Shown: positions 1-64,000 of the stretch, piece by piece
How positions within the stretch are numbered: position 1 is the first letter of the stretch
How the letters are laid out: every line of letters starts with the position of its first letter
Assembly (NCBI RefSeq): GCF_015169395.1
Contig: NZ_CP063458.1
Location: 124,001-188,000, forward strand
Direction of reading: 5' to 3'
From: Humisphaera borealis
GTDB taxonomy: Bacteria; Planctomycetota; Phycisphaerae; Tepidisphaerales; Tepidisphaeraceae
DNA length: 64,000 bases
Program-made: the position numbers and the translations under genes
The notes under the pieces: generated by a model
What the model was told of the DNA's origin: nothing
Seen by the model: only the letters and a program-made list of their open reading frames with translations
Databases searched by the model: none

Positions 1-985
1 TCGCGCGGATCTTCGGGCACCCCGTCACGCTGCCGCAGGGGAACATCGCCCGCAGGATGTCCACGAAGGTGACGTCCGGCCGCAGCGTTCCCTCGATGGT
101 CGCCACGCCGTGATAGACCGTCGGGTGTGCCTCGATCGTCCGCGCCTGCGAAACCTTGACCGAACCGATGCGGCAGATGCGCCCGAGGTCGTTCCGCTGC
201 AAGTCGACGATCATCGCCAGCTCGGCCTGGTCTTTGGCGCTCACGCGAAGCTCGGCGTCCATGCCCGGCAGCAGGGGGCGTGTGCCCTTGATCGGCCGGC
301 AGATGATACGACGGTTGCCATCGGGCTGGGGATCGACGCGGAAAAACAGCTCCGGCGAATTGCACAGCAGCGCGAAGTCGCCGTACTGCAGAAACGCGCC
401 GAACGAAGCAGGGGTGAGTTCCTGCAACCGCCGATAGATGTCGATCGGGTTCTCGCGCAGCGGCGCGAGGATGCGCTGCGAGAGATTCACCTGGAAGATG
501 TCGCCGGCGGCGATGTAATCGATGCAGCGGCGGATCGCCGCGAGGTAGTTCTGCCGGGCGACGGCGAGCCTGGCGGCGCGCTCGCTGCGGAGGCCGCTTG
601 CGCGCAGCGGGACCGGCGTGCCGGGGATGTCCGATCCGTGCAGCGAGAACGCGAACAGCGGCACGCCGGGCAGTTCGATCGCCCGCGTCGGCAGATTCTC
701 GAACCAGCGGCCCAGGTCGTAGCTGAGAAAGCCGATCCACCGCGCGTCACGCGGCAGGTCGGCGTGACGGAGGTAGTTGGGCAGCGTCGAGAGCGCTTCC
801 AGCGGATTGTCGGTGGTACCTTCGGAAAGCTCGCCGCAGCGCAGCTCGGCGTGGCCGGTGCTGTCGGCGGCCATCAGCCAGCGGGCCTGCTCCTGCGGCC
901 AGGCCCAGCGCGAGGATCCGTTGCCATCCAGCCGGACGGTCGGTGAGGTGACGAGCTTGCCGGGGTTGGAAAAGAGAGACGGCAT
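1..985 (-). CDS. pabB: Aminodeoxychorismate/anthranilate synthase component I, 5' part
   Basis: The minus frame is open from an ATG at 985 to the window edge, giving about 328 residues without a stop. The chorismate-binding fold is recognisable: a YIAAGDIFQVNLSQR segment near residue 150, a VDLQRNDLGRI segment near residue 255, and GSVTGCPKIRA at the window edge, which is the catalytic signature of the TrpE/PabB/MenF family. The family makes 4-amino-4-deoxychorismate (folate) or anthranilate from chorismate and glutamine-derived ammonia. The compact N-terminus and the IAAGDIFQVN form favour PabB over TrpE, but this is inference. The gene continues beyond base 1. Divergent from the Uma2 gene, with 74 bases between the two starts. 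Confidence 0.88.
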   Translation of the reverse strand, partial: MPSLFSNPGKLVTSPTVRLDGNGSSRWAWPQEQARWLMAADSTGHAELRCGELSEGTTDNPLEALSTLPNYLRHADLPRDARWIGFLSYDLGRWFENLPTRAIELPGVPLFAFSLHGSDIPGTPVPLRASGLRSERAARLAVARQNYLAAIRRCIDYIAAGDIFQVNLSQRILAPLRENPIDIYRRLQELTPASFGAFLQYGDFALLCNSPELFFRVDPQPDGNRRIICRPIKGTRPLLPGMDAELRVSAKDQAELAMIVDLQRNDLGRICRIGSVKVSQARTIEAHPTVYHGVATIEGTLRPDVTFVDILRAMFPCGSVTGCPKIRA

Positions 986-1030
986 GGATGGCTGCTTCGG
1001 TCGATGGCGCGGCGGTCAATTTGTCGGCGG

Positions 1031-1059
1031 TTGCCGGCCGCAGATGGTATACTTCAAAC
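1031..1059 (+). promoter_or_regulatory. Candidate promoter for a leaderless Uma2 transcript
   Basis: A TATACT -10 hexamer at 1048-1053 ends six bases before the ATG at 1060, so transcription would begin at or next to the start codon. No Shine-Dalgarno sequence is possible in that space. TTG-containing -35 candidates lie at 1021 and 1031 but with poor spacing (21 or 11 bases). Prediction by eye. Confidence 0.4.
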
Positions 1060-1767
1060 ATGGCGACGACACTGCAAACGCCTGTAAATCTGCCGAATGA
1101 AACCGGGGTCGGGGAAATTCCGCGGCTGGAGAATGGCGACCGGTTGACCGACCACGAGTTCCTTCGCCGCTATCGGGCGATGCCCGCAGTAAAGAAGGCT
1201 GAACTGATTGAAGGGAGAGTCTACCTGGGGTCACCCGTATCGGCCGTCGGGCATGGGGAACCGCATGCCGACATCGTCGGATGGCTTGAATGCTACTGCG
1301 CCATGACACCGGGCGTCTTTGTCGGCGACAACTCGACGACCCAACTCGACCGCGACAACGTTCCCCAGCCCGATGCCTACCTGCGGCTCGATCCGTCGCG
1401 AGGCGGACAGGCCAAGATCGGTGACCACGGCTACGTCAACAACGCACCCGAGTTGATCGTCGAAGTCGCCGCCACCAGCGCCCAGTACGACCTGCACGAA
1501 AAACTCAACGTCTACCGCCGCAACGGCGTGCTCGAATACATCGTCTGGCGGACATTCGACAGGGCGGTGGACTACTTCGTTCTCGACAACAGCGAATACG
1601 TCCGCAAGTCGCCCGACGCCGATGGCATCTTCCGATCGCGCGTCTTCCCCGGGCTCTGGCTGGCTCCCGCGGCGTTGCTCATCCGCGATATGGCGACGGT
1701 GCTGAAAGTTTTACAGCAGGGGATCGCCTCGCCGGAGCACGCCGAGTTCGTTAGGCCACGAGCTTGA
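1060..1767 (+). CDS. Uma2 family protein (DUF820, PD-(D/E)XK nuclease fold)
   Basis: 235 aa from the ATG at 1060, chosen because the -10 element lies directly before it. The family pattern is clear: VPQPDAYL with Asp105, APELIVEVA with Glu135, then HEKLNVYRRNGVLEYIVW with Lys148, which together form the PD-(D/E)XK metal site of the Uma2 group. These proteins are abundant in cyanobacteria and planctomycetes. Most have no demonstrated function, and a nuclease role is inferred from the fold. The gene is followed by the glnN terminator and has no obvious partner. Confidence 0.85.
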   Translation: MATTLQTPVNLPNETGVGEIPRLENGDRLTDHEFLRRYRAMPAVKKAELIEGRVYLGSPVSAVGHGEPHADIVGWLECYCAMTPGVFVGDNSTTQLDRDNVPQPDAYLRLDPSRGGQAKIGDHGYVNNAPELIVEVAATSAQYDLHEKLNVYRRNGVLEYIVWRTFDRAVDYFVLDNSEYVRKSPDADGIFRSRVFPGLWLAPAALLIRDMATVLKVLQQGIASPEHAEFVRPRA

Positions 1768-1803
1768 ATCGGTGCCCGCACGGCCGGCACGTCTCACCGG
1801 CTC

Positions 1804-1848
1804 CAAAAAAAGAAACGAGCCCCGGAAGATTCATCTCCCGGGGCTCGT
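1804..1848 (-). terminator. Rho-independent terminator of glnN
   Basis: An 11-bp perfect stem (ACGAGCCCCGG at 1815-1825 against 1838-1848) with a 12-base loop. On the minus strand it is followed by a run of seven T (A-run at 1804-1811 on the plus strand). It lies 27 bases after the glnN stop codon. Confidence 0.88.
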
Positions 1849-1874
1849 CGCGTGTCATCAACTCCCGCCGATCA

Positions 1875-4049
<2,175 letters not shown>

Positions 4050-4130
4050 AAGGTGTTCCTCCTGATCGGATTAGGTGTCGGTATAGATCGGGCAGCGTGT
4101 CCGCCAGACAGCGTCCCGTCGGAAACCAAT

Positions 4131-4159
4131 ATTCTCAGGCAGGGGGCGTGCGGTGTCAA
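4131..4159 (-). promoter_or_regulatory. sigma70-type promoter of glnN
   Basis: On the minus strand TTGACA (4154-4159) is followed after exactly 17 bases by GAGAAT (4131-4136). The leader to the ATG at 4049 is about 75 bases and ends in AGGAGG. The -35 is a perfect consensus and the -10 matches four of six positions. Confidence 0.6.
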
Positions 4160-4187
4160 AGCGGATGGGGGGATGGCCGCCGCACCT

Positions 4188-5459
4188 CTAGGGCAAGAGC
4201 GGCAACCCCAGCTCTTTCAAGTATGCGTTGTGTTCCGCGGTCGCTTTGCGGATCCTGGCGTCGATCTGAACGAGCGATTCGTGCTCCTTCGCCAGGTCGA
4301 TCTCTTCCTCGTCCTCGGCTGTGCTCACGTACCGCGAGATGTTCAGGTTGAAATCGTTCTCGGCGATCTCTTTCATCGCCACCCGGCGGGCGTATCGCTC
4401 CACCGGTAACTTCGGCCGGTGCTGGTACGTTTCGACGATCCGCGTGATATGGGCATCGGTGAGCACGTTCTGCCGCTTGCCCTTCACGAACCCCTCGGCC
4501 GCGTTGATGAACAGCACGTCCTCCGGCTTCTTCATCTCCCGCAGCATGTCCCACTCGTTCTTGAGCGTGTCGCCGTGATAGATTTCGAACTCGGTGTCCT
4601 TCACCCCGTGCAGCAGCATGTTCATGCGCGCCAGGTTGTAGGTAGTGATGTTGTTTTCCTGCCCGTAGATCTTCCCGATGCCGGTCTTCCCCATGCGTTT
4701 CCGCACGTTCAGCAGCAATGAACCCGACCCGCAGGCGAAATCCATCACGCTTTCCAGCCGTTTGCGCGGGCCGGTCGCGGGCTCCTGGCTGTCAAGGGTG
4801 ACGATCCCTGAAAGGATGTCGCTGATCGGCTGGGGCGTATAAAACTCGCCCGCCTTCTTCCCGCTCCCGGCGGCGAACTGCCCGATGAGATATTCGTACG
4901 CATCGCCCAGCGTATCCGTGCTCGTCGAGAACTCCGCCAACCCCTCGGCGATGCGCCCGATGATCGTGCAGAGCTTGGCGTTGCGGGCCTCGTACGTCCG
5001 ACCGAGCTTTTCCGATCCGAGATTGATCTCCGAGAACAGCCCGCCGAAGGTGCTCTCGAACGATTCGTTCTCGATGTACTTGAACCCCGCCTGCAGCGTG
5101 TGCAGCAGTTCCCCGTCCTGCGTGCGGGCCATGTGGGCGATGCGCGTCCACAGGTGCTCGGGCTTGATGACGTAGTGCACCTTCTGGCGCATCTGCTTTT
5201 CGAACAGTGCGACGTCGCTCGGGTTCTTCGCGTACCAGACCGACAGCGGCGACTTGCCGCCGTTGCCGACAGCATTCGGGTCGGGGTAGTCACTCTTCAG
5301 GTTGTTCTTCGCCGCCGCCTCATAATTGTCCGAGAGGTAGCGCAGGAACAGGAACGCCAGCATGTAATCGCGGAAGTCGTCCGCGTTCATCGCCCCGCGC
5401 AGGTCGTCGGCGATGGCCCAAAGCGTTTTGCCGAGTTGCTTCTGGTCGATCGTGGTCAT
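4188..5459 (-). CDS. hsdM: Type I restriction-modification HsdM with catalytic region deleted
   Basis: Start set at the ATG at 5459 (MTTIDQKQLGKTLW, the usual HsdM N-terminus) with GGAAGG just upstream, giving 423 aa. The N-terminal helical domain is present, followed by the AdoMet motif DFACGSGSLLLN and the GDTLKNEWDMLREM segment. HsdM normally continues here into the block with the catalytic NPPF motif IV and the SGxPVCILVLKKCKKP segment. This protein jumps directly to KKPEDVLFINAAEGF, so roughly 100-110 residues are missing in frame. The junction (about 4520-4540) lies at a KKP codon run that occurs at both edges of the missing block in family members, suggesting deletion between short direct repeats. 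It should bind AdoMet poorly or not methylate at all. No hsdR is in the window, and hsdS upstream is fragmentary. Confidence 0.88.
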   Translation of the reverse strand: MTTIDQKQLGKTLWAIADDLRGAMNADDFRDYMLAFLFLRYLSDNYEAAAKNNLKSDYPDPNAVGNGGKSPLSVWYAKNPSDVALFEKQMRQKVHYVIKPEHLWTRIAHMARTQDGELLHTLQAGFKYIENESFESTFGGLFSEINLGSEKLGRTYEARNAKLCTIIGRIAEGLAEFSTSTDTLGDAYEYLIGQFAAGSGKKAGEFYTPQPISDILSGIVTLDSQEPATGPRKRLESVMDFACGSGSLLLNVRKRMGKTGIGKIYGQENNITTYNLARMNMLLHGVKDTEFEIYHGDTLKNEWDMLREMKKPEDVLFINAAEGFVKGKRQNVLTDAHITRIVETYQHRPKLPVERYARRVAMKEIAENDFNLNISRYVSTAEDEEEIDLAKEHESLVQIDARIRKATAEHNAYLKELGLPLLP

Positions 5460-5521
5460 GCCTTCCGATGAGGTCAGGTGTGGTTTGCGCTCGCTCCCGA
5501 AAGCAGTCGTTTCGCGTTGAT

Positions 5522-5596
5522 GCCTCAAGCATCATCAGATCTGAGGCTCTTCGCCTCGGCAGTATACAAGGGACTACGCCGACCTATAATGGGGGC
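5522..5596 (+). promoter_or_regulatory. Promoter and possible operator of the RES-Xre operon
   Basis: A perfect TATAAT at 5585-5590 ends six bases before the GTG start at 5597, predicting a leaderless mRNA. Upstream are an inverted repeat GCCTCA (5522-5527) / TGAGGC (5542-5547) and an overlapping GAGGC-TCTTC-GCCTC hairpin (5543-5557). Either could be an operator for autorepression by the Xre antitoxin, as is usual in this family, but that role is inferred. Confidence 0.5.
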
Positions 5597-6076
5597 GTGG
5601 CCAAAAAGACTCAAACCATCCACAAACTTTCCAAGTTCAAGCCCGGAGCTACTACCGGCGCGAAGAACTACTCTGGAATTTACACGGCCAAGATGGCGTT
5701 GCGTGGGCCTTTGGAGTTGGTGAAGATCGTCCAGACCGGCGTTCCCGTCTCGGATGCGAAAAAACTGTACAGCCATTACAAGGTCGACGAGAAAGAGGTC
5801 ATTGGGTATCTCAAGGTTTCGGTTGCTAAATTCAAGAAGTGGAAAGCCAATCACCGGCTGTCATCCGAAGAGTCTGACCGCCTGGTGCGTCTGGCGCGAC
5901 TCATGGCCGCCGCGGATGCGCTGCACGAGGGAGACGCCGAGGCCGCACGCCGGTGGATGGAATCTCCGAAATCTGCCCTCGGGGGTAGCTCGCCACTGAA
6001 ATTCGCCCAAACGGAAGTGGGCGCTCGGGAGGTTGAACACCTCATTGGCCGTCTGGAACATGGCGTCTTCTCGTAA
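5597..6076 (+). CDS. Xre/MbcA/ParS-type antitoxin (DUF2384) of a RES toxin system
   Basis: 159 aa from a GTG at 5597, the first in-frame start after the TATAAT box. The N-terminal half resembles the HTH region of Xre-like antitoxins. The C-terminal half (RLARLMAAADALHEGDAEAARRWMESPKSALGGSSPLKFAQTEVGAREVEHLIGRLEHG) is the toxin-binding DUF2384 domain, with the conserved A-x-x-W-hydrophobic and P-L-x-x-x-x-T-x-x-G pattern. It should neutralise the downstream RES toxin and repress the operon. The next gene starts 24 bases after its stop. The pair is on the strand opposite to hsdM and hsdS and interrupts that locus. Confidence 0.9.
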   Translation: MAKKTQTIHKLSKFKPGATTGAKNYSGIYTAKMALRGPLELVKIVQTGVPVSDAKKLYSHYKVDEKEVIGYLKVSVAKFKKWKANHRLSSEESDRLVRLARLMAAADALHEGDAEAARRWMESPKSALGGSSPLKFAQTEVGAREVEHLIGRLEHGVFS

Positions 6077-6100
6077 TTCCCGCAGCGAGAAGCACTGCCC

Positions 6101-6565
6101 ATGATCCGCGTCTACCGCATCGTCAAGCCGAGATACGAAGCCAGCGCCTGGACCGGGGAGGGTGCCAGCAAGAATGGCGGTCGCTGGAATCATCCTGGCA
6201 CACCCTGCGTTTACTGTGGGGGCAGCCTCGCGCTGACCTCGCTCGAAATGCTTGTGCATCTTGAGTCTGCCGATGTACTGCAGGCCTACCGCGTCGCGTG
6301 GATCGATGTCGACCCGGCACAGGTGCGCGACACTCCCGTCGCAATTCTTCCGGCCGATTGGGACGCCGAACCCGCAACAAACGCCAGCCGCGACTTCGGC
6401 ACCGCTTGGCTCGCCGCGCGTCAAACCGTCGCCCTACGCGTTCCCAGCGTGATCTTACCGGCCGAACACAACATCCTCTTAAACCCGCGTCACCCGGATT
6501 TCGCTGCGCTCGCCCGCAGCGCCTTTCAGCCATTCAACTTTGATCCACGCCTGTTAAAGGATTGA
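6101..6565 (+). CDS. RES-domain toxin (NAD-degrading family)
   Basis: 154 aa, full family length. It begins MIRVYRIVKPRY and has the GGRWN segment (residues 26-30), the SLEMLVHLE helix, and C-terminal LRVPSVILPAEHNILLNPRHPDF. These carry the conserved Arg, Tyr, Glu, Ser and Asn of the RES fold. Characterised homologues deplete cellular NAD. Encoded directly after its DUF2384 antitoxin, the standard gene order for Res-Xre systems. The key residues appear intact, so the module may be active even though the surrounding restriction locus has decayed. Confidence 0.92.
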   Translation: MIRVYRIVKPRYEASAWTGEGASKNGGRWNHPGTPCVYCGGSLALTSLEMLVHLESADVLQAYRVAWIDVDPAQVRDTPVAILPADWDAEPATNASRDFGTAWLAARQTVALRVPSVILPAEHNILLNPRHPDFAALARSAFQPFNFDPRLLKD

Positions 6566-6606
6566 ACTCGCCATCGTGCGGATGCCCGTTCACTCCCACC
6601 CCGAAG

Positions 6607-6728
6607 AGAACAACTGCTGCATCAGGCCCTTCTTGTGCGTCCGCAACGCCGACAGGGCCTAGGCCTCGGCGGCGAGCGCGGCGTCCAGCAAGCCGAGACA
6701 CGCGGCGATTCGCTGCTGCTCGGTGGGT
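6607..6728 (-). pseudogene. Relic of an hsdS 3' end
   Basis: The minus strand encodes the closing segment of HsdS (TEQQRIAACLGLLDAALAAEA, a stop, then ALSALRTHKKGLMQQLFSS). It is a near copy (about 106 of 110 bases) of the end of the neighbouring hsdS fragment, but carries an in-frame TAG at about 6660-6662. It is what remains of a second hsdS copy or of a duplicated 3' end. Confidence 0.8.
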
Positions 6729-6851
6729 TCAAAAGACGATCGCGTGATGCTCGGTCGCGCAGCCTTGGCAGAGGTCTCGGCCGAACATATGACCGGTGTT
6801 CTGGACGGTGTTGCACGTGTCGCACCGACGAAAGAAGCGGGACGTCGCCAT
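6729..6851 (-). CDS. 40-aa putative zinc-binding peptide
   Basis: ATG at 6851 preceded by GGGAGG eight bases upstream, stop at 6729-6731. The peptide has CDTC near residue 10 and CQGC near residue 31, i.e. two CxxC pairs about 20 residues apart, as in a minimal zinc ribbon. The function is not recognised. It lies 48 bases after the stop of the preceding 46-aa ORF on the same strand and ends just before the hsdS relic. The good ribosome binding site and the metal-ligand spacing argue for a real gene, but the short length makes this uncertain. Confidence 0.45.
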   Translation of the reverse strand: MATSRFFRRCDTCNTVQNTGHMFGRDLCQGCATEHHAIVF

Positions 6852-6899
6852 CGCCACCTCCCGGGCGCGAGCGATCCTGCCTGCGTCGGGCTCGCGCTT

Positions 6900-7040
6900 T
6901 CAATGACAGAACCGACACCACCGCAGTTCCGGCCGGTGTTGCGAGGGCCACTCGACAATGCCCACCTCGAAGGCCCAGCCCGTTTCAGTCCGCTCCACGC
7001 GGAAGTAACTATCGAATTCGGTCTTCTGCTCGTCATCCAT
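6900..7040 (-). CDS. 46-aa small protein translationally coupled to the hsdS fragment
   Basis: Begins at ATG 7040 with GGGGAGGGG just upstream. The start overlaps the stop of the hsdS fragment in a TGATG junction, the classical arrangement for coupled translation. The sequence is acidic and aromatic-rich (MDDEQKTEFDSYFRVER...) and ends in RWCRFCH, giving one CxxC pair. It is unlike any HsdS segment and not recognised. Together with the 40-aa ORF downstream it forms a two-gene unit between the hsdS direct repeats. Confidence 0.45.
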   Translation of the reverse strand: MDDEQKTEFDSYFRVERTETGWAFEVGIVEWPSQHRPELRWCRFCH

Positions 7041-7792
7041 CACCCCTCCCCTGCAGGGAAAAGCTGCTGCATCAGGCCCTTCTTGTGCGTCCGCAGGGCC
7101 GACAGGGCCTGGGCCTCGGCGGCGAGCGCGGCGTCCAGCGAGCCGAGACACGCGGCGATTCGCTGCTGCTCGGCAACGCCGGGGGTGCGGATTGGCATCT
7201 TCGCGAAATCGTCGTAGTAGAGGCGCAATCGGTCCTTGGTCAGGCCGCGCGAGTACGACGTCAGCATCAGCAGCGATTCAGGGAGCTTGAAAAAGTACTC
7301 GAAGAACTTCGATAACACGCCCGATTCAGGCGCGAGCACGATATACGCGGGGCTAACGAGACAGTCTTCGGGCGCGACGCCGCATGCGCCTTGCCACATC
7401 CGCATCATGTTGTAGGCGATGTCGTCCTTGCAGACCTTCTTGTTGCCCGCCGCATCCTCGATGTCGTAGAAGTCACGATCGAACGAATCTCGTCGCACCA
7501 TTCCGTCGTGCATTGTGACGGAATAGATGGGTAGTCCATCTTCGCCCTTTGTTCTTCGATTCGCGAAAAGGGCTCCGGCTTTCCGCTCTTCCCACTCCCC
7601 CTCCTCCCGGAACTCGGGGAAGCGGAGGCGGGGGAGGGATTCGCCGGGGCGGGGGAAGAGCTGCTGCATCAGCCCTTTCTTGTGGGCCGCCAGCGCCGCC
7701 AGCTTCCGCCCGCGGGCGGCGATCAACGCGTCCAGCGACGTCAGACACGCCGCGATCTTCCGCTGCTCGGCCGCCGGCCCGGCGGCGACGGT
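7040..7792 (-). pseudogene. hsdS: HsdS specificity subunit, C-terminal fragment
   Basis: The frame encodes the central conserved region of HsdS (AEQRKIAACLTSLDALIAARGRKLAALAAHKKGLMQQLFP), then a complete second target-recognition domain, then the second conserved helix (VAEQQRIAACLGSLDAALAAEAQ...). Everything before the central region, i.e. the N-terminus and first recognition domain, is missing. Homology stops near 7792, where an unrelated stretch and then repeat array DNA begin. The frame is open further upstream to 7882, but those codons are not HsdS. A half-HsdS can in principle dimerise, but with HsdM crippled this is best read as a decayed locus. Confidence 0.85.
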
Positions 7793-7882
7793 CCGGCGGC
7801 GACGGTCCTTCCCTCGGCACCGATTGTGGTCAGGATCGGCCACTTTGCAAGCGTGAGTGGATGCGAACGGGGTGGGGTCCAA

Positions 7883-8477
7883 GCGCGGAAACCGGACTCA
7901 TCATTGGGATTCAGCGGTTCAGCCTGGTGGTACCTAGGCAGGGGCGCGGGAATGTAGTGGACGGCGACTCGGCCTATCCGTACAATATACTAACATACTC
8001 GCCGGCCGGTGACCGGCCTGGGGTTCGCGTTGTGGTGCGTGATCCCTGGGGCGGCTTGATCGCTTTGCACGGTCTGGCGGGGGCTCTGGTGGGAGGTGCG
8101 TCATGGCATGGATCGCGGCGGGACGGGGGTTCCTGGGTTCGTTCGGCGGTGCCATCTTGGGTTCGTTCGGCCATCCGGGCTTGGGTTCGTTCGGCGGAGG
8201 GACGTGGGGTTCGTTTGGCGGAGGGAGGTGGGTCATGTGGGACGAACGGCGGTCGACGCGGGACGCACCATGCACGGGCTGGAAGCCCGTGTCACGGACA
8301 GAGCCGTCGACGGCCAGGGTCTGGGGTTCGTTTGGCGAGTCAGCCGTGGGTTCGTTCGGCGGCGTGGCGTGGCGATTCGATGTGCAATGGTTGTCTTGGG
8401 TTCGTTCGGCAGACGGAGGTGGGTTATTGAGGATGAATGGCTATCGGCGTGTGGCGTACCTTGCACGGCTTGGAAAG
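7883..8477. repeat. Non-coding repeat region left of IS4 copy 1
   Basis: No credible gene. It holds seven copies of the 13-mer GGGTTCGTT(C/T)GGC (starts 8135, 8159, 8183, 8207, 8324, 8348, 8398) and a 51-base palindromic block (8251-8301) centred on GGGCTGGAAGCCC. A short GGCCGGTGACCGGCC hairpin lies near 8003. Long open frames here are translations of the repeats (LGSFGG-type) and are rejected as genes. Confidence 0.8.
8251..8301. repeat. Unoccupied palindromic target-like site
   Basis: The block contains GCACGGGCTGGAAGCCCGTG flanked on one side by GTGTCACGGACAG and on the other by GACGCACCAT. It matches, arm for arm, the sequences flanking both IS4 copies, but no insertion sequence is present. 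It is therefore a natural empty-site version of the IS4 target. Confidence 0.75.
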
Positions 8478-9937
8478 CACAACTGTCCGGCATTTCGACG
8501 CCGTGACATTCGCAAGATTTCGCTCTTGCGCTTTCTGATGCCGCGTGGCATAGTTCGCGCCCGTGGCGGTCCGTCGTTCATCCTCGCAGCAGCAACCGAC
8601 GCCGTCGGACCGACGTCTGGCCGTGCGCCGCTCCGGGAATCTCCTCGACGAACATCTCCATCGTCTGGCGGCGCTGCCGGCTCACGGCAACACCATCCTC
8701 GGCCGCGACCAGTTGGTCAAAGGCCTGCTCCTGTCGTTCTTCGATCCCATGGCCCGATCGCTGCGACGCATCGAAGACTGCGGCGACTTCCAGGGCGATC
8801 TGCGACTCGACAAGCTGGCACGCTCGACCACCGCCGACGCTCTTGCAGCGTTCGACCCTCAGCTGCTCGTGCCGCTGATCGACGACCTGCAGCAACGTGT
8901 CCCGAATCTCGGCGACGCCGACGGCCTCGAAGGGATCACCCGGCAGATCATCGCCGCCGACGGCACTTACATGACCACGCTGTGCGATGTGGCCTGGGCG
9001 ATGCGCCAAAAGAACCGCGACGGCGGCGTGCAGGGACAGGTCCGCGCCAACGTCCAGCTCGACGCCGGCAACTGGATTCCCCGCGTGCTGACCGTCAGCG
9101 GCGACGACGGGCATTCGGAGGCCGCGGCCTTCGCCGCCGACCTCCTGCCCGGCGTGCTGTACGTCGTGGACCGCAACTTCGTCGAGTTCGGCTTCCTCGG
9201 CGCCGTCCTGGACAAGGGCAGCGACTTTGTCGTTCGTATCAAATCCAACCAACCGGCGATGACGGTGGTCCAGACCCTGCCGCCGTCGGCGGCGGACGTC
9301 GAGGCGGGCGTGATCGCCGAGGAAGTGGTGAGACTTCCCGGCCGCGACGCGCCGGCGGGCCTGTTCCGCTGCATCACCATCGAGAGCACCGACCGATCGG
9401 GCGAATCCCAGGCACTGCGGCTGCTGACCAATCTTCCCGCGGCGACGGTCGGGGCTCACGTCGTCGGCGCCGTTTACCGGCTGCGCTGGCAGATCGAGCT
9501 GTTTTTCAAGTGGCTCAAGACCTGGGCGGGAATGGACCACCTGCTGAGCACCAGCCGCAATGGGATCACCACGCAGCTGTACATCGCGGTGATCGCCGTG
9601 CTGATGATGTACGTGCAGAGCGGCTACCGCGTCAGCGTCTACGCCCTGGCGGCGCTGGGCCGCGTGGCCCGGGGCCAGATGTCGATCCAGGAGGCGATGG
9701 CGGTGATCGCCAAACGCGAGCGAGAGCGTTCGCTGGAACGAGCGCGTCAGGCCCGGCTGCGGGCACGCAAGAAGCTGGCCTGAAGCCACGACGTTCCCGC
9801 ACACCCTGATCCGAGGGTGACGCCGCCGCATGCGCGCCATCAGCCGCGATCGCAAGCAAAGCCGAGCGACTCTGGTGAAATGAGGATGTGCCAGGTCATG
9901 GCTCACGCTGGAATTGGTAAATTGCCGGACAGTTGTG
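8478..9937 (+). mobile_element. IS4-family insertion sequence, copy 1
   Basis: 1460 bp, bounded by perfect 15-bp terminal inverted repeats (CACAACTGTCCGGCA at the left, its complement at 9923-9937) and flanked by a perfect 9-bp target duplication CTTGGAAAG (8469-8477 and 9938-9946). It is complete, with one transposase gene. Copy 2 at 33910-35369 differs by a single base (C at 9812, T at 35244), so spread is recent. The target lies in the loop of a palindromic repeat (CACGG...CCGTG). Confidence 0.95.
8563..9783 (+). CDS. IS4-family DDE transposase, copy 1
   Basis: 406 aa. The catalytic triad is visible: Asp133 in AADGTYM, Asp203 in YVVDRNF, and Glu312 in the exact IS4 signature Y(2)R(3)E(6)K (Tyr305, Arg308, Glu312, Lys319 in YRLRWQIELFFKWLK). 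The C-terminus is strongly basic (ERERSLERARQARLRARKK). The gene is intact and identical in protein sequence to copy 2. Confidence 0.97.
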   Translation: MAVRRSSSQQQPTPSDRRLAVRRSGNLLDEHLHRLAALPAHGNTILGRDQLVKGLLLSFFDPMARSLRRIEDCGDFQGDLRLDKLARSTTADALAAFDPQLLVPLIDDLQQRVPNLGDADGLEGITRQIIAADGTYMTTLCDVAWAMRQKNRDGGVQGQVRANVQLDAGNWIPRVLTVSGDDGHSEAAAFAADLLPGVLYVVDRNFVEFGFLGAVLDKGSDFVVRIKSNQPAMTVVQTLPPSAADVEAGVIAEEVVRLPGRDAPAGLFRCITIESTDRSGESQALRLLTNLPAATVGAHVVGAVYRLRWQIELFFKWLKTWAGMDHLLSTSRNGITTQLYIAVIAVLMMYVQSGYRVSVYALAALGRVARGQMSIQEAMAVIAKRERERSLERARQARLRARKKLA

Positions 9938-10029
9938 CTTGGAAAGCCGTGTCACGGACAGCGGTCGTCGTCGGCGTTCCTGGTGACCGTTGCCCCTCGC
10001 CGATTGCAGATTCCGGGTTCCGGTGCATC

Positions 10030-11091
10030 ATGATTCTTCGCATGACCAAGATCCCACTCCTGCTGCTCTGCGGCCTGATCGGCGGCGTTGTGCTTACGGC
10101 GCGGGTTGGCTGGTCGAACGCGACAGTGCCGGTGTTAGCGCCGGTGTTGGCGCCGGCGGCGGCGGTGAAGCGGTTTACGCCAGAGCAGGTGCGGCTGCCG
10201 GGCAAGAAGGGTGTGGGGTTTCCGCTGCCGCCACGCGATGCTTCGGGGCGGAAGCCGGCGGAGAATGATGCGTTTCGCAAGACGAGCCTGCTCCGGGCGG
10301 CGGCGCTGGACGTGTCGTGGAACTACTCGTGGAATCTGCACCTGGCCGACGAGCAGCCGAAGGAACGGGAGTTCATGCCGATGGTGTTCGGCGGCAAGTG
10401 GCTGGGGAACCCCAAAGCGGTGAACAAGCTGTCCGAACAACTGACGGCGGAGCTGGGTCCGCTGGTTCGCTCGGGGCGTGTGAAGCGGCTCCTGGGGCCG
10501 AACGAGCCGGACCATAAGGAGCAGGGCAACATGACGGTCGAGCAGACGCTGGCGCTCTGGCCGACGCTGGAGGCGCTGGGCGTGCCGCTTTGCAGCCCGG
10601 CCTGCGCCAACACCGAGGGCACCGAAGCCGCCGACCCCGCCAACCAGGGCGTCGGCGGAAACTGGATGCCGGCGTTCATGGCCGAGGTGGATAAACGCGA
10701 GCTGCGCGTCGATTACATCGGCACTCACGGCTACCCCGGCCCCAACGCCGAGGCGTTCAAGACCAAGCTCAAACGGATTCACGAGAAGTACGGCGGGCGG
10801 CCGCTGCTGATCACGGAGTTCGCGGTCGCCGACTGGAAGACCGGCGGCGACATCGCCAAACATCGCTACACGCAGGCGCAGGTGCTGGCGTTCATGAAAG
10901 ACGTCGTCCCGTGGATGGAACGGCAGAAATGGATAGCCGGCTACGCATGGTTCCCGTTCGAGGCCGATTCCCCGCAGGGGACGAGCAGCGCGTTGTTCGA
11001 CGCCAAAGACAAGCTCACGGCGCTGGGTCGGTTTTATCGAAGCGTCACGCCGGAGAACCCGGACGGGGATCGGACGATTCGGGCGGAATGA
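10030..11091 (+). CDS. Secreted glycosyl hydrolase-like protein (Asl1/GH128 type)
   Basis: 353 aa from ATG 10030 (an alternative ATG at 10042). An N-terminal hydrophobic stretch (KIPLLLLCGLIGGVVLTA) is a signal peptide or anchor. The body follows the Asl1-like/GH128 TIM barrel: DVSWNYSWNL, GPNEPD with the acid/base Glu, VDYIGTHGYPG, and PLLITEFAVADW with the nucleophile Glu. GH128 enzymes cleave beta-1,3-glucans, and substrate here is inferred only. IS4 copy 1 sits 92 bases upstream of the start and may have separated the gene from its original promoter. No clear ribosome binding site was seen. Confidence 0.82.
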   Translation: MILRMTKIPLLLLCGLIGGVVLTARVGWSNATVPVLAPVLAPAAAVKRFTPEQVRLPGKKGVGFPLPPRDASGRKPAENDAFRKTSLLRAAALDVSWNYSWNLHLADEQPKEREFMPMVFGGKWLGNPKAVNKLSEQLTAELGPLVRSGRVKRLLGPNEPDHKEQGNMTVEQTLALWPTLEALGVPLCSPACANTEGTEAADPANQGVGGNWMPAFMAEVDKRELRVDYIGTHGYPGPNAEAFKTKLKRIHEKYGGRPLLITEFAVADWKTGGDIAKHRYTQAQVLAFMKDVVPWMERQKWIAGYAWFPFEADSPQGTSSALFDAKDKLTALGRFYRSVTPENPDGDRTIRAE

Positions 11092-11100
11092 GGGGGGCAG

Positions 11101-11128
11101 CACGGGCAAGCGTACTTGCCCATGCCAC
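11101..11128. repeat. Single copy of the GGGCAAGCGTAC palindrome
   Basis: CACGGGCAAGCGTACTTGCCCATG: one hairpin of the family that recurs at 37312, 49786, 52986 and 61288. It follows the GH128 gene immediately. Confidence 0.6.
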
Positions 11129-11152
11129 ATGGCGTACCGGCGATGACGGTGG

Positions 11153-12655
11153 TCAGCATTGCGTGGCGTCGTAGCCGGGTTCGGTGGCGGCGTTCTGGTG
11201 GGCCTCGATCAGCTCGGCGATCAGTTTGCCCAGCGTCGGGATGGCGCGTTCGACTTCGGGGGTCCAGAGCAGGCCGCAGTTGATGCGGATGCAGTTGCGG
11301 TACTTGCCCGTGGCCGAGAAGACGACGCCGGGGCAGATGGAGACGCCTTTTTGGATCGCGCGATCATGAAGGGTGACCGAGTCCATGATTTCGGGCAGCT
11401 CGACCCAGAGGAGAAAGCCTCCCTGCGGGCGGGTGATGCGTGTGTCGCGGGGGAAGTGCTCGGCGATCAGTTCGCTCATGCGTTCGACCTGTCGGCGGTA
11501 GATGGAGGTGACCTTTCGCAGGTGGCGGTCGTAGCCGCCTTCGTCCATGAACTGGGCGAGCGCCAGTTGCGGCAGGGTGGGCGCGGCGATGTTGAGCCAG
11601 GCCTTCATGCGGGTGACTTCTTTCACCCATTTGCCGGGAATGCACCAGCCGATGCGCAGGCTCGGCGCGACGGTCTTGGAGACGCCGCCGCACACCATGA
11701 CGTGGCTCTGCGAGGAGGGGCCTTCGTCGAAGCTGCGGCAGGAGCGGGGGCGTGGGGGTTCGAAGACGAGGTCGGCGTAGATTTCGTCTTCGATGAGGGG
11801 GATGTCGGCCTTGCGGACCATAGCGACGAGCTGCCGGCGGTTTTCTTCCGGCATGATGGAGCCGAGGGGATTGTGGGCGCTGGGGATGAGGACGATCGCC
11901 TTGACGAGTTTCTGGCTGAAGACGACTTCGAGGGCGTCGAGCGAAGGGCCGGTGCGCGGGTGGGTGGGGATTTCGAGCGCCTTGAGGCCGAGCATCTCGA
12001 CGGTTTGCAGGATGCCCCAGTAGGTGGGGGACTCGAGGGCGACGGCGTCGCCGGGCTGGGTGACGGCGCGGAGGCAGAGGTGGATCGCTTCGAGGGCGCC
12101 GCAGGTGATGACGATGTCGTCGGGCGAAAGCTTGCAGCCGGCGCGGATGTACCACCGGGCGACCTGCCGTCGGAGGGTGGCCATGCCGGCCGGCGGGGGG
12201 TAGCTGGCGGAGAGCAGGGGTTGCGATCGGCTGATCGAGCTCATCAGCGAGTGGACGGCTTTGATCGACCAGTCGGAGACCGCGCCGTTGGACGCGCCCA
12301 GGCCGATGATGCCGGGCTGGCCGAACTCGGTGAGCAGGAGCAACCGAAGGTCGCCGACGGTCACCGCCGAGGCCGTTTCCGGCGGGCGGGACATGAGGGG
12401 CTCTTCGACGTTCTCCCGGCGAAGGGCCCGGACGTAAAACCCGGACTGCGGACGAGGCTGGAGCCGGCCCTGGTCTTCGAGCAGGCGATAGGCGGCGACG
12501 ACCGTGGAAACCGAGACTTTCAACTGCACGGCGAGCGATCGGACCGAGGGCGCGCGGCTGCCGACGGGGAGTGTACCGTTGTCGATCATCTCGATGATCT
12601 GTCGCGCAACGTCTTCATACAAAGGCGTTTGCGACTTTGATTGGGTGTTCTCCAT
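11153..12655 (-). CDS. MocR/PdxR-type regulator: GntR HTH fused to aminotransferase fold
   Basis: 500 aa. Residues 10-75 form the GntR winged helix (SVRSLAVQLKVSVSTVVAAYRLLEDQG). Residues 110-490 are a fold-type I PLP domain with SPTYWG at 209-214, NPLG at 262-265, the DEIYADL block and the PLP lysine in GGVSKTVAPSLRIGW (Lys327). Such proteins usually sense PLP or amino-compound ligands and control amino-acid, vitamin B6 or GABA genes. The target here is unknown. The start is the ATG at 12655. Two copies of CCAGTACAGTTG lie directly upstream, a likely autoregulatory operator. The next plus-strand gene (12880) is divergent and could be under the same control. Confidence 0.92.
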   Translation of the reverse strand: MENTQSKSQTPLYEDVARQIIEMIDNGTLPVGSRAPSVRSLAVQLKVSVSTVVAAYRLLEDQGRLQPRPQSGFYVRALRRENVEEPLMSRPPETASAVTVGDLRLLLLTEFGQPGIIGLGASNGAVSDWSIKAVHSLMSSISRSQPLLSASYPPPAGMATLRRQVARWYIRAGCKLSPDDIVITCGALEAIHLCLRAVTQPGDAVALESPTYWGILQTVEMLGLKALEIPTHPRTGPSLDALEVVFSQKLVKAIVLIPSAHNPLGSIMPEENRRQLVAMVRKADIPLIEDEIYADLVFEPPRPRSCRSFDEGPSSQSHVMVCGGVSKTVAPSLRIGWCIPGKWVKEVTRMKAWLNIAAPTLPQLALAQFMDEGGYDRHLRKVTSIYRRQVERMSELIAEHFPRDTRITRPQGGFLLWVELPEIMDSVTLHDRAIQKGVSICPGVVFSATGKYRNCIRINCGLLWTPEVERAIPTLGKLIAELIEAHQNAATEPGYDATQC

Positions 12656-12663
12656 GGTCGATT

Positions 12664-12752
12664 CCAGTACAGTTGGCGGGCTTGGTGGCCAGTACAGTTG
12701 TATCGGGCGATAACTGTGATGGGTACAATTCCCAAGTGATGATACTGTACTT
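12664..12752. promoter_or_regulatory. Probable MocR operator: 12-bp direct repeats plus inverted partners
   Basis: CCAGTACAGTTG occurs at 12664-12675 and 12689-12700, exactly 25 bases apart. Related inverted elements AACTGT and GTACAAT follow, then GATACTGTAC near 12740. MocR-type regulators are known to bind paired direct repeats plus an inverted one, so this fits the adjacent regulator. The assignment is inferred. Confidence 0.6.
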
Positions 12753-12879
12753 CTACCCCTCAGAATGCCAATACTAATGGCAGAGGAAAACTGAACTGAA
12801 GCCAGCCACGCATGGAGGTGTTCTCTATGCCTTTAAGGTCGCTGGCGACGGTGAAGAGGAAAATCGAGGAGTGTGTCAG

Positions 12880-13089
12880 ATGTCACAGGTACAGAACAAC
12901 GTTACGCGTTTCGCCGGCCCATCCATGATTCAGGATTCGCACCACATGAGCGGAATTCCGCAGGTGCAGGACGACAAGCGCCAGGTTGCCCGGCAGTCTG
13001 AGCAGGGCCAGTCGACTCGCAGCAAGAAGGGTTCCAAGCAGAACCAGGGCGGCGATTTCGACTACCAGAACCCGCGTCAGTACTACTAA
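12880..13089 (+). CDS. 69-aa hydrophilic protein of unknown function
   Basis: ATG at 12880 with GAGGAG ten bases upstream (a GTG three codons earlier is possible). The product is polar, Gln-rich and low in hydrophobics: MSQVQNNVTRFAGPSM, then a basic RSKKGSKQNQ stretch, ending FDYQNPRQYY. No family recognised. An overlapping 33-codon frame starting at ATG 12827 has a strong GGAGG and could be a leader peptide. A hairpin terminator follows at 13190-13217. Divergent from the MocR gene. Confidence 0.55.
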   Translation: MSQVQNNVTRFAGPSMIQDSHHMSGIPQVQDDKRQVARQSEQGQSTRSKKGSKQNQGGDFDYQNPRQYY

Positions 13090-13189
13090 TGCAGCCAGTA
13101 CTACTAATGCACAGGTCGCGCGAGGGTGCGACGTGTGTATGGAAGTCTGAGAGGGTTTGCACGAGTAAGGTGATAGCGGAGATCACTAG

Positions 13190-13217
13190 CGGCCACGACG
13201 GTCAAACGTCGTGGCCG
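13190..13217 (+). terminator. Hairpin terminator after the 69-aa gene
   Basis: An 11-bp perfect stem CGGCCACGACG / CGTCGTGGCCG with a 6-base loop, followed by AACTTATT. The T tract is weak. The rest of the 13090-13415 gap holds only this and the glnII terminator. Confidence 0.6.
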
Positions 13218-13290
13218 AACTTATTGGCGGATCGGTGACGGGATGAGAAGCCGGCGGCCGGTGCCTGACAGCGAAATCCCGCCAAAAGAA

Positions 13291-13322
13291 ATACCTCCGC
13301 CCGTGGGTCTGGGCGGAGGTAT
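13291..13322 (-). terminator. Rho-independent terminator of glutamine synthetase II
   Basis: A 12-bp perfect stem ATACCTCCGCCC / GGGCGGAGGTAT with an 8-base loop. On the minus strand it is followed by TTCTTTTGG. It lies about 95 bases after the gene's stop. Confidence 0.8.
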
Positions 13323-13415
13323 CTCTGGACGTTGAAACGAGGGGCCGGACGGGTTGATAAGGCTGGCTGTTAAGGCCAGCCCGGTCAGCGAGCCGATCGG
13401 GTGCGAATGCCGGTG

Positions 13416-14438
13416 TTACTTGGGCAGCGGCACGCTGGCGATCGTTTCAAGGATTCGGCTGGCGATCTGGTATGGGTCGCCCTGGGAGTTGGGACGACGG
13501 TCTTCCAGGTAACCCTTGTAGCCGTTCTTGGGGAAGCTGTTGGGCACGCGGATGGAGGCGCCACGGTTGGCGACACCGTAGCTGAACTTGTTCCACGGAG
13601 CGGTTTCGTGCTTGCCGGTGAGGCGCTTGTCGTTGTCCGGGCCGTAGACGTCGATGTGTTCCTTGAGGTACTTCTCGAAGGCGGCCATGAGGTCCTTGAA
13701 GTACTTCTCGCCGCCGACTTCACGCATGAACTTGGTGGAGAAGTTGGAGTGCATGCCCGAGCCGTTCCAGTCGGTATCGCCGAGCGGCTTGCAGTGCCAG
13801 TTGATGTCGACCTCGTACTTTTCGCAGAGGCGGAGCAGGAGGTAGCGGGCGACCCACATCTGGTCTGCGGCGGTGCGGGAACCCTTGCCGAAGATCTGGA
13901 ATTCCCACTGGCCCTTGGCGACCTCGGCGTTGATGCCTTCGTGGTTGATGCCGGCGGCAAGACACAGGTCCAGGTGCTTGCGGGTGATTTCGCGACCGAT
14001 GCTGCTCATCAGCCCGTAGCCGACGCCGCAGTAGTAGCGACCTTGGCCTTCCTTCGGGAAGCCTTCGGCGGGGAAGCCGAGGGGCTGGCCGTCTTTGTAG
14101 AGGAAGTATTCCTGTTCGAAGCCGAACCAGGTGTCGGGGTCGTCGTGGATGGTGGCGCGGGCGTTGGTGGAATGCGGGGTGCCGTCGGCGTGCATGACCT
14201 CGTTCATCACGATCACGCCGTTGTGGACCTCGGGGTCCGGGTAGATCGAGACCGGCTTAAGCACGCAGTCGGAGTTGTGTCCTTCGGCCTGCTGGGTGGA
14301 GCTGCCATCGAAGCCCCAGAGCGGGATTTGCTCGAGCGAAGGGACGGAGTCGAAGTCCTTCACGAGGGTTTTGCCACGGATGTTCGGCGTGGGCTTGTAG
14401 CCGTCGAGCCAGATGTACTCCAGTTTGAACTTAGCCAT
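13416..14438 (-). CDS. glnII: Glutamine synthetase type II (eukaryote-like)
   Basis: 340 aa, the short GSII class. Segments seen: LDGYKPTPNIRGKT at the N-terminus, WGFDGSSTQQAEG, FGFEQEYFL (metal Glu), WEFQIFG, DTDWNGSGMHSNFSTK, and NKFSYGVANRGASIRVP near the C-terminus. The reaction is glutamine synthesis from glutamate, ammonia and ATP. GSII is usual in eukaryotes and scattered bacteria (Rhizobium, Streptomyces, some planctomycetes). A sigma54-like -24/-12 element at 14640-14656 implies nitrogen-responsive expression with a leader of about 190 bases. Terminator at 13291-13322. Confidence 0.97.
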   Translation of the reverse strand: MAKFKLEYIWLDGYKPTPNIRGKTLVKDFDSVPSLEQIPLWGFDGSSTQQAEGHNSDCVLKPVSIYPDPEVHNGVIVMNEVMHADGTPHSTNARATIHDDPDTWFGFEQEYFLYKDGQPLGFPAEGFPKEGQGRYYCGVGYGLMSSIGREITRKHLDLCLAAGINHEGINAEVAKGQWEFQIFGKGSRTAADQMWVARYLLLRLCEKYEVDINWHCKPLGDTDWNGSGMHSNFSTKFMREVGGEKYFKDLMAAFEKYLKEHIDVYGPDNDKRLTGKHETAPWNKFSYGVANRGASIRVPNSFPKNGYKGYLEDRRPNSQGDPYQIASRILETIASVPLPK

Positions 14439-14639
14439 AGGGGTTCGCTATCCATTTCCTGCGCCGGCCGAATCGGCAGGTTGTTGTTAGTCCGTACAAG
14501 TTCTCGAAATTCGGCTCGAGAGCTATGTCCTTAATGAAAACACCCAGACCCCGCGCGACCGTGATCGCGCACCAGCCCGACAGCAAGCCGTCGTTCACCA
14601 CTGACAAGAGAGGAAACTCGCTTGCGAGACCCACCCCAC
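14439..14639 (-). other. Long untranslated leader of glnII
   Basis: No gene seen on either strand that I trust. If the sigma54-like promoter at 14640-14656 is used, this is a leader of about 190 bases. It contains short self-complementary pieces, but I could not assign a known riboswitch. A plus-strand frame across it has no family features. Confidence 0.4.
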
Positions 14640-14656
14640 AGCAAATCCCGTGCAAG
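14640..14656 (-). promoter_or_regulatory. sigma54 (-24/-12) promoter of glnII
   Basis: On the minus strand CTTGCACGGGATTTGCT matches the consensus YTGGCACGRNNNTTGCW at every defined position except the third (T for G), with correct GG/GC spacing. Position upstream of a glutamine synthetase fits NtrC/RpoN control, which is known for glnII in rhizobia. Confidence 0.65.
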
Positions 14657-14821
14657 CTCGCAACGGGTAAAATTTTGGAGTTTCGAGCGCGCAGTTCTAA
14701 GGCAATGACGCTGGCAGAGACGCTGCGCGCTCACTTGGCGGGCAGTCGCTTTTCCGTCGAGACGCGGTGGGCTCAGGGTTATTCCGAATGCGTTACGGCG
14801 GGGACAGGTGACATGCCGGCG

Positions 14822-15898
14822 CTACCGCGCCGGTTCGCGGTCGGGCGAACGTTGGCCGAAGGTCTTGGCTGGAGCGTCGCTTCCTGCTTCCAGGCGGCCG
14901 AAAATCATGCGGCCGGCACTGGTTTGCAGTGCGCTTGTGACGGTGACTTCGACTTCTTCGTTCAGGTGTGAACGGCCTTGTTCGACGACCACCATCGTCC
15001 CGTCTTCAAGGTAGCCGACCCCCTGGCCGGCCGATTCACCGGCCTTGACGAGCGTAACGCTCATTTTCTCGCCAGGGAGGACGGCAGGTTTCAGGGACCG
15101 TGCCAGATCGTTGAGGTTCACGACCTCGACGCCCCGCAGTTGCGAGACCTTGTTGAGGTTGTAGTCGGTGGTCATGACGCGGGCGTTGAGCTCTGCGGCC
15201 AGGTCGATCAGGCGCTGATCCGTAGGCCCGTCGCTGGGGAGGCGGTCGGGGTTTTCGTAGAGGACGACATCGTGCTTGCCGTCGCGCAGCTTGGCCAGGA
15301 TGTCCAACCCACGCCGGCCGCGGGCGCGTTTGAGCTTGTCGCCGCTGTCGGCGACATCCTGGAGTTCCTGAAGCACGAATCGGGGAACCACCAGTTGGCT
15401 GGCGATAATCCCGGTTTGTGCCACGTCCACGACCCGTCCGTCGATCAGGGCACTTGTATCGAGAAGGATCGGGCGGCTCCCCTTGGCACTTTTCTTAAAC
15501 TCGATGTACGGAATAATGAATCGAAAATCGTCCTTCGTCTGGAGCGTGAAACTGATCGTCAGGTAGCAGGTAACCACGGCGACAATCAGCTGAATGAACT
15601 CGATCGTCCGAGACTTGAACTCGTCGCCGGGGTAGCGGTCGAGCAGGATGAACATCTGATCGGCAATCAGCTTTACGGGGAAGCTCAGCGCGTAGGCGAT
15701 CAGGATGCCGACGACGAGTCCGAAGAGTATTCCGGAAAAGACGGCAAGTTTGCGGCGGGGCGAGACAATATCGATGCAGACGAAAAGTACGCCGATCGAC
15801 AGCGCGATCGCCATCGCGAGCCAGGTCAGCTGGAGGTAAAACCAGCCGACGGCCGCCATCAGCAGGATGAACAAGCCTCGCAAGACGTGTAGGACCAT
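14822..15898 (-). CDS. Membrane-anchored PIN-TRAM domain protein (YacL-like)
   Basis: 358 aa from ATG 15898 (an upstream ATG at 15940 is possible). The N-terminal 110 residues hold about four hydrophobic helices. A PIN domain follows with LLDTSALIDGR (first acidic residue) and TTDYNLNK. The C-terminus is a TRAM RNA-binding domain (GQGVGYLEDGTMVVVEQG). This is the layout of Bacillus YacL and relatives, putative membrane-linked nucleases. Substrate unknown. Confidence 0.9.
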   Translation of the reverse strand: MVLHVLRGLFILLMAAVGWFYLQLTWLAMAIALSIGVLFVCIDIVSPRRKLAVFSGILFGLVVGILIAYALSFPVKLIADQMFILLDRYPGDEFKSRTIEFIQLIVAVVTCYLTISFTLQTKDDFRFIIPYIEFKKSAKGSRPILLDTSALIDGRVVDVAQTGIIASQLVVPRFVLQELQDVADSGDKLKRARGRRGLDILAKLRDGKHDVVLYENPDRLPSDGPTDQRLIDLAAELNARVMTTDYNLNKVSQLRGVEVVNLNDLARSLKPAVLPGEKMSVTLVKAGESAGQGVGYLEDGTMVVVEQGRSHLNEEVEVTVTSALQTSAGRMIFGRLEAGSDAPAKTFGQRSPDREPAR

Positions 15899-16089
15899 GG
15901 TCTGCCCCGTCCGGCAAGTGTCGGGTCGGACACCGGCCAATGAAACCCGGTCGTCACTATAAGCAGTGTCGCGACGGGGGTCTACGGCGGTGGACGAGGT
16001 GTTCGGCGGCGAGCGGTGGAACGGGATAACATCGTCGCTTGCTTTTCTTTACGACCGGAACGAAAGTCGACGATCACAGGAGAGTCCGT

Positions 16090-16515
16090 ATGGCTGACGA
16101 TTCGCCGTTCTTGCAGGTTGATACCGACTGGAAAAAGCAGGCGCAGGAGGAGAAGCGCAAACTGGCGGAGAAAGCCGCCCAGCAGAAGGCCCAGGCCGAA
16201 GCGGCCGCCGCCGCTGCTGCGGCAAAAACTGCCGCCCCCGAGGAAGCGGCCCCGGTTGAAAAGGCCGGCTCGTTCGCCGGCCTGGTGCAGCAACTGATGA
16301 CCCAGGCGCTGATTTACCTAGGCGAGATCAGCTACCGCGGCTCTCCGCCGATGCTCGACCTGGATCGAGCCAAAACGCAGCACGACATCCTGACGATGCT
16401 CGAGGAAAAGACCGCCAATAACCTCAGCGACGACGAGCGGAAACTGCTCGACAGCGTCCTGCACGAGGTCCGCTCGCGGTTCATTCGAACGGCCAGCGAG
16501 TACGTGACGTTCTAG
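16090..16515 (+). CDS. DUF1844 domain protein
   Basis: 141 aa, start at ATG 16090 with AGGAGAG about nine bases before it. Residues 15-65 are a charged Ala/Lys/Glu-rich, probably coiled segment. Residues 65-130 contain the DUF1844 pattern (LVQQLMTQALIYLGEI..., DLDRAKTQHDILTMLEEKTANNLSDDERKLLDSVLHEVRSRF). Function of the family is unknown. It is common in planctomycetes and other PVC-group bacteria. Stands alone between the PIN-TRAM gene (divergent) and the TPR gene. Confidence 0.88.
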   Translation: MADDSPFLQVDTDWKKQAQEEKRKLAEKAAQQKAQAEAAAAAAAAKTAAPEEAAPVEKAGSFAGLVQQLMTQALIYLGEISYRGSPPMLDLDRAKTQHDILTMLEEKTANNLSDDERKLLDSVLHEVRSRFIRTASEYVTF

Positions 16516-16732
16516 CGGCGTCGCTACCCAAGCCGCGCAGGGGCGCCGGTCGGCCGCATGCATCGACCTCGGTGATCGCTGAGCGGCTCTGAAGCGCAGC
16601 CGCCGCTTGCGTAAGCAATTATTGCGCTTATGATGCCCGAACAAGACGTCGACGATGGATCGTCGGCACGCAAGTTGAGATCGGACAGCCGGTGACCGGC
16701 ACGTTCAATCTCACGCCAAAGGCAGGGAGGCC

Positions 16733-19204
16733 ATGGCGACGATCGGCTCAAATCCTGAGCCCTCTCGTTCCGTTTCGGAACGTGCGCCCGGCGAACGCCG
16801 ACCGGGCTCCTCTCTCGACGTCTCCACCCTCGCCCCCGGTTCTCGATTCGGCCGACTCTGGCAGTTCCCTCTGCTGCTCATTTCACTCGGGCTCTTCGGC
16901 TACGCCGGCTACCGCCTGATCGATCCGCAGCCGGGCCCCACCATCGACCAGCAACTCGACGCCGCCGGTAAGCTCCTGCAGAACGACCGTGCCGAAGCAG
17001 CCACCGAAGTACTCCGCGCGGTCCTGCTGGAGGACGAAAAGCGCAAGCTCACCGAACCGCAGCGCGGGCGGGCCCACCTTTATCTCGCCCAGGCGGTCGA
17101 GCAGGTGCAGCAGACTCGGCGGCTCGACCTCCCGGCCAATCACGAACGCATCGTCGAATACTCTCGAATTGCCGAGAAGAATGGCGTCCACCTCGATTCC
17201 ACGGCGCTCCGACGCGTCGCCGAGAGCTTTGAAGCGCTGGGCAAGACGTCCGACGCACTTGCGGCCTACCGCCGCGCCATCAGCGCCGATGCCGACAAGG
17301 CACCCTCGCTTCGACGGAAGGTGATCGACCTGCTCGTGGCCCGCAACGAGCGAACCGAAGCCGAATCGCAGATCAGGGAGTACCTCGCCGACACGAGGCT
17401 GACGCAGTCCGAGCGGTCATGGGCGATCGGAGAGCAGTCGCGGCTGCTGGTCGATCGACTGATGTTCGCCCAGGCGCGCGACCTGCTCGCCGAAGCGATC
17501 AAGCAGGAGCAGGACCCCGCGCTGCTCGGGCAGTTTCACTACCGCCTGGGCTACTGCGACTGGAAACTCGGCGACGACAAGTCTGCCGAGCGATACCTGC
17601 GGCTGGCGCGGAATCAGTTGCAGGTATCCCAGCCCGAAGACGCCGAATCGGCGCTGTTGCTCGGCCGCATCCTTCTGGAGCGCAAGGCGTACGCCGAAGC
17701 GATCTCGTTTTTCAATACGGTGATCGTGAGTCATCCCGACGCGGGCGCGGCGATCCCGTCACGGCTGGGGCGTGGGCTGAGCCGGATTGAAGCCGGGGTC
17801 GACACGTCCGATGCCGGCATGCAGGACCTGACATCGGCCGTCGCCGACATCGCCGCCAAGCCGTCCCGCGACGGAATGAAGCCCGATGCGATCAAGGTGC
17901 TGACACAAGCCGGCCGCGTGATGACCGCCCGGGAGAACTTCGGCGCGGCGCTGGAACTGCTGTCTCTGGAGCAGTCGTTGGAGCCGACGCCGTCGGCGGA
18001 ATTCTTCGGCCGCATGAGCCGAGTGTTCGAGCGGCACGCGCAGCAGTTGGAAAAGACCCTTAAGACTGAGCCGGAGGGGCCGGCGCGGGTCAAAAAGTGG
18101 CAGCAATGGCGCGACACCCTGGTCCGCGCCGCCGATGCCGCCGTCGCGCATTCGCGCGGCATGACACTCAACGACGATACCGGCTACGGCGAGGCCCTCT
18201 GGCGGGGGATCGACCTTTACGATCGCGCCGGGTCGCTCTCGCAGGCGATCGGCGCTTTGGAACTGTTCGTCGCCGAACGCCCGACCGATCCGCTCGCGCC
18301 CGATGCGCTGCTGCGGCTGGGAAAGGCCTATCACGCCGCCGGGCAGTTCGACCGCGCGATCGACGCATTCAAACGCAATCAGTTTCGCTACGAGCGCACG
18401 CTTGCGGCCCAAAAGAGCGGCGTGCCGCTGGCCAAGTCCTACATCGCCAAGGGGCCGGCGAGCTACGCCAAGGCCGAGGACGCACTGCAGGCCACGCTGC
18501 AAAGCCCGCTGTTGACGCCCGACGCCGACGAGTTCCGCCAGGCGTTGCTCGAACTCGCCGAGCTCTACTACCGGACCGCGCGATACGAAGAAGCCGTCGC
18601 CAAGCTCGAGGAACTGACCACCCGATATCCCAACGACGACCGTAAGGGGCAGTTGCTGTTCCTGATGGCCGACAGCTATCGCAAGAGCGCGCTGCTGCTG
18701 GCGTCGGCGGGCAAACCGACGACCGCGCCCACCGACGCCGCGTCAGTCGCACAGGAAGAGGCGGCCCGGGCCGAGCGGTCCGCCGCCCGACTGGACCGCC
18801 TGACCAAGGCCCGCAAGCTCTACGACCAGACCCTGGATCAGTACCGCGTCGTGCCGCCCAAGGCGGAGCTGGATCAGTTGTATTTCAAGCTCGCGCATTT
18901 TTACCGGGCCGACTGTGTTTACGACATCGGGCAGTACGAAGAAGCGATCCGGCTGTATGACGGCGCGGCGCTGCGGTTTCAGGACGATCCGTCGGCGTTG
19001 ACGGCGTACGTGCAGATCGTCAACGCGTTCGCCGCCCTCGGACGAAACGGCGAAGCGAGAACCGCCAGCGAGCGTGCCCGCTGGCTCCTGCAGCGGATGC
19101 CGCCGGCGGCGTTCAAGGAAGCCCAGCGGTCGATGCCCCAGGCGTCGTGGGAGAACTGGGTCAAGTGGACCAAGGCAATCGACGCGACGGCAGACGGAAA
19201 GTAG
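16733..19204 (+). CDS. Membrane-anchored tetratricopeptide-repeat protein
   Basis: 823 aa. One transmembrane segment at residues 43-63 (WQFPLLLISLGLFGYAGY), then a large periplasmic or cytoplasmic TPR superhelix. Repeats with the A/Y/P pattern are visible (ALGKTSDALAAYRRAISAD, LGKAYHAAGQFDRAIDAFKRN, RTARYEEAVAKLEELTTRYPND, DIGQYEEAIRLYDGAALRF). It resembles YfgC/BamD-type scaffold proteins in architecture only. A promoter TTGCGT-N15-TATGAT can be read at 16608-16634. It lies immediately upstream of the flagellar cluster, but no direct link is shown. Confidence 0.85.
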   Translation: MATIGSNPEPSRSVSERAPGERRPGSSLDVSTLAPGSRFGRLWQFPLLLISLGLFGYAGYRLIDPQPGPTIDQQLDAAGKLLQNDRAEAATEVLRAVLLEDEKRKLTEPQRGRAHLYLAQAVEQVQQTRRLDLPANHERIVEYSRIAEKNGVHLDSTALRRVAESFEALGKTSDALAAYRRAISADADKAPSLRRKVIDLLVARNERTEAESQIREYLADTRLTQSERSWAIGEQSRLLVDRLMFAQARDLLAEAIKQEQDPALLGQFHYRLGYCDWKLGDDKSAERYLRLARNQLQVSQPEDAESALLLGRILLERKAYAEAISFFNTVIVSHPDAGAAIPSRLGRGLSRIEAGVDTSDAGMQDLTSAVADIAAKPSRDGMKPDAIKVLTQAGRVMTARENFGAALELLSLEQSLEPTPSAEFFGRMSRVFERHAQQLEKTLKTEPEGPARVKKWQQWRDTLVRAADAAVAHSRGMTLNDDTGYGEALWRGIDLYDRAGSLSQAIGALELFVAERPTDPLAPDALLRLGKAYHAAGQFDRAIDAFKRNQFRYERTLAAQKSGVPLAKSYIAKGPASYAKAEDALQATLQSPLLTPDADEFRQALLELAELYYRTARYEEAVAKLEELTTRYPNDDRKGQLLFLMADSYRKSALLLASAGKPTTAPTDAASVAQEEAARAERSAARLDRLTKARKLYDQTLDQYRVVPPKAELDQLYFKLAHFYRADCVYDIGQYEEAIRLYDGAALRFQDDPSALTAYVQIVNAFAALGRNGEARTASERARWLLQRMPPAAFKEAQRSMPQASWENWVKWTKAIDATADGK

Positions 19205-19223
19205 GGGCACACGGCGTGTGCCC
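19205..19223. repeat. Hairpin after the TPR gene
   Basis: GGGGCACACGGCGTGTGCCC: 8-bp stem directly after the stop codon. No T tract follows, so it is not a classical terminator. Confidence 0.5.
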
Positions 19224-19285
19224 GCCGGTGGTGTGCCGGCGATTGGATGGCAGGCGTTTGAATAGTGTGTCTTCGAGTTGAACGT

Positions 19286-19732
19286 ATGGCCCAACACGAT
19301 CCCATCCTTGCCGCCCTCGACGCGCAGGTCGCCTGCTACCGCCGGCTCGCCAAGCTCGCCGAGCAGCAGCACGAACTGGTGCAGCAGGGGATGACCGAAG
19401 AGTTGCTTCAGTTGTTGACGATGCGACAAGTCGAACTCGACCAGCTCGCCGCCCACGAACGGACCCTTCGCCCGGCCAAGTCCGATTGGCAGGTCTACCT
19501 GGCGAGGCTCGCCGCCGTCGATAAGGCCCGGGCCGAATCCCTGATGACCGAGACGCGGCTGTTGTTGGAGCGCATCACCTCGGCCGACAAGAACGACGTG
19601 CTCGTCCTGCAGCAGCGAAAGCTGAGCCTAGGCCGACAGATCGGCCAGGCGTCAGCCGGCCGCGTGGTGAACCGCGCCTACGCCGCCAACGCCTACGGCT
19701 CCAAGACGGCAAAGTTGAATGTGCAAACGTAG
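19286..19732 (+). CDS. flgN: FlgN-type flagellar chaperone
   Basis: 148 aa, almost entirely helical with heptad character (LAKLAEQQHELVQQGMTEELLQLLTMRQVELDQLAAHERTL), matching the size and pattern of FlgN, the export chaperone of the hook-associated proteins FlgK and FlgL. The C-terminal NRAYAANAYG is poorly structured. Start at ATG 19286. First gene of the flagellar cluster. Identification rests on fold pattern and position, so the name is moderately secure. Confidence 0.7.
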   Translation: MAQHDPILAALDAQVACYRRLAKLAEQQHELVQQGMTEELLQLLTMRQVELDQLAAHERTLRPAKSDWQVYLARLAAVDKARAESLMTETRLLLERITSADKNDVLVLQQRKLSLGRQIGQASAGRVVNRAYAANAYGSKTAKLNVQT

Positions 19733-19813
19733 GGTCCGCCTTGGCGGACGCGGCCGTCACCGCCGGACGGCTTCGTCGCTCGCCGGTTCCCGTCGCGTCC
19801 GCCAAGGCGGACC
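19733..19813. repeat. Palindromic repeat, GGTCCGCCTTGGCGGAC family
   Basis: A 20-bp perfect inverted pair (19733-19752 and 19794-19813) immediately after the flgN stop. The same element occurs at 23317-23417. Confidence 0.85.
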
Positions 19814-19832
19814 GTGCAACCGCCTGATCCCT

Positions 19833-20687
19833 ATGCTCGCTACCATGCCATCCTCACCCGCCCACGACGTGCGCCCGGCACCGTCGGTCGATCATGCAAG
19901 GCGGATCGAGGAGCTCGGTCGGATCATCCTCGCGTACAGCGAAGTCACCGAGAAGCTGCAGCAGTCGCACGATCAGCTGAACCGCACCGTTCAGATCCTC
20001 CAGCAGGAACTCGGCGAGAAGAATCGGCAGTTGGAACGCCGCAACCGTCTGGCCGCGCTGGGCGAGATGGCGGCCGGACTGGCACACGAGATTCGCAATC
20101 CGCTCGGCGGGATTCAGCTTTACGCATCACTGCTCGCCGGCGACGTGGCCGACCGGCCCGACTCACTCCGCGTCGTTCATAAGATCACCGCCGGCGTGAA
20201 GCGGCTGGAGGCGCTGGTCGGTCAGGTCCTGCAGTTTTCAAGGGAGATCGGTGCCAACCTTGGCGACGCCGACCTGGCGGAACTCGTCGCACAATCGGTC
20301 GAGCTGGCGGCCCGGACGCTTGAGGATTGCGGCGTGCAATGCCGGATCGACGGGCCGGACGAACTGCCCGCGCGCGTCGATTCTCTTCTGATCGGTCAAC
20401 TGGTGCTCAACCTCGTACAGAATGCCGCCGAGGCGATGGAGCCCGGCGGCGTCGTGACGGTTCGATACCGACGGGTTGGTGCGCAATGCGTTCTGTGCGT
20501 GCGCGACACCGGTCCGGGAATTCCTGCCGACGTGCTCGACAAGGTGTTCAACCCTTTCTTTACGACAAAGGAAACCGGGACGGGGCTCGGGCTGGCGATC
20601 GTTCACCGGATCGTCGAGGCCCACAACGGCACCATCACCGCCAGAAACGCCGAAGGCGGCGGGGCGGAGTTTGAGATTGTGATTTAG
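19833..20687 (+). CDS. Sensor histidine kinase of the flagellar two-component pair (FlrB/FleS-like)
   Basis: 284 aa from ATG 19833 (ATG 19845 also possible). No transmembrane segment. An N-terminal coiled coil (ILAYSEVTEKLQQSHDQLNRTVQILQQELGEKNRQLERR) leads to the phospho-acceptor H box GLAHEIRNPLGG, then the N box NLVQNAAEAM, DTGPGIP and GTGLGLAI of the ATPase domain. This soluble short form resembles FlrB/FleS, which phosphorylates a sigma54 activator. That activator is the next gene. It should time hook-basal-body gene expression. Confidence 0.88.
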   Translation: MLATMPSSPAHDVRPAPSVDHARRIEELGRIILAYSEVTEKLQQSHDQLNRTVQILQQELGEKNRQLERRNRLAALGEMAAGLAHEIRNPLGGIQLYASLLAGDVADRPDSLRVVHKITAGVKRLEALVGQVLQFSREIGANLGDADLAELVAQSVELAARTLEDCGVQCRIDGPDELPARVDSLLIGQLVLNLVQNAAEAMEPGGVVTVRYRRVGAQCVLCVRDTGPGIPADVLDKVFNPFFTTKETGTGLGLAIVHRIVEAHNGTITARNAEGGGAEFEIVI

Positions 20688-20761
20688 AAAGCAATCAGTA
20701 GTCAGGCGCGAAACGACTACTGACTACCAACGACGAACGACTGACAAGACAAGGACGTCTT

Positions 20762-22153
20762 ATGGCACGCATACTCATCTGTGACGATCAGGAAATGATG
20801 CGGGATTCGCTCGCCGCGATTCTCGCCCGCGAAGGGCATGAGGTCGTTGCCACCGGTGACGGTCCGGCGGCGGTGTCGCGGCTGTCCACCGGGCGGTTCG
20901 ATCTGCTCATTACCGACCTGAAAATGCCCCGCATGACCGGCCTGGAACTGCTGTCCGAGGCCAAACGTCTTCGCGCCGACATGCCGGTGGTGTTGATGAC
21001 GGCGTTCGCCACCGTGCAGACCGCCGTCGAGGCGATGAAGCTGGGTGCGTACGACTACATCCAGAAACCGTTCGACGGCGAAGAGATCAAGCTGCTGGTC
21101 GATCGCACGCTCGAACACAACCGCCTGATCCGCGAGAACGCCACCCTGCGATCAATGGCAGAGGCCTCGCTCGCGCCACGGCCCCTGGTCGGTGATGGTG
21201 ACCTGATGCGCGAGGTCAAACGCAAGATCGACCTCGTCGGCCGCAGCACGGCGACCGTCCTGATTCGCGGCGAAAGCGGGACGGGTAAAGAGGTCGTCGC
21301 CCGCGCCATCCACGCCGCCAGCGATCGCCGCGACAAACCCTTCCTGGCCGTGAACTGCGCCGCCCTAAGCGAAAATCTGCTGGAGTCTGAACTGTTCGGC
21401 CACGAGAAAGGCGCGTTCACCGGTGCCGACAAGCTTCGGCGCGGCCGATTCGAGCTTGCCGACGGCGGCACGCTCCTTCTCGACGAGATCAGCGAGATCG
21501 CCCCGGCGCTGCAGGCGAAACTGCTCCGCGTTCTGCAGGAAAGCATGTTCGAGCGCGTCGGTTCGAGCGTCAGCCAGCAGATCGATGTGCGCGTCGTCGC
21601 CACGACCAATCGCGACCTCGAGACCGAGGTCGAGAACGGCAAGTTCCGCCAGGATCTGTTCTACCGTTTGAACGTGGTACCGATCGACCTGCCGCCACTT
21701 CGGCATCGGCCGGAGGACATCGGCGACCTGTGCCGGCACTTCCTGAGCCTGGCGGCCCGCCGGTGCGGGCAGGCCTATCGGCACATCGAGCCCGAGGCGC
21801 TGCGGCTGCTGACCAGGTACGCCTGGCCTGGCAACGTTCGCGAACTGCAGAACATCGTCGAACGGGCAATGGTGCTAGAAACCGAGCCCGGCCTGGTGCG
21901 GGCATCGACGATCGAACCCTGGCTCAAGCCGGCCAAGGCGCCGTCAACCGCCGCCGTCGATAACCTCGCCGGCAAGCCGCTGGCGGACATCGAAAAGCAG
22001 GTCATTCTGACGACGCTTCGGCGGTTCCAGGGCCATCGCGTCAAGACGGCCGGTGCACTGGGGATCGGCGTGCGGACGCTGGGAATGAAGATCAAGAAGT
22101 GGAAGGAAGAAGGCGAAGAGTCGCTCGTCGGCGTCGAGGCGGAAGTGGACTGA
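20762..22153 (+). CDS. sigma54-dependent response regulator (FlrC/FleR/NtrC class)
   Basis: 463 aa. Receiver domain 1-120 with Asp52 (LLITDLKMPRMTG) and Lys102. AAA+ domain with Walker A GESGTGKE (170-177), the sigma54-contact loop GAFTGA (217-222), LLLDEISEI and a second arginine-finger region. The C-terminal Fis-type HTH (RFQGHRVKTAGALGIGVRTLGMKIKKWK) binds DNA. It should activate RpoN promoters such as the one found at 22401-22417 directly downstream. RBS AAGGACG before the ATG. Confidence 0.95.
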   Translation: MARILICDDQEMMRDSLAAILAREGHEVVATGDGPAAVSRLSTGRFDLLITDLKMPRMTGLELLSEAKRLRADMPVVLMTAFATVQTAVEAMKLGAYDYIQKPFDGEEIKLLVDRTLEHNRLIRENATLRSMAEASLAPRPLVGDGDLMREVKRKIDLVGRSTATVLIRGESGTGKEVVARAIHAASDRRDKPFLAVNCAALSENLLESELFGHEKGAFTGADKLRRGRFELADGGTLLLDEISEIAPALQAKLLRVLQESMFERVGSSVSQQIDVRVVATTNRDLETEVENGKFRQDLFYRLNVVPIDLPPLRHRPEDIGDLCRHFLSLAARRCGQAYRHIEPEALRLLTRYAWPGNVRELQNIVERAMVLETEPGLVRASTIEPWLKPAKAPSTAAVDNLAGKPLADIEKQVILTTLRRFQGHRVKTAGALGIGVRTLGMKIKKWKEEGEESLVGVEAEVD

Positions 22154-22193
22154 TCGCGCAGGATTTGCGCCACCGACGCGCAGATTGTGCCCG

Positions 22194-22366
22194 GTCCCCT
22201 CCTCCGGTACTCCGGGGGAAGGTTAGGGTGGGGGTTGTGTAGAGAAGCGTGACCATGCGGATGTCGACTTGGACGGAAGCGGTTGTGCGCGGGAGCAAAG
22301 GCTGGGAGAGCCCTTTGGAAGCAACCCCCTCCCTAGCCCTCCCCCGGAGTACCGGAGGAGGGGACA
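22194..22366. repeat. Long inverted repeat between the response regulator and flgB
   Basis: Imperfect 44-bp arms (22194-22237 and 22322-22366), each containing CCTCCTCCGGTACTCCGG and its complement. A single related arm occurs near 33660 (CCTCCGGTACGCCGGGG). No gene in the 280-base gap. Confidence 0.85.
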
Positions 22367-22400
22367 ACGCGGAGTATTGTTGTAAGGCAGACGGCGCTGC

Positions 22401-22417
22401 CTGGCACGACGTTTGAT
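22401..22417 (+). promoter_or_regulatory. sigma54 (-24/-12) promoter upstream of flgB
   Basis: CTGGCACGACGTTTGAT matches YTGGCACGRNNNTTGCW at all defined positions except one (A for C at the -12 GC). It lies 16 bases before the flgB ATG and just after the gene for the sigma54 activator. Confidence 0.7.
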
Positions 22418-22433
22418 ATTGAAAGGCTGATCC

Positions 22434-22835
22434 ATGTTCATCGATCGTCTCATCAATCAGGGAAACGCGCCGCTGCTGGAGCAGTGGATGCGGTTCACCG
22501 AAGAGCGACATCGGCTGATCGCGCAGAACGTGGTGAACATCTCGACGCCCGGTTACAAGCCGGTCGATCTGGACGAAGGCAAGTTCACCGCAATGCTGCG
22601 CGACCGTGCCGATGCCCGTCGCAACGCGGCCCCGGGAAGGGTCCGCTTCGACGACATCGGCGGCGAAGCCTCGAATGCCGAGCACGGCATTCTGTTCCAC
22701 GACGGGCAGAACCGGTCGATGGAACAACTGATGACCGATCAGGCGAAGAACGCCCTGATGCACAACATGGTGGTCGAACTGCTTCGAAGGCAGTTCTCGT
22801 CGCTGGAAGCGGCGTTAAAAGAACGAGTTTCGTAA
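22434..22835 (+). CDS. flgB: Flagellar basal-body rod protein FlgB
   Basis: 133 aa, usual length. N-terminal RHRLIAQNVVNISTPGYKPVDLD is the conserved rod-protein motif, and the C-terminal LMHNMVVELLRRQFSSLEAALKERVS helix pairs with it. FlgB is the proximal rod subunit at the base of the flagellum. First gene behind the sigma54-like promoter, in the classical flgB-flgC-fliE order. Confidence 0.93.
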   Translation: MFIDRLINQGNAPLLEQWMRFTEERHRLIAQNVVNISTPGYKPVDLDEGKFTAMLRDRADARRNAAPGRVRFDDIGGEASNAEHGILFHDGQNRSMEQLMTDQAKNALMHNMVVELLRRQFSSLEAALKERVS

Positions 22836-22909
22836 GGCGCGGAGCGCCGCGTTCTTAGCGCCATCCCGGAGGGATGGGCTGGAACCGTGTTACCCAGGAA
22901 GGGTTCGTT

Positions 22910-23317
22910 ATGTTCGATGTACTCGATATGGGCGCCAGCGGGTTGAAGGCTCAGCGCACGCGGCTGGACGTCATCGCGCAGAACATCCTGAACGCCGATA
23001 CCACACGCAGCGCCGACGGCAAGGTGGAACCTTACCGCCGAAAGTTCGCCACGCTGGTGTCCGGGCGGTCCGCAGGTGAACCGAACAAGCCCGGCGTTCA
23101 CGTCGGGAAGGTCGAGTCGGACAAGGCGCCCTACGTGCCGAAGTTCGAGCCCGGCCATCCGGACGCCGACAAAAACGGCATGGTGATGTACCCCAATGTC
23201 GATCTGTCGGTCGAGTTCGTCAACGCGATCGAGGCCTCGCGGGCCTACGAAGCGAACGTGAACCTGATGGATGTGACCAAGCAAATGATGAGTTCGACCT
23301 TGCGTCTGATCGCGTAG
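22910..23317 (+). CDS. flgC: Flagellar basal-body rod protein FlgC
   Basis: 135 aa from ATG 22910 with AGGAAGGG upstream. N-terminus MFDVLDMGASGLKAQRTRLDVIAQNILNADTTRS is the rod motif. The C-terminus PNVDLSVEFVNAIEASRAYEANVNLMDVTKQMMSSTLRLIA is typical FlgC. Proximal rod component. A small CCATCCCGGAGGGATGG hairpin lies in the gap from flgB. Confidence 0.94.
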   Translation: MFDVLDMGASGLKAQRTRLDVIAQNILNADTTRSADGKVEPYRRKFATLVSGRSAGEPNKPGVHVGKVESDKAPYVPKFEPGHPDADKNGMVMYPNVDLSVEFVNAIEASRAYEANVNLMDVTKQMMSSTLRLIA

Positions 23318-23417
23318 GGTCCGCCTTGGCGGACGTTACGGGTTTGACGACGTAAGATTGAAAATAGACATCGGTCGATAGCAGCATCGACGGTTTCGCG
23401 TCCGCCAAGGCGGACCC
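23317..23417. repeat. Palindromic repeat, second copy of the GGTCCGCCTTGGCGGAC family
   Basis: A 19-bp perfect inverted pair (23317-23335 and 23399-23417) fills the flgC-fliE gap and ends six bases before the fliE ATG. Confidence 0.85.
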
Positions 23418-23422
23418 TACAG

Positions 23423-23722
23423 ATGATCAACGGCATCGATCCCAACTTCGCGGCAGGTAAGCTCGGCGGTTCCACGCCGACTTCCAAGCCCACTTCGGGA
23501 TCATCGGGGTTTGCCGACGTACTCAAGGGGCACATCGAAGAAGTCTCCAAACTTCAGCAGGACGCCAGCAAGGCCGTCGAGGACCTGGCGACCGGCCGCA
23601 CGGAAAACGTCGCCGGCGTCATGACCGCGATGGAGAAATCCGACATCGCATTCAAGACCCTCCTGGCGATCCGGGCCAAGCTGATGGACGCGTACGATGA
23701 GATCAAGAACATCGGCGTCTAG
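23423..23722 (+). CDS. fliE: Flagellar hook-basal body protein FliE
   Basis: 99 aa, normal length. C-terminal KAVEDLATGRTENVAGVMTAMEKSDIAFKTLLAIRAKLMDAYDEIKNIGV is the conserved FliE region that links the MS ring to the rod. No strong ribosome binding site: the upstream bases belong to the palindromic repeat. Confidence 0.93.
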   Translation: MINGIDPNFAAGKLGGSTPTSKPTSGSSGFADVLKGHIEEVSKLQQDASKAVEDLATGRTENVAGVMTAMEKSDIAFKTLLAIRAKLMDAYDEIKNIGV

Positions 23723-23728
23723 GGGATG

Positions 23729-23850
23729 TCACTGGTCGCTAGTCACTGGTCGCTAGTCACTGGTCACTAGTCACTAGTCACTTGCCGGTCTTACTTGGCA
23801 AAAGCCGACGGCAATGGACCAGTGACAAATGGCAAGTAACCACTGACAAC
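23729..23850. repeat. Tandem CACTGGTC(G/A)CTAGT repeats between fliE and fliF
   Basis: TCACTGGTCGCTAG-type units repeat from 23729 to about 23782, with inverted pieces (GACCAGTGAC, CAAGTAACCACTGAC) at 23816-23850. No gene in 23723-24013. Confidence 0.75.
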
Positions 23851-24013
23851 TTTCCATGTTCGCACCATTTTCGGGATTTACATCGCGCGATGCGACGGTA
23901 GACTGCGGGGCACCACAGATCGGCGCACGGGCTCGTGGACGGGCCTACAGCGCCAGGCGGGCAAGGATGCCTGCTGATCAAAGACCTTAGTCACAGCCAT
24001 GGAGGGCTTGACG

Positions 24014-25663
24014 ATGGACTTCTTCAAGACGCAGTTTGACCGCATTCAGCAGCAGCTGGCAGGGCTTACCCCCAGTCAGAAGATGCTCTCGGCCGCGCTC
24101 GTGACCATCATGGTCATGACACTCTGGTGGTGGGGCAATTACGCCGGCAAGCCGGAGTTCGAACCCCTCCTCGACCAGACTCTCACGCAGGAAGACATCG
24201 GACGTATCGGCGTTCAGCTCACCGCCGCTGGAATCGAACACAAAGTCATCGACAGCAAGATCGCCGTGCCGGCCGAGAAGAAGGTCCAGGCGCTGGCGAA
24301 TCTCGGCTACGCCAACATGCTTCCCAAGAGCACGTCGAGCGGCTTCGACGAGATGATCAAGCAGCTCACCGCGTGGGACGGACAGGACCGGCAGAACGCG
24401 ATCTTCAATCACGGCAAGGAACTCTCGCTTCAGCGGGTCATCTCGCACTTCCCCGGTGTCGCGTCGGCGGTCGTCCTGATCGACCCCTCGACCAAGTTCC
24501 GACTCGGCCGCGACATCGAATCGACCGCCACCGTCAATGTCACGATGCGCGACGGCGGCGGATCGGTGAAGCAACTCGCGTCGGCGTGTGCACACCTCGT
24601 CGCCGGCTCGCAGGCGGGGCTCAAGGCTTCGCGTGTGAAGGTGGTGATCGACGGCAAGCCCCAGCCGGTGCCCGACACCGAAAACGCCAACGGATCCATT
24701 GCCACCAACGTTCTCGAGTCCCAGCAGGCCGCCGAGCTGGCCTTCACCCAGAAGGTTGAGAAGCACCTGGACTACATCCCCGGCGTTCGCGTCTCGGTGA
24801 CGGTAAAGGTCAACAACGCCAGCGAGCAGGCCGAGGCGACGGAAGTGAACAAGGAAAAGTCCGGCACGTTCGAAAAGCGGCTGATGAGCAAGACCCGGGA
24901 GGATTCGTCGGGCTCGCCGGGCGCCGGCGAGGGCGGCGTCCAGCCGAACACCGGGCTGACAATCGGCGACTCCGTCGCGGCCGGACCGAGGCAGTCGACT
25001 ACAGAGAATGAAGAAACGATCGAGAACGAAATTGTGCCCGGCGTGAAGAAGATCACGACCGTCACGCCTGCCGGCGATCACACCCCGATTGCCGCTTCCG
25101 TGCGCGTGCCCCGCAGCTACTTCGTGATGGTCGCCAAGGGCGGCGACCCGGCCGCAAAAGAGCCCGACGCCGCGACGGTTGACAAGGTGATCGCCAGCGA
25201 ACTGCCCAACATCAAGTCCGCGGTCATCGGTTGCACTGCCATCGGCAAGCCCGAGGCGATCACCGTCGAGCCCTACACCGACGTCATCCTTCCGCCGCGC
25301 GACCCGCAACTGGCTTCGGCGGGCTCCGGCATCACGCTCATGCTCGGCGGTCACATCAAGGAGATCGCCCTGGGCGGCCTGGCGTTGGCCAGCCTCTTCA
25401 TGATGTCGATGATGGTCCGCAAGGGCGCGGTCGCTCCGGTGGTGCTGCCGGCACCGGCCGTTCGCTCCACGGCTCCCAGCACGCTGTCGTCCAACGAAGC
25501 CGTAGCCGGCGAAGCCTCCGAGCAGAACCCAACGCTCGACGGCATGGAACTGGACGACGACTCGATCAAGACTCAACAGATGCTGTCGCAGGTCACCAGC
25601 ATGGTCGGTGAGAGCCCCGACACCGCCGCCCAGTTGATCAAGCGGTGGATGAACCAGAGGTAA
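24014..25663 (+). CDS. fliF: Flagellar MS-ring protein FliF
   Basis: 549 aa from ATG 24014, which has GGAGGG nine bases upstream (an ATG at 23999 overlaps that site). Transmembrane helix near residues 22-42 (MLSAALVTIMVMTLWWW), then the YscJ/FliF ring-building motif (LGYANMLPKSTSSGFDEM..., RDIESTATVNVTMRDGG), a low-complexity periplasmic loop, a second transmembrane helix (IALGGLALASLFMMSMMV), and a C-terminal tail ending MVGESPDTAAQLIKRWMNQ that docks FliG. Confidence 0.96.
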   Translation: MDFFKTQFDRIQQQLAGLTPSQKMLSAALVTIMVMTLWWWGNYAGKPEFEPLLDQTLTQEDIGRIGVQLTAAGIEHKVIDSKIAVPAEKKVQALANLGYANMLPKSTSSGFDEMIKQLTAWDGQDRQNAIFNHGKELSLQRVISHFPGVASAVVLIDPSTKFRLGRDIESTATVNVTMRDGGGSVKQLASACAHLVAGSQAGLKASRVKVVIDGKPQPVPDTENANGSIATNVLESQQAAELAFTQKVEKHLDYIPGVRVSVTVKVNNASEQAEATEVNKEKSGTFEKRLMSKTREDSSGSPGAGEGGVQPNTGLTIGDSVAAGPRQSTTENEETIENEIVPGVKKITTVTPAGDHTPIAASVRVPRSYFVMVAKGGDPAAKEPDAATVDKVIASELPNIKSAVIGCTAIGKPEAITVEPYTDVILPPRDPQLASAGSGITLMLGGHIKEIALGGLALASLFMMSMMVRKGAVAPVVLPAPAVRSTAPSTLSSNEAVAGEASEQNPTLDGMELDDDSIKTQQMLSQVTSMVGESPDTAAQLIKRWMNQR

Positions 25664-25673
25664 AGGGACGGGT

Positions 25674-25732
25674 GAAGGATGAAGGATGAAGGATGAATTC
25701 GGTTCATCTCTCATCCTTCATCCTTCATCCTT
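25674..25732. repeat. GGATGAA tandem inverted repeat between fliF and fliG
   Basis: Three GAAGGAT units (25674-25696) face three ATCCTTC units (25711-25732) around a 14-base centre. The element ends seven bases before the fliG ATG. Confidence 0.85.
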
Positions 25733-25739
25733 ATCATTC

Positions 25740-26750
25740 ATGGCCCAGGCAGAACTCAACGGTGTTCGTAAGTCGGCGATTCTGCTGCTGTCGCTCGATC
25801 AGGATCAGGCGGCCGAGGTGCTCAAGCGCCTACCGCCGGAGATGATCGAAGAAGTCAGCCGCGAGATCGCCTCTCTCGGCGAGGTCAAGGTTCCGCTGCG
25901 CCGTACGGTGCTCGGCGAGTTCTACAACCTGGCGCTGGCCAACTCGTACGTCACCGAAGGCGGTCTGGAATACGCCAAGTCGCTGCTCCGCAAGAGCCTC
26001 AGCGAGGCCGACGCCGCGAAAGCGATCAAGCAGGTCACCCAGCAGGTCGCGACGACGCCTTTCGCGTTTCTGCAGAAGGCCGAGAGCGAGAACCTGCTGA
26101 CGTTCATCCAGGACGAACACCCGCAGACGATTGCCCTGATCCTGGCGCATCTCAACCCGCAGAAAGCCAGCGAGATTCTTGTCGGTCTGGCCGGGCAGAA
26201 GCAGATCGAGGTGGTTAAGCGCATCGCGAACATGGAGCAGACCAACCCGGAGGTGATCAAGGAGGTCGAGCGCGGGCTCGAGCACCGGCTGTCCGACATC
26301 GTCAGCCAGACGTTCGAGAAGGCCGGCGGCATCGACTCGGTCGCCGAGATGCTCAACCTCGCCGACCGTGCAACGGAGAAGGGGATCATGGAAGGCCTCG
26401 AAGCCGAGGACCCGGACCTCGTCGAGCAGATCCGCCGGCTCATGTTCGTCTTCGAGGACATCCTGCTGGTCAACGACAAGGGCATTCAGTCGGTGCTCAA
26501 GGAGATCGAGAATGAGACGCTGGCTCTGGCGCTCAAGACCGCAAGCCAGGATCTCAAGGACAAGATCTTCAAGAACATGTCGGAACGCGCCGCGCAGCTC
26601 ATCGGCGAAGACATGCAGTACATGGGCCCGGTCCGCGTCAGCGATGTCGAACAGGCCCAGCAGAAGATCGTCGACGTCGTCCGCCGCCTGGAAGCCAGCG
26701 GCGAAATCATCATCGCCGGCCGCGGCGGCGAGAAGGAAATGATTGTTTGA
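25740..26750 (+). CDS. fliG: Flagellar motor switch protein FliG
   Basis: 336 aa from ATG 25740. All three domains are present: N-terminal FliF-binding (RKSAILLLSLDQDQAAEVLKRL), middle with the EHPQ motif (FIQDEHPQTIALILAHL), and C-terminal torque helix (LVNDKGIQSVLKEIENETLALALKTASQDLKDKIFKNMSERAAQLI) with the charged residues that interact with the stator. FliG couples MotA to the C ring. Confidence 0.97.
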   Translation: MAQAELNGVRKSAILLLSLDQDQAAEVLKRLPPEMIEEVSREIASLGEVKVPLRRTVLGEFYNLALANSYVTEGGLEYAKSLLRKSLSEADAAKAIKQVTQQVATTPFAFLQKAESENLLTFIQDEHPQTIALILAHLNPQKASEILVGLAGQKQIEVVKRIANMEQTNPEVIKEVERGLEHRLSDIVSQTFEKAGGIDSVAEMLNLADRATEKGIMEGLEAEDPDLVEQIRRLMFVFEDILLVNDKGIQSVLKEIENETLALALKTASQDLKDKIFKNMSERAAQLIGEDMQYMGPVRVSDVEQAQQKIVDVVRRLEASGEIIIAGRGGEKEMIV

Positions 26751-26756
26751 GGAGAG

Positions 26757-26848
26757 TAGGCAGTAGGCAGTAAGCAGTACGCAGAGAAGAACTAGGAGAG
26801 CCGTCTTTCCGCTCTGCGTACTGCTTACTGCGTACTGCTTACTGCCTA
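26757..26848. repeat. GCAGTA tandem inverted repeat between fliG and fliH
   Basis: Left arm AGGCAGTAGGCAGTAAGCAG... (26757-26785), right arm with CTGCGTACTGCTTACTGC repeats (26811-26848). It fills the gap completely. Confidence 0.85.
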
Positions 26849-26855
26849 ATCACAC

Positions 26856-27581
26856 ATGCCCATCATCCGCGCCAGCCAACTTCCTGCCACCGCACAAGTC
26901 TTCTCGATGCAGGACGTGGAAGCGGCCGCCAAGCGGGTTCTACTGAACGCCAATGCCAAGGCCGAGCAACTGATCGCCGCGGCGATCGAGGAAGCCGAAC
27001 GGGTCAAGGAAGAAGCGCGGCAGGAGGGAAGTCGCGAGGGGTTCGAGCACGGGCACACCGAAGGCGTTCGGCACGGCACCGAGGCCGGGCGGCAACAGGC
27101 GCTGCAGAAGCATTCGGCTGAGCTCACATCGCTCGTGGGGACGCTCCGCGAGGCGCTGGTGCAGATCGACGCCCATCGCCTGTCGATCGAATCCGACGGC
27201 ACGACCGAAGTCGTGAAGCTCGCAATCGCGATCGCCCGCCGCGTGATCAAACGACAAGCCGCGGTCGACCCGGCCGTCCTCGAAGCGAACCTCGGCGAGG
27301 CGATGAAGCTGGCCGTCGGCGCTGCCGACCTGCGGATCGCCGTCAACCCCGCCCAGCGGGCAGCCCTCAACGATGCGTTGCCGCGACTGAAGCTCAAATG
27401 GCCGGGACTGAAGCACGTCGAGCTCATAGATGATGCCACCATCGCGCCAGGGGGCTGCCAGGTCTTCACGCGCAGCGGATCGATCAACGCCGACCTGGAA
27501 TCCCAGTTGGATCGGATCGTCGCCGAGCTGATTCCCACGCCGTCCCAGGCTGCTGCGACTGATAGCGGAGGCACCTCGTGA
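26856..27581 (+). CDS. fliH: Flagellar export regulator FliH
   Basis: 241 aa. A long charged coiled region (residues 20-85) with the glycine-containing repeat GSREGFEHGHTEGVRHGTEAG typical of FliH, then the C-terminal globular part with VKLAIAIARRVIKRQ. FliH binds and restrains the FliI ATPase. Its stop overlaps the fliI start (GTGA). Confidence 0.9.
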   Translation: MPIIRASQLPATAQVFSMQDVEAAAKRVLLNANAKAEQLIAAAIEEAERVKEEARQEGSREGFEHGHTEGVRHGTEAGRQQALQKHSAELTSLVGTLREALVQIDAHRLSIESDGTTEVVKLAIAIARRVIKRQAAVDPAVLEANLGEAMKLAVGAADLRIAVNPAQRAALNDALPRLKLKWPGLKHVELIDDATIAPGGCQVFTRSGSINADLESQLDRIVAELIPTPSQAAATDSGGTS

Positions 27582-36788: not shown

Positions 36789-37491
36789 TCGCGCGATATC
36801 GCCAAACGAACCCAGGACGACATCGCCAAACGAACCCAGGACGACATCGCCGAACGAACCCAAGTGATCGATCAGCCTGTCCACGTCGTCTCTCGCGTCC
36901 CTAAATCTCCGCGTCACTTCAACGCACCAACACCACCACCCCGGCCCGACCGACACCGATCGTCCCAGGGACGGCCATCTCCACGGAGTAGACGCTGAAG
37001 GCCGACAGATCACACCCACCGACCGGCGCATGGAGGAAGGACGCCGCCCGTCCCAGGGCGACGCCGGATATTGTTCTATATATGTTAGGTGTACGGCCGC
37101 GAAAGACAAGCAAATTCCGCCCGGCATCGAGCGCGGGTGTGGTCATTTTTCCGGGCGGCCATTGTGGTGCGGGCTTTCAGCCTGCATTTCCGCTGCACAA
37201 ACATCGTTTGTTCGATACCGCCCGGAAAAATGGTCACGCCCGCGAGCGCTCCTGAGCCGCCCCCGCGACCCGTGAACCTCGACGGCCCCGCCCGCCCCCG
37301 GCCAATTCCGGGTGGCATGGGCAAGCGTACTCGCTTGCCCGTGGCGGTCGCCGACCGACGCTCTCGTCACTGGCAACAGGCGTTGCTGCCAAGCCACCCG
37401 AAATCGTCCGGCCGCCAGAACCCCGCACGACACCCATGACCACGCAGTTCCGCACCCGCCGGGTTCGCAAGGGTCGCCAGAATCGAGTGGC
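36789..37491. repeat. Gene-free repeat region right of IS630
   Basis: It contains three tandem 24-base units with GCCAAACGAACCC (36801, 36825) and GCCGAACGAACCC (36849). A 15-bp perfect inverted repeat CATTTTTCCGGGCGG (37144-37158) / 37218-37232 surrounds a GTGGTGCGGGCTTTCAGCCTGCA piece. The GTGGCATGGGCAAGCG hairpin lies at 37312-37343. Short frames here have no family features. Confidence 0.7.
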
Positions 37492-37966
37492 CCGACCAAA
37501 AGCCTCGAAGAGGCGGCAGCGCCATAGCCCAGGGTGGAGGTCGGTACGCCGGCCGCAACCCTGGGTCGATCAACCGATGGATCCCGAGCCCTGAAAGGGC
37601 GACAGAGCACCCGGCGTCGCCGCGGCGACGGCTCTGTCGCCCCGACAGGGCTCAATCCGTGTACATCGCCAACCCAGGGCTCGTCCCGGCTTCGCCGAGC
37701 AGCGCCCCGGGCTATGGCTCTGCCGCCTCTTCGAGGCTCAAAGACCCAACCAGACGTTGCGTTTGACCCACGAATGAACCGTCCCGGCACGCACGATCCA
37801 GACGTTCGAGGCGCTTCACAGAGAATCTGCTAGACATTTGTTCAGGCACAACAAGATATCTTTCTCGCAGCGTTGCGATTTCCTTGTTGGCGGTAGCGCC
37901 AAGGGCTATTCTCGCGATTGTCGATCCGCACGGGTTGGCCGTGGGGTTACGATAACAATGGTTATG
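37492..37966. repeat. Module repeat R1, copy 1
   Basis: 475 bp, matching 39097-39535 at well over 90 percent identity apart from an internal indel of about 37 bases. The first 250 bp contain a 30-bp inverted pair (arms beginning AGCCTCGAAGAGGCGGCAG and its complement). The last 200 bp are nearly invariant and end in GGGGTTACGATAACAATGG, eight bases before the start of gene A. It may carry a promoter (TACGAT-type -10). Confidence 0.88.
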
Positions 37967-37973
37967 CCTCTTC

Positions 37974-38288
37974 ATGAACGCCCCCGACGACATCGTCGAG
38001 TTATATGGCCATCGCATGCGCCGCGATTGGGCGGAGGCGCTTCAGGAGGCGCAAGATGAGACTCACCTCGTCTGCGAAGGCGAGGTGTACCCAAAGATCG
38101 CGTACGGCGACGAGACGTTTCGCACGCCCGTCGAGGCCGACCACGAGCCGTGTCGCCACTGCGGGACGATCAAGGGCAAGTTTCACTGGCATGCCTGCGA
38201 CTATGAGCAGTGCCCGCGGTGTGGCGGCCAGATGATGTCGTGCGACTGCGAATTTGTCGGCCACGAGTGGCGGGAAGAAGAGGCATAA
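37974..38288 (+). CDS. Module gene A: 104-aa putative zinc-ribbon protein
   Basis: Starts 8 bases after repeat R1. The N-terminal half is acidic (DDIVELYGHRMRRDWAEALQEAQDETHL). The C-terminal half is cysteine- and histidine-rich: CRHCG, HACDYEQCPRCGG, SCDCEFVGHEW, giving CxxC pairs suited to one or two zinc sites. No family recognised. The TAA stop lies inside the R''-like box of the attC-like site at 38283-38380, as is usual for integron cassette genes. Confidence 0.7.
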   Translation: MNAPDDIVELYGHRMRRDWAEALQEAQDETHLVCEGEVYPKIAYGDETFRTPVEADHEPCRHCGTIKGKFHWHACDYEQCPRCGGQMMSCDCEFVGHEWREEEA

Positions 38289-38380
38289 CCTGCCGATGCA
38301 CCGGACGGGGCCGGTGGTATAGTTTCTATCGTCGAGCGCGGATCGTGCCGGCCCGGCCGGTGATCGGCCCTACGTTGAAC
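38283..38380 (+). other. attC-like recombination site after gene A
   Basis: 98 bases. It begins GCATAAC (R''-like, one mismatch to RYYYAAC, containing the gene A stop) and ends GTTGAAC (perfect GTTRRRY R' core). Inside, GCCGATGCACCGG pairs with CCGGTGATCGGC, with a single unpaired G in the left arm, followed by a further GGGCCGG/CCGGCCC stem and a variable loop of about 33 bases. Two imperfect inner and outer box pairs with an extrahelical base define attC sites. No integrase gene is in the window. Confidence 0.5.
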
Positions 38381-38383
38381 CAT

Positions 38384-38567
38384 GACGAGGAAAAAGGGAC
38401 ATCACTCTTTTCCGAGATCGCCTGCCGCCCTTTGCGGTGATCGAGGACACGGTAGAATCCCCGGTGGCGACGGAGCGGGCGGTGCGTGGCATCGTGGAAA
38501 AGATGGACACCGTCGTCGCCGAGAGCCGAGAGGTAATGAAAAAGAGTGATGTCCCCTTTTCTTCGTC
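38384..38567. repeat. Module repeat R2, copy 1 (MITE-like)
   Basis: 184 bp with long terminal inverted repeats (left GACGAGGAAAAAGGGACATC, right its near complement ending CCCCTTTTCTTCGTC). Matches 40189-40383. It contains TTGCGG-N15-TAGAAT (38435-38461 area) pointing toward gene B, so it may supply a promoter. No intact ORF. Confidence 0.82.
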
Positions 38568-38584
38568 CCCCCTTTTCTTCGTCC

Positions 38585-39052
38585 ATGAGTGAAGCCGGCA
38601 TCGAGCTTTCGCGAACGCCGTACGAGGAGCCATACCATTTGTGCCTCCTGATCAGGGCATCAAACGGGCGGCTTCGCGGCGAGCTTGAGTACTATTGCAA
38701 CGCGAGTGATATACAAGAACTCGGGTCCCAGCTACGGCGCTATTCCGGCGACAGGGAAAAGGAGATCGTCTACGAACTTGGTTCCGAAAAGCCGGAAGAT
38801 CGATTCGCGTTCTTCCTCAGCCTCCGCGTGAAGGCGATCAACTTGCGCGGACATTGTTGCGTGTCGGTCCGACTGAACAACAACGATTCCCGACCAGATA
38901 GAGAGATCACGGAGTTCTCAATTCCGGCCGAGGTGGCGGACGTGAATCGTCTTGGCGACTTGCTCACCGGTTTCGGCCAGCTGAGGCACCGCCGGTTGAT
39001 CTGGCATGTGACGACTGGCGAGTTGCTCGAAGACGGCGACGTCGCGGGATAA
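38585..39052 (+). CDS. Module gene B: 155-aa protein of unknown function
   Basis: Starts 17 bases after R2. Mixed alpha/beta soluble protein (LCLLIRASNGRLRGELEYYCNASDIQELGSQLRRYSG, then LRVKAINLRGHCCVSVRLNNN). The size and style are like orphan immunity-type proteins, but no family was recognised. Followed by a hairpin terminator and then repeat R1 copy 2. Confidence 0.7.
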   Translation: MSEAGIELSRTPYEEPYHLCLLIRASNGRLRGELEYYCNASDIQELGSQLRRYSGDREKEIVYELGSEKPEDRFAFFLSLRVKAINLRGHCCVSVRLNNNDSRPDREITEFSIPAEVADVNRLGDLLTGFGQLRHRRLIWHVTTGELLEDGDVAG

Positions 39053-39068
39053 CCCCGGACTGAGAAAA

Positions 39069-39096
39069 CGGGACAGGTCCTGTCCCGCTTTCCGTT
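39069..39096 (+). terminator. Terminator after gene B
   Basis: CGGGACAGGTCCTGTCCCG: a 9-bp palindromic stem followed by CTTTCCGTT. It ends at the border of R1 copy 2. Confidence 0.55.
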
Positions 39097-39535
39097 CCGA
39101 CCAAAAGCCTCGAAGAGGCGGCAGAGCCATAGCCCAGGGTGGAGGTCGGTACGCCGACCGCAACCCCGGGTCGATCGACCGATGGATCCCGAGCCCTGAA
39201 AGGGCGACAGAGCACCCGGCGTCGCCGCGTCAATCGCCAACCCAGGGCTCGTCCCGGCTTCGTCGAGCAGCGCCGCGGGCTATGGCTCTGCCGCCTCTTC
39301 GAGGCTCAAAGACCCAGCCAGACGTTGCGTTTGACCCACGAATGAACCGTCCCGGCACGCACGATCCAGACGTTCGAGGCGCTTCACAGAGAATCTGCTA
39401 GACATTTGTTCAGGCACAACAAGATATCTTTCTCGCAGCGTTGCGATTTCCTTGTTGGCGGTAGCGCCAAGGGCTATTCTCGCGATTGTCGATCCGCACG
39501 GGTTGGCCGTGGGGTTACGATAAACAATGGTTATG
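39097..39535. repeat. Module repeat R1, copy 2
   Basis: 439 bp. Same order of elements as copy 1 (37492-37966), lacking about 37 internal bases. The last 230 bp differ at only a few positions. Ends 19 bases before gene C. Confidence 0.88.
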
Positions 39536-39554
39536 TGCTGCCGGCGGGACGGCT

Positions 39555-40160
39555 ATGGCGAACTTAGACTTCTTTGCGATTCGGCCCGACCTTGAGCAGC
39601 TCTTCGCGTTTCTCTTCGCTGAGACAGACTTCCAGGTGTTCGAGTCGTATTCCGAGTTCGGCCAGCCGATTCGCCAGTTTGCCTCATTCGAAGACCTGTG
39701 CGCGGCGTTCGATGTCGGCCATGACAAGCACGGAAATGGAACCGCGGCACTCCTTCAACTCTGGTCGCCGTCGGTCAGGCGGAAGCAGGAGATCGAGCGG
39801 ATCAGCCTCGACCCGACGAAATGCGATGGTTTTACGTTTCGCTTCCGCATCTCGGGTCTTGGCCTTGTGCAGCTTTACCTCGGCGGCATTCACGATCGCG
39901 TCATCATCAAGTCGCATTACGGTCACTTCTCCGAGCGGGGCGCGGCGCGGTGGGGCGACGTCAGTTCCGTCGACTGGAACGCATTGAGTAAGCTATCCGG
40001 CAAGGTTCAGCGTCACATACGGCGCAAGCTCGGCGTCGCAAAAGTCCCGGGGCGTCCAGTGCTGCCCGGGGCGTATAAGCTGCATACCGAAGGCTTCGAA
40101 TTGAAAGAAGCCGATCAAACGCCTTGGGCGTACGCGGGAGCCACGGCAGGCAGCACATAA
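39555..40160 (+). CDS. Module gene C: 201-aa protein of unknown function
   Basis: MANLDFFAIRPDLEQLFAFLFAETDFQVFESYSEFGQPIRQF begins a soluble alpha/beta protein. Central FRFRISGLGLVQLYLGGI and HYGHFSERGAARWG segments look like a beta sheet with a conserved basic pocket. C-terminal HIRRKLGVAK. No family recognised, though the organisation resembles small immunity/DUF proteins of planctomycetes. It occupies the same slot as gene A but is unrelated to it. Confidence 0.7.
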   Translation: MANLDFFAIRPDLEQLFAFLFAETDFQVFESYSEFGQPIRQFASFEDLCAAFDVGHDKHGNGTAALLQLWSPSVRRKQEIERISLDPTKCDGFTFRFRISGLGLVQLYLGGIHDRVIIKSHYGHFSERGAARWGDVSSVDWNALSKLSGKVQRHIRRKLGVAKVPGRPVLPGAYKLHTEGFELKEADQTPWAYAGATAGST

Positions 40161-40188
40161 CCCGCCAATGCAGTGGACCGAGCCGGCG
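40155..40188 (+). other. Left half of an attC-like site after gene C
   Basis: ACATAAC overlaps the gene C stop and is followed by CCGCCAATGCAGTGGACCG, homologous to the left arm of the site after gene A. The right arm and GTTRRRY core are absent: repeat R2 copy 2 begins at once. It appears to be a truncated site. Confidence 0.4.
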
Positions 40189-40383
40189 GACGAAGAAAAG
40201 GGGACATCACTCTTTTCCGAGATCGCCTACCGCCCTTTGCGGCGATCGAGCACACGGTAGAATCCCCGGTGGCGACGGAGCGGGCGGTGCGTGGCATCGC
40301 GGAAAAAGATGGACGCCGTCGTCGCCGAGAGCGGAGAGCCAATGGACAAGAGTGATGTTTCGTGATGTTTCCTTTTCTTGGTC
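40189..40383. repeat. Module repeat R2, copy 2
   Basis: 195 bp, same terminal inverted repeats and the same TTGCGG-N15-TAGAAT element as copy 1. The right end carries a short duplication (GTGATGTTTCGTGATGTTT). Confidence 0.82.
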
Positions 40384-40401
40384 GAGACAAAATTGGTAGC
40401 A

Positions 40402-41205
40402 ATGGCAACGTATGACGAATGGTTCCTCGGGATCGTGGCCTACTACCGGCCGCTGGGCTTCTTCGTCTCTCCTCCATTTGCCGGGCTTTCAGACCTTCAA
40501 TGCCAACGTCTCATCGAACAGAAGCATCCGAACTGGTTTGCGGACCAGTTTCTCAATCCGAGAGTGACGGGTAACTCCCTCAAGTCCCTTGAGGATTTCA
40601 TTGTCCAAATGGACCGGAGCCGCGTCTGGACCACAGATCAGGAAGGTGTTTATGAAAGTTGCGGCTTCTACGCCCAGAGTATCAAGAGCCTCGCGGCGAT
40701 CGCTCGGGGCGCTTTCAAGCCGCAAGACGTGAGCGAAACGTGGGAAGAGGCGGACGGCCGCGAGTTCGTGATTCGCGTGGGTTTTGAGCTGGCGGGCACG
40801 CCCATGCACCTGTGGATCAATCGCTGCGGAGATTTCGCCAATAGCGGCTGGATCGACATGGTCAACCAAGTGTGCGGCTATCGCGATCCGCGTTTTCGAC
40901 TCTACCCTGACTCGCAGGACTGGCGCGTTATCTTCCAAACCGATGGGGATGCGGCAGCCATGGCGACCCGACATTGGCCGACTAGCAATTTTGACAGCAT
41001 CTCGGGAATCATCAGTTACCCGCCGAGCGATGGCGCCATCCTCCGCTACAAGCGCGACCGATGGCTCTACTGGCACCGGGGAGTGTTTCGGTACCGCATT
41101 GGCGACGTAGCGGGGGCGTGGGACGATTGGCTCCTCGCGGAGAAGCTCGGATTCCCCGACTTGTACCGCCGGTGCGACGAGCTCACGCGGGACAACGGGG
41201 CCTGA
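40402..41205 (+). CDS. Module gene D: 267-aa protein of unknown function
   Basis: Starts 18 bases after R2. Hydrophilic alpha/beta protein with many aromatic residues (YDEWFLGIVAYYRPLGFF, CGYRDPRFRLYPDSQDWRVIFQTDGDAAAMATRHWP, RYKRDRWLYWHRGVFRYRIGDVAGAWDDW). The last segment resembles a TPR-like helix pair. No family recognised. Occupies the slot of gene B in the second module. Confidence 0.7.
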   Translation: MATYDEWFLGIVAYYRPLGFFVSPPFAGLSDLQCQRLIEQKHPNWFADQFLNPRVTGNSLKSLEDFIVQMDRSRVWTTDQEGVYESCGFYAQSIKSLAAIARGAFKPQDVSETWEEADGREFVIRVGFELAGTPMHLWINRCGDFANSGWIDMVNQVCGYRDPRFRLYPDSQDWRVIFQTDGDAAAMATRHWPTSNFDSISGIISYPPSDGAILRYKRDRWLYWHRGVFRYRIGDVAGAWDDWLLAEKLGFPDLYRRCDELTRDNGA

Positions 41206-41370
41206 GCGAAGATAAGCAATCAGCCGGTCGCGTGGCCGAATACGCCAACCCTACTTGGCGGCAAGGCGAGATGACCTGCCATCGCGGTCCCTGTTGTGAT
41301 TCGAACGCCCGGGGGGGGGCGGCCCTGGCCAGTGAACGTTGATCCGTTATCCGGTACAGGGCTTTCCGAT

Positions 41371-41817
41371 ATGCATGGAACTTTGACCCCACGGGCAAAC
41401 ATCCGGATGATCGCCATCATGGTCGTGGCGGGTGCGGTGGTTGCGATCTTCTTTTCACGTCCGTTGCTCTGGACGGCGTTCGTACTGGGCGGACTCGTCG
41501 GACTTGTTGCGGGCGTGTGTCAACTACGGGCCATGCGTGACGCGGCAGGCGTTCTCATCGCGGCCAACGACGCGCTCGCGGTCCGCCGAGCGCTTCAGGA
41601 ATCCCGGTGGGGACGAGCGTATCTCGCCGTGTTTTGGATCGGCGGCGTTGCAATCATTGGACTGGCCATTTTCCTCTTCGGTCCTGACCTGGCCCCCGGG
41701 CTTCTGGCGGGATACCTGGCGATGGCGGCCGTGCGTGATCTCGTGACCTTGAAGGGCGCGTTCGAGCTGGCGCGAATGGAAAAGGCGGGTTCGCCGCCTG
41801 GCGAAGTGCCGGTTTGA
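41371..41817 (+). CDS. 148-aa membrane protein of unknown function
   Basis: Four hydrophobic segments: IAIMVVAGAVVAIFFS, LLWTAFVLGGLVGLVAG, YLAVFWIGGVAIIGLAIFLF and PGLLAGYLAMAAV. The short N-terminus is cytoplasmic by charge. No family recognised. Start at ATG 41371, where no good ribosome binding site is seen. A palindromic GGTCGCGTGGCCGAATACGCC piece precedes it, similar to that at 42338. Confidence 0.6.
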   Translation: MHGTLTPRANIRMIAIMVVAGAVVAIFFSRPLLWTAFVLGGLVGLVAGVCQLRAMRDAAGVLIAANDALAVRRALQESRWGRAYLAVFWIGGVAIIGLAIFLFGPDLAPGLLAGYLAMAAVRDLVTLKGAFELARMEKAGSPPGEVPV

Positions 41818-41888
41818 GGAAGCGAAAGAGATCGTTCGCAGGGTGGGCGTATCCGCCCACGCCTCGCCGGCCGCTACTAAGGATTAAT

Positions 41889-42332
41889 ATGCCGATAGAT
41901 AACTTCAGTGAAGTTCGAAACGATGGCCGCATTATAACAAAAACAATAACCCTCGAGAAGATGGCAAAGTTGGGCTGGGCGCCAGATCTGGTGGTGCAAC
42001 TTCGATGGAACTGGAACGGGAAGCGTGTTGTCAAGAACTATCCAACAGGTGTTCTAGGCAAGCACCTTGAACCACATGACCGCGTTGCTGTAATCGTCGA
42101 TGAGTCAGGACTACAAGTGTTAGACGGCGAAGGTGGTTTGGTATTTACCGTATCTGACCGTATTGAAGTAAACGGCAATCAAGTGCGTGGCGCGTACCGA
42201 TGGTTTGAGCCTCTGCCCAAGCCGAGTGCTTCGCGATTTGGTGCAGTACTGGAAGATCCAGAAGGTCGACTCTACCAAGTGGAAATAGACGTCGGCACTG
42301 GTGCGATTAGTAACGGACGTAAGGTTCGATAG
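41889..42332 (+). CDS. 147-aa protein of unknown function, AT-richer than neighbours
   Basis: ATG 41889 with AAGGA upstream. Beta-rich soluble protein (DLVVQLRWNWNGKRVVKNYP, HDRVAVIVDESGLQVLDGEGGLVFTVSDRIEVNG, RLYQVEIDVGTGAIS). Codon use is visibly less GC-biased (CATTATAACAAAAACAATAA), which suggests recent acquisition. Flanked on both sides by short GTGGGCG-TA-CGCCCAC palindromes (about 41843 and 42351). Confidence 0.68.
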   Translation: MPIDNFSEVRNDGRIITKTITLEKMAKLGWAPDLVVQLRWNWNGKRVVKNYPTGVLGKHLEPHDRVAVIVDESGLQVLDGEGGLVFTVSDRIEVNGNQVRGAYRWFEPLPKPSASRFGAVLEDPEGRLYQVEIDVGTGAISNGRKVR

Positions 42333-42440
42333 CGAACCGTCGCAGCCGGCCGCGTGGGCGGGTACGCCCACCGTACGAACTGCGCCCCGGTTCTCTGCCC
42401 GCCGCCCGTTTTCTGTGCCCGGCGATGCTACGCATATCCC

Positions 42441-43325
42441 ATGAGTGAAACCCCAGAAACAACGCCTACGTTCAATCCTCCCGGTCTGGTGTGCCGCATC
42501 CTTGGCTCGCCGCTGGCACGCATCCTCGTGCTGGGATTCATCCTGCTCATGATGATGGGGCTGAACACGGATGTGATGACGAGTTACGCCGGACAGCCGG
42601 TGAAGTCGATTCAACACATCGTGGCGTTGGCGATCGCCGGTTTCGCGGTGTATCGCGGTTATGCCCACTTCATTGAGAAGCGTTCGGTCTCCGAACTGGC
42701 CTTGCCGGGCATGGGGCGCGAGCTCGGCATCGGCTTGCTCATCGGCGCGGGTCTGTACGCCGTGTCCGAGTTGATCCTGATGGCCCTTGGCATCTACCGC
42801 ATCAATGGTTTAAACCCCTGGAGCTACCTGCTGCCGGCGGTCGCCATGGCGCTGAGTGCGGGCGTGTTTGAAGAGCTCCTGTTCCGTGGCGTGCTTTACC
42901 GATCGGTGGAGACGTGGTTCGGCAGTTGGGCGGCGCTGGTGGTGTCTTCGCTCGTGTTCGGCCTGACCCACCTGATGAACCCGCAAGCGACGATGGAGGG
43001 CGCGCTGTTCATCGCGGTAGAGGCCGGCATCCTGCTGGCGGCGGCGTTCATGCTGACGCGCCGGCTGTGGCTGAGCATCGGTTTCCACGTGGCGTGGAAC
43101 TACACGCAGTCGGCCATCTTCTCGAGCATCGTCTCTGGCAACGACGCTTCGCAGGGCCTCATCCGATCCACGGTAAACGGCCCCGACTATCTGACCGGCG
43201 GCAGCTTCGGCGTTGAATCGTCCCTGCTTGCGTTGTTCCTGTGCACGACGACCGGGATCGTCATGGTGGTGTTGGCGGTGAAGCGGGGGAAGATTGTTCC
43301 GCCGAGGTGGAAGCGCACAATCTGA
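42441..43325 (+). CDS. CPBP-family intramembrane metalloprotease
   Basis: 294 aa from ATG 42441. About seven to eight transmembrane helices. Abi/CPBP motifs: FEELLFRGVLYR (motif 1, EExxxR), FGLTHL (motif 2) and HVAWN (motif 3). Related proteins cleave CAAX-like proteins or act in bacteriocin immunity. The substrate here is unknown. Position at the end of the orphan-gene region fits a self-immunity role, but this is only inference. Confidence 0.9.
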   Translation: MSETPETTPTFNPPGLVCRILGSPLARILVLGFILLMMMGLNTDVMTSYAGQPVKSIQHIVALAIAGFAVYRGYAHFIEKRSVSELALPGMGRELGIGLLIGAGLYAVSELILMALGIYRINGLNPWSYLLPAVAMALSAGVFEELLFRGVLYRSVETWFGSWAALVVSSLVFGLTHLMNPQATMEGALFIAVEAGILLAAAFMLTRRLWLSIGFHVAWNYTQSAIFSSIVSGNDASQGLIRSTVNGPDYLTGGSFGVESSLLALFLCTTTGIVMVVLAVKRGKIVPPRWKRTI

Positions 43326-43538
43326 GGATGTTTTGGCACGCCGAAGCCGAGGTGGACGATGGCCGCCTCGTTCGCGACGCCACGACAATGAACAAAGTTC
43401 CGTTCGGCGGGGGATGCCGGCCGGGACGGCGACGCGATTCACCCGATTTTCTGCGTCTGTTTTCGAGCGGCACCGTCTGTTTGTTCGGAAGCGGCTGATG
43501 TTCAGCCGTAAAGTCCTCGAACGAACAGGAGCAGAATC

Positions 43539-43715
43539 ATGCAATCCGCATCTTCCGAAACCGGTAACAAGTCGGCGTGTTGTGCCTCGCCCGACTGTTG
43601 CGTCCCGACCACCTGCTGTGCGCCGATGGTCTGTTGCGTGCCGTCAGGCTGCTGCACCATGTCGGACTGTGCGCCAACGGGCTGCTGTGTCCCGTCGCAG
43701 CCGAAAGCCAACTGA
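43539..43715 (+). CDS. 58-aa cysteine-rich peptide with CC doublets every six residues
   Basis: ATG 43539 with AGGAG seven bases upstream, TGA at 43713. There are 13 cysteines: doublets at 14-15, 20-21, 26-27, 32-33 and 38-39, single Cys44, and doublet 49-50, separated by Pro/Ser/Thr/Val/Met spacers (CCVPTTCCAPMVCCVPSGCC). The exact six-residue period and absence of a signal peptide suggest a cytoplasmic metal-binding or thiol-buffer peptide, metallothionein-like. No known family recognised. It ends 9 bases before the SigZ-like gene, so both are probably one transcript. Confidence 0.72.
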   Translation: MQSASSETGNKSACCASPDCCVPTTCCAPMVCCVPSGCCTMSDCAPTGCCVPSQPKAN

Positions 43716-43724
43716 GGTACCGCG

Positions 43725-44303
43725 ATGACGGCTCGACCCACGACCGATGCGATCTGGTCGCACCTGAGTTTGGACCTGCGGCGGTTCATTCGCCGCCGAG
43801 TTTCCGACGATCATGTTGCCGACGATCTGCTCCAGGAGGCGTTCATGCGGGTTCACCGCAGCATCGGAACGCTTCAGGATGCCGAACGAGTGGCGGCATG
43901 GGTGTACCAGATCGCTCGGAACGTGGTGCGCGACCATCAGCGTCTGGCGTCGAGTTCGACCGTGGCGCTCACCGACGCTGACGCCGAGAACGTAACCGCC
44001 GATGACGACGAGCCGCCGACCGGCTGCCGAGGCATCCCGTGGCTGGATGAAATGATCCAGTCGTTGCCGGACGGCTATCGACAGGCCGTGCAGATGGCCG
44101 AGATCGAGGAGCAATCCCAGCAGGTCGTTGCCGACCGGCTCGGCCTTTCGCTCTCGGGTGCGAAGTCTCGCGTTCAACGTGGCAGGGCGATGCTGAAGGA
44201 TGTCCTCCAGCGGTGCTGCTCGTTCGAGCTGGATGTTCGAGGCCGGGTGATGGAATGCGATCCCAAGCCCGACCAAAAGGTGTGCCGGGATTGCGGGGAA
44301 TGA
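43725..44303 (+). CDS. ECF sigma factor, SigZ-like with cysteine-rich C-terminus
   Basis: 192 aa. Region 2 (RRFIRRRVSDDHVADDLLQEAFMRVHRSIGTLQDAERVAAWVYQIARNVVRDHQR) and region 4 (LPDGYRQAVQMAEIEEQSQQVVADRLGLSLSGAKSRVQRGRAMLKDVLQRCC) are complete. After region 4 comes a cysteine tail: CCSFELDVRGRVMEC...KVCRDCGE, as in SigZ proteins. The tail may bind metal or sense thiol state. No anti-sigma factor is adjacent. The Cys-rich peptide upstream is the likely partner or target. Confidence 0.88.
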   Translation: MTARPTTDAIWSHLSLDLRRFIRRRVSDDHVADDLLQEAFMRVHRSIGTLQDAERVAAWVYQIARNVVRDHQRLASSSTVALTDADAENVTADDDEPPTGCRGIPWLDEMIQSLPDGYRQAVQMAEIEEQSQQVVADRLGLSLSGAKSRVQRGRAMLKDVLQRCCSFELDVRGRVMECDPKPDQKVCRDCGE

Positions 44304-44353
44304 ATCGCCTGTCGTTGGATGACTCTCCCTCGGTTCTCGTTTAGGTTTCCCGG

Positions 44354-45316
44354 ATGGAAAGTGAACCCCAGGCGGCCGGGCCGCTACTGGACTATGCCCT
44401 GCCGCGAAAGTATTCGCGGGTTCGCCGGTGGTTTCGGCCGGGGGCGGCGGGGTTCAACCTGCTGGTGCTGGTCCTCAGCGGCGTCGCGGCGTGGCAGGCT
44501 TGGACGTGGAGGCTCAAGGCCGACGAGATGGCCTACCTCGAACGGGCACGAGAGGCGAAGGGGTACGCCTTGCCATGGATCGAGTTTGAAAAGCCGCCCA
44601 ACGCCGGTGCGCTGCGCCACCTGGCCCGGCGGCCGGGCGCGGTCACCTTGTTCCTGGGTTTTGATGATCCGCCAGACGGCAGCGCGGCGCGGGCGTTTCG
44701 GGAACGGGATTGGACGAACATCGCCGAGCTGGAGTTCGGCCAGCACATTGCCGTAGACGCCTGGCTGAAGGAGATGACCCGCCCGGACAGCGGGCTTGGG
44801 TGCGTTCAGCGGCTGGCGTTCCAGCATTCGCAGATGACCGGCCCGGAGCTTATGGCGTTGGCCCGTCCCGACAGCGGGCTGACCGGCCTTCGCACGTTGG
44901 ATCTTTACAACTCGACCGTGACGGATGCCGAGCTGAAGGAGTTCGCGCGCCCGGACAGCGGCCTGAAGGGGTTGACCACGCTGATCCTCTGGCTCGACTC
45001 GGTGACGGACGCGGGCGTCAAAGAACTGGCCCGATCGGACAGCGGGCTGAAGTCGCTGACCACGCTGAACCTTTGCTGGACGGAGTTGACTGACGCCGGC
45101 CTGAAGGAGATGGCCCGACCGGACACGGGGCTGAAAGGCCTGACGACGCTGGACATCAGCCAGACGAAGGTGACCAATGTGGGACTGGCGGAGCTGGCAC
45201 GCCCGGACAGCGGGTTGGCTGGATTGACGACGATTTACCTGGGCGGTGCCAAGGTGACGCCTGCGGGCATCGCAATGCTTCAGCAGGCACGGCCGGGATT
45301 GAGGATCGTCCAGTGA
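44354..45316 (+). CDS. Membrane-anchored leucine-rich-repeat-like protein
   Basis: 320 aa. One transmembrane helix near residues 33-50 (GFNLLVLVLSGVAAWQAW). From residue 130 there are about six repeats of roughly 33 aa with the pattern LTDAGLKELARPDSGLKGLTTLDL...T.V, the ribonuclease-inhibitor type of LRR common in planctomycetes. The RPDSGL insert recurs in every repeat, which is unusually regular. Likely protein-protein interaction. Target unknown. Confidence 0.82.
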   Translation: MESEPQAAGPLLDYALPRKYSRVRRWFRPGAAGFNLLVLVLSGVAAWQAWTWRLKADEMAYLERAREAKGYALPWIEFEKPPNAGALRHLARRPGAVTLFLGFDDPPDGSAARAFRERDWTNIAELEFGQHIAVDAWLKEMTRPDSGLGCVQRLAFQHSQMTGPELMALARPDSGLTGLRTLDLYNSTVTDAELKEFARPDSGLKGLTTLILWLDSVTDAGVKELARSDSGLKSLTTLNLCWTELTDAGLKEMARPDTGLKGLTTLDISQTKVTNVGLAELARPDSGLAGLTTIYLGGAKVTPAGIAMLQQARPGLRIVQ

Positions 45317-45359
45317 TCTTTCCTCGTCAACGGCTGCCCGTGGGTGCTGCCCGTGGGCG

Positions 45360-45737
45360 CTACTTGGCTGGTCCGACATACGTCCAGATTCTGGGCGTGC
45401 AGGTGCCGCGGACGATCTTCTCCAGCACCAGTTCGTGGCGCGAGCCCACCGTCAGCGCCTTTTCGGCGGCTTTCTTGTCTTTGCACTTGAGGCTGTCGAT
45501 CGACAGGCGCATCGGCTCGGAATGGGCGTCTTTCGCGTCGAGCGTCCAGTCGAAGTCCACGAGCGTTGAGGGCTGCCCGCCGTTGTCGATGACCTTGACG
45601 GCCGTCACCTTCGCGAAGCCTTTGATGGTCTCGTACTCGCAGGGCCCGCCGACGCGCGGTTGGGCCGCGGCGATGAGGCTGGAAGCCACGCCAAGGCAGA
45701 GGGAGAACAGCACGCCGAGGGAGATGATCTGTCGCAT
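45360..45737 (-). CDS. 125-aa secreted protein of unknown function
   Basis: N-terminal signal peptide (MRQIISLGVLFSLCLGVASSLIAAA, cleavage near AQP). The mature part has conserved-looking Cys in GGPCEYETIKG, SLKCKDKK and RGTCTP. A small beta-rich domain, possibly OB-like, is suggested by FAKVTAVKVIDNG and LVDFDWTLDAK. No family named. Confidence 0.68.
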   Translation of the reverse strand: MRQIISLGVLFSLCLGVASSLIAAAQPRVGGPCEYETIKGFAKVTAVKVIDNGGQPSTLVDFDWTLDAKDAHSEPMRLSIDSLKCKDKKAAEKALTVGSRHELVLEKIVRGTCTPRIWTYVGPAK

Positions 45738-46305
45738 GGAGTCCTTTCAGAAGGGGGCGGCGGTCAGTGTAACGCAAGAGGGCGGGCAGTGAAGCGTCAG
45801 TGACGCGGCCGGGCATCTGTGGGTTAGGGCAATCGCATGTGCCTGACTCGAATGTGCGCGGTGGCGTTTGTGGTGCGGGCTTCAGCCTGCACATGCTCGG
45901 ATGCAGGCTAAAGCCTGCACCACAATGGGCACATGCGATTGCCCTGATCTGTGGGAGGGGCACATCCTGCGCGAGGGGAAAGAGAAATCACCACGGAGAC
46001 GCGGAGGCACGGAGGGCAGCTTGAATTTCCGGCACGTCGCCTGACAGGGGAGCGGTCGGGGCACACTCAAAGCGAATCGATACTCCCAAAAGTGACGTCT
46101 CAGATAGAAGCGAGGTCGTCGTTTTGCGGGCATCTTGGGGCGTCTGGCACCCCTCCGTGTCGTCGTGCCTCGGTGGTGATCCTTCTGGCGGGCGTTCCTG
46201 AAAACGAGGCGGATTTTCTCAAAAGCGATACTGCCGTCGGGTATTGATATACAGAGCCAGAGGCCGTCAGCCGCTCACTCCGCAACCGCCTGGCTGGTAG
46301 TACCC
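45738..46305. repeat. Gene-free region with a nested palindrome
   Basis: An 18-bp outer pair (45826-45843 and 45928-45945, AGGGCAATCGCATGTGCC and complement) encloses a 24-bp inner pair (45868-45891 and 45902-45925) built on GTGGTGCGGGCTTCAGCC. A run of GGAGACGCGGAGGCACGGAGG follows at about 45996. No gene seen. Confidence 0.75.
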
Positions 46306-47049
46306 ATGAATACCGAACAACAGTCAGCTCCGTGTCGTAGCCCGTTGGATACAAGATTTGGCCGCAGATGCGCAGGGCTTCACGCACCGCGCGCTTTCAC
46401 GCTCATCGAGCTGCTGGTGGTGATCGGGATCATTGCAGTTCTGCTAGCCTTGCTGTTGCCTACGCTGACGGGTGCCAGAAAATCCGCCACCCAGGTCGTT
46501 TGTAAGAATCAGATGCGGCAGATGATCACGGGGATGCTCTGCTTCGCCAACGACCACGATGGCCTGTTTCCCAACCGAGCCGCCAATGGCATCGGCTACC
46601 CGCACCAGTTAAAGCGCACCACAAACGGCAAGTACGATTTCATCGGCCCCTTCGTCATCAAATACCTGGGGGATCCCAATAAGATCATGTACTGTCCCGC
46701 CCAGTACGAACGATTTCCCCTGACTTACAATCCCCAGTCGACAGGGGATCAGTGGATGAGCTACCAGTATTTTGTGTTTCCCGGCGGGGGAAATTGGAAA
46801 GTGCCTTGGGTTGACCTCACTAAGGCGTCGCGGCTGAAGGCAGCAGCCCCGGTTTGGTCCTGTCTGACGCAGATCAAGCCGGGCGTCGTTAATGCGCATG
46901 AGGTCGATGAGAAGGGGCAGCCCAAGGGAATGAACGCAGCTTTCAGTGACGGTTCGGCCGATTGGGTGGCCTGGAACGATGGAGTGACTACCGAGAAGTT
47001 CTGGGCGTTTGGCTCCGATTCGTATTATTGGCCTAAATACCGGGAATAG
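46306..47049 (+). CDS. Pseudopilin-like secreted protein with prepilin signal
   Basis: 247 aa. Residues 24-35 are HAPRAFTLIELL: a type IV prepilin/GspG signal with cleavage before Phe31 and Glu35 at +5, followed by the hydrophobic helix VVIGIIAVLLALLLPTL. The body contains CKNQMRQMITGMLCFANDHDGLFPN and ends with a DGSADWVAWNDG segment, as in planctomycete pseudopilin (DUF1559-related) proteins, which exist in many copies per genome. Surface or type II secretion-related role inferred. Confidence 0.85.
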   Translation: MNTEQQSAPCRSPLDTRFGRRCAGLHAPRAFTLIELLVVIGIIAVLLALLLPTLTGARKSATQVVCKNQMRQMITGMLCFANDHDGLFPNRAANGIGYPHQLKRTTNGKYDFIGPFVIKYLGDPNKIMYCPAQYERFPLTYNPQSTGDQWMSYQYFVFPGGGNWKVPWVDLTKASRLKAAAPVWSCLTQIKPGVVNAHEVDEKGQPKGMNAAFSDGSADWVAWNDGVTTEKFWAFGSDSYYWPKYRE

Positions 47050-47557
47050 TCGGCCCTCGGCCAGGGCGGCTCAGTCTCGACCTCTTTTCTTTCGCCACAC
47101 GGTGCACTCGGACGACGTGACCAAGTCGGCGATCGCGAAATACGTCGGCCCCTCGGTGATCGCGGACCTGCTCAAATGTCCGTCGGACGAAGGACGGCGG
47201 ACGAACATGTGGGGCAGCGATCCGCCGTACAAGTGCAGCTATACACTCAACTGCTTCGTCTCCGGCTGGCAGACCGGCACGTTTACGGTGGACCGCACGG
47301 CGAGCCTGATGCAGTTGAAGAACCCGTCGGAAAAGATCCTGATCGTTGAGGAGGACGAGCGGAGCCTGAACGACGGCGGGTTCTGGGGCCGGGGCGATTA
47401 CCTGGCGATCCGGCACGACCGCCAGCGCGTTCTCCCCGACACGTTCCAGGCGGCCAACATGGAGCGGCGGGGGAATGCGAGCTTCTGCGACGGGCACGCG
47501 GAGTACATCACGCGGGGTTACGCGCACGACCCTGTGACTTACGAACCGGGCAAGTGA
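47050..47557 (+). pseudogene. C-terminal fragment of a second pseudopilin-like protein
   Basis: In a different frame from the preceding gene, homology begins near 47085 (FFRHTVHSDDVTKSAIAKYVG) and continues through LLKCPSDEGRR, KCSYTLNCFVSG and NASFCDGHAEYITRGY, the conserved C-terminal H-x-D-G-type region of planctomycete pseudopilins. The prepilin signal and N-terminal helix are missing and no good start codon exists. The unit looks like the remains of a tandem duplicate after a deletion. Confidence 0.7.
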
Positions 47558-47566
47558 GCCGGTTTT

Positions 47567-48718
47567 TCAGCCGCCGGGCGCGCTGTGTTTCCGCGGGAGC
47601 CGGACGGTGAAGGTGGTGCCGCTTTCCTTAGTGGATTGCACGGTGATGGTGCCGCCGTGGGCGAGCACGACTTCGCGTGCGATGTAAAGGCCCAATCCTA
47701 TGCTGCCGGCTCGCCGCTGCGGCTTGCCCTTGCGACGCTCACCCTGGACGAGGGGTTGGAAGATGGTGGGGAGCAGTTCCGGCGGGATGGGCGTTCCGCA
47801 GTTGTGCACGGCGAGTACGACGTCCGGGCCGTCGGCAGTGACCGTGAGTTTGGCGTTGCAGGTTTCCCCGCCGTGCTGGAAGGCGTTGCCGAGTAAGTTG
47901 GAAAGCACCTGCCGTATGCGGCTGGCGTCCCAGATTCCGTTAAGGCTTTGGGTTGTCTTGAGGCTGAGCGTGCAGGTCGGGTGGGCAGCCTGAAACTCTC
48001 CGTGGAGTTCCCGGCAAAGCTTGGCGAGATCCATTGGCGCGGGAGACAAGGGCATTGCCGAGCCCACGCCGGTGCCGGCGAAATCGAGCAGGTCAGTCAC
48101 CATTTGGGCGATCGACTTGACGCTGGAAGTGATGCGATGTGCGGCGTCGATGGTGTCGGGGTCGCCGGTCGCGGTCAGCGATACCACTTCGGCCGAAAGC
48201 AGGATCGAGTTCAGTGGGTTGCGCAGGTCGTGGGCGAGAATGGCCAGAAACATCTGGCGGGAACGGTCCACGTAGCCGGTGTAACCAACGACCGCTTTGC
48301 GTAGAGACTGGTCGATGGATTCATGAAATCGTGTCAGGTCGTCGATGTCGGTGGCGTGAGGGTTGGGGTTGGTATCGCGCCAGAGCTTTATGACGCTGGC
48401 GCGGAGGGCGCGGTATTCTGACACCAGTTCGCCGAGATCGAACCCGGAGCCAACCCGGCCGACGCCATGTACCTCGGATGCTTCGTCGAGGTGCTTGCTG
48501 CCGGTGCCATCGGCGCCCTGACCGATCGATTTGTCGAATTGTTCGTTGTCGCTTTGTGCGGTTGTCATGTCGCGCACGGTTGCGCGGAGGATGTCCTCGG
48601 CGTGGTCGCGCAGGGCCAGCCGGTCCATCTTCGTGCCCGCCTCGACACTTCGTGCGAAAATCTCCCATTCGGCGAGAATGGATTCCATGTTTTTGAGGAT
48701 GAAGTCAGAGAGACGCAT
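47567..48718 (-). CDS. Sensor histidine kinase with RsbRD-like N-terminus
   Basis: 383 aa from ATG 48718, with AAGGAG eight bases upstream. Residues 1-140 are a helical RsbRD-type sensor (LSDFILKNMESILAEWEIFAR...). HisKA with ILAHDLRNPLNSILLSAE, N box SNLLGNAFQHG, then a G2-like SIGLGLYIAREVV. The D-box reads HNCGTPIPPELL. No transmembrane segment, so it senses a cytoplasmic signal. No response regulator is adjacent, so it is an orphan kinase. Confidence 0.88.
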   Translation of the reverse strand: MRLSDFILKNMESILAEWEIFARSVEAGTKMDRLALRDHAEDILRATVRDMTTAQSDNEQFDKSIGQGADGTGSKHLDEASEVHGVGRVGSGFDLGELVSEYRALRASVIKLWRDTNPNPHATDIDDLTRFHESIDQSLRKAVVGYTGYVDRSRQMFLAILAHDLRNPLNSILLSAEVVSLTATGDPDTIDAAHRITSSVKSIAQMVTDLLDFAGTGVGSAMPLSPAPMDLAKLCRELHGEFQAAHPTCTLSLKTTQSLNGIWDASRIRQVLSNLLGNAFQHGGETCNAKLTVTADGPDVVLAVHNCGTPIPPELLPTIFQPLVQGERRKGKPQRRAGSIGLGLYIAREVVLAHGGTITVQSTKESGTTFTVRLPRKHSAPGG

Positions 48719-48946
48719 GGTGATGGCTCCTTGGGACAACCTGCGCGATCGCAGGCTTGGGGATGCTGGCGTCCGACCCGTCCGTCAGCAGAAAGCCGTT
48801 AAAAACCATGGGGTGAGTGACAGCTCTGATGAACACGGCTCTGTGGCTAACCTGCTGTAGCAGGAAAGCGCGCAAGCGCGATCCCACAAATGGCATGCAG
48901 CAACGCGGTCGGAGACCAAACTCGGACTCTGCGGCAGATTTGATGT

Positions 48947-48975
48947 CTTGACGATAGTTGTCACAACAAGTATTT
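48947..48975 (+). promoter_or_regulatory. sigma70-type promoter of the pirin gene
   Basis: TTGACG (48947-48952), 17-base spacer, TATTTT (48970-48975), 88 bases before the pirin ATG. The spacer contains GTTGTCACAAC, an 11-bp near-palindrome that could be an operator. The remainder of 48719-49062 shows no gene. Confidence 0.5.
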
Positions 48976-49062
48976 TCCGGGCATCCAAGATTGCGAAGAA
49001 CGGCAGAACCCTGTGCGAAACGTCGCCCGATCTGCCGGCCTACGCTTTACCGGAGCATTGCC

Positions 49063-49761
49063 ATGATCACCGTCATCCCGTCCGCCGACCGTTACTCCGC
49101 CGACCACGGCTGGCTTCAGACCCACTGGCACTTTTCGTTCGCCGACTACTACGACCCGAAGAACATGAACTGGAGCGCGCTGCGCGTCTTCAATGACGAC
49201 ATCGTCAAAGCCGGTGGCGGGTTCGACTTCCATCCCCACAAGGACATGGAGATCGTCTCGTACATCGTCGATGGCGAACTGGAACACCGCGACCGCCTGG
49301 GCAACCGGCACACGAACAAGCCCGGCGAAGTCCAGGTGATGTCGGCGGGGCGTGGCATCGTGCACGCCGAGAACAACCCGTCGAAGTCGGACATGCGGCT
49401 GATTCAGCTTTGGATCCTGCCGAGGAACAAGAACAACGAACCGCGGTGGGAGCAAAAGCCGTACACCCGCGCAGACCGCCACAACCGGCTGTTGCAGGTG
49501 GTCGCGCCGACGGACCATCCGGTGGATGGCGTGCTCACGATCGACCAGGACGCGAGCATTTTCGTTTCGGCGCTGGACGCCGGGAAGGAAGTGACGCACA
49601 ACCAGGTTGGCACGCACGCGTACCTGTTCGTGATCGCCGGCGAGGTGAGCGTGAACGGAAAGACGCTCAAGAACGGCGACCAGGCGCGGGTGGCCGATGA
49701 GAAGTCGCTGGCGATCAAGGCCGCCGGCGATGCCGAGTTCATCCTGCTGGACTTGCCGTAA
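49063..49761 (+). CDS. Pirin-family bicupin protein
   Basis: 232 aa from ATG 49063 with GGAG upstream. The N-terminal cupin has FHPHKDMEIVSYIVDGELEHRD, which supplies the metal-binding histidines and glutamate, then GRGIVHAENN. The C-terminal cupin is shorter (HAYLFVIAGEVSVNGKTLKNGDQARV). Some bacterial homologues (YhhW type) oxidise quercetin, others regulate metabolism. The role here is unknown. Confidence 0.92.
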   Translation: MITVIPSADRYSADHGWLQTHWHFSFADYYDPKNMNWSALRVFNDDIVKAGGGFDFHPHKDMEIVSYIVDGELEHRDRLGNRHTNKPGEVQVMSAGRGIVHAENNPSKSDMRLIQLWILPRNKNNEPRWEQKPYTRADRHNRLLQVVAPTDHPVDGVLTIDQDASIFVSALDAGKEVTHNQVGTHAYLFVIAGEVSVNGKTLKNGDQARVADEKSLAIKAAGDAEFILLDLP

Positions 49762-49785
49762 CGGTTGAAGGGGCGACGTAACTTT

Positions 49786-49860
49786 GTGGCATGGGCATGT
49801 ACGCATGCCCGTGGCTGTGCGTGACGTGCAGACACGGGCAAGGGTATTTGCCCGTGCCAC
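49786..49860. repeat. GTGGCATGGGCA double palindrome
   Basis: Two adjacent hairpins, GGGCATGTACGCATGCCC and CACGGGCAAGGGTATTTGCCCGTG, bounded by GTGGCAT and GTGCCAC. A diverged member of the family at 52986 and 61288. Confidence 0.75.
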
Positions 49861-49931
49861 AAGGCGACGTTTCTTCAATCTGCGGTCCGCAGTGCGGACC
49901 CTACATCCTGCGGCTATGCTTGATCACGATC

Positions 49932-51155
49932 ATGACAGAGCCTTTGCCGCAAACACCGCCCGCTGACCCGGCACCGCCGCCGGAAACCCGTTCGCTGCCC
50001 AATCCGTTGCACGCGCTGCACGTCGCCGTCGAGGCCGAGTTCCAGCCTTACGAAACGGTCGAGATCGTCAGCACGTTCGGCGAGCCGCAGGCGGAATACG
50101 CGGCGTTGCACAAGTCGTGCGGGCTGATGGATCTGGCCCATCGCGGCGTGCTCGAACTGACCGGCAAAGACCGGCTCACCTTCCTCAACAACCTGCTTTC
50201 GAACCAGACCTGGTCGAAAGAGACCAAGACCGGCATGCCCGCCGGGATGGGTGTCTACGCGTTTCTGCTGCAAACCAACGGCCGGGTGCTGGCCGACATG
50301 AACGTGATCGAGCGCGGCGACCGGACGCTGCTGGAAACCGACGCCCGGCTGATCGTCCCGCTGCGGCAGGCGCTGGACCGCTACCTGTTCACCGAACAGG
50401 TGAAGCTGTTCGATCGCGTCGGCCACTACCACGAGCTGGCGTTGCACGGGCCGACGGCGCGGGAAGTGTTGTCCGCCGCGGCGGGCGTGGAAATCCCGGA
50501 ACTGACGGCGATCGGCTCCACCGAGATCACGCTGTTCGATGTGCCGGTCGTCGTCTGGCGGGACGACGTCTGCGGGACGACGGGATTGCATCTGATTATT
50601 CCGATCGATCGCGTGGAGGCGGTCTGGAAAACGCTCGTCGAACGCTTCGGGCAACTGGTTGCCCACGCCAAACGGCCGTTGCGGCCGATCGGCTGGGCGG
50701 CCTTCAACGCGGTGCGCATCGAAGCGGGGCGTCCACTGTTCGGCATCGATTTTGATTCGACGATCCTCCCGGCCGAGACGGGCGTCGAGACGTTCACCCG
50801 CGCGGTGAACGTGTACAAGGGTTGCTACGTCGGGCAGGAGATCGTCGCCCGGATGTTCGCCCGCAAGCAGTCGGCCAAGAGCCTGGTGGGCTTGAAGCTG
50901 GTGGGAGAGACCCTGCCGATCGCCGGCTCGCCGGTGTTTGATGACGCGGGTAACCAGGTCGGCGGGATCACCAGCAGCACGGTGTCGCCGTTGCAATCGC
51001 GGTCGGCGATCTGTTTTGCGCTGGTGAAGAAGTTGTTTGCCGCCGATGGAAAGGTGGTACAGGCACCGGCGGAGGGCGCTTTGCGACCGGCAACGGTATC
51101 GACGTCGCTGCGATTTCTGGAGAAGGCACCTGTTCCAGAGAAGGAGAAGGATTGA
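49932..51155 (+). CDS. ygfZ: YgfZ/GcvT-like folate-binding protein
   Basis: 407 aa from ATG 49932. GcvT fold with LTGKDRLTFLNNLLSNQ and the YgfZ signature YKGCYVGQEIVAR near residue 305, whose Cys is the hallmark of the family. YgfZ uses tetrahydrofolate in the maintenance of certain Fe-S proteins. Its stop overlaps the next start (TGATG), so it is translationally coupled to the PPK2 gene, an odd pairing. Confidence 0.9.
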   Translation: MTEPLPQTPPADPAPPPETRSLPNPLHALHVAVEAEFQPYETVEIVSTFGEPQAEYAALHKSCGLMDLAHRGVLELTGKDRLTFLNNLLSNQTWSKETKTGMPAGMGVYAFLLQTNGRVLADMNVIERGDRTLLETDARLIVPLRQALDRYLFTEQVKLFDRVGHYHELALHGPTAREVLSAAAGVEIPELTAIGSTEITLFDVPVVVWRDDVCGTTGLHLIIPIDRVEAVWKTLVERFGQLVAHAKRPLRPIGWAAFNAVRIEAGRPLFGIDFDSTILPAETGVETFTRAVNVYKGCYVGQEIVARMFARKQSAKSLVGLKLVGETLPIAGSPVFDDAGNQVGGITSSTVSPLQSRSAICFALVKKLFAADGKVVQAPAEGALRPATVSTSLRFLEKAPVPEKEKD

Positions 51156-51964
51156 TGCTCGCCGATTCACCGTATCTCGTGACGCCCGGCAAGAAGTTCA
51201 AGCTCAGCGATCGCGACCCCGACGACACCGGCGACTTCAAGAACAAGACCGCCGCCGTCGAGCCGACGCAGAAGAATCTCGAGCAACTCGACGAGTTGCA
51301 GGAACTGCTTTACGCCGAGGGCAAGCACGCGCTGCTGGTGGTGTTTCAGGCGATGGACACCGCCGGCAAGGACGGCTCGATTGAGCACGTGTTCAGCGGA
51401 CTCGACCCGCAGGGGTGCATGGTCGCCAGCTTCAAGGTGCCGACGACGCTCGAGAAATCGCACGACTTTCTCTGGCGGTGCCACCAGGCCGTTCCGCCGA
51501 AGGGGATGATCGGCATCTTCAACCGGTCGCACTACGAGGCGGTGCTGGTCGAGCGGGTGATGGGGATCACAACCAAGGACGTGTGGTCGCGGCGGTTCGA
51601 TCACATCAACGCGTTCGAACGGCTGCTGGCCGACGAGGGAGTGACGATCGTCAAGTTTTACCTGCACATCTCCAAGGAAGAGCAGAAGAAGCGATTGCAG
51701 GCACGGCTGGACGACCCCGCCAAGCAGTGGAAGTTCGCCGTCGGCGACCTCGACACACGCAAGCGCTGGGACGAGTACATGGAGGCGTATCAGGACGCGC
51801 TGCGGGAATGTTCGACCGAGCACGCACCCTGGTACGTGGTCCCCAGCGACCGGAAGTGGTTCCGCAACTGGGTGATCTCCGACACGATCGTGCGGACGCT
51901 GAAGAAGCTGAAGATGGAGTACCCGCCGCCGGAAAAAGGGCTCGACCAGATCGTCATTGACTGA
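51155..51964 (+). CDS. ppk2: Polyphosphate kinase 2 family protein
   Basis: 269 aa from ATG 51155 with AAGGAGAAGG upstream. Walker A AMDTAGKDG, the lid/Walker B region MIGIFNRSHYEAVLVERVMG, and FYLHISKEEQKKRLQARLDDPAKQWKF are diagnostic. The protein transfers phosphate between polyphosphate and nucleotides. The single-domain form usually makes ATP/GTP or ADP from polyphosphate. The usual FDRSHYE reads FNRSHYE here, a substitution worth noting in a conserved loop. Confidence 0.93.
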   Translation: MLADSPYLVTPGKKFKLSDRDPDDTGDFKNKTAAVEPTQKNLEQLDELQELLYAEGKHALLVVFQAMDTAGKDGSIEHVFSGLDPQGCMVASFKVPTTLEKSHDFLWRCHQAVPPKGMIGIFNRSHYEAVLVERVMGITTKDVWSRRFDHINAFERLLADEGVTIVKFYLHISKEEQKKRLQARLDDPAKQWKFAVGDLDTRKRWDEYMEAYQDALRECSTEHAPWYVVPSDRKWFRNWVISDTIVRTLKKLKMEYPPPEKGLDQIVID

Positions 51965-52313
51965 CCTGAGACAGCGCCCCACGGGCGAGGGCCAGTCCGT
52001 AGACAATGGCAAAGACGCCGGCGGCATCGACGGCGACCATCACCCAGATTTTCAACCGGGTGTCGAACACCAGCGAAAGCACCATCCACGGGAGCAGTGC
52101 CACCAGGAGCCCGATCCAGACGGCGGGTCGCGCCTCGGCCAGTTGTTGCGCCAGCAGCACGCCCGCCAGACCGGTCAGCAGCCAGCCGGCGAGGAACCAC
52201 GTGCCGATCTCGGCCCCGCGCCAGCGCATGAAGCCCATCACCGCCGCGCTGACGAGGTAGCTGATGGCGACGATCAAAAGTAATTGCCGGCCGGCGGGTA
52301 GGTTTGCAGTCAC
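51954..52313 (-). CDS. 119-aa four-helix membrane protein
   Basis: Hydrophobic segments LLLIVAISYLVSAAVMGF, IGTWFLAGWLLTGLAGVLLA, AVWIGLLVALLPWMVLSLVF and IWVMVAVDAAGVFAIVYGLAL. No family recognised. It overlaps the end of the PPK2 gene by 11 bases on the opposite strand. Confidence 0.68.
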   Translation of the reverse strand: MTANLPAGRQLLLIVAISYLVSAAVMGFMRWRGAEIGTWFLAGWLLTGLAGVLLAQQLAEARPAVWIGLLVALLPWMVLSLVFDTRLKIWVMVAVDAAGVFAIVYGLALARGALSQVSQ

Positions 52314-52338
52314 GCGAAGAGGATAGGCGGCCCGCCGC

Positions 52339-52884
52339 TCAGCGGCGCGAGCGAGCGTTCTTTTTCGTAAGTAGAGACTTTTTCGAAAGCGGAGACTTTT
52401 TCACAATCGCAGACTTCTTTGCAGGCACCGACGGCTTTGTCACCTTCGCCGTCTTCGTTTTGGCCGGCCTTCGCTTTTTGCCGGTGAACGTGGCGTTGTC
52501 CTCTTCCCACGCGTCGAGGTTGCGCTCGACGATGTGCCCGAAGATCTTCAACGCGTCGGTCACTTCGCGGCCGCCGCTGCGGGGCATCATCATCCAGGTG
52601 AGGACCATCGCCTGGCGGCAATACCCGTCGGCATCGGTGGGGAACAGGTCGGCGAAGAACGCTTCAGGCGTGACCTTCTTGATCTTCTTCCACACGCCGA
52701 CGTTGCGGTCGTGAATCTCCCGGGCCCTGGCGATGCCGAGTGCGATCGTCCGCCCCTCCTCCGGCAGTGCCCGCCAGCAGGCGGCGATCATCTGGCGGAC
52801 CAGATCATCGACGCCATGCGGGCCGAGGGTGTGGTACAGCTCCGAGGGTGTCCTGGCGGTCCAGCGGTGGGCTTCCCAGCTCAT
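52339..52884 (-). CDS. 181-aa protein with a lysine-rich histone-like tail
   Basis: Residues 1-125 are a helical globular domain (ELYHTLGPHGVDDLVRQMIAACWRALPEEGRT..., AIALGIARAREIHDRNVGVWKKIKKV). Residues 130-181 form a disordered tail with repeats like KKSAIVKKSPLSKKSLL, resembling the C-termini of histone H1 or AlgP. Nucleic-acid or polyphosphate binding is plausible, especially with a polyphosphate kinase nearby, but unproven. Confidence 0.65.
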   Translation of the reverse strand: MSWEAHRWTARTPSELYHTLGPHGVDDLVRQMIAACWRALPEEGRTIALGIARAREIHDRNVGVWKKIKKVTPEAFFADLFPTDADGYCRQAMVLTWMMMPRSGGREVTDALKIFGHIVERNLDAWEEDNATFTGKKRRPAKTKTAKVTKPSVPAKKSAIVKKSPLSKKSLLTKKNARSRR

Positions 52885-52985
52885 TTCATGATTCTAATGA
52901 TTCGATCCCAAGCCGTGGCGAGAAAATGCGGAGATAAAGATCAACGAGAGACGGCCCGCTGCTCGGTTTGCGACTAACTTTTTGG

Positions 52986-53071
52986 GTGGCATGGGCAAGC
53001 GTACTCGCTTGCCCGTGACGACCGCGGTCCGGCGTTCGACACGGGCAACGGAGTACCGTTGCCCATGCCAC
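52986..53071. repeat. GTGGCATGGGCAAGCG double palindrome
   Basis: First hairpin GGGCAAGCGTACTCGCTTGCCC, a 30-base GC-rich connector, then GGGCAACGGAGTACCGTTGCCC, closed by GTGGCAT/ATGCCAC at the ends, so hairpins sit within a hairpin. Nearly identical to 61288-61373. Confidence 0.88.
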
Positions 53072-53084
53072 CCAATCTTTCACT

Positions 53085-53822
53085 TCACGTCACCGACCGC
53101 CCGCCGTCCAGGCGGATGATCTGCCCGGTGATGTAGCTCCCCTTGCCGACGAGGAACTCGACCAGGTTCGCGACATCCGCCGGCGTTCCTTCGCGTTGCA
53201 GGGGGACGCGCTTCAGGTACTTCTCTCGCTCGTCCGCCGGGAAGTCCTCGGGCCACTGCACCACGCCGGGGGCGATGCCGTTGACGGTGACCTGCGGCGC
53301 CAGTTCGCGTGACAGCCCGAGCGTCAGGTTCGCCAGCGCCGCCTTGCTGGCGCAGTACGCCAGGTACTGCGGCCAGGGGCGTTCGGCGAGCAGGTCCACC
53401 ATGTTCACCACATGCCCGCCGCCATCACGCCGCAGCCGATTGGCGAACGTCTTGCACAGCAGCAGCGGCGATTCGACATGCACCGCGTACGCTTTTCGCA
53501 GAATGTCGGGTGTCGTCTCGGCCAGTCGGCCCGGCAGCCAGAGGCTGGCGTTGTTCACCAGCACGTCCAGGTCGGACGACCAGGATCCAAACGCTTTGTC
53601 GATCTGTTCGACGGCGTTCTCGGGTTCGGCAAGGTCGGCCTTGATCGGCAAGGTGTCGATGCCGCGCTCGGCGAGTTGGGATCGCAGCGCCTCGGCGTCG
53701 CGGTCGCTCGTGAGATAGGTGAACGCAACGGCGAATCCCATCGCCCCCAGCCGTTCGACGATCGCCCGGCCGACGCGCTTGGCTCCGCCGGTCACCAGTG
53801 CTACTCGACGTCGATCGGGCAT
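53085..53822 (-). CDS. Short-chain dehydrogenase/reductase
   Basis: 245 aa. NAD(P)-binding VTGGAKRVGRAIV, NNAS motif (VLVNNASLW), catalytic YLAYCASKAAL with Tyr and Lys, and C-terminal SYITGQIIRLDGGRSV. The arginine after the first glycines (GGAKRVG) favours NADPH and is typical of pteridine reductase-like SDRs (FolM/PTR1). A pterin dehydratase gene lies at 56269, but the link is only suggestive. The gene is 1 base from the HD gene upstream, so they form an operon. Confidence 0.88.
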   Translation of the reverse strand: MPDRRRVALVTGGAKRVGRAIVERLGAMGFAVAFTYLTSDRDAEALRSQLAERGIDTLPIKADLAEPENAVEQIDKAFGSWSSDLDVLVNNASLWLPGRLAETTPDILRKAYAVHVESPLLLCKTFANRLRRDGGGHVVNMVDLLAERPWPQYLAYCASKAALANLTLGLSRELAPQVTVNGIAPGVVQWPEDFPADEREKYLKRVPLQREGTPADVANLVEFLVGKGSYITGQIIRLDGGRSVT

Positions 53823-53823
53823 G

Positions 53824-54345
53824 TCAGGGGCTTTCGCGGAAGGGGTGGGCTTCGACGTCGCCGTGCGACTGCATCAGCGACCGGTACTCGGCCTCGGTGA
53901 TTCCGTTCGACAGGAATCGGTGGGACAGAAGATACCGTGCGATGCGGGCCAAGTCGCGATCGATCATTGCCGGCCGGAGCATCGCCCGCTCCGGTCGACT
54001 ATTGTCGATGAGGTCGGCGATCTTCACCTGCCGGGCGATGGGGTTGGCCTTACAGCGGATGACGTAGTCGACATAGGGCTGCTCTTTGGCGTGGGTGAGA
54101 CAAGCCACGGCCTCGAGAACGGCGTCGGAAAGCCCCTCGCGGCGGAGGTCGGCGAGGGTGACTGGCGTGTCTTCGACGACGTCGTGCAAGACGGCGGCGC
54201 ATTTGGCCTCGTCGCTTTCGACCATCGACATCAGCCGGAGCGGGTGGGTGATGTACGGCGCGCCGCTCTTGTCGGTCTGGCCCGCGTGGGCCGTGACGGC
54301 AATACGAATGGCTGTTTCGAGTTCCGCCAAGACACGCTCCTTCAA
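53824..54345 (-). CDS. HD-domain hydrolase (SpoT/MESH1-like)
   Basis: 173 aa. HD motif: AVTAHAGQTDKSGAPYITHPLRL and CAAVLHDVVEDTPVTLADLRREGL supply the metal ligands of the (p)ppGpp hydrolase type, and KIADLIDN continues the pattern. It lacks synthetase and TGS domains, so it fits the small alarmone hydrolase group. Alarmone specificity is inferred. Co-transcribed with the SDR. Confidence 0.85.
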   Translation of the reverse strand: MKERVLAELETAIRIAVTAHAGQTDKSGAPYITHPLRLMSMVESDEAKCAAVLHDVVEDTPVTLADLRREGLSDAVLEAVACLTHAKEQPYVDYVIRCKANPIARQVKIADLIDNSRPERAMLRPAMIDRDLARIARYLLSHRFLSNGITEAEYRSLMQSHGDVEAHPFRESP

Positions 54346-54358
54346 GAATCGCGACGGT

Positions 54359-55249
54359 TCAGCGGATATTGTTTCGATCCGATTCCCCCGGGGGCAGTCC
54401 CAGCGGAACCGGCCCCCCGGGGCCCGGCGGCACGTCGGGCCGCGCCCCGAAGCTGCTGCTGGCCGTCGCGCTCACCGCCCAGTGTACCTTCCCCTGCTTG
54501 TCGATCAGGCCGACGGCATCAATCTCGTTCCAGCCCGACACACTAGGCGAATCGATGTTCAATCGCACCCGGTTCGTGTTGACGGCGGTGCTGAATCCCA
54601 TCACCGAGACGCCCATCGGCTTGCCAGGCTCGGTCGGGTCCTTTCCGGCCCAGACCTGGACCTGTTCATTGCCGGCATAGGCGATGACGGCATCGACCGC
54701 GCCGGGATTGTAGGTTTCGTAGACCATCACGCCGACCGCCTCCACCGGCGATTCGTATGTCAGTTCGAGCCACTCGCGCTGGCCGTCCGCGGTCGTCGAG
54801 GCCCAGGCGGTCTGGATGTCGCCGGCATTGGGCGTGTCGGGAGCGCCGGTCGCCTGCTCGGTTCCCCAGGCGGCTTTGACCGGAGGCTGCGGGGCGTTCA
54901 GGTCTTCGCGATAGATGAGCCAGTGCGGCGCGACATACACCCAGTAGCCCGGCGGGAGGTCGGTATGTTCCATGTAGCTCGTGCCGGTGTAGTAACCGAA
55001 GTCATAGAAGTCGCCGTAGGTGGCCTGATCCTTCGCGACTTCGATTTTCCGGAGAAGCTCCTTATAGCGGGCGCGGGCGGGCCGAACCGTGTCGGCGACT
55101 CGCGATGTCCCGCCGGTGGTGACCGAGCGGCCGGGCCAAAGATCGATGTCGATGTTCGTCGCTCGCTCGGCCGCTAGTGCCGTAGCACCGACCGCGGCGA
55201 AAGACAAAAGCATCCAGGAGCGGGTTGCGAGCTTGCGTCGACCGGTCAT
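54359..55249 (-). CDS. Secreted protein with discoidin-like domain
   Basis: 296 aa. Signal peptide (MTGRRKLATRSWMLLSFAAVGATALAAE). The C-terminal half (WLELTYESPVEAVGVMVYETYNPGAVDAVIAY..., GWNEIDAVGLID) resembles the discoidin/F5-8C-like beta sandwich of planctomycete surface proteins. Ends in a proline-rich tail. Probable carbohydrate or surface interaction. Confidence 0.7.
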   Translation of the reverse strand: MTGRRKLATRSWMLLSFAAVGATALAAERATNIDIDLWPGRSVTTGGTSRVADTVRPARARYKELLRKIEVAKDQATYGDFYDFGYYTGTSYMEHTDLPPGYWVYVAPHWLIYREDLNAPQPPVKAAWGTEQATGAPDTPNAGDIQTAWASTTADGQREWLELTYESPVEAVGVMVYETYNPGAVDAVIAYAGNEQVQVWAGKDPTEPGKPMGVSVMGFSTAVNTNRVRLNIDSPSVSGWNEIDAVGLIDKQGKVHWAVSATASSSFGARPDVPPGPGGPVPLGLPPGESDRNNIR

Positions 55250-55337
55250 CGCGGACCTCCCAAAAGGTTGAGTGTGTGGACCTGTTGGGTTGGATGCGCG
55301 AGACGTCGATTAGTTCCAGCGGCGCGTCGGGCGGGGC

Positions 55338-56147
55338 TCAGCCGGACTTCTGGCCGATGATTGGGCCACCCAGTCGGTCGACCTGGATGAGCTCGCCGGA
55401 CTCGATGCTGACCGCCGAGAGCCGGCCTTCGGGGGTCAGGGCGGCCGCGGTGTCGAGCAGCACGATGCCGGGGCCGCGAATGGGCGTGTGCTCCTGCGTC
55501 TGCACGTCGCGAGGGTAGGTCTGCACCGGCGTATGGCCGAAATAGCCGGTGCGTTTCCACCGCTTCGGGCGGGTTAGCTCGCGGCCGTAGCGGCCCCAGA
55601 TGATCTGATAGCGCAGCCGGGTGTTCTCAGCAAGCCGGGCGGCGATGGAGGGCTCATCGGGCTCGTCCACGTTCCACATCGCGTGGGCGATGAAGTAGGT
55701 GTCGCCTTCGATGACGGGCACGAGGTCTCGGGCGAACCTTCGGTGAGATTCGGGAACCACCGACAACAGCCGCAACACCGATTCCGGTGACGGGCGGGCC
55801 AGGACGGCGTCGATCTCGTACGGCTCGACGCCGTAGCTCAGCAGGGTTTCCCAGAGCCCGTACTGCACGAACCACTGGAACGCGACCACCTCGTCGGTGG
55901 CGCTGGGGTTCTGCACGTAAGGCTGGCCGTAGAGCAGCAGGGTGAAGATGTCGTCGTGGTTGCCGCGGCAGAAGCGGGCGCCCTTGAGGTCGATCAGAAA
56001 GTCGAGCACGCCCTTGGAATCTGGCCCGCGGTTGATGTAGTCGCCGACGAAGTTGAACTTCGCCTGCGGATCGGCCTGCGAGACGCGTTCCACCAAAGCA
56101 CGAAGGGGACGCAGCATGCCGTGGATATCACCGATGACCCAGTTCAT
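55338..56147 (-). CDS. Calcineurin-like metallophosphoesterase (protein phosphatase/ApaH type)
   Basis: 269 aa from ATG 56147 (an upstream ATG would add 23 aa). Metal-binding motifs WVIGDIHG, FVGDYINRGPDSKGV and CRGNHDDI follow the phosphoprotein phosphatase order, and a FIAHAMWN segment is present near the GxxxH region. Homologues hydrolyse phosphoproteins or dinucleoside tetraphosphates. Substrate not assignable. Confidence 0.87.
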   Translation of the reverse strand: MNWVIGDIHGMLRPLRALVERVSQADPQAKFNFVGDYINRGPDSKGVLDFLIDLKGARFCRGNHDDIFTLLLYGQPYVQNPSATDEVVAFQWFVQYGLWETLLSYGVEPYEIDAVLARPSPESVLRLLSVVPESHRRFARDLVPVIEGDTYFIAHAMWNVDEPDEPSIAARLAENTRLRYQIIWGRYGRELTRPKRWKRTGYFGHTPVQTYPRDVQTQEHTPIRGPGIVLLDTAAALTPEGRLSAVSIESGELIQVDRLGGPIIGQKSG

Positions 56148-56268
56148 GGAGTGGCGTTTTCCCAGTGCTCGCGGTTTACGCACGTCGGGTACAACGACAG
56201 GCGCGGAAGCCGACAACGTATCATGATTCGTGCGTGCCGTCTGCGGCGCGCTTCACCCGGGAGATTCG

Positions 56269-56586
56269 ATGGACCTGACGACACTGTTAAGCAAGACCTG
56301 CACCCCCAAGGTGACGGCCCTGTCGGCCGACGCCGTGACGGGACTGCTGAAACTCGTTCCCGGATGGGAACTGGCCGGCGGCAAGATCGCCCGCACGTTC
56401 GGGTTTAAGGACTACTACCAGACGATCGCGTTCGTGAACGCCGTCGCCTGGATCAGCCACCAGCAGGACCACCATCCCGATCTGGAGGTGAGCTACAACA
56501 AGTGCCGCATCAGTTACAACACGCACAGCGTCGGCGGGTTGTCCGAGAGCGACTTCATCTGCGCGGCGAAGGTCAATGCGTTGTAG
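56269..56586 (+). CDS. phhB: 4a-hydroxytetrahydrobiopterin dehydratase
   Basis: 105 aa from ATG 56269. Signature HQQDHHPDLEVSYNKCRISYNTHSVGGLSESDF is the PCD/DCoH active site with the paired histidines. It recycles the pterin cofactor or acts with moco-linked proteins in bacteria. Short N-terminus is normal. Confidence 0.93.
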   Translation: MDLTTLLSKTCTPKVTALSADAVTGLLKLVPGWELAGGKIARTFGFKDYYQTIAFVNAVAWISHQQDHHPDLEVSYNKCRISYNTHSVGGLSESDFICAAKVNAL

Positions 56587-56589
56587 ACA

Positions 56590-56745
56590 GCGTTGTAGTC
56601 AGTAGTCAGTAGCCAGTGGTCAGTAGTCAGTAGTCAGTAGTCAGTAGTCAGTAGTCAGTAGTCAGAGGCAGAGGCAGAGGCAGAGGCAGAGGCAGAGCGC
56701 CAGCTCTACTGACTACTGATTACCGACTACTGACTACTCCCGCAT
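56590..56745. repeat. CAGTAGT tandem repeat with inverted end
   Basis: At least eight AGTCAGT units from 56595 to 56665, then a GGCAGA tandem run (56666-56696), then inverted ACTGACTACTGATTACC to 56740. Overlaps the end of the convergent membrane gene. Confidence 0.8.
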
Positions 56746-57481
56746 TGGCATACATCAGATTTCGCATCGCCGCCCAGTACGTGACGAAGAGATAACCGGC
56801 CGAGACGATCACCTCGGCGGCGAGGGTGTAGATGTAGGTCATGATCCACGCGGCGGCGAGGTTGCCGTCGTGGCGGTTGAGCCAGTCGTACGCCAGGACG
56901 GTGACCGTGCCGAGGATCGCCGGGGGAACCAGGTGGACGGCGTGGTAATCGATCGCCCGCGCGACGATCGGCCGGGGCAGGCGCAACCCCCGATAGCCGG
57001 CCTCCCACGCCGTCAGATAGACGACCGCCAATGAGATCAGTTCGATCGCGAGGAAGGTGAGGACGGCCGCGATGGCGAAGGGCAGCCCGGGAACCTCAAG
57101 TTGCGCAATCCGCCGGGACGTCTGCGAGACGGCCAGGAAATCGAAGTGAACGCTCGCGGCCAATCCGAGCAGCAAACTGGTCAGCAGGCGGTAGACATGT
57201 CCGAAGATCGATGATTTGCGCGTCGGGCCGATCGCCGACAGGTGGCGGAAAAAGCCTCGGGGTGCGAACAGAACCCAGCCGGTCGTTTTCAGCCAGGCCC
57301 CGATAGACGCGACACCTTGACCAGCTTCCCAGGGAGCAGGATGTCGTAACTCCGGCAGGCTATCGGAGATAGGGATGCCACATTCAGGGCAGTTGCCCGG
57401 GGCGGGCCCGTCGTGAAGAGTGTATCCGCACCCTTCACAAAGAAGGGCGGAAGGGTCCGGAATCTCATCGGCGCGGGTCAT
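56720..57481 (-). CDS. Zinc-ribbon membrane protein of unknown function
   Basis: 253 aa. N-terminal zinc ribbon CEGCGYTLHDGPAPGNCPECG, then five or so hydrophobic helices. It looks like a planctomycete double-zinc-ribbon Yip1-like membrane protein. Its stop lies within the tandem-repeat stretch, so the last residues may be variable. Confidence 0.72.
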   Translation of the reverse strand: MTRADEIPDPSALLCEGCGYTLHDGPAPGNCPECGIPISDSLPELRHPAPWEAGQGVASIGAWLKTTGWVLFAPRGFFRHLSAIGPTRKSSIFGHVYRLLTSLLLGLAASVHFDFLAVSQTSRRIAQLEVPGLPFAIAAVLTFLAIELISLAVVYLTAWEAGYRGLRLPRPIVARAIDYHAVHLVPPAILGTVTVLAYDWLNRHDGNLAAAWIMTYIYTLAAEVIVSAGYLFVTYWAAMRNLMYANAGVVSSR

Positions 57482-57583
57482 CGGATTATGCTATACTTCA
57501 AGACAACATCCAGCCGACGTATAGCTGGGACTTTCATACTGCCGCGGGGCGGCTTGGGTTCAACCATTCGGACAGGAGGTTCT

Positions 57584-58318
57584 GTGGTCAACACAATCGG
57601 ACTGTCGCTTCGCCAGGTTCGGCAAACGCTGAACTGGGGATGGATGACCCGCTCATGCACGCTTCTGGGTGTCTCCGCGGTTCTGGCCGTTGCCGTCGGC
57701 TGCGACGACGCGGAGCAGGCCCGGACGCCCCCGGCCAATCAGCCCGCCGTCGTCGCTCCGCCCACCACGCTGCCTTCACCGGAACTGGCGTCGGCCAAGG
57801 TATCGGCGATGCCGGTGTCCTCGTACCTCTGGCTGCGCGAAGTCTCCGACCCGCGTAAGAGCCAGGCCGAAGTCGAAGCCGCCGCCACCGACGCCGATCC
57901 CAATGGCGTTGCGGTTCAGTTCCCCCGCGCCCGCCTGCGTCTGAGCGGCAAGGGCGAAGACCGCATGGTCGCGATGCTCTATAGCGACGACCCCAAGGAA
58001 GCGATCAACAAGGGCTGGCAGGGCGACCGGTATTACTTCCGCATGCCGCTCCGCGTCGGCGATGTCCAGCAGCTTGACGATGCCCCGTACCGAATGGCCG
58101 TCCCCTTTGAAGGCCAGGACGAAACCAGCAACGGCGTCTTCCGGATGGGCGACCGCTACCACATGGAACCGATCGACCTGATGGTCCGCTTCGAACCCGA
58201 AGGCGGCCAGGTCAAGATCTTCCTCGGCGGCCTGTTCAAGCAGTACGACACGTCTGACGTGTCGGCGGAACCCAAGTGGTTCCATGTGCAGGGGATCATC
58301 CAGGCGGTTGTCGAGTAA
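57584..58318 (+). CDS. Putative lipoprotein of unknown function
   Basis: 244 aa from a GTG at 57584, chosen for AGGAGG four bases upstream. The N-terminal signal ends in VLAVAVGC, a weak lipobox with Cys at about residue 38 of this start. A Pro/Thr/Ala linker follows, then a beta-rich domain. A TATACT -10 is at 57492-57497. No family recognised. Confidence 0.68.
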   Translation: MVNTIGLSLRQVRQTLNWGWMTRSCTLLGVSAVLAVAVGCDDAEQARTPPANQPAVVAPPTTLPSPELASAKVSAMPVSSYLWLREVSDPRKSQAEVEAAATDADPNGVAVQFPRARLRLSGKGEDRMVAMLYSDDPKEAINKGWQGDRYYFRMPLRVGDVQQLDDAPYRMAVPFEGQDETSNGVFRMGDRYHMEPIDLMVRFEPEGGQVKIFLGGLFKQYDTSDVSAEPKWFHVQGIIQAVVE

Positions 58319-58752
58319 GCCAACCACGAGGGATGAAGAGAACACGAAGGCGCGAAGCCACGAAGGAACGCGAAGGAAATGACGCCTTGAAGTCGGACCG
58401 ACCGACAGGGCGTCATTTCTTGTTTTTGTGGCAAGCTTTTCGCGTGGCTTCTGGACATGATCTCAACGCCAAGACGCCAAGACGCCAAGACGCCAAGACG
58501 CCAAGAGAATCCATTTCTCGGCGTCCGTGGCTTCCTGGGTGTTTTTGACTCGGAGTCCGAATGCGATTCGGACGAGGGAAGGCCAAGGCAAAGTACCTCT
58601 TCCAAGCCTTTCCTTCGTGCTCTCTTCGTGCCTTCGCGCCTTCGTGTTTTATTCGGCTCGGTCGCGGCGCCGCCGCGTGGTGAACCTCCGCGATCCCATC
58701 GTCCCAAAGACCGCGTTTTGTCCCGGCCCTCGGTGCGTCTACAATCCCCGCG
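58319..58752. repeat. Gene-free repeat region before mnmA
   Basis: It carries CACGAAGGCGCGAAGCCACG repeats near 58335, five perfect ACGCCAAG units (58466-58505), and the inverse word family near 58615-58650 (CGTGCCTTCGCGCCTTCGTG). No gene seen. Confidence 0.75.
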
Positions 58753-59886
58753 ATGTCTGGTGCCGGGAAAAAGGTCGTACTTGCCATGAGTGGCGGGGTG
58801 GATAGCTCCGTCGCCGCGGCTCTCCTGTTGCGCCAAGGGTTCGAAGTGCTCGGCTGTTTCATGCGGCTGGGAACGCCCAAGGGTGTCGACGGGCCGGTGC
58901 AGGGGGGCGAACAGTGCGACACGACACCCACCGGCCACAAGCAGGGGTGCTGCTCGGTCCTCGATGCCGCCGACGCCCGGCGGGTGGCGGGGCTTCTCGG
59001 TATCCCCTTCTACGTGCTGAACTTCGAGCAGGACTTCGGCCGCATCATCGACTACTTCGTCGGCGAATATAACCGCGGCCGAACCCCCAACCCCTGCGTC
59101 CGCTGCAATGACTGGCTAAAGTTCGGCAAGCTGTCCCAATACGCACAAGCCGTCGGTGCCGACTACGTCGCCAGCGGCCATTACGCCCGCGTCGGCATCG
59201 ATCCGGCGACCGGCCAGCGGCAACTGCTGCGCGGCCGCGACCATCGCAAGGATCAGAGCTACGTCCTGTTCGGCATGAACCGCCAGACGCTCGACCATAC
59301 GCTGCTGCCGGTCGGCGAATACGAGAAGCACGACGTGCGGGCGCTGGCCGAGGAGATGAAACTGCCGGTCTTCAACAAGCCCGACTCGCAGGAGATCTGC
59401 TTCGTCCCTGACCAGGACTACGCGGGCCTCGTCCGCCGCCGCACGCCCGAGGCCTTCCGGCAAGGCGAGTTCGTTACCACGACCGGCGAGGTGGTCGGCG
59501 AGCACGAAGGGCATCAGCAATTTACCGTCGGTCAGCGCAAGGGACTGGGCGTCGCGTTCGGTCGGCCGCTGTATGTCGTCGATATCGACGCCGCGGCCAA
59601 TCGCGTGACCGTCGGCGACAAGCCGGACCTGCTGCGGCAGTCGCTGACGGCGACGCAGCTCAACCTGCTGACCGACCGCCTGCCCGTCGGCGGGGAAGAA
59701 ATCCCCTGCACGGCCAAGATCCGCTACAACGCCGACCCCCAGCCCGCCGTCGCCTGGCGAACGGCGGACGACACGCTGCGCGTCCGGTTCGACGATCCCC
59801 AGTCGGCGATCACCCCGGGACAAGCGGTGGTGCTGTACGATGGTGACGTGGTGCTGGGCGGCGGATGGATCGATGCGGCGGAATGA
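58753..59886 (+). CDS. mnmA: tRNA-specific 2-thiouridylase MnmA
   Basis: 377 aa. PP-loop SGGVDSSVAA at residues 13-22, catalytic cysteines in NPCVRCN and QEICFVPD, and the tRNA-binding GEFVTTTGEVVGEHEGHQQFTVGQRKGLG segment. It thiolates U34 of tRNA Lys, Glu and Gln. Complete. Confidence 0.96.
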   Translation: MSGAGKKVVLAMSGGVDSSVAAALLLRQGFEVLGCFMRLGTPKGVDGPVQGGEQCDTTPTGHKQGCCSVLDAADARRVAGLLGIPFYVLNFEQDFGRIIDYFVGEYNRGRTPNPCVRCNDWLKFGKLSQYAQAVGADYVASGHYARVGIDPATGQRQLLRGRDHRKDQSYVLFGMNRQTLDHTLLPVGEYEKHDVRALAEEMKLPVFNKPDSQEICFVPDQDYAGLVRRRTPEAFRQGEFVTTTGEVVGEHEGHQQFTVGQRKGLGVAFGRPLYVVDIDAAANRVTVGDKPDLLRQSLTATQLNLLTDRLPVGGEEIPCTAKIRYNADPQPAVAWRTADDTLRVRFDDPQSAITPGQAVVLYDGDVVLGGGWIDAAE

Positions 59887-59931
59887 GTTTGCAGGGCGGG
59901 CACCGCCCGCCGAGCGACTTGCGAACGTCGA

Positions 59932-60045
59932 GCGAATGAAAAATGCAAAACATGCAATGAAAAATGCAAAATGAGTTGGTGGTCTGATGGCTCGTCCGTT
60001 TTGTGTTTTTCATTGCATGTTTTGCATTTTGCATTCCGTTGGCCG
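59932..60045. repeat. AATGCAAAA inverted repeat between mnmA and the GT9 gene
   Basis: GAATGAAAAATGCAAAACATGCAATG-type left arm and TTTCATTGCATGTTTTGCATTTTGCATT-type right arm. AT-rich compared with the surroundings. Confidence 0.8.
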
Positions 60046-60082
60046 TGCCCATTGATGCCTATGTAACCCAACCGTCGTCACC

Positions 60083-61000
60083 GTGGCCCTCAAACGTAAT
60101 GTGCTCATCTTCCACTCCGGCGCACTCGGCGATTTCGTCTTGTCGTGGCCGCTCGCGCTGGCGGCCGGAAGGTTGTTCGCGCAGAGCCGGGTCTTCTATG
60201 TGACATCGAAGCAGAAGGGCCTGCTCGCCGAGAAGGCGTTGCGGCTGGAATCGATCGACGCCGAGAACGGCTGGCACTCGCTTTTCGCCGAAAAGCCCAA
60301 CCTCCCTGACATCCCCGCCCGATTGCTCGCCGGCGCTCACAGCATCGTCAGCTTCGTTGCCGAACCCGGGTCCGTCTGGGAAAGAAATGTCCGTCAGGCT
60401 TCCGACGGCGCGGACGTCCTGTGCCTGGCCGCCCATCCGCCGGCTGATTTCACCGGGCACCACACGGATTTTCTGCTGCGGCAGTTGTCGCCGTCGGTGA
60501 TCTGGCAGCAGGGGGTGACACAGTTGCTGGCTTCGCTCAACGCGCGTGGCTTGGGTCATGTGGCGCCGGCGGGCGGGCCGATCGTCATTCATCCCGGTGG
60601 CGGATCGCCGGCCAAGTGCTGGCCGCTGGCGAAGTTCATCGAGCTCGCGGCGGCGTTGAAGGCGGCGGGTCGTGGCGTGAGGTTTGTGATCGGCGAAGTC
60701 GAACAGGAACGCTGGCCGGCAGCTGACATCGCCGCGCTGCGCGAGGTCGCCGACGTCGACAGCCTGGCTTCGCTGACAGACCTGCTGGACCGGCTGAAGT
60801 CGGCATCGACCTTCGTCGGCAACGACAGCGGCCCCGGACACATCGCCGGCATCCTGGGCGTGCCGACGGTCTCGCTCTTCGGTTCCACCGACCCGACCCG
60901 CTGGCGACCGATCGGTCCGAAGGTCAGCGTGGTGCAGGCCGAGACGCTCAATGAGATTGCGGTGGAGCAGGTTCTGAAGGCGGTCGCGGGTGAGGATTAG
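60083..61000 (+). CDS. Glycosyltransferase family 9 protein (heptosyltransferase-like)
   Basis: 305 aa from a GTG at 60083. N-terminal FHSGALGDFVLSWPLAL and C-terminal PGGGSPAKCWPLAKF and GNDSGPGHIAGILGVPTVSLFGSTDPTRWRP define GT9. It is likely to add a sugar (heptose-like) to lipopolysaccharide core or another glycolipid. The acceptor is unknown. Confidence 0.9.
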   Translation: MALKRNVLIFHSGALGDFVLSWPLALAAGRLFAQSRVFYVTSKQKGLLAEKALRLESIDAENGWHSLFAEKPNLPDIPARLLAGAHSIVSFVAEPGSVWERNVRQASDGADVLCLAAHPPADFTGHHTDFLLRQLSPSVIWQQGVTQLLASLNARGLGHVAPAGGPIVIHPGGGSPAKCWPLAKFIELAAALKAAGRGVRFVIGEVEQERWPAADIAALREVADVDSLASLTDLLDRLKSASTFVGNDSGPGHIAGILGVPTVSLFGSTDPTRWRPIGPKVSVVQAETLNEIAVEQVLKAVAGED

Positions 61001-61405
61001 GGCAAAGCCTCTGGCCTTGCCGCCAGCGGGTTCGACAGCGCGGCAGGGACGCCAACCGGGAGTCCGATTTCACCACGAAGGCACGAAGGGCACGAAGTTT
61101 CACGAAGAAGATCAGAGGACTTTTTGATCGACGACACCGCTCGCGATTCGGACTATTCTTCGTGCAACTTGGTGCCCTTCGTGCCTTCGTGGTGAAACCG
61201 AACTTCCGGCGGTTTGATTCGCGTAGCCATCTCGCGGGGCAGCCTCGGCAAGTGGTCCGTTCTGCCTGATACTGCGTGTCGGTTTGGGTGGCATGGGCAA
61301 GCGTACTCGCTTGCCCGTGGCCGACGCCGTCTGACGTTCGACACGGGCAACGGAGTACCGTTGCCCATGCGACCCGGCACCCGCAACGTCTGATGAAGCG
61401 CATCA
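61001..61405. repeat. Gene-free repeat region before mutM
   Basis: ACGAAGGCACGAAGGGCACG words at 61075-61100 and their complement at 61165-61195, then the GTGGCATGGGCAAGCG double palindrome at 61288-61373. No gene seen. Confidence 0.78.
61288..61373. repeat. GTGGCATGGGCAAGCG double palindrome
   Basis: Same organisation as 52986-53071: GGGCAAGCGTACTCGCTTGCCC, connector, GGGCAACGGAGTACCGTTGCCC, with almost identical connector. Confidence 0.88.
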
Positions 61406-62227
61406 CTAACTTGCCGGCTGACATTCCGGGCAGAAGTGCGTCGATCGTCCGCCGACGACGATGCGGGTGATCGGTGTGCGGCATCGGCGGCAGGGCAGGT
61501 CGGCGCGATCGTAAACCCGGTGCAACGACTGAAACCCGCCCGCCTCGCCGTCGGTATCGCGGTAGTCGCGGAGCGTGCTGCCGCGATGCGCGATCGCTTT
61601 GCGTAAAGTCAGCTTGATGGCGCGGCTCAGGCGGCCGGTCTCTTTTCGCGTCAGCGAGTTGGCACGCCGAAGCGGATTCAATCGCGCGAGGAACAACGAT
61701 TCATCGACGTAGATGTTGCCGAGGCCGGCGACGAGCGACTGATCGAGCAGGGCAGCCTTGACGTTTCGGGTCGTCTGCAGGAGCAGGCTCGCCAGGGCGG
61801 ACGACCGGAGCGTCAGCGGTTCGGGCCCCATGCCCGCATCGGGGGCGCCGGCGCCGACCCACCAGATTCCGCCGAAGCGGCGCGGATCGCTGAAGCGAAG
61901 CACCAGGTCGGCGGCGTTCGGCTGTGGCGAGAAGGCCAACTCGAGATGTGTGTGGGGCTCGGCGGGATCGGTCGCGACGGCGAACGACAGTCGGCCGGTC
62001 ATGCCGAGGTGGATAAAGAAGCAGTCGCCGTTGTCGAGCACGAAGATAATCCGCTTGCCGCGCCGGCGGATGTCGCGAATGGAGCGGCCGCTAAGCAGCG
62101 GCGGCAGGTCGGTGCCGGCGGGGCAGAGGATGTCCGTTCGGCGGAGATCGACGCGGGCAATCCGCCGGCCGATCAATCGCGGGCCGAGCGCGGCGACCAC
62201 GGTCTGGACTTCGGGAAGTTCGGGCAT
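61406..62227 (-). CDS. mutM: Formamidopyrimidine-DNA glycosylase (Fpg/MutM)
   Basis: 273 aa from ATG 62227: MPELPEV, with the catalytic Pro2 and Glu3 exposed after Met removal. It has RRGKRIIFVLDNG with the H2TH-contact lysine, AGLGNIYVDESLF (helix-two-turn-helix) and a C-terminal zinc finger CRRCRTPITRIVVGGRSTHFCPECQ. It removes 8-oxoguanine. An inframe upstream extension exists but the MPELPEV start is diagnostic. Confidence 0.96.
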   Translation of the reverse strand: MPELPEVQTVVAALGPRLIGRRIARVDLRRTDILCPAGTDLPPLLSGRSIRDIRRRGKRIIFVLDNGDCFFIHLGMTGRLSFAVATDPAEPHTHLELAFSPQPNAADLVLRFSDPRRFGGIWWVGAGAPDAGMGPEPLTLRSSALASLLLQTTRNVKAALLDQSLVAGLGNIYVDESLFLARLNPLRRANSLTRKETGRLSRAIKLTLRKAIAHRGSTLRDYRDTDGEAGGFQSLHRVYDRADLPCRRCRTPITRIVVGGRSTHFCPECQPAS

Positions 62228-62339
62228 GGCGTATTCCGCTGGATCGATGTTGCGACCGCTGCAACTTTTCCGCCTCGGCCGTATATAGTGGAATGGCGGG
62301 ATTATAGGCGGTATAAGGTTGCCACCAATCGTGCCTCGG

Positions 62340-62359
62340 ACGTTCGCAACCGCGAACGT
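62340..62359. promoter_or_regulatory. Palindrome ahead of the MoxR gene
   Basis: ACGTTCGC-AACC-GCGAACGT: an 8-bp perfect stem with a 4-base centre. It lies 195 bases before the MoxR start and about 113 bases before mutM on the other strand. Could be an operator. No other feature in 62228-62553. Confidence 0.35.
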
Positions 62360-62553
62360 CAGCCATATCGGGAGAGTTGCAGCACATGACGTGCCCTCCG
62401 TACCCCGCATCGCCGCTGTGGGCACACTCCCGTTTCGATTTCTTCGTTCCTATTCGACAGCCCGGCAACCTTCGGAGCTGTCGTACGTCCAACAGGCCAA
62501 CAGCATACGGGTCGCATACATCGCGCTGAAATGTCAGCCGCACAGGAGAGTTC

Positions 62554-63645
<1,092 letters not shown>

Positions 63646-63713
63646 GCAGGGGCCGTCTCCCGGAAATGGTCGATCGATCCTTTTAGCGCCGGCCCGAAGG
63701 GCTGGGTCATTGC

Positions 63714-64000
63714 ATGACAGTCGTCCCCCAAACCACCGATTACCGCAAATACCTCGACCCCCGCGTGCTGGCGCGGGTGCATTCGCTCGACCTGCGCGCC
63801 CGGCTGGTCATCGAAGGCCTCATGACCGGCATGCACCGCTCGCCGCTGCAGGGCATCAGCGTCGAGTTCGCGCAGCACCGCCAGTACGTCTCAGGCGACG
63901 ACGTGCGACACGTGGACTGGAAGGTGTTCGGCAAGACCGACAAGATCTACCTCAAGCAGTACCTGCAGGAGACCAACCTGCAGCTCATCTGTGTCGTCGA
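63714..64000 (+). CDS. DUF58 domain protein, 5' part
   Basis: Open from ATG 63714 to the window edge (95 codons). Typical DUF58 start: YRKYLDPRVLARVHSLDLRARLVIEGLMTGMHRSPLQGISVEFAQHRQYVSGDDVRHVDWKVFGKTDKIYLKQYLQETN. It works with MoxR and vWA proteins. The gene runs off the window. Confidence 0.93.
   Translation, partial: MTVVPQTTDYRKYLDPRVLARVHSLDLRARLVIEGLMTGMHRSPLQGISVEFAQHRQYVSGDDVRHVDWKVFGKTDKIYLKQYLQETNLQLICVV

Follow-up and report, generated by a model that had tools for sequence, protein, structure and literature searches.

The question raised by this locus is how two tandem modules can carry near-identical repeats around genes that share nothing. The window, which is the whole 64,000-nt stretch analysed here, spans positions 124001-188000 on one 7.19-Mb contig, and the modules follow the order R1, gene A, R2, gene B and R1', gene C, R2', gene D (Table 1). 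A sequence-only reading had described the repeats as fixed frames in which coding cargo is exchanged, and had set the locus apart from both transposons and classical integron arrays. As detailed below, the locus is very probably the remains of an integron that has lost its integrase and carries the same cassette platform twice in a row.

Repeats and cargo of the two modules

The repeats, their coordinates and the gene spacing had been described correctly. R1 and R1' are 97% identical over their first 133 bp (37492-37624 and 39097-39229) and 98.7% identical across about 303 bp in the second half, while R2 and R2', which occur in the same order, share 92% identity across 170 bp. Searched genome-wide, the R1' tail reaches an E-value of 1e-111 and R2' one of 3e-65, both far beyond chance. 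The four genes start 8-19 bases past the repeat ends, as the earlier reading had defined them. R1 is itself composite, being made up of an inverted-repeat, MITE-like element and a tail of about 222 bp, and the true limits of the R2 element are those listed in Table 1.

No meaningful similarity was found between A and C or between B and D, and none of the four genes matched a family above the cut-off in Pfam, NCBIfam or PADLOC, which agrees with the view that they are unrelated and of no recognised family. An Rfam scan gave no match, and gene D has no relatives in the species-genome collection. The immunity role that had been suggested found no support, since nothing points to it and PADLOC finds nothing. 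On the other hand, the statement that this is not a transposon holds: no transposase with terminal repeats, as a DDE transposon would have, encloses A-D in the 30-48 kb interval.

Table 1. Features of the two modules and their surroundings (positions are those of the window; a dot marks features given without orientation).
Feature	Position	Strand	Basis and remarks
Dispersed repeat U	36925-37130	+	upstream of the platform; genome search, about 9 copies at 85% or more
R1 first half, MITE-like, 44-nt inverted arms	37501-37738	.	inverted repeat; located at the intI truncation
Platform copy 1 (R1 second half): minus-strand intI 5' remnant, putative cassette promoter, attI-like site	37740-37961	+	copies and alignments
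intI 5'-end remnant	37745-37819	-	leftward frame from a GTG at 37819, VKRLERLDRACRD...; homologous DNA in the L108 copy
Putative cassette promoter TTGTTG-17-TATTCT	37884-37912	+	both hexamers and the 17-bp spacer conserved among aligned copies
attI-like core GATAAC-AATG-GTTATG	37951-37966	+	copy alignment and cassette boundary test; cut between 37961 and 37962
Gene cassette A	37962-38374	+	opens with 12 nt (TTATGCCTCTTC) that are the reverse complement of GAAGAGGCATAA in its attC
Gene A, 104 aa, Cys/His-rich	37974-38288	+	no family match
attC of cassette A (attC_A)	38283-38380	+	covariance model (built from nine sites, attC_A among them), 94.9 bits, E 1.4e-22 genome-wide
R2, REPIN/RAYT-derived nonautonomous element	38385-38582	.	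target duplication CCATG at 38380-38384 and 38583-38587
Gene B, 155 aa	38585-39052	+	originally lay right behind attC_A, GTTGAACC-ATG; from the target-duplication reading
Possible attC remnant of B, GGATAAC, weak	39047-39060	+	only 9.0 bits; boundary mirror fails
R1' first half, second MITE-like copy	39106-39306	.	inverted repeat
Platform copy 2 (R1' second half) with intI remnant	39308-39530	+	model 102.9 bits; 98.7% identical to copy 1; promoter 39452-39480, core 39519-39535
Gene cassette C with truncated attC	39531-40189	+	first 12 nt TTATGTGCTGCC are the reverse complement of GGCAGCACATAA at 40149
Gene C, 201 aa	39555-40160	+	no family match
attC of C, left half only (ACATAACCCGCCAATGCAGTGGACCGAGCCGGCGG)	40155-40189	+	identical over about 28 nt to an attC in L062; cut by R2'
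R2', second REPIN-like element	40190-40382	.	adjoins the broken attC of C; no target duplication
Gene D, 267 aa	40402-41205	+	no family match
Possible degenerate attC behind D, doubtful	41269-41352	+	16 bits, local E 0.004

Cassette boundaries and the head carried by R1

Genes A and C lie in integron cassettes. Both cassettes start at a G^TT cut, and the start of each mirrors the flank of its own attC at 12/12 positions (TTATGCCTCTTC...GAAGAGGCATAAC for A and TTATGTGCTGCC...GGCAGCACATAAC for C); the same mirror reaches 9-12/12 at other heads and at the intact integron of this chromosome. The attC next to the intact integrase and attC_A are about 91% identical, and the attC hairpin shows strong covariation (18 double-changed cells, compared with 5.9 in shuffles). 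The evidence is less favourable at other points: the bottom-strand folding of attC_A alone is modest (z -1.7), no attC matches B by the cassette-boundary test, and the candidate attC behind D forms no bottom-strand hairpin, all of which count against an integron. The locus holds one complete attC site (attC_A), the half site of C and two doubtful ones, where a CALIN is defined by at least two sites without a nearby intI.

Over their final ~220 bp, R1 and R1' read as the intI-attI intergenic region of an integron. In aligned copies, the tail ends in GATAAAC-AATG-GTTAT, where L and R boxes face each other next to the cassette; by sequence this is an attI-like double site with the layout of an attI simple site. 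The other end of the tail carries the start of a divergent intI. In two sister copies, L108 at 0.578 Mb and the copy of G006, a genome from a different genus of the family, the leftward reading gives an IntI N-terminus in register (PF13495, E 3.4e-4 and 1.5e-6, respectively), and 0/3000 shuffles were as good in either case. The window remnant tested alone gave no significant match, as it is too short, which counts against the integron reading; its frame departs from IntI after about 15 codons and ends within the MITE. There is no integrase at the locus and no complete intI beside the attI-like site, only the intI start that is recognisable in the sister copies. This start lies 142 nt from the attI cut in the window, and the distance is 132-172 nt in the family's clearest intI-bearing or intI-remnant heads and about 105 nt in one more degraded head.

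Between the intI start and the cut lies a putative promoter that points towards the cassettes, and a palindrome (TTGGCGGTAGCGCCAA) spans its -35 and spacer. Its hexamers and spacing are conserved in aligned copies; a strict consensus sigma-70 scan did not call it, which counts against the integron reading. The R1 tail may drive cassette expression. The attI beside the intact intI differs from the R1 core, which also counts against that reading, and recognition of the R1 core by that IntI is putative. Given the attC, the G^TT boundaries, the attI-like core and the intI start of the sister copies, the assertion that the locus is not an integron was wrong. IntI-mediated attI x attC recombination would have placed cassettes A (with B) and C (with D) behind the two attI copies, and IntI joining at the attI-type end of each platform would explain the constant front and the differing cargo. 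The exchange of coding cargo behind a fixed sequence, the R1 tail, stands, whereas the bounding by R1 and R2 and the non-integron nature of the locus do not.

Copies of the platform and the integrons of the chromosome

The chromosome contains six intact copies of the R1 tail (two in the window and one each at 4.68, 3.81, 0.578 and 7.16 Mb) and a broken one at 0.487 Mb. All six intact copies head cassettes directly and none is empty. Those outside the window precede different genes, so that R1 is neither restricted to this locus nor always found with the same genes. A plain DNA search gave four copies, which is an undercount, as it missed the diverged L108 and L111; these were recovered by reading flanks and with a model that used sequence alone, trained on the final 100 bp of five copies. 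The sixth copy of the genome, absent from the training set and likewise heading a cassette, scored 89.5 bits (E 8e-25) with this model. A search of 397 genomes of the class gave a single foreign match at E<=0.001, the G006 copy (E 5e-4), which heads a contig with attC sites. A pattern scan for the R1 tail in the species-genome collection gave 0 matches. Another genome of the order, G004, has two orphan copies of its own intI-adjacent attI at other loci, as well as a second head type that is common to other genera.

One intact integron integrase is encoded in the chromosome, at 6021297-6022262 (6.02 Mb) and 1.3 Mb away from the locus (347 bits, cut-off 265); its best solved relative is V. cholerae IntI4, and its integron consists of attI, one cassette and attC. 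A second integron at 2.1 Mb keeps only the intI start, and an attI remnant at 5.09 Mb heads a four-site array. The attC covariance model gave 21 matches at E<=3e-4, at about 12 chromosomal loci. In a set of 26 genomes from the order, attC matches occur in 12 and a full intI in four; absence of intI is unreliable since drafts hide some (the intI start of G004 runs off a contig end). The cargo moves from head to head, as seen in the protein of cassette 1 in the 2.1-Mb array, which is 88-90% identical to proteins of cassettes in two other genera. To the described gene pool of this planctomycete family, the arrays add integron cassettes that mostly lack an annotated function and pass between genera.

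Cassette arrays lacking an integrase are common across genomes, and both their origin and their activity are debated. The locus shares with sedentary chromosomal integrons (intI, Pc, attI and an attC array) the attI-type cut, the G^TT boundaries, the attC hairpins, the divergent intI start and the presence of an intact IntI in the genome. Unlike them, it has an intI cut short in cis, a platform that stands twice in tandem and recurs at four further intact loci and one broken one, and very short arrays. Like CALINs, it has attC cassettes without an adjacent intI, dispersed in the chromosome; CALINs are defined by attC alone, whereas these arrays keep a promoter-attI head. Such integrase-less arrays, the repeated loss of intI and the dispersal of arrays have precedents, e.g., in Xanthomonas (PMC12444791), and models of planctomycete attC sites exist (PMC8352920). 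The core of Delta-attI1 (AAACAAAGTTRRRY) resembles the R1 core (AAACAATGGTTAT or AAACAAAGGTTAT), but Delta-attI sites are attI pieces that replace the attC behind a cassette in mobile integrons (PMC12901181), whereas complete heads precede the cassettes here, in a chromosome. Multi-copy orphan promoter-attI platforms are an unusual variant of something already known, and we found no report in the openly licensed literature of one chromosome with many of them.

Origin of the tandem and alternative explanations

R2 has 28-nt inverted, REP-like ends and is flanked by a 5-bp target duplication, CCATG, so that its insertion separated attC_A from the ATG of B. Its minus strand opens like a RAYT, the IS200-like REP-associated transposase, as judged by eye against L112, a fuller relative at 5.29 Mb whose match to NF047646 (E 3.6e-4) falls short of the curated cut-off and whose match to Y1_Tnp is weak. 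R2 resembles REPIN/RAYT repeats in these inverted ends and in the RAYT-like frame start, and differs from them in that its copies are internally deleted and carry no transposase. Related RAYT repeats are dispersed in the genome. A RAYT/REPIN-type element would thus have entered later between A and B, and the related R2' adjoins the broken attC of C. R2 is therefore debris and not a frame, so that the regular R1-gene-R2-gene alternation, which had favoured a new kind of exchange locus with R1 and R2 jointly framing the cargo, has next to no weight: besides the insertion at the start codon of B and the dispersal of its relatives, most R1-tail copies lack an R2-like element at this position. The exchange point is one attI-type cut at the end of R1, and R2 takes no part in cassette boundaries, with one of its copies abutting a destroyed half attC.

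The near-identity of R1 and R1' (98.7%), the 92% identity of R2 and R2' and their common order could also reflect a simple segmental duplication, in which an R1-gene-R2-gene unit was doubled in tandem and the genes then diverged past recognition. This is highly improbable, as A and C, like B and D, share nothing while the repeats are near-identical, the cuts are exact G^TT with mirrors at each cassette's own attC, and further copies of the R1 tail carry yet other genes. Moreover, R2 and R2' are significantly more diverged than R1 and R1' (13/170 versus 4/303, p 0.001), so that the modules did not arise by doubling of a single unit. Alternatively, the R1 tail might be a dispersed repeat and no attI, with the cassettes inserted at secondary, attG-type sites. 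Cassette insertion into non-classical genomic sites has been described (PMC12901181, PMC12444791), and both U and the MITE around R1 are dispersed repeats; the intI start in register at a normal distance from the cut, together with six intact copies that all head cassettes, makes this very improbable.

For the integrase-less integron that we favour, the history of the platform may be read from its MITE junction. R1, R1' and the 4.68-Mb copy (L061) share the same MITE-truncated intI, yet a different first cassette follows the exact cut in each of them, and the window and L061 align continuously over 663 bp spanning MITE and tail. The platform was thus copied after the MITE-like element had taken the place of the remainder of intI. 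The simplest reading of one shared truncation with three different first cassettes is that an integrase acting in trans exchanged cassettes, by inserting or excising them, after intI had been lost in cis, and this is probably what occurred. A variant in which all cassettes were inserted before any platform had lost its own intI, followed by independent decay and no trans exchange, is possible but doubtful: the intI truncation points do differ between L108, L111, L062 and the window group, and recurrent intI loss has been reported in Xanthomonas (PMC12444791), while the junction common to R1, R1' and L061 speaks against it. As regards the tandem state, recombination between MITE copies would most likely have joined two alternative arrays of the same attI, which fits the start of R1' at the MITE edge; other copies of the MITE-like element occur in the genome without the R1 tail.

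Taken further, the single distant integrase might serve several orphan promoter-attI platforms across the chromosome, as a distributed integron operated in trans. We put this forward tentatively and consider it rather unlikely; if true, captured cassettes could be delivered to many expression sites and not to one array. With orphan heads in many copies, three of them sharing one intI-destroying insertion and yet carrying different cassettes, the use of orphan attI sites in trans is directly testable.

Repeat U also lies upstream of the platforms in L061, L062, L107 and L108, and was rejected as a part of the platform because it is found at cassette-free sites as well. DDE elements are located at 33995-36697, outside the A-D locus.

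Cassette genes and array heads

One cassette gene of about 285 amino acids, without a Pfam family, is 88–90% identical across three genera. It stands there behind different heads, which points to a recent exchange of the cassette. A second type of array head, with the core GGTCAGGTTAATCACTAGTTAT, is recurrent and common to three genera. In G004, a genome of another genus, the attI adjoining intI has two orphan copies, nearly identical over about 40 nt, which lie at other loci and head cassette arrays there without any intI remnant.

Coordinates of the features
Feature	Locus	Position
Cassette gene (~285 aa)	L060 (2.1-Mb array, cassette 1)	7290-8168
	L123
	L124
Head with core GGTCAGGTTAATCACTAGTTAT	L119	916
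	L126	5443
	L127	5527
	L122	6263
	L128	6793
	L124	9024
attI and orphan copies, G004	L119	4357
	L123	4266
	L122	7885
attC halves with IS110-family transposase	L111	6650-8340
RAYT-like upstream regions	L112 (5.29 Mb)	6959-7828; 10644-11423
DDE_Tnp_1 copies	window	33995-35215; 8475-9951
IS630-type frames	window	35656-36697
Repeat GCCGAACGAACCC	window	33619-36864

Transposases at attC sites and in the window

At L111, the locus of a diverged platform copy, the halves of one attC are separated by an IS110-family transposase (PF02371, PF01548), relatives of which sit at attC sites in L110; the end sequence GGGATTGCATGG is common to both loci. This planctomycete element resembles an attC-targeting insertion sequence, for which the IS1111-attC group is the comparison system.

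The two window copies of the DDE_Tnp_1 insertion sequence are 99.7% identical, and a further copy lies upstream of the 4.68-Mb platform. The IS630-type transposase is split into two overlapping frames (an HTH part and a DDE_3 part) and is frameshifted or broken.

Dispersed repeats

The short repeat GCCGAACGAACCC also occurs at many other genome sites, dispersed and in very high copy number, with occasional runs at a spacing of about 24 bp. At L112, the RAYT-like upstream region is present twice in inverted orientation, about 3 kb apart, and the transposase start is present in one of the two copies.
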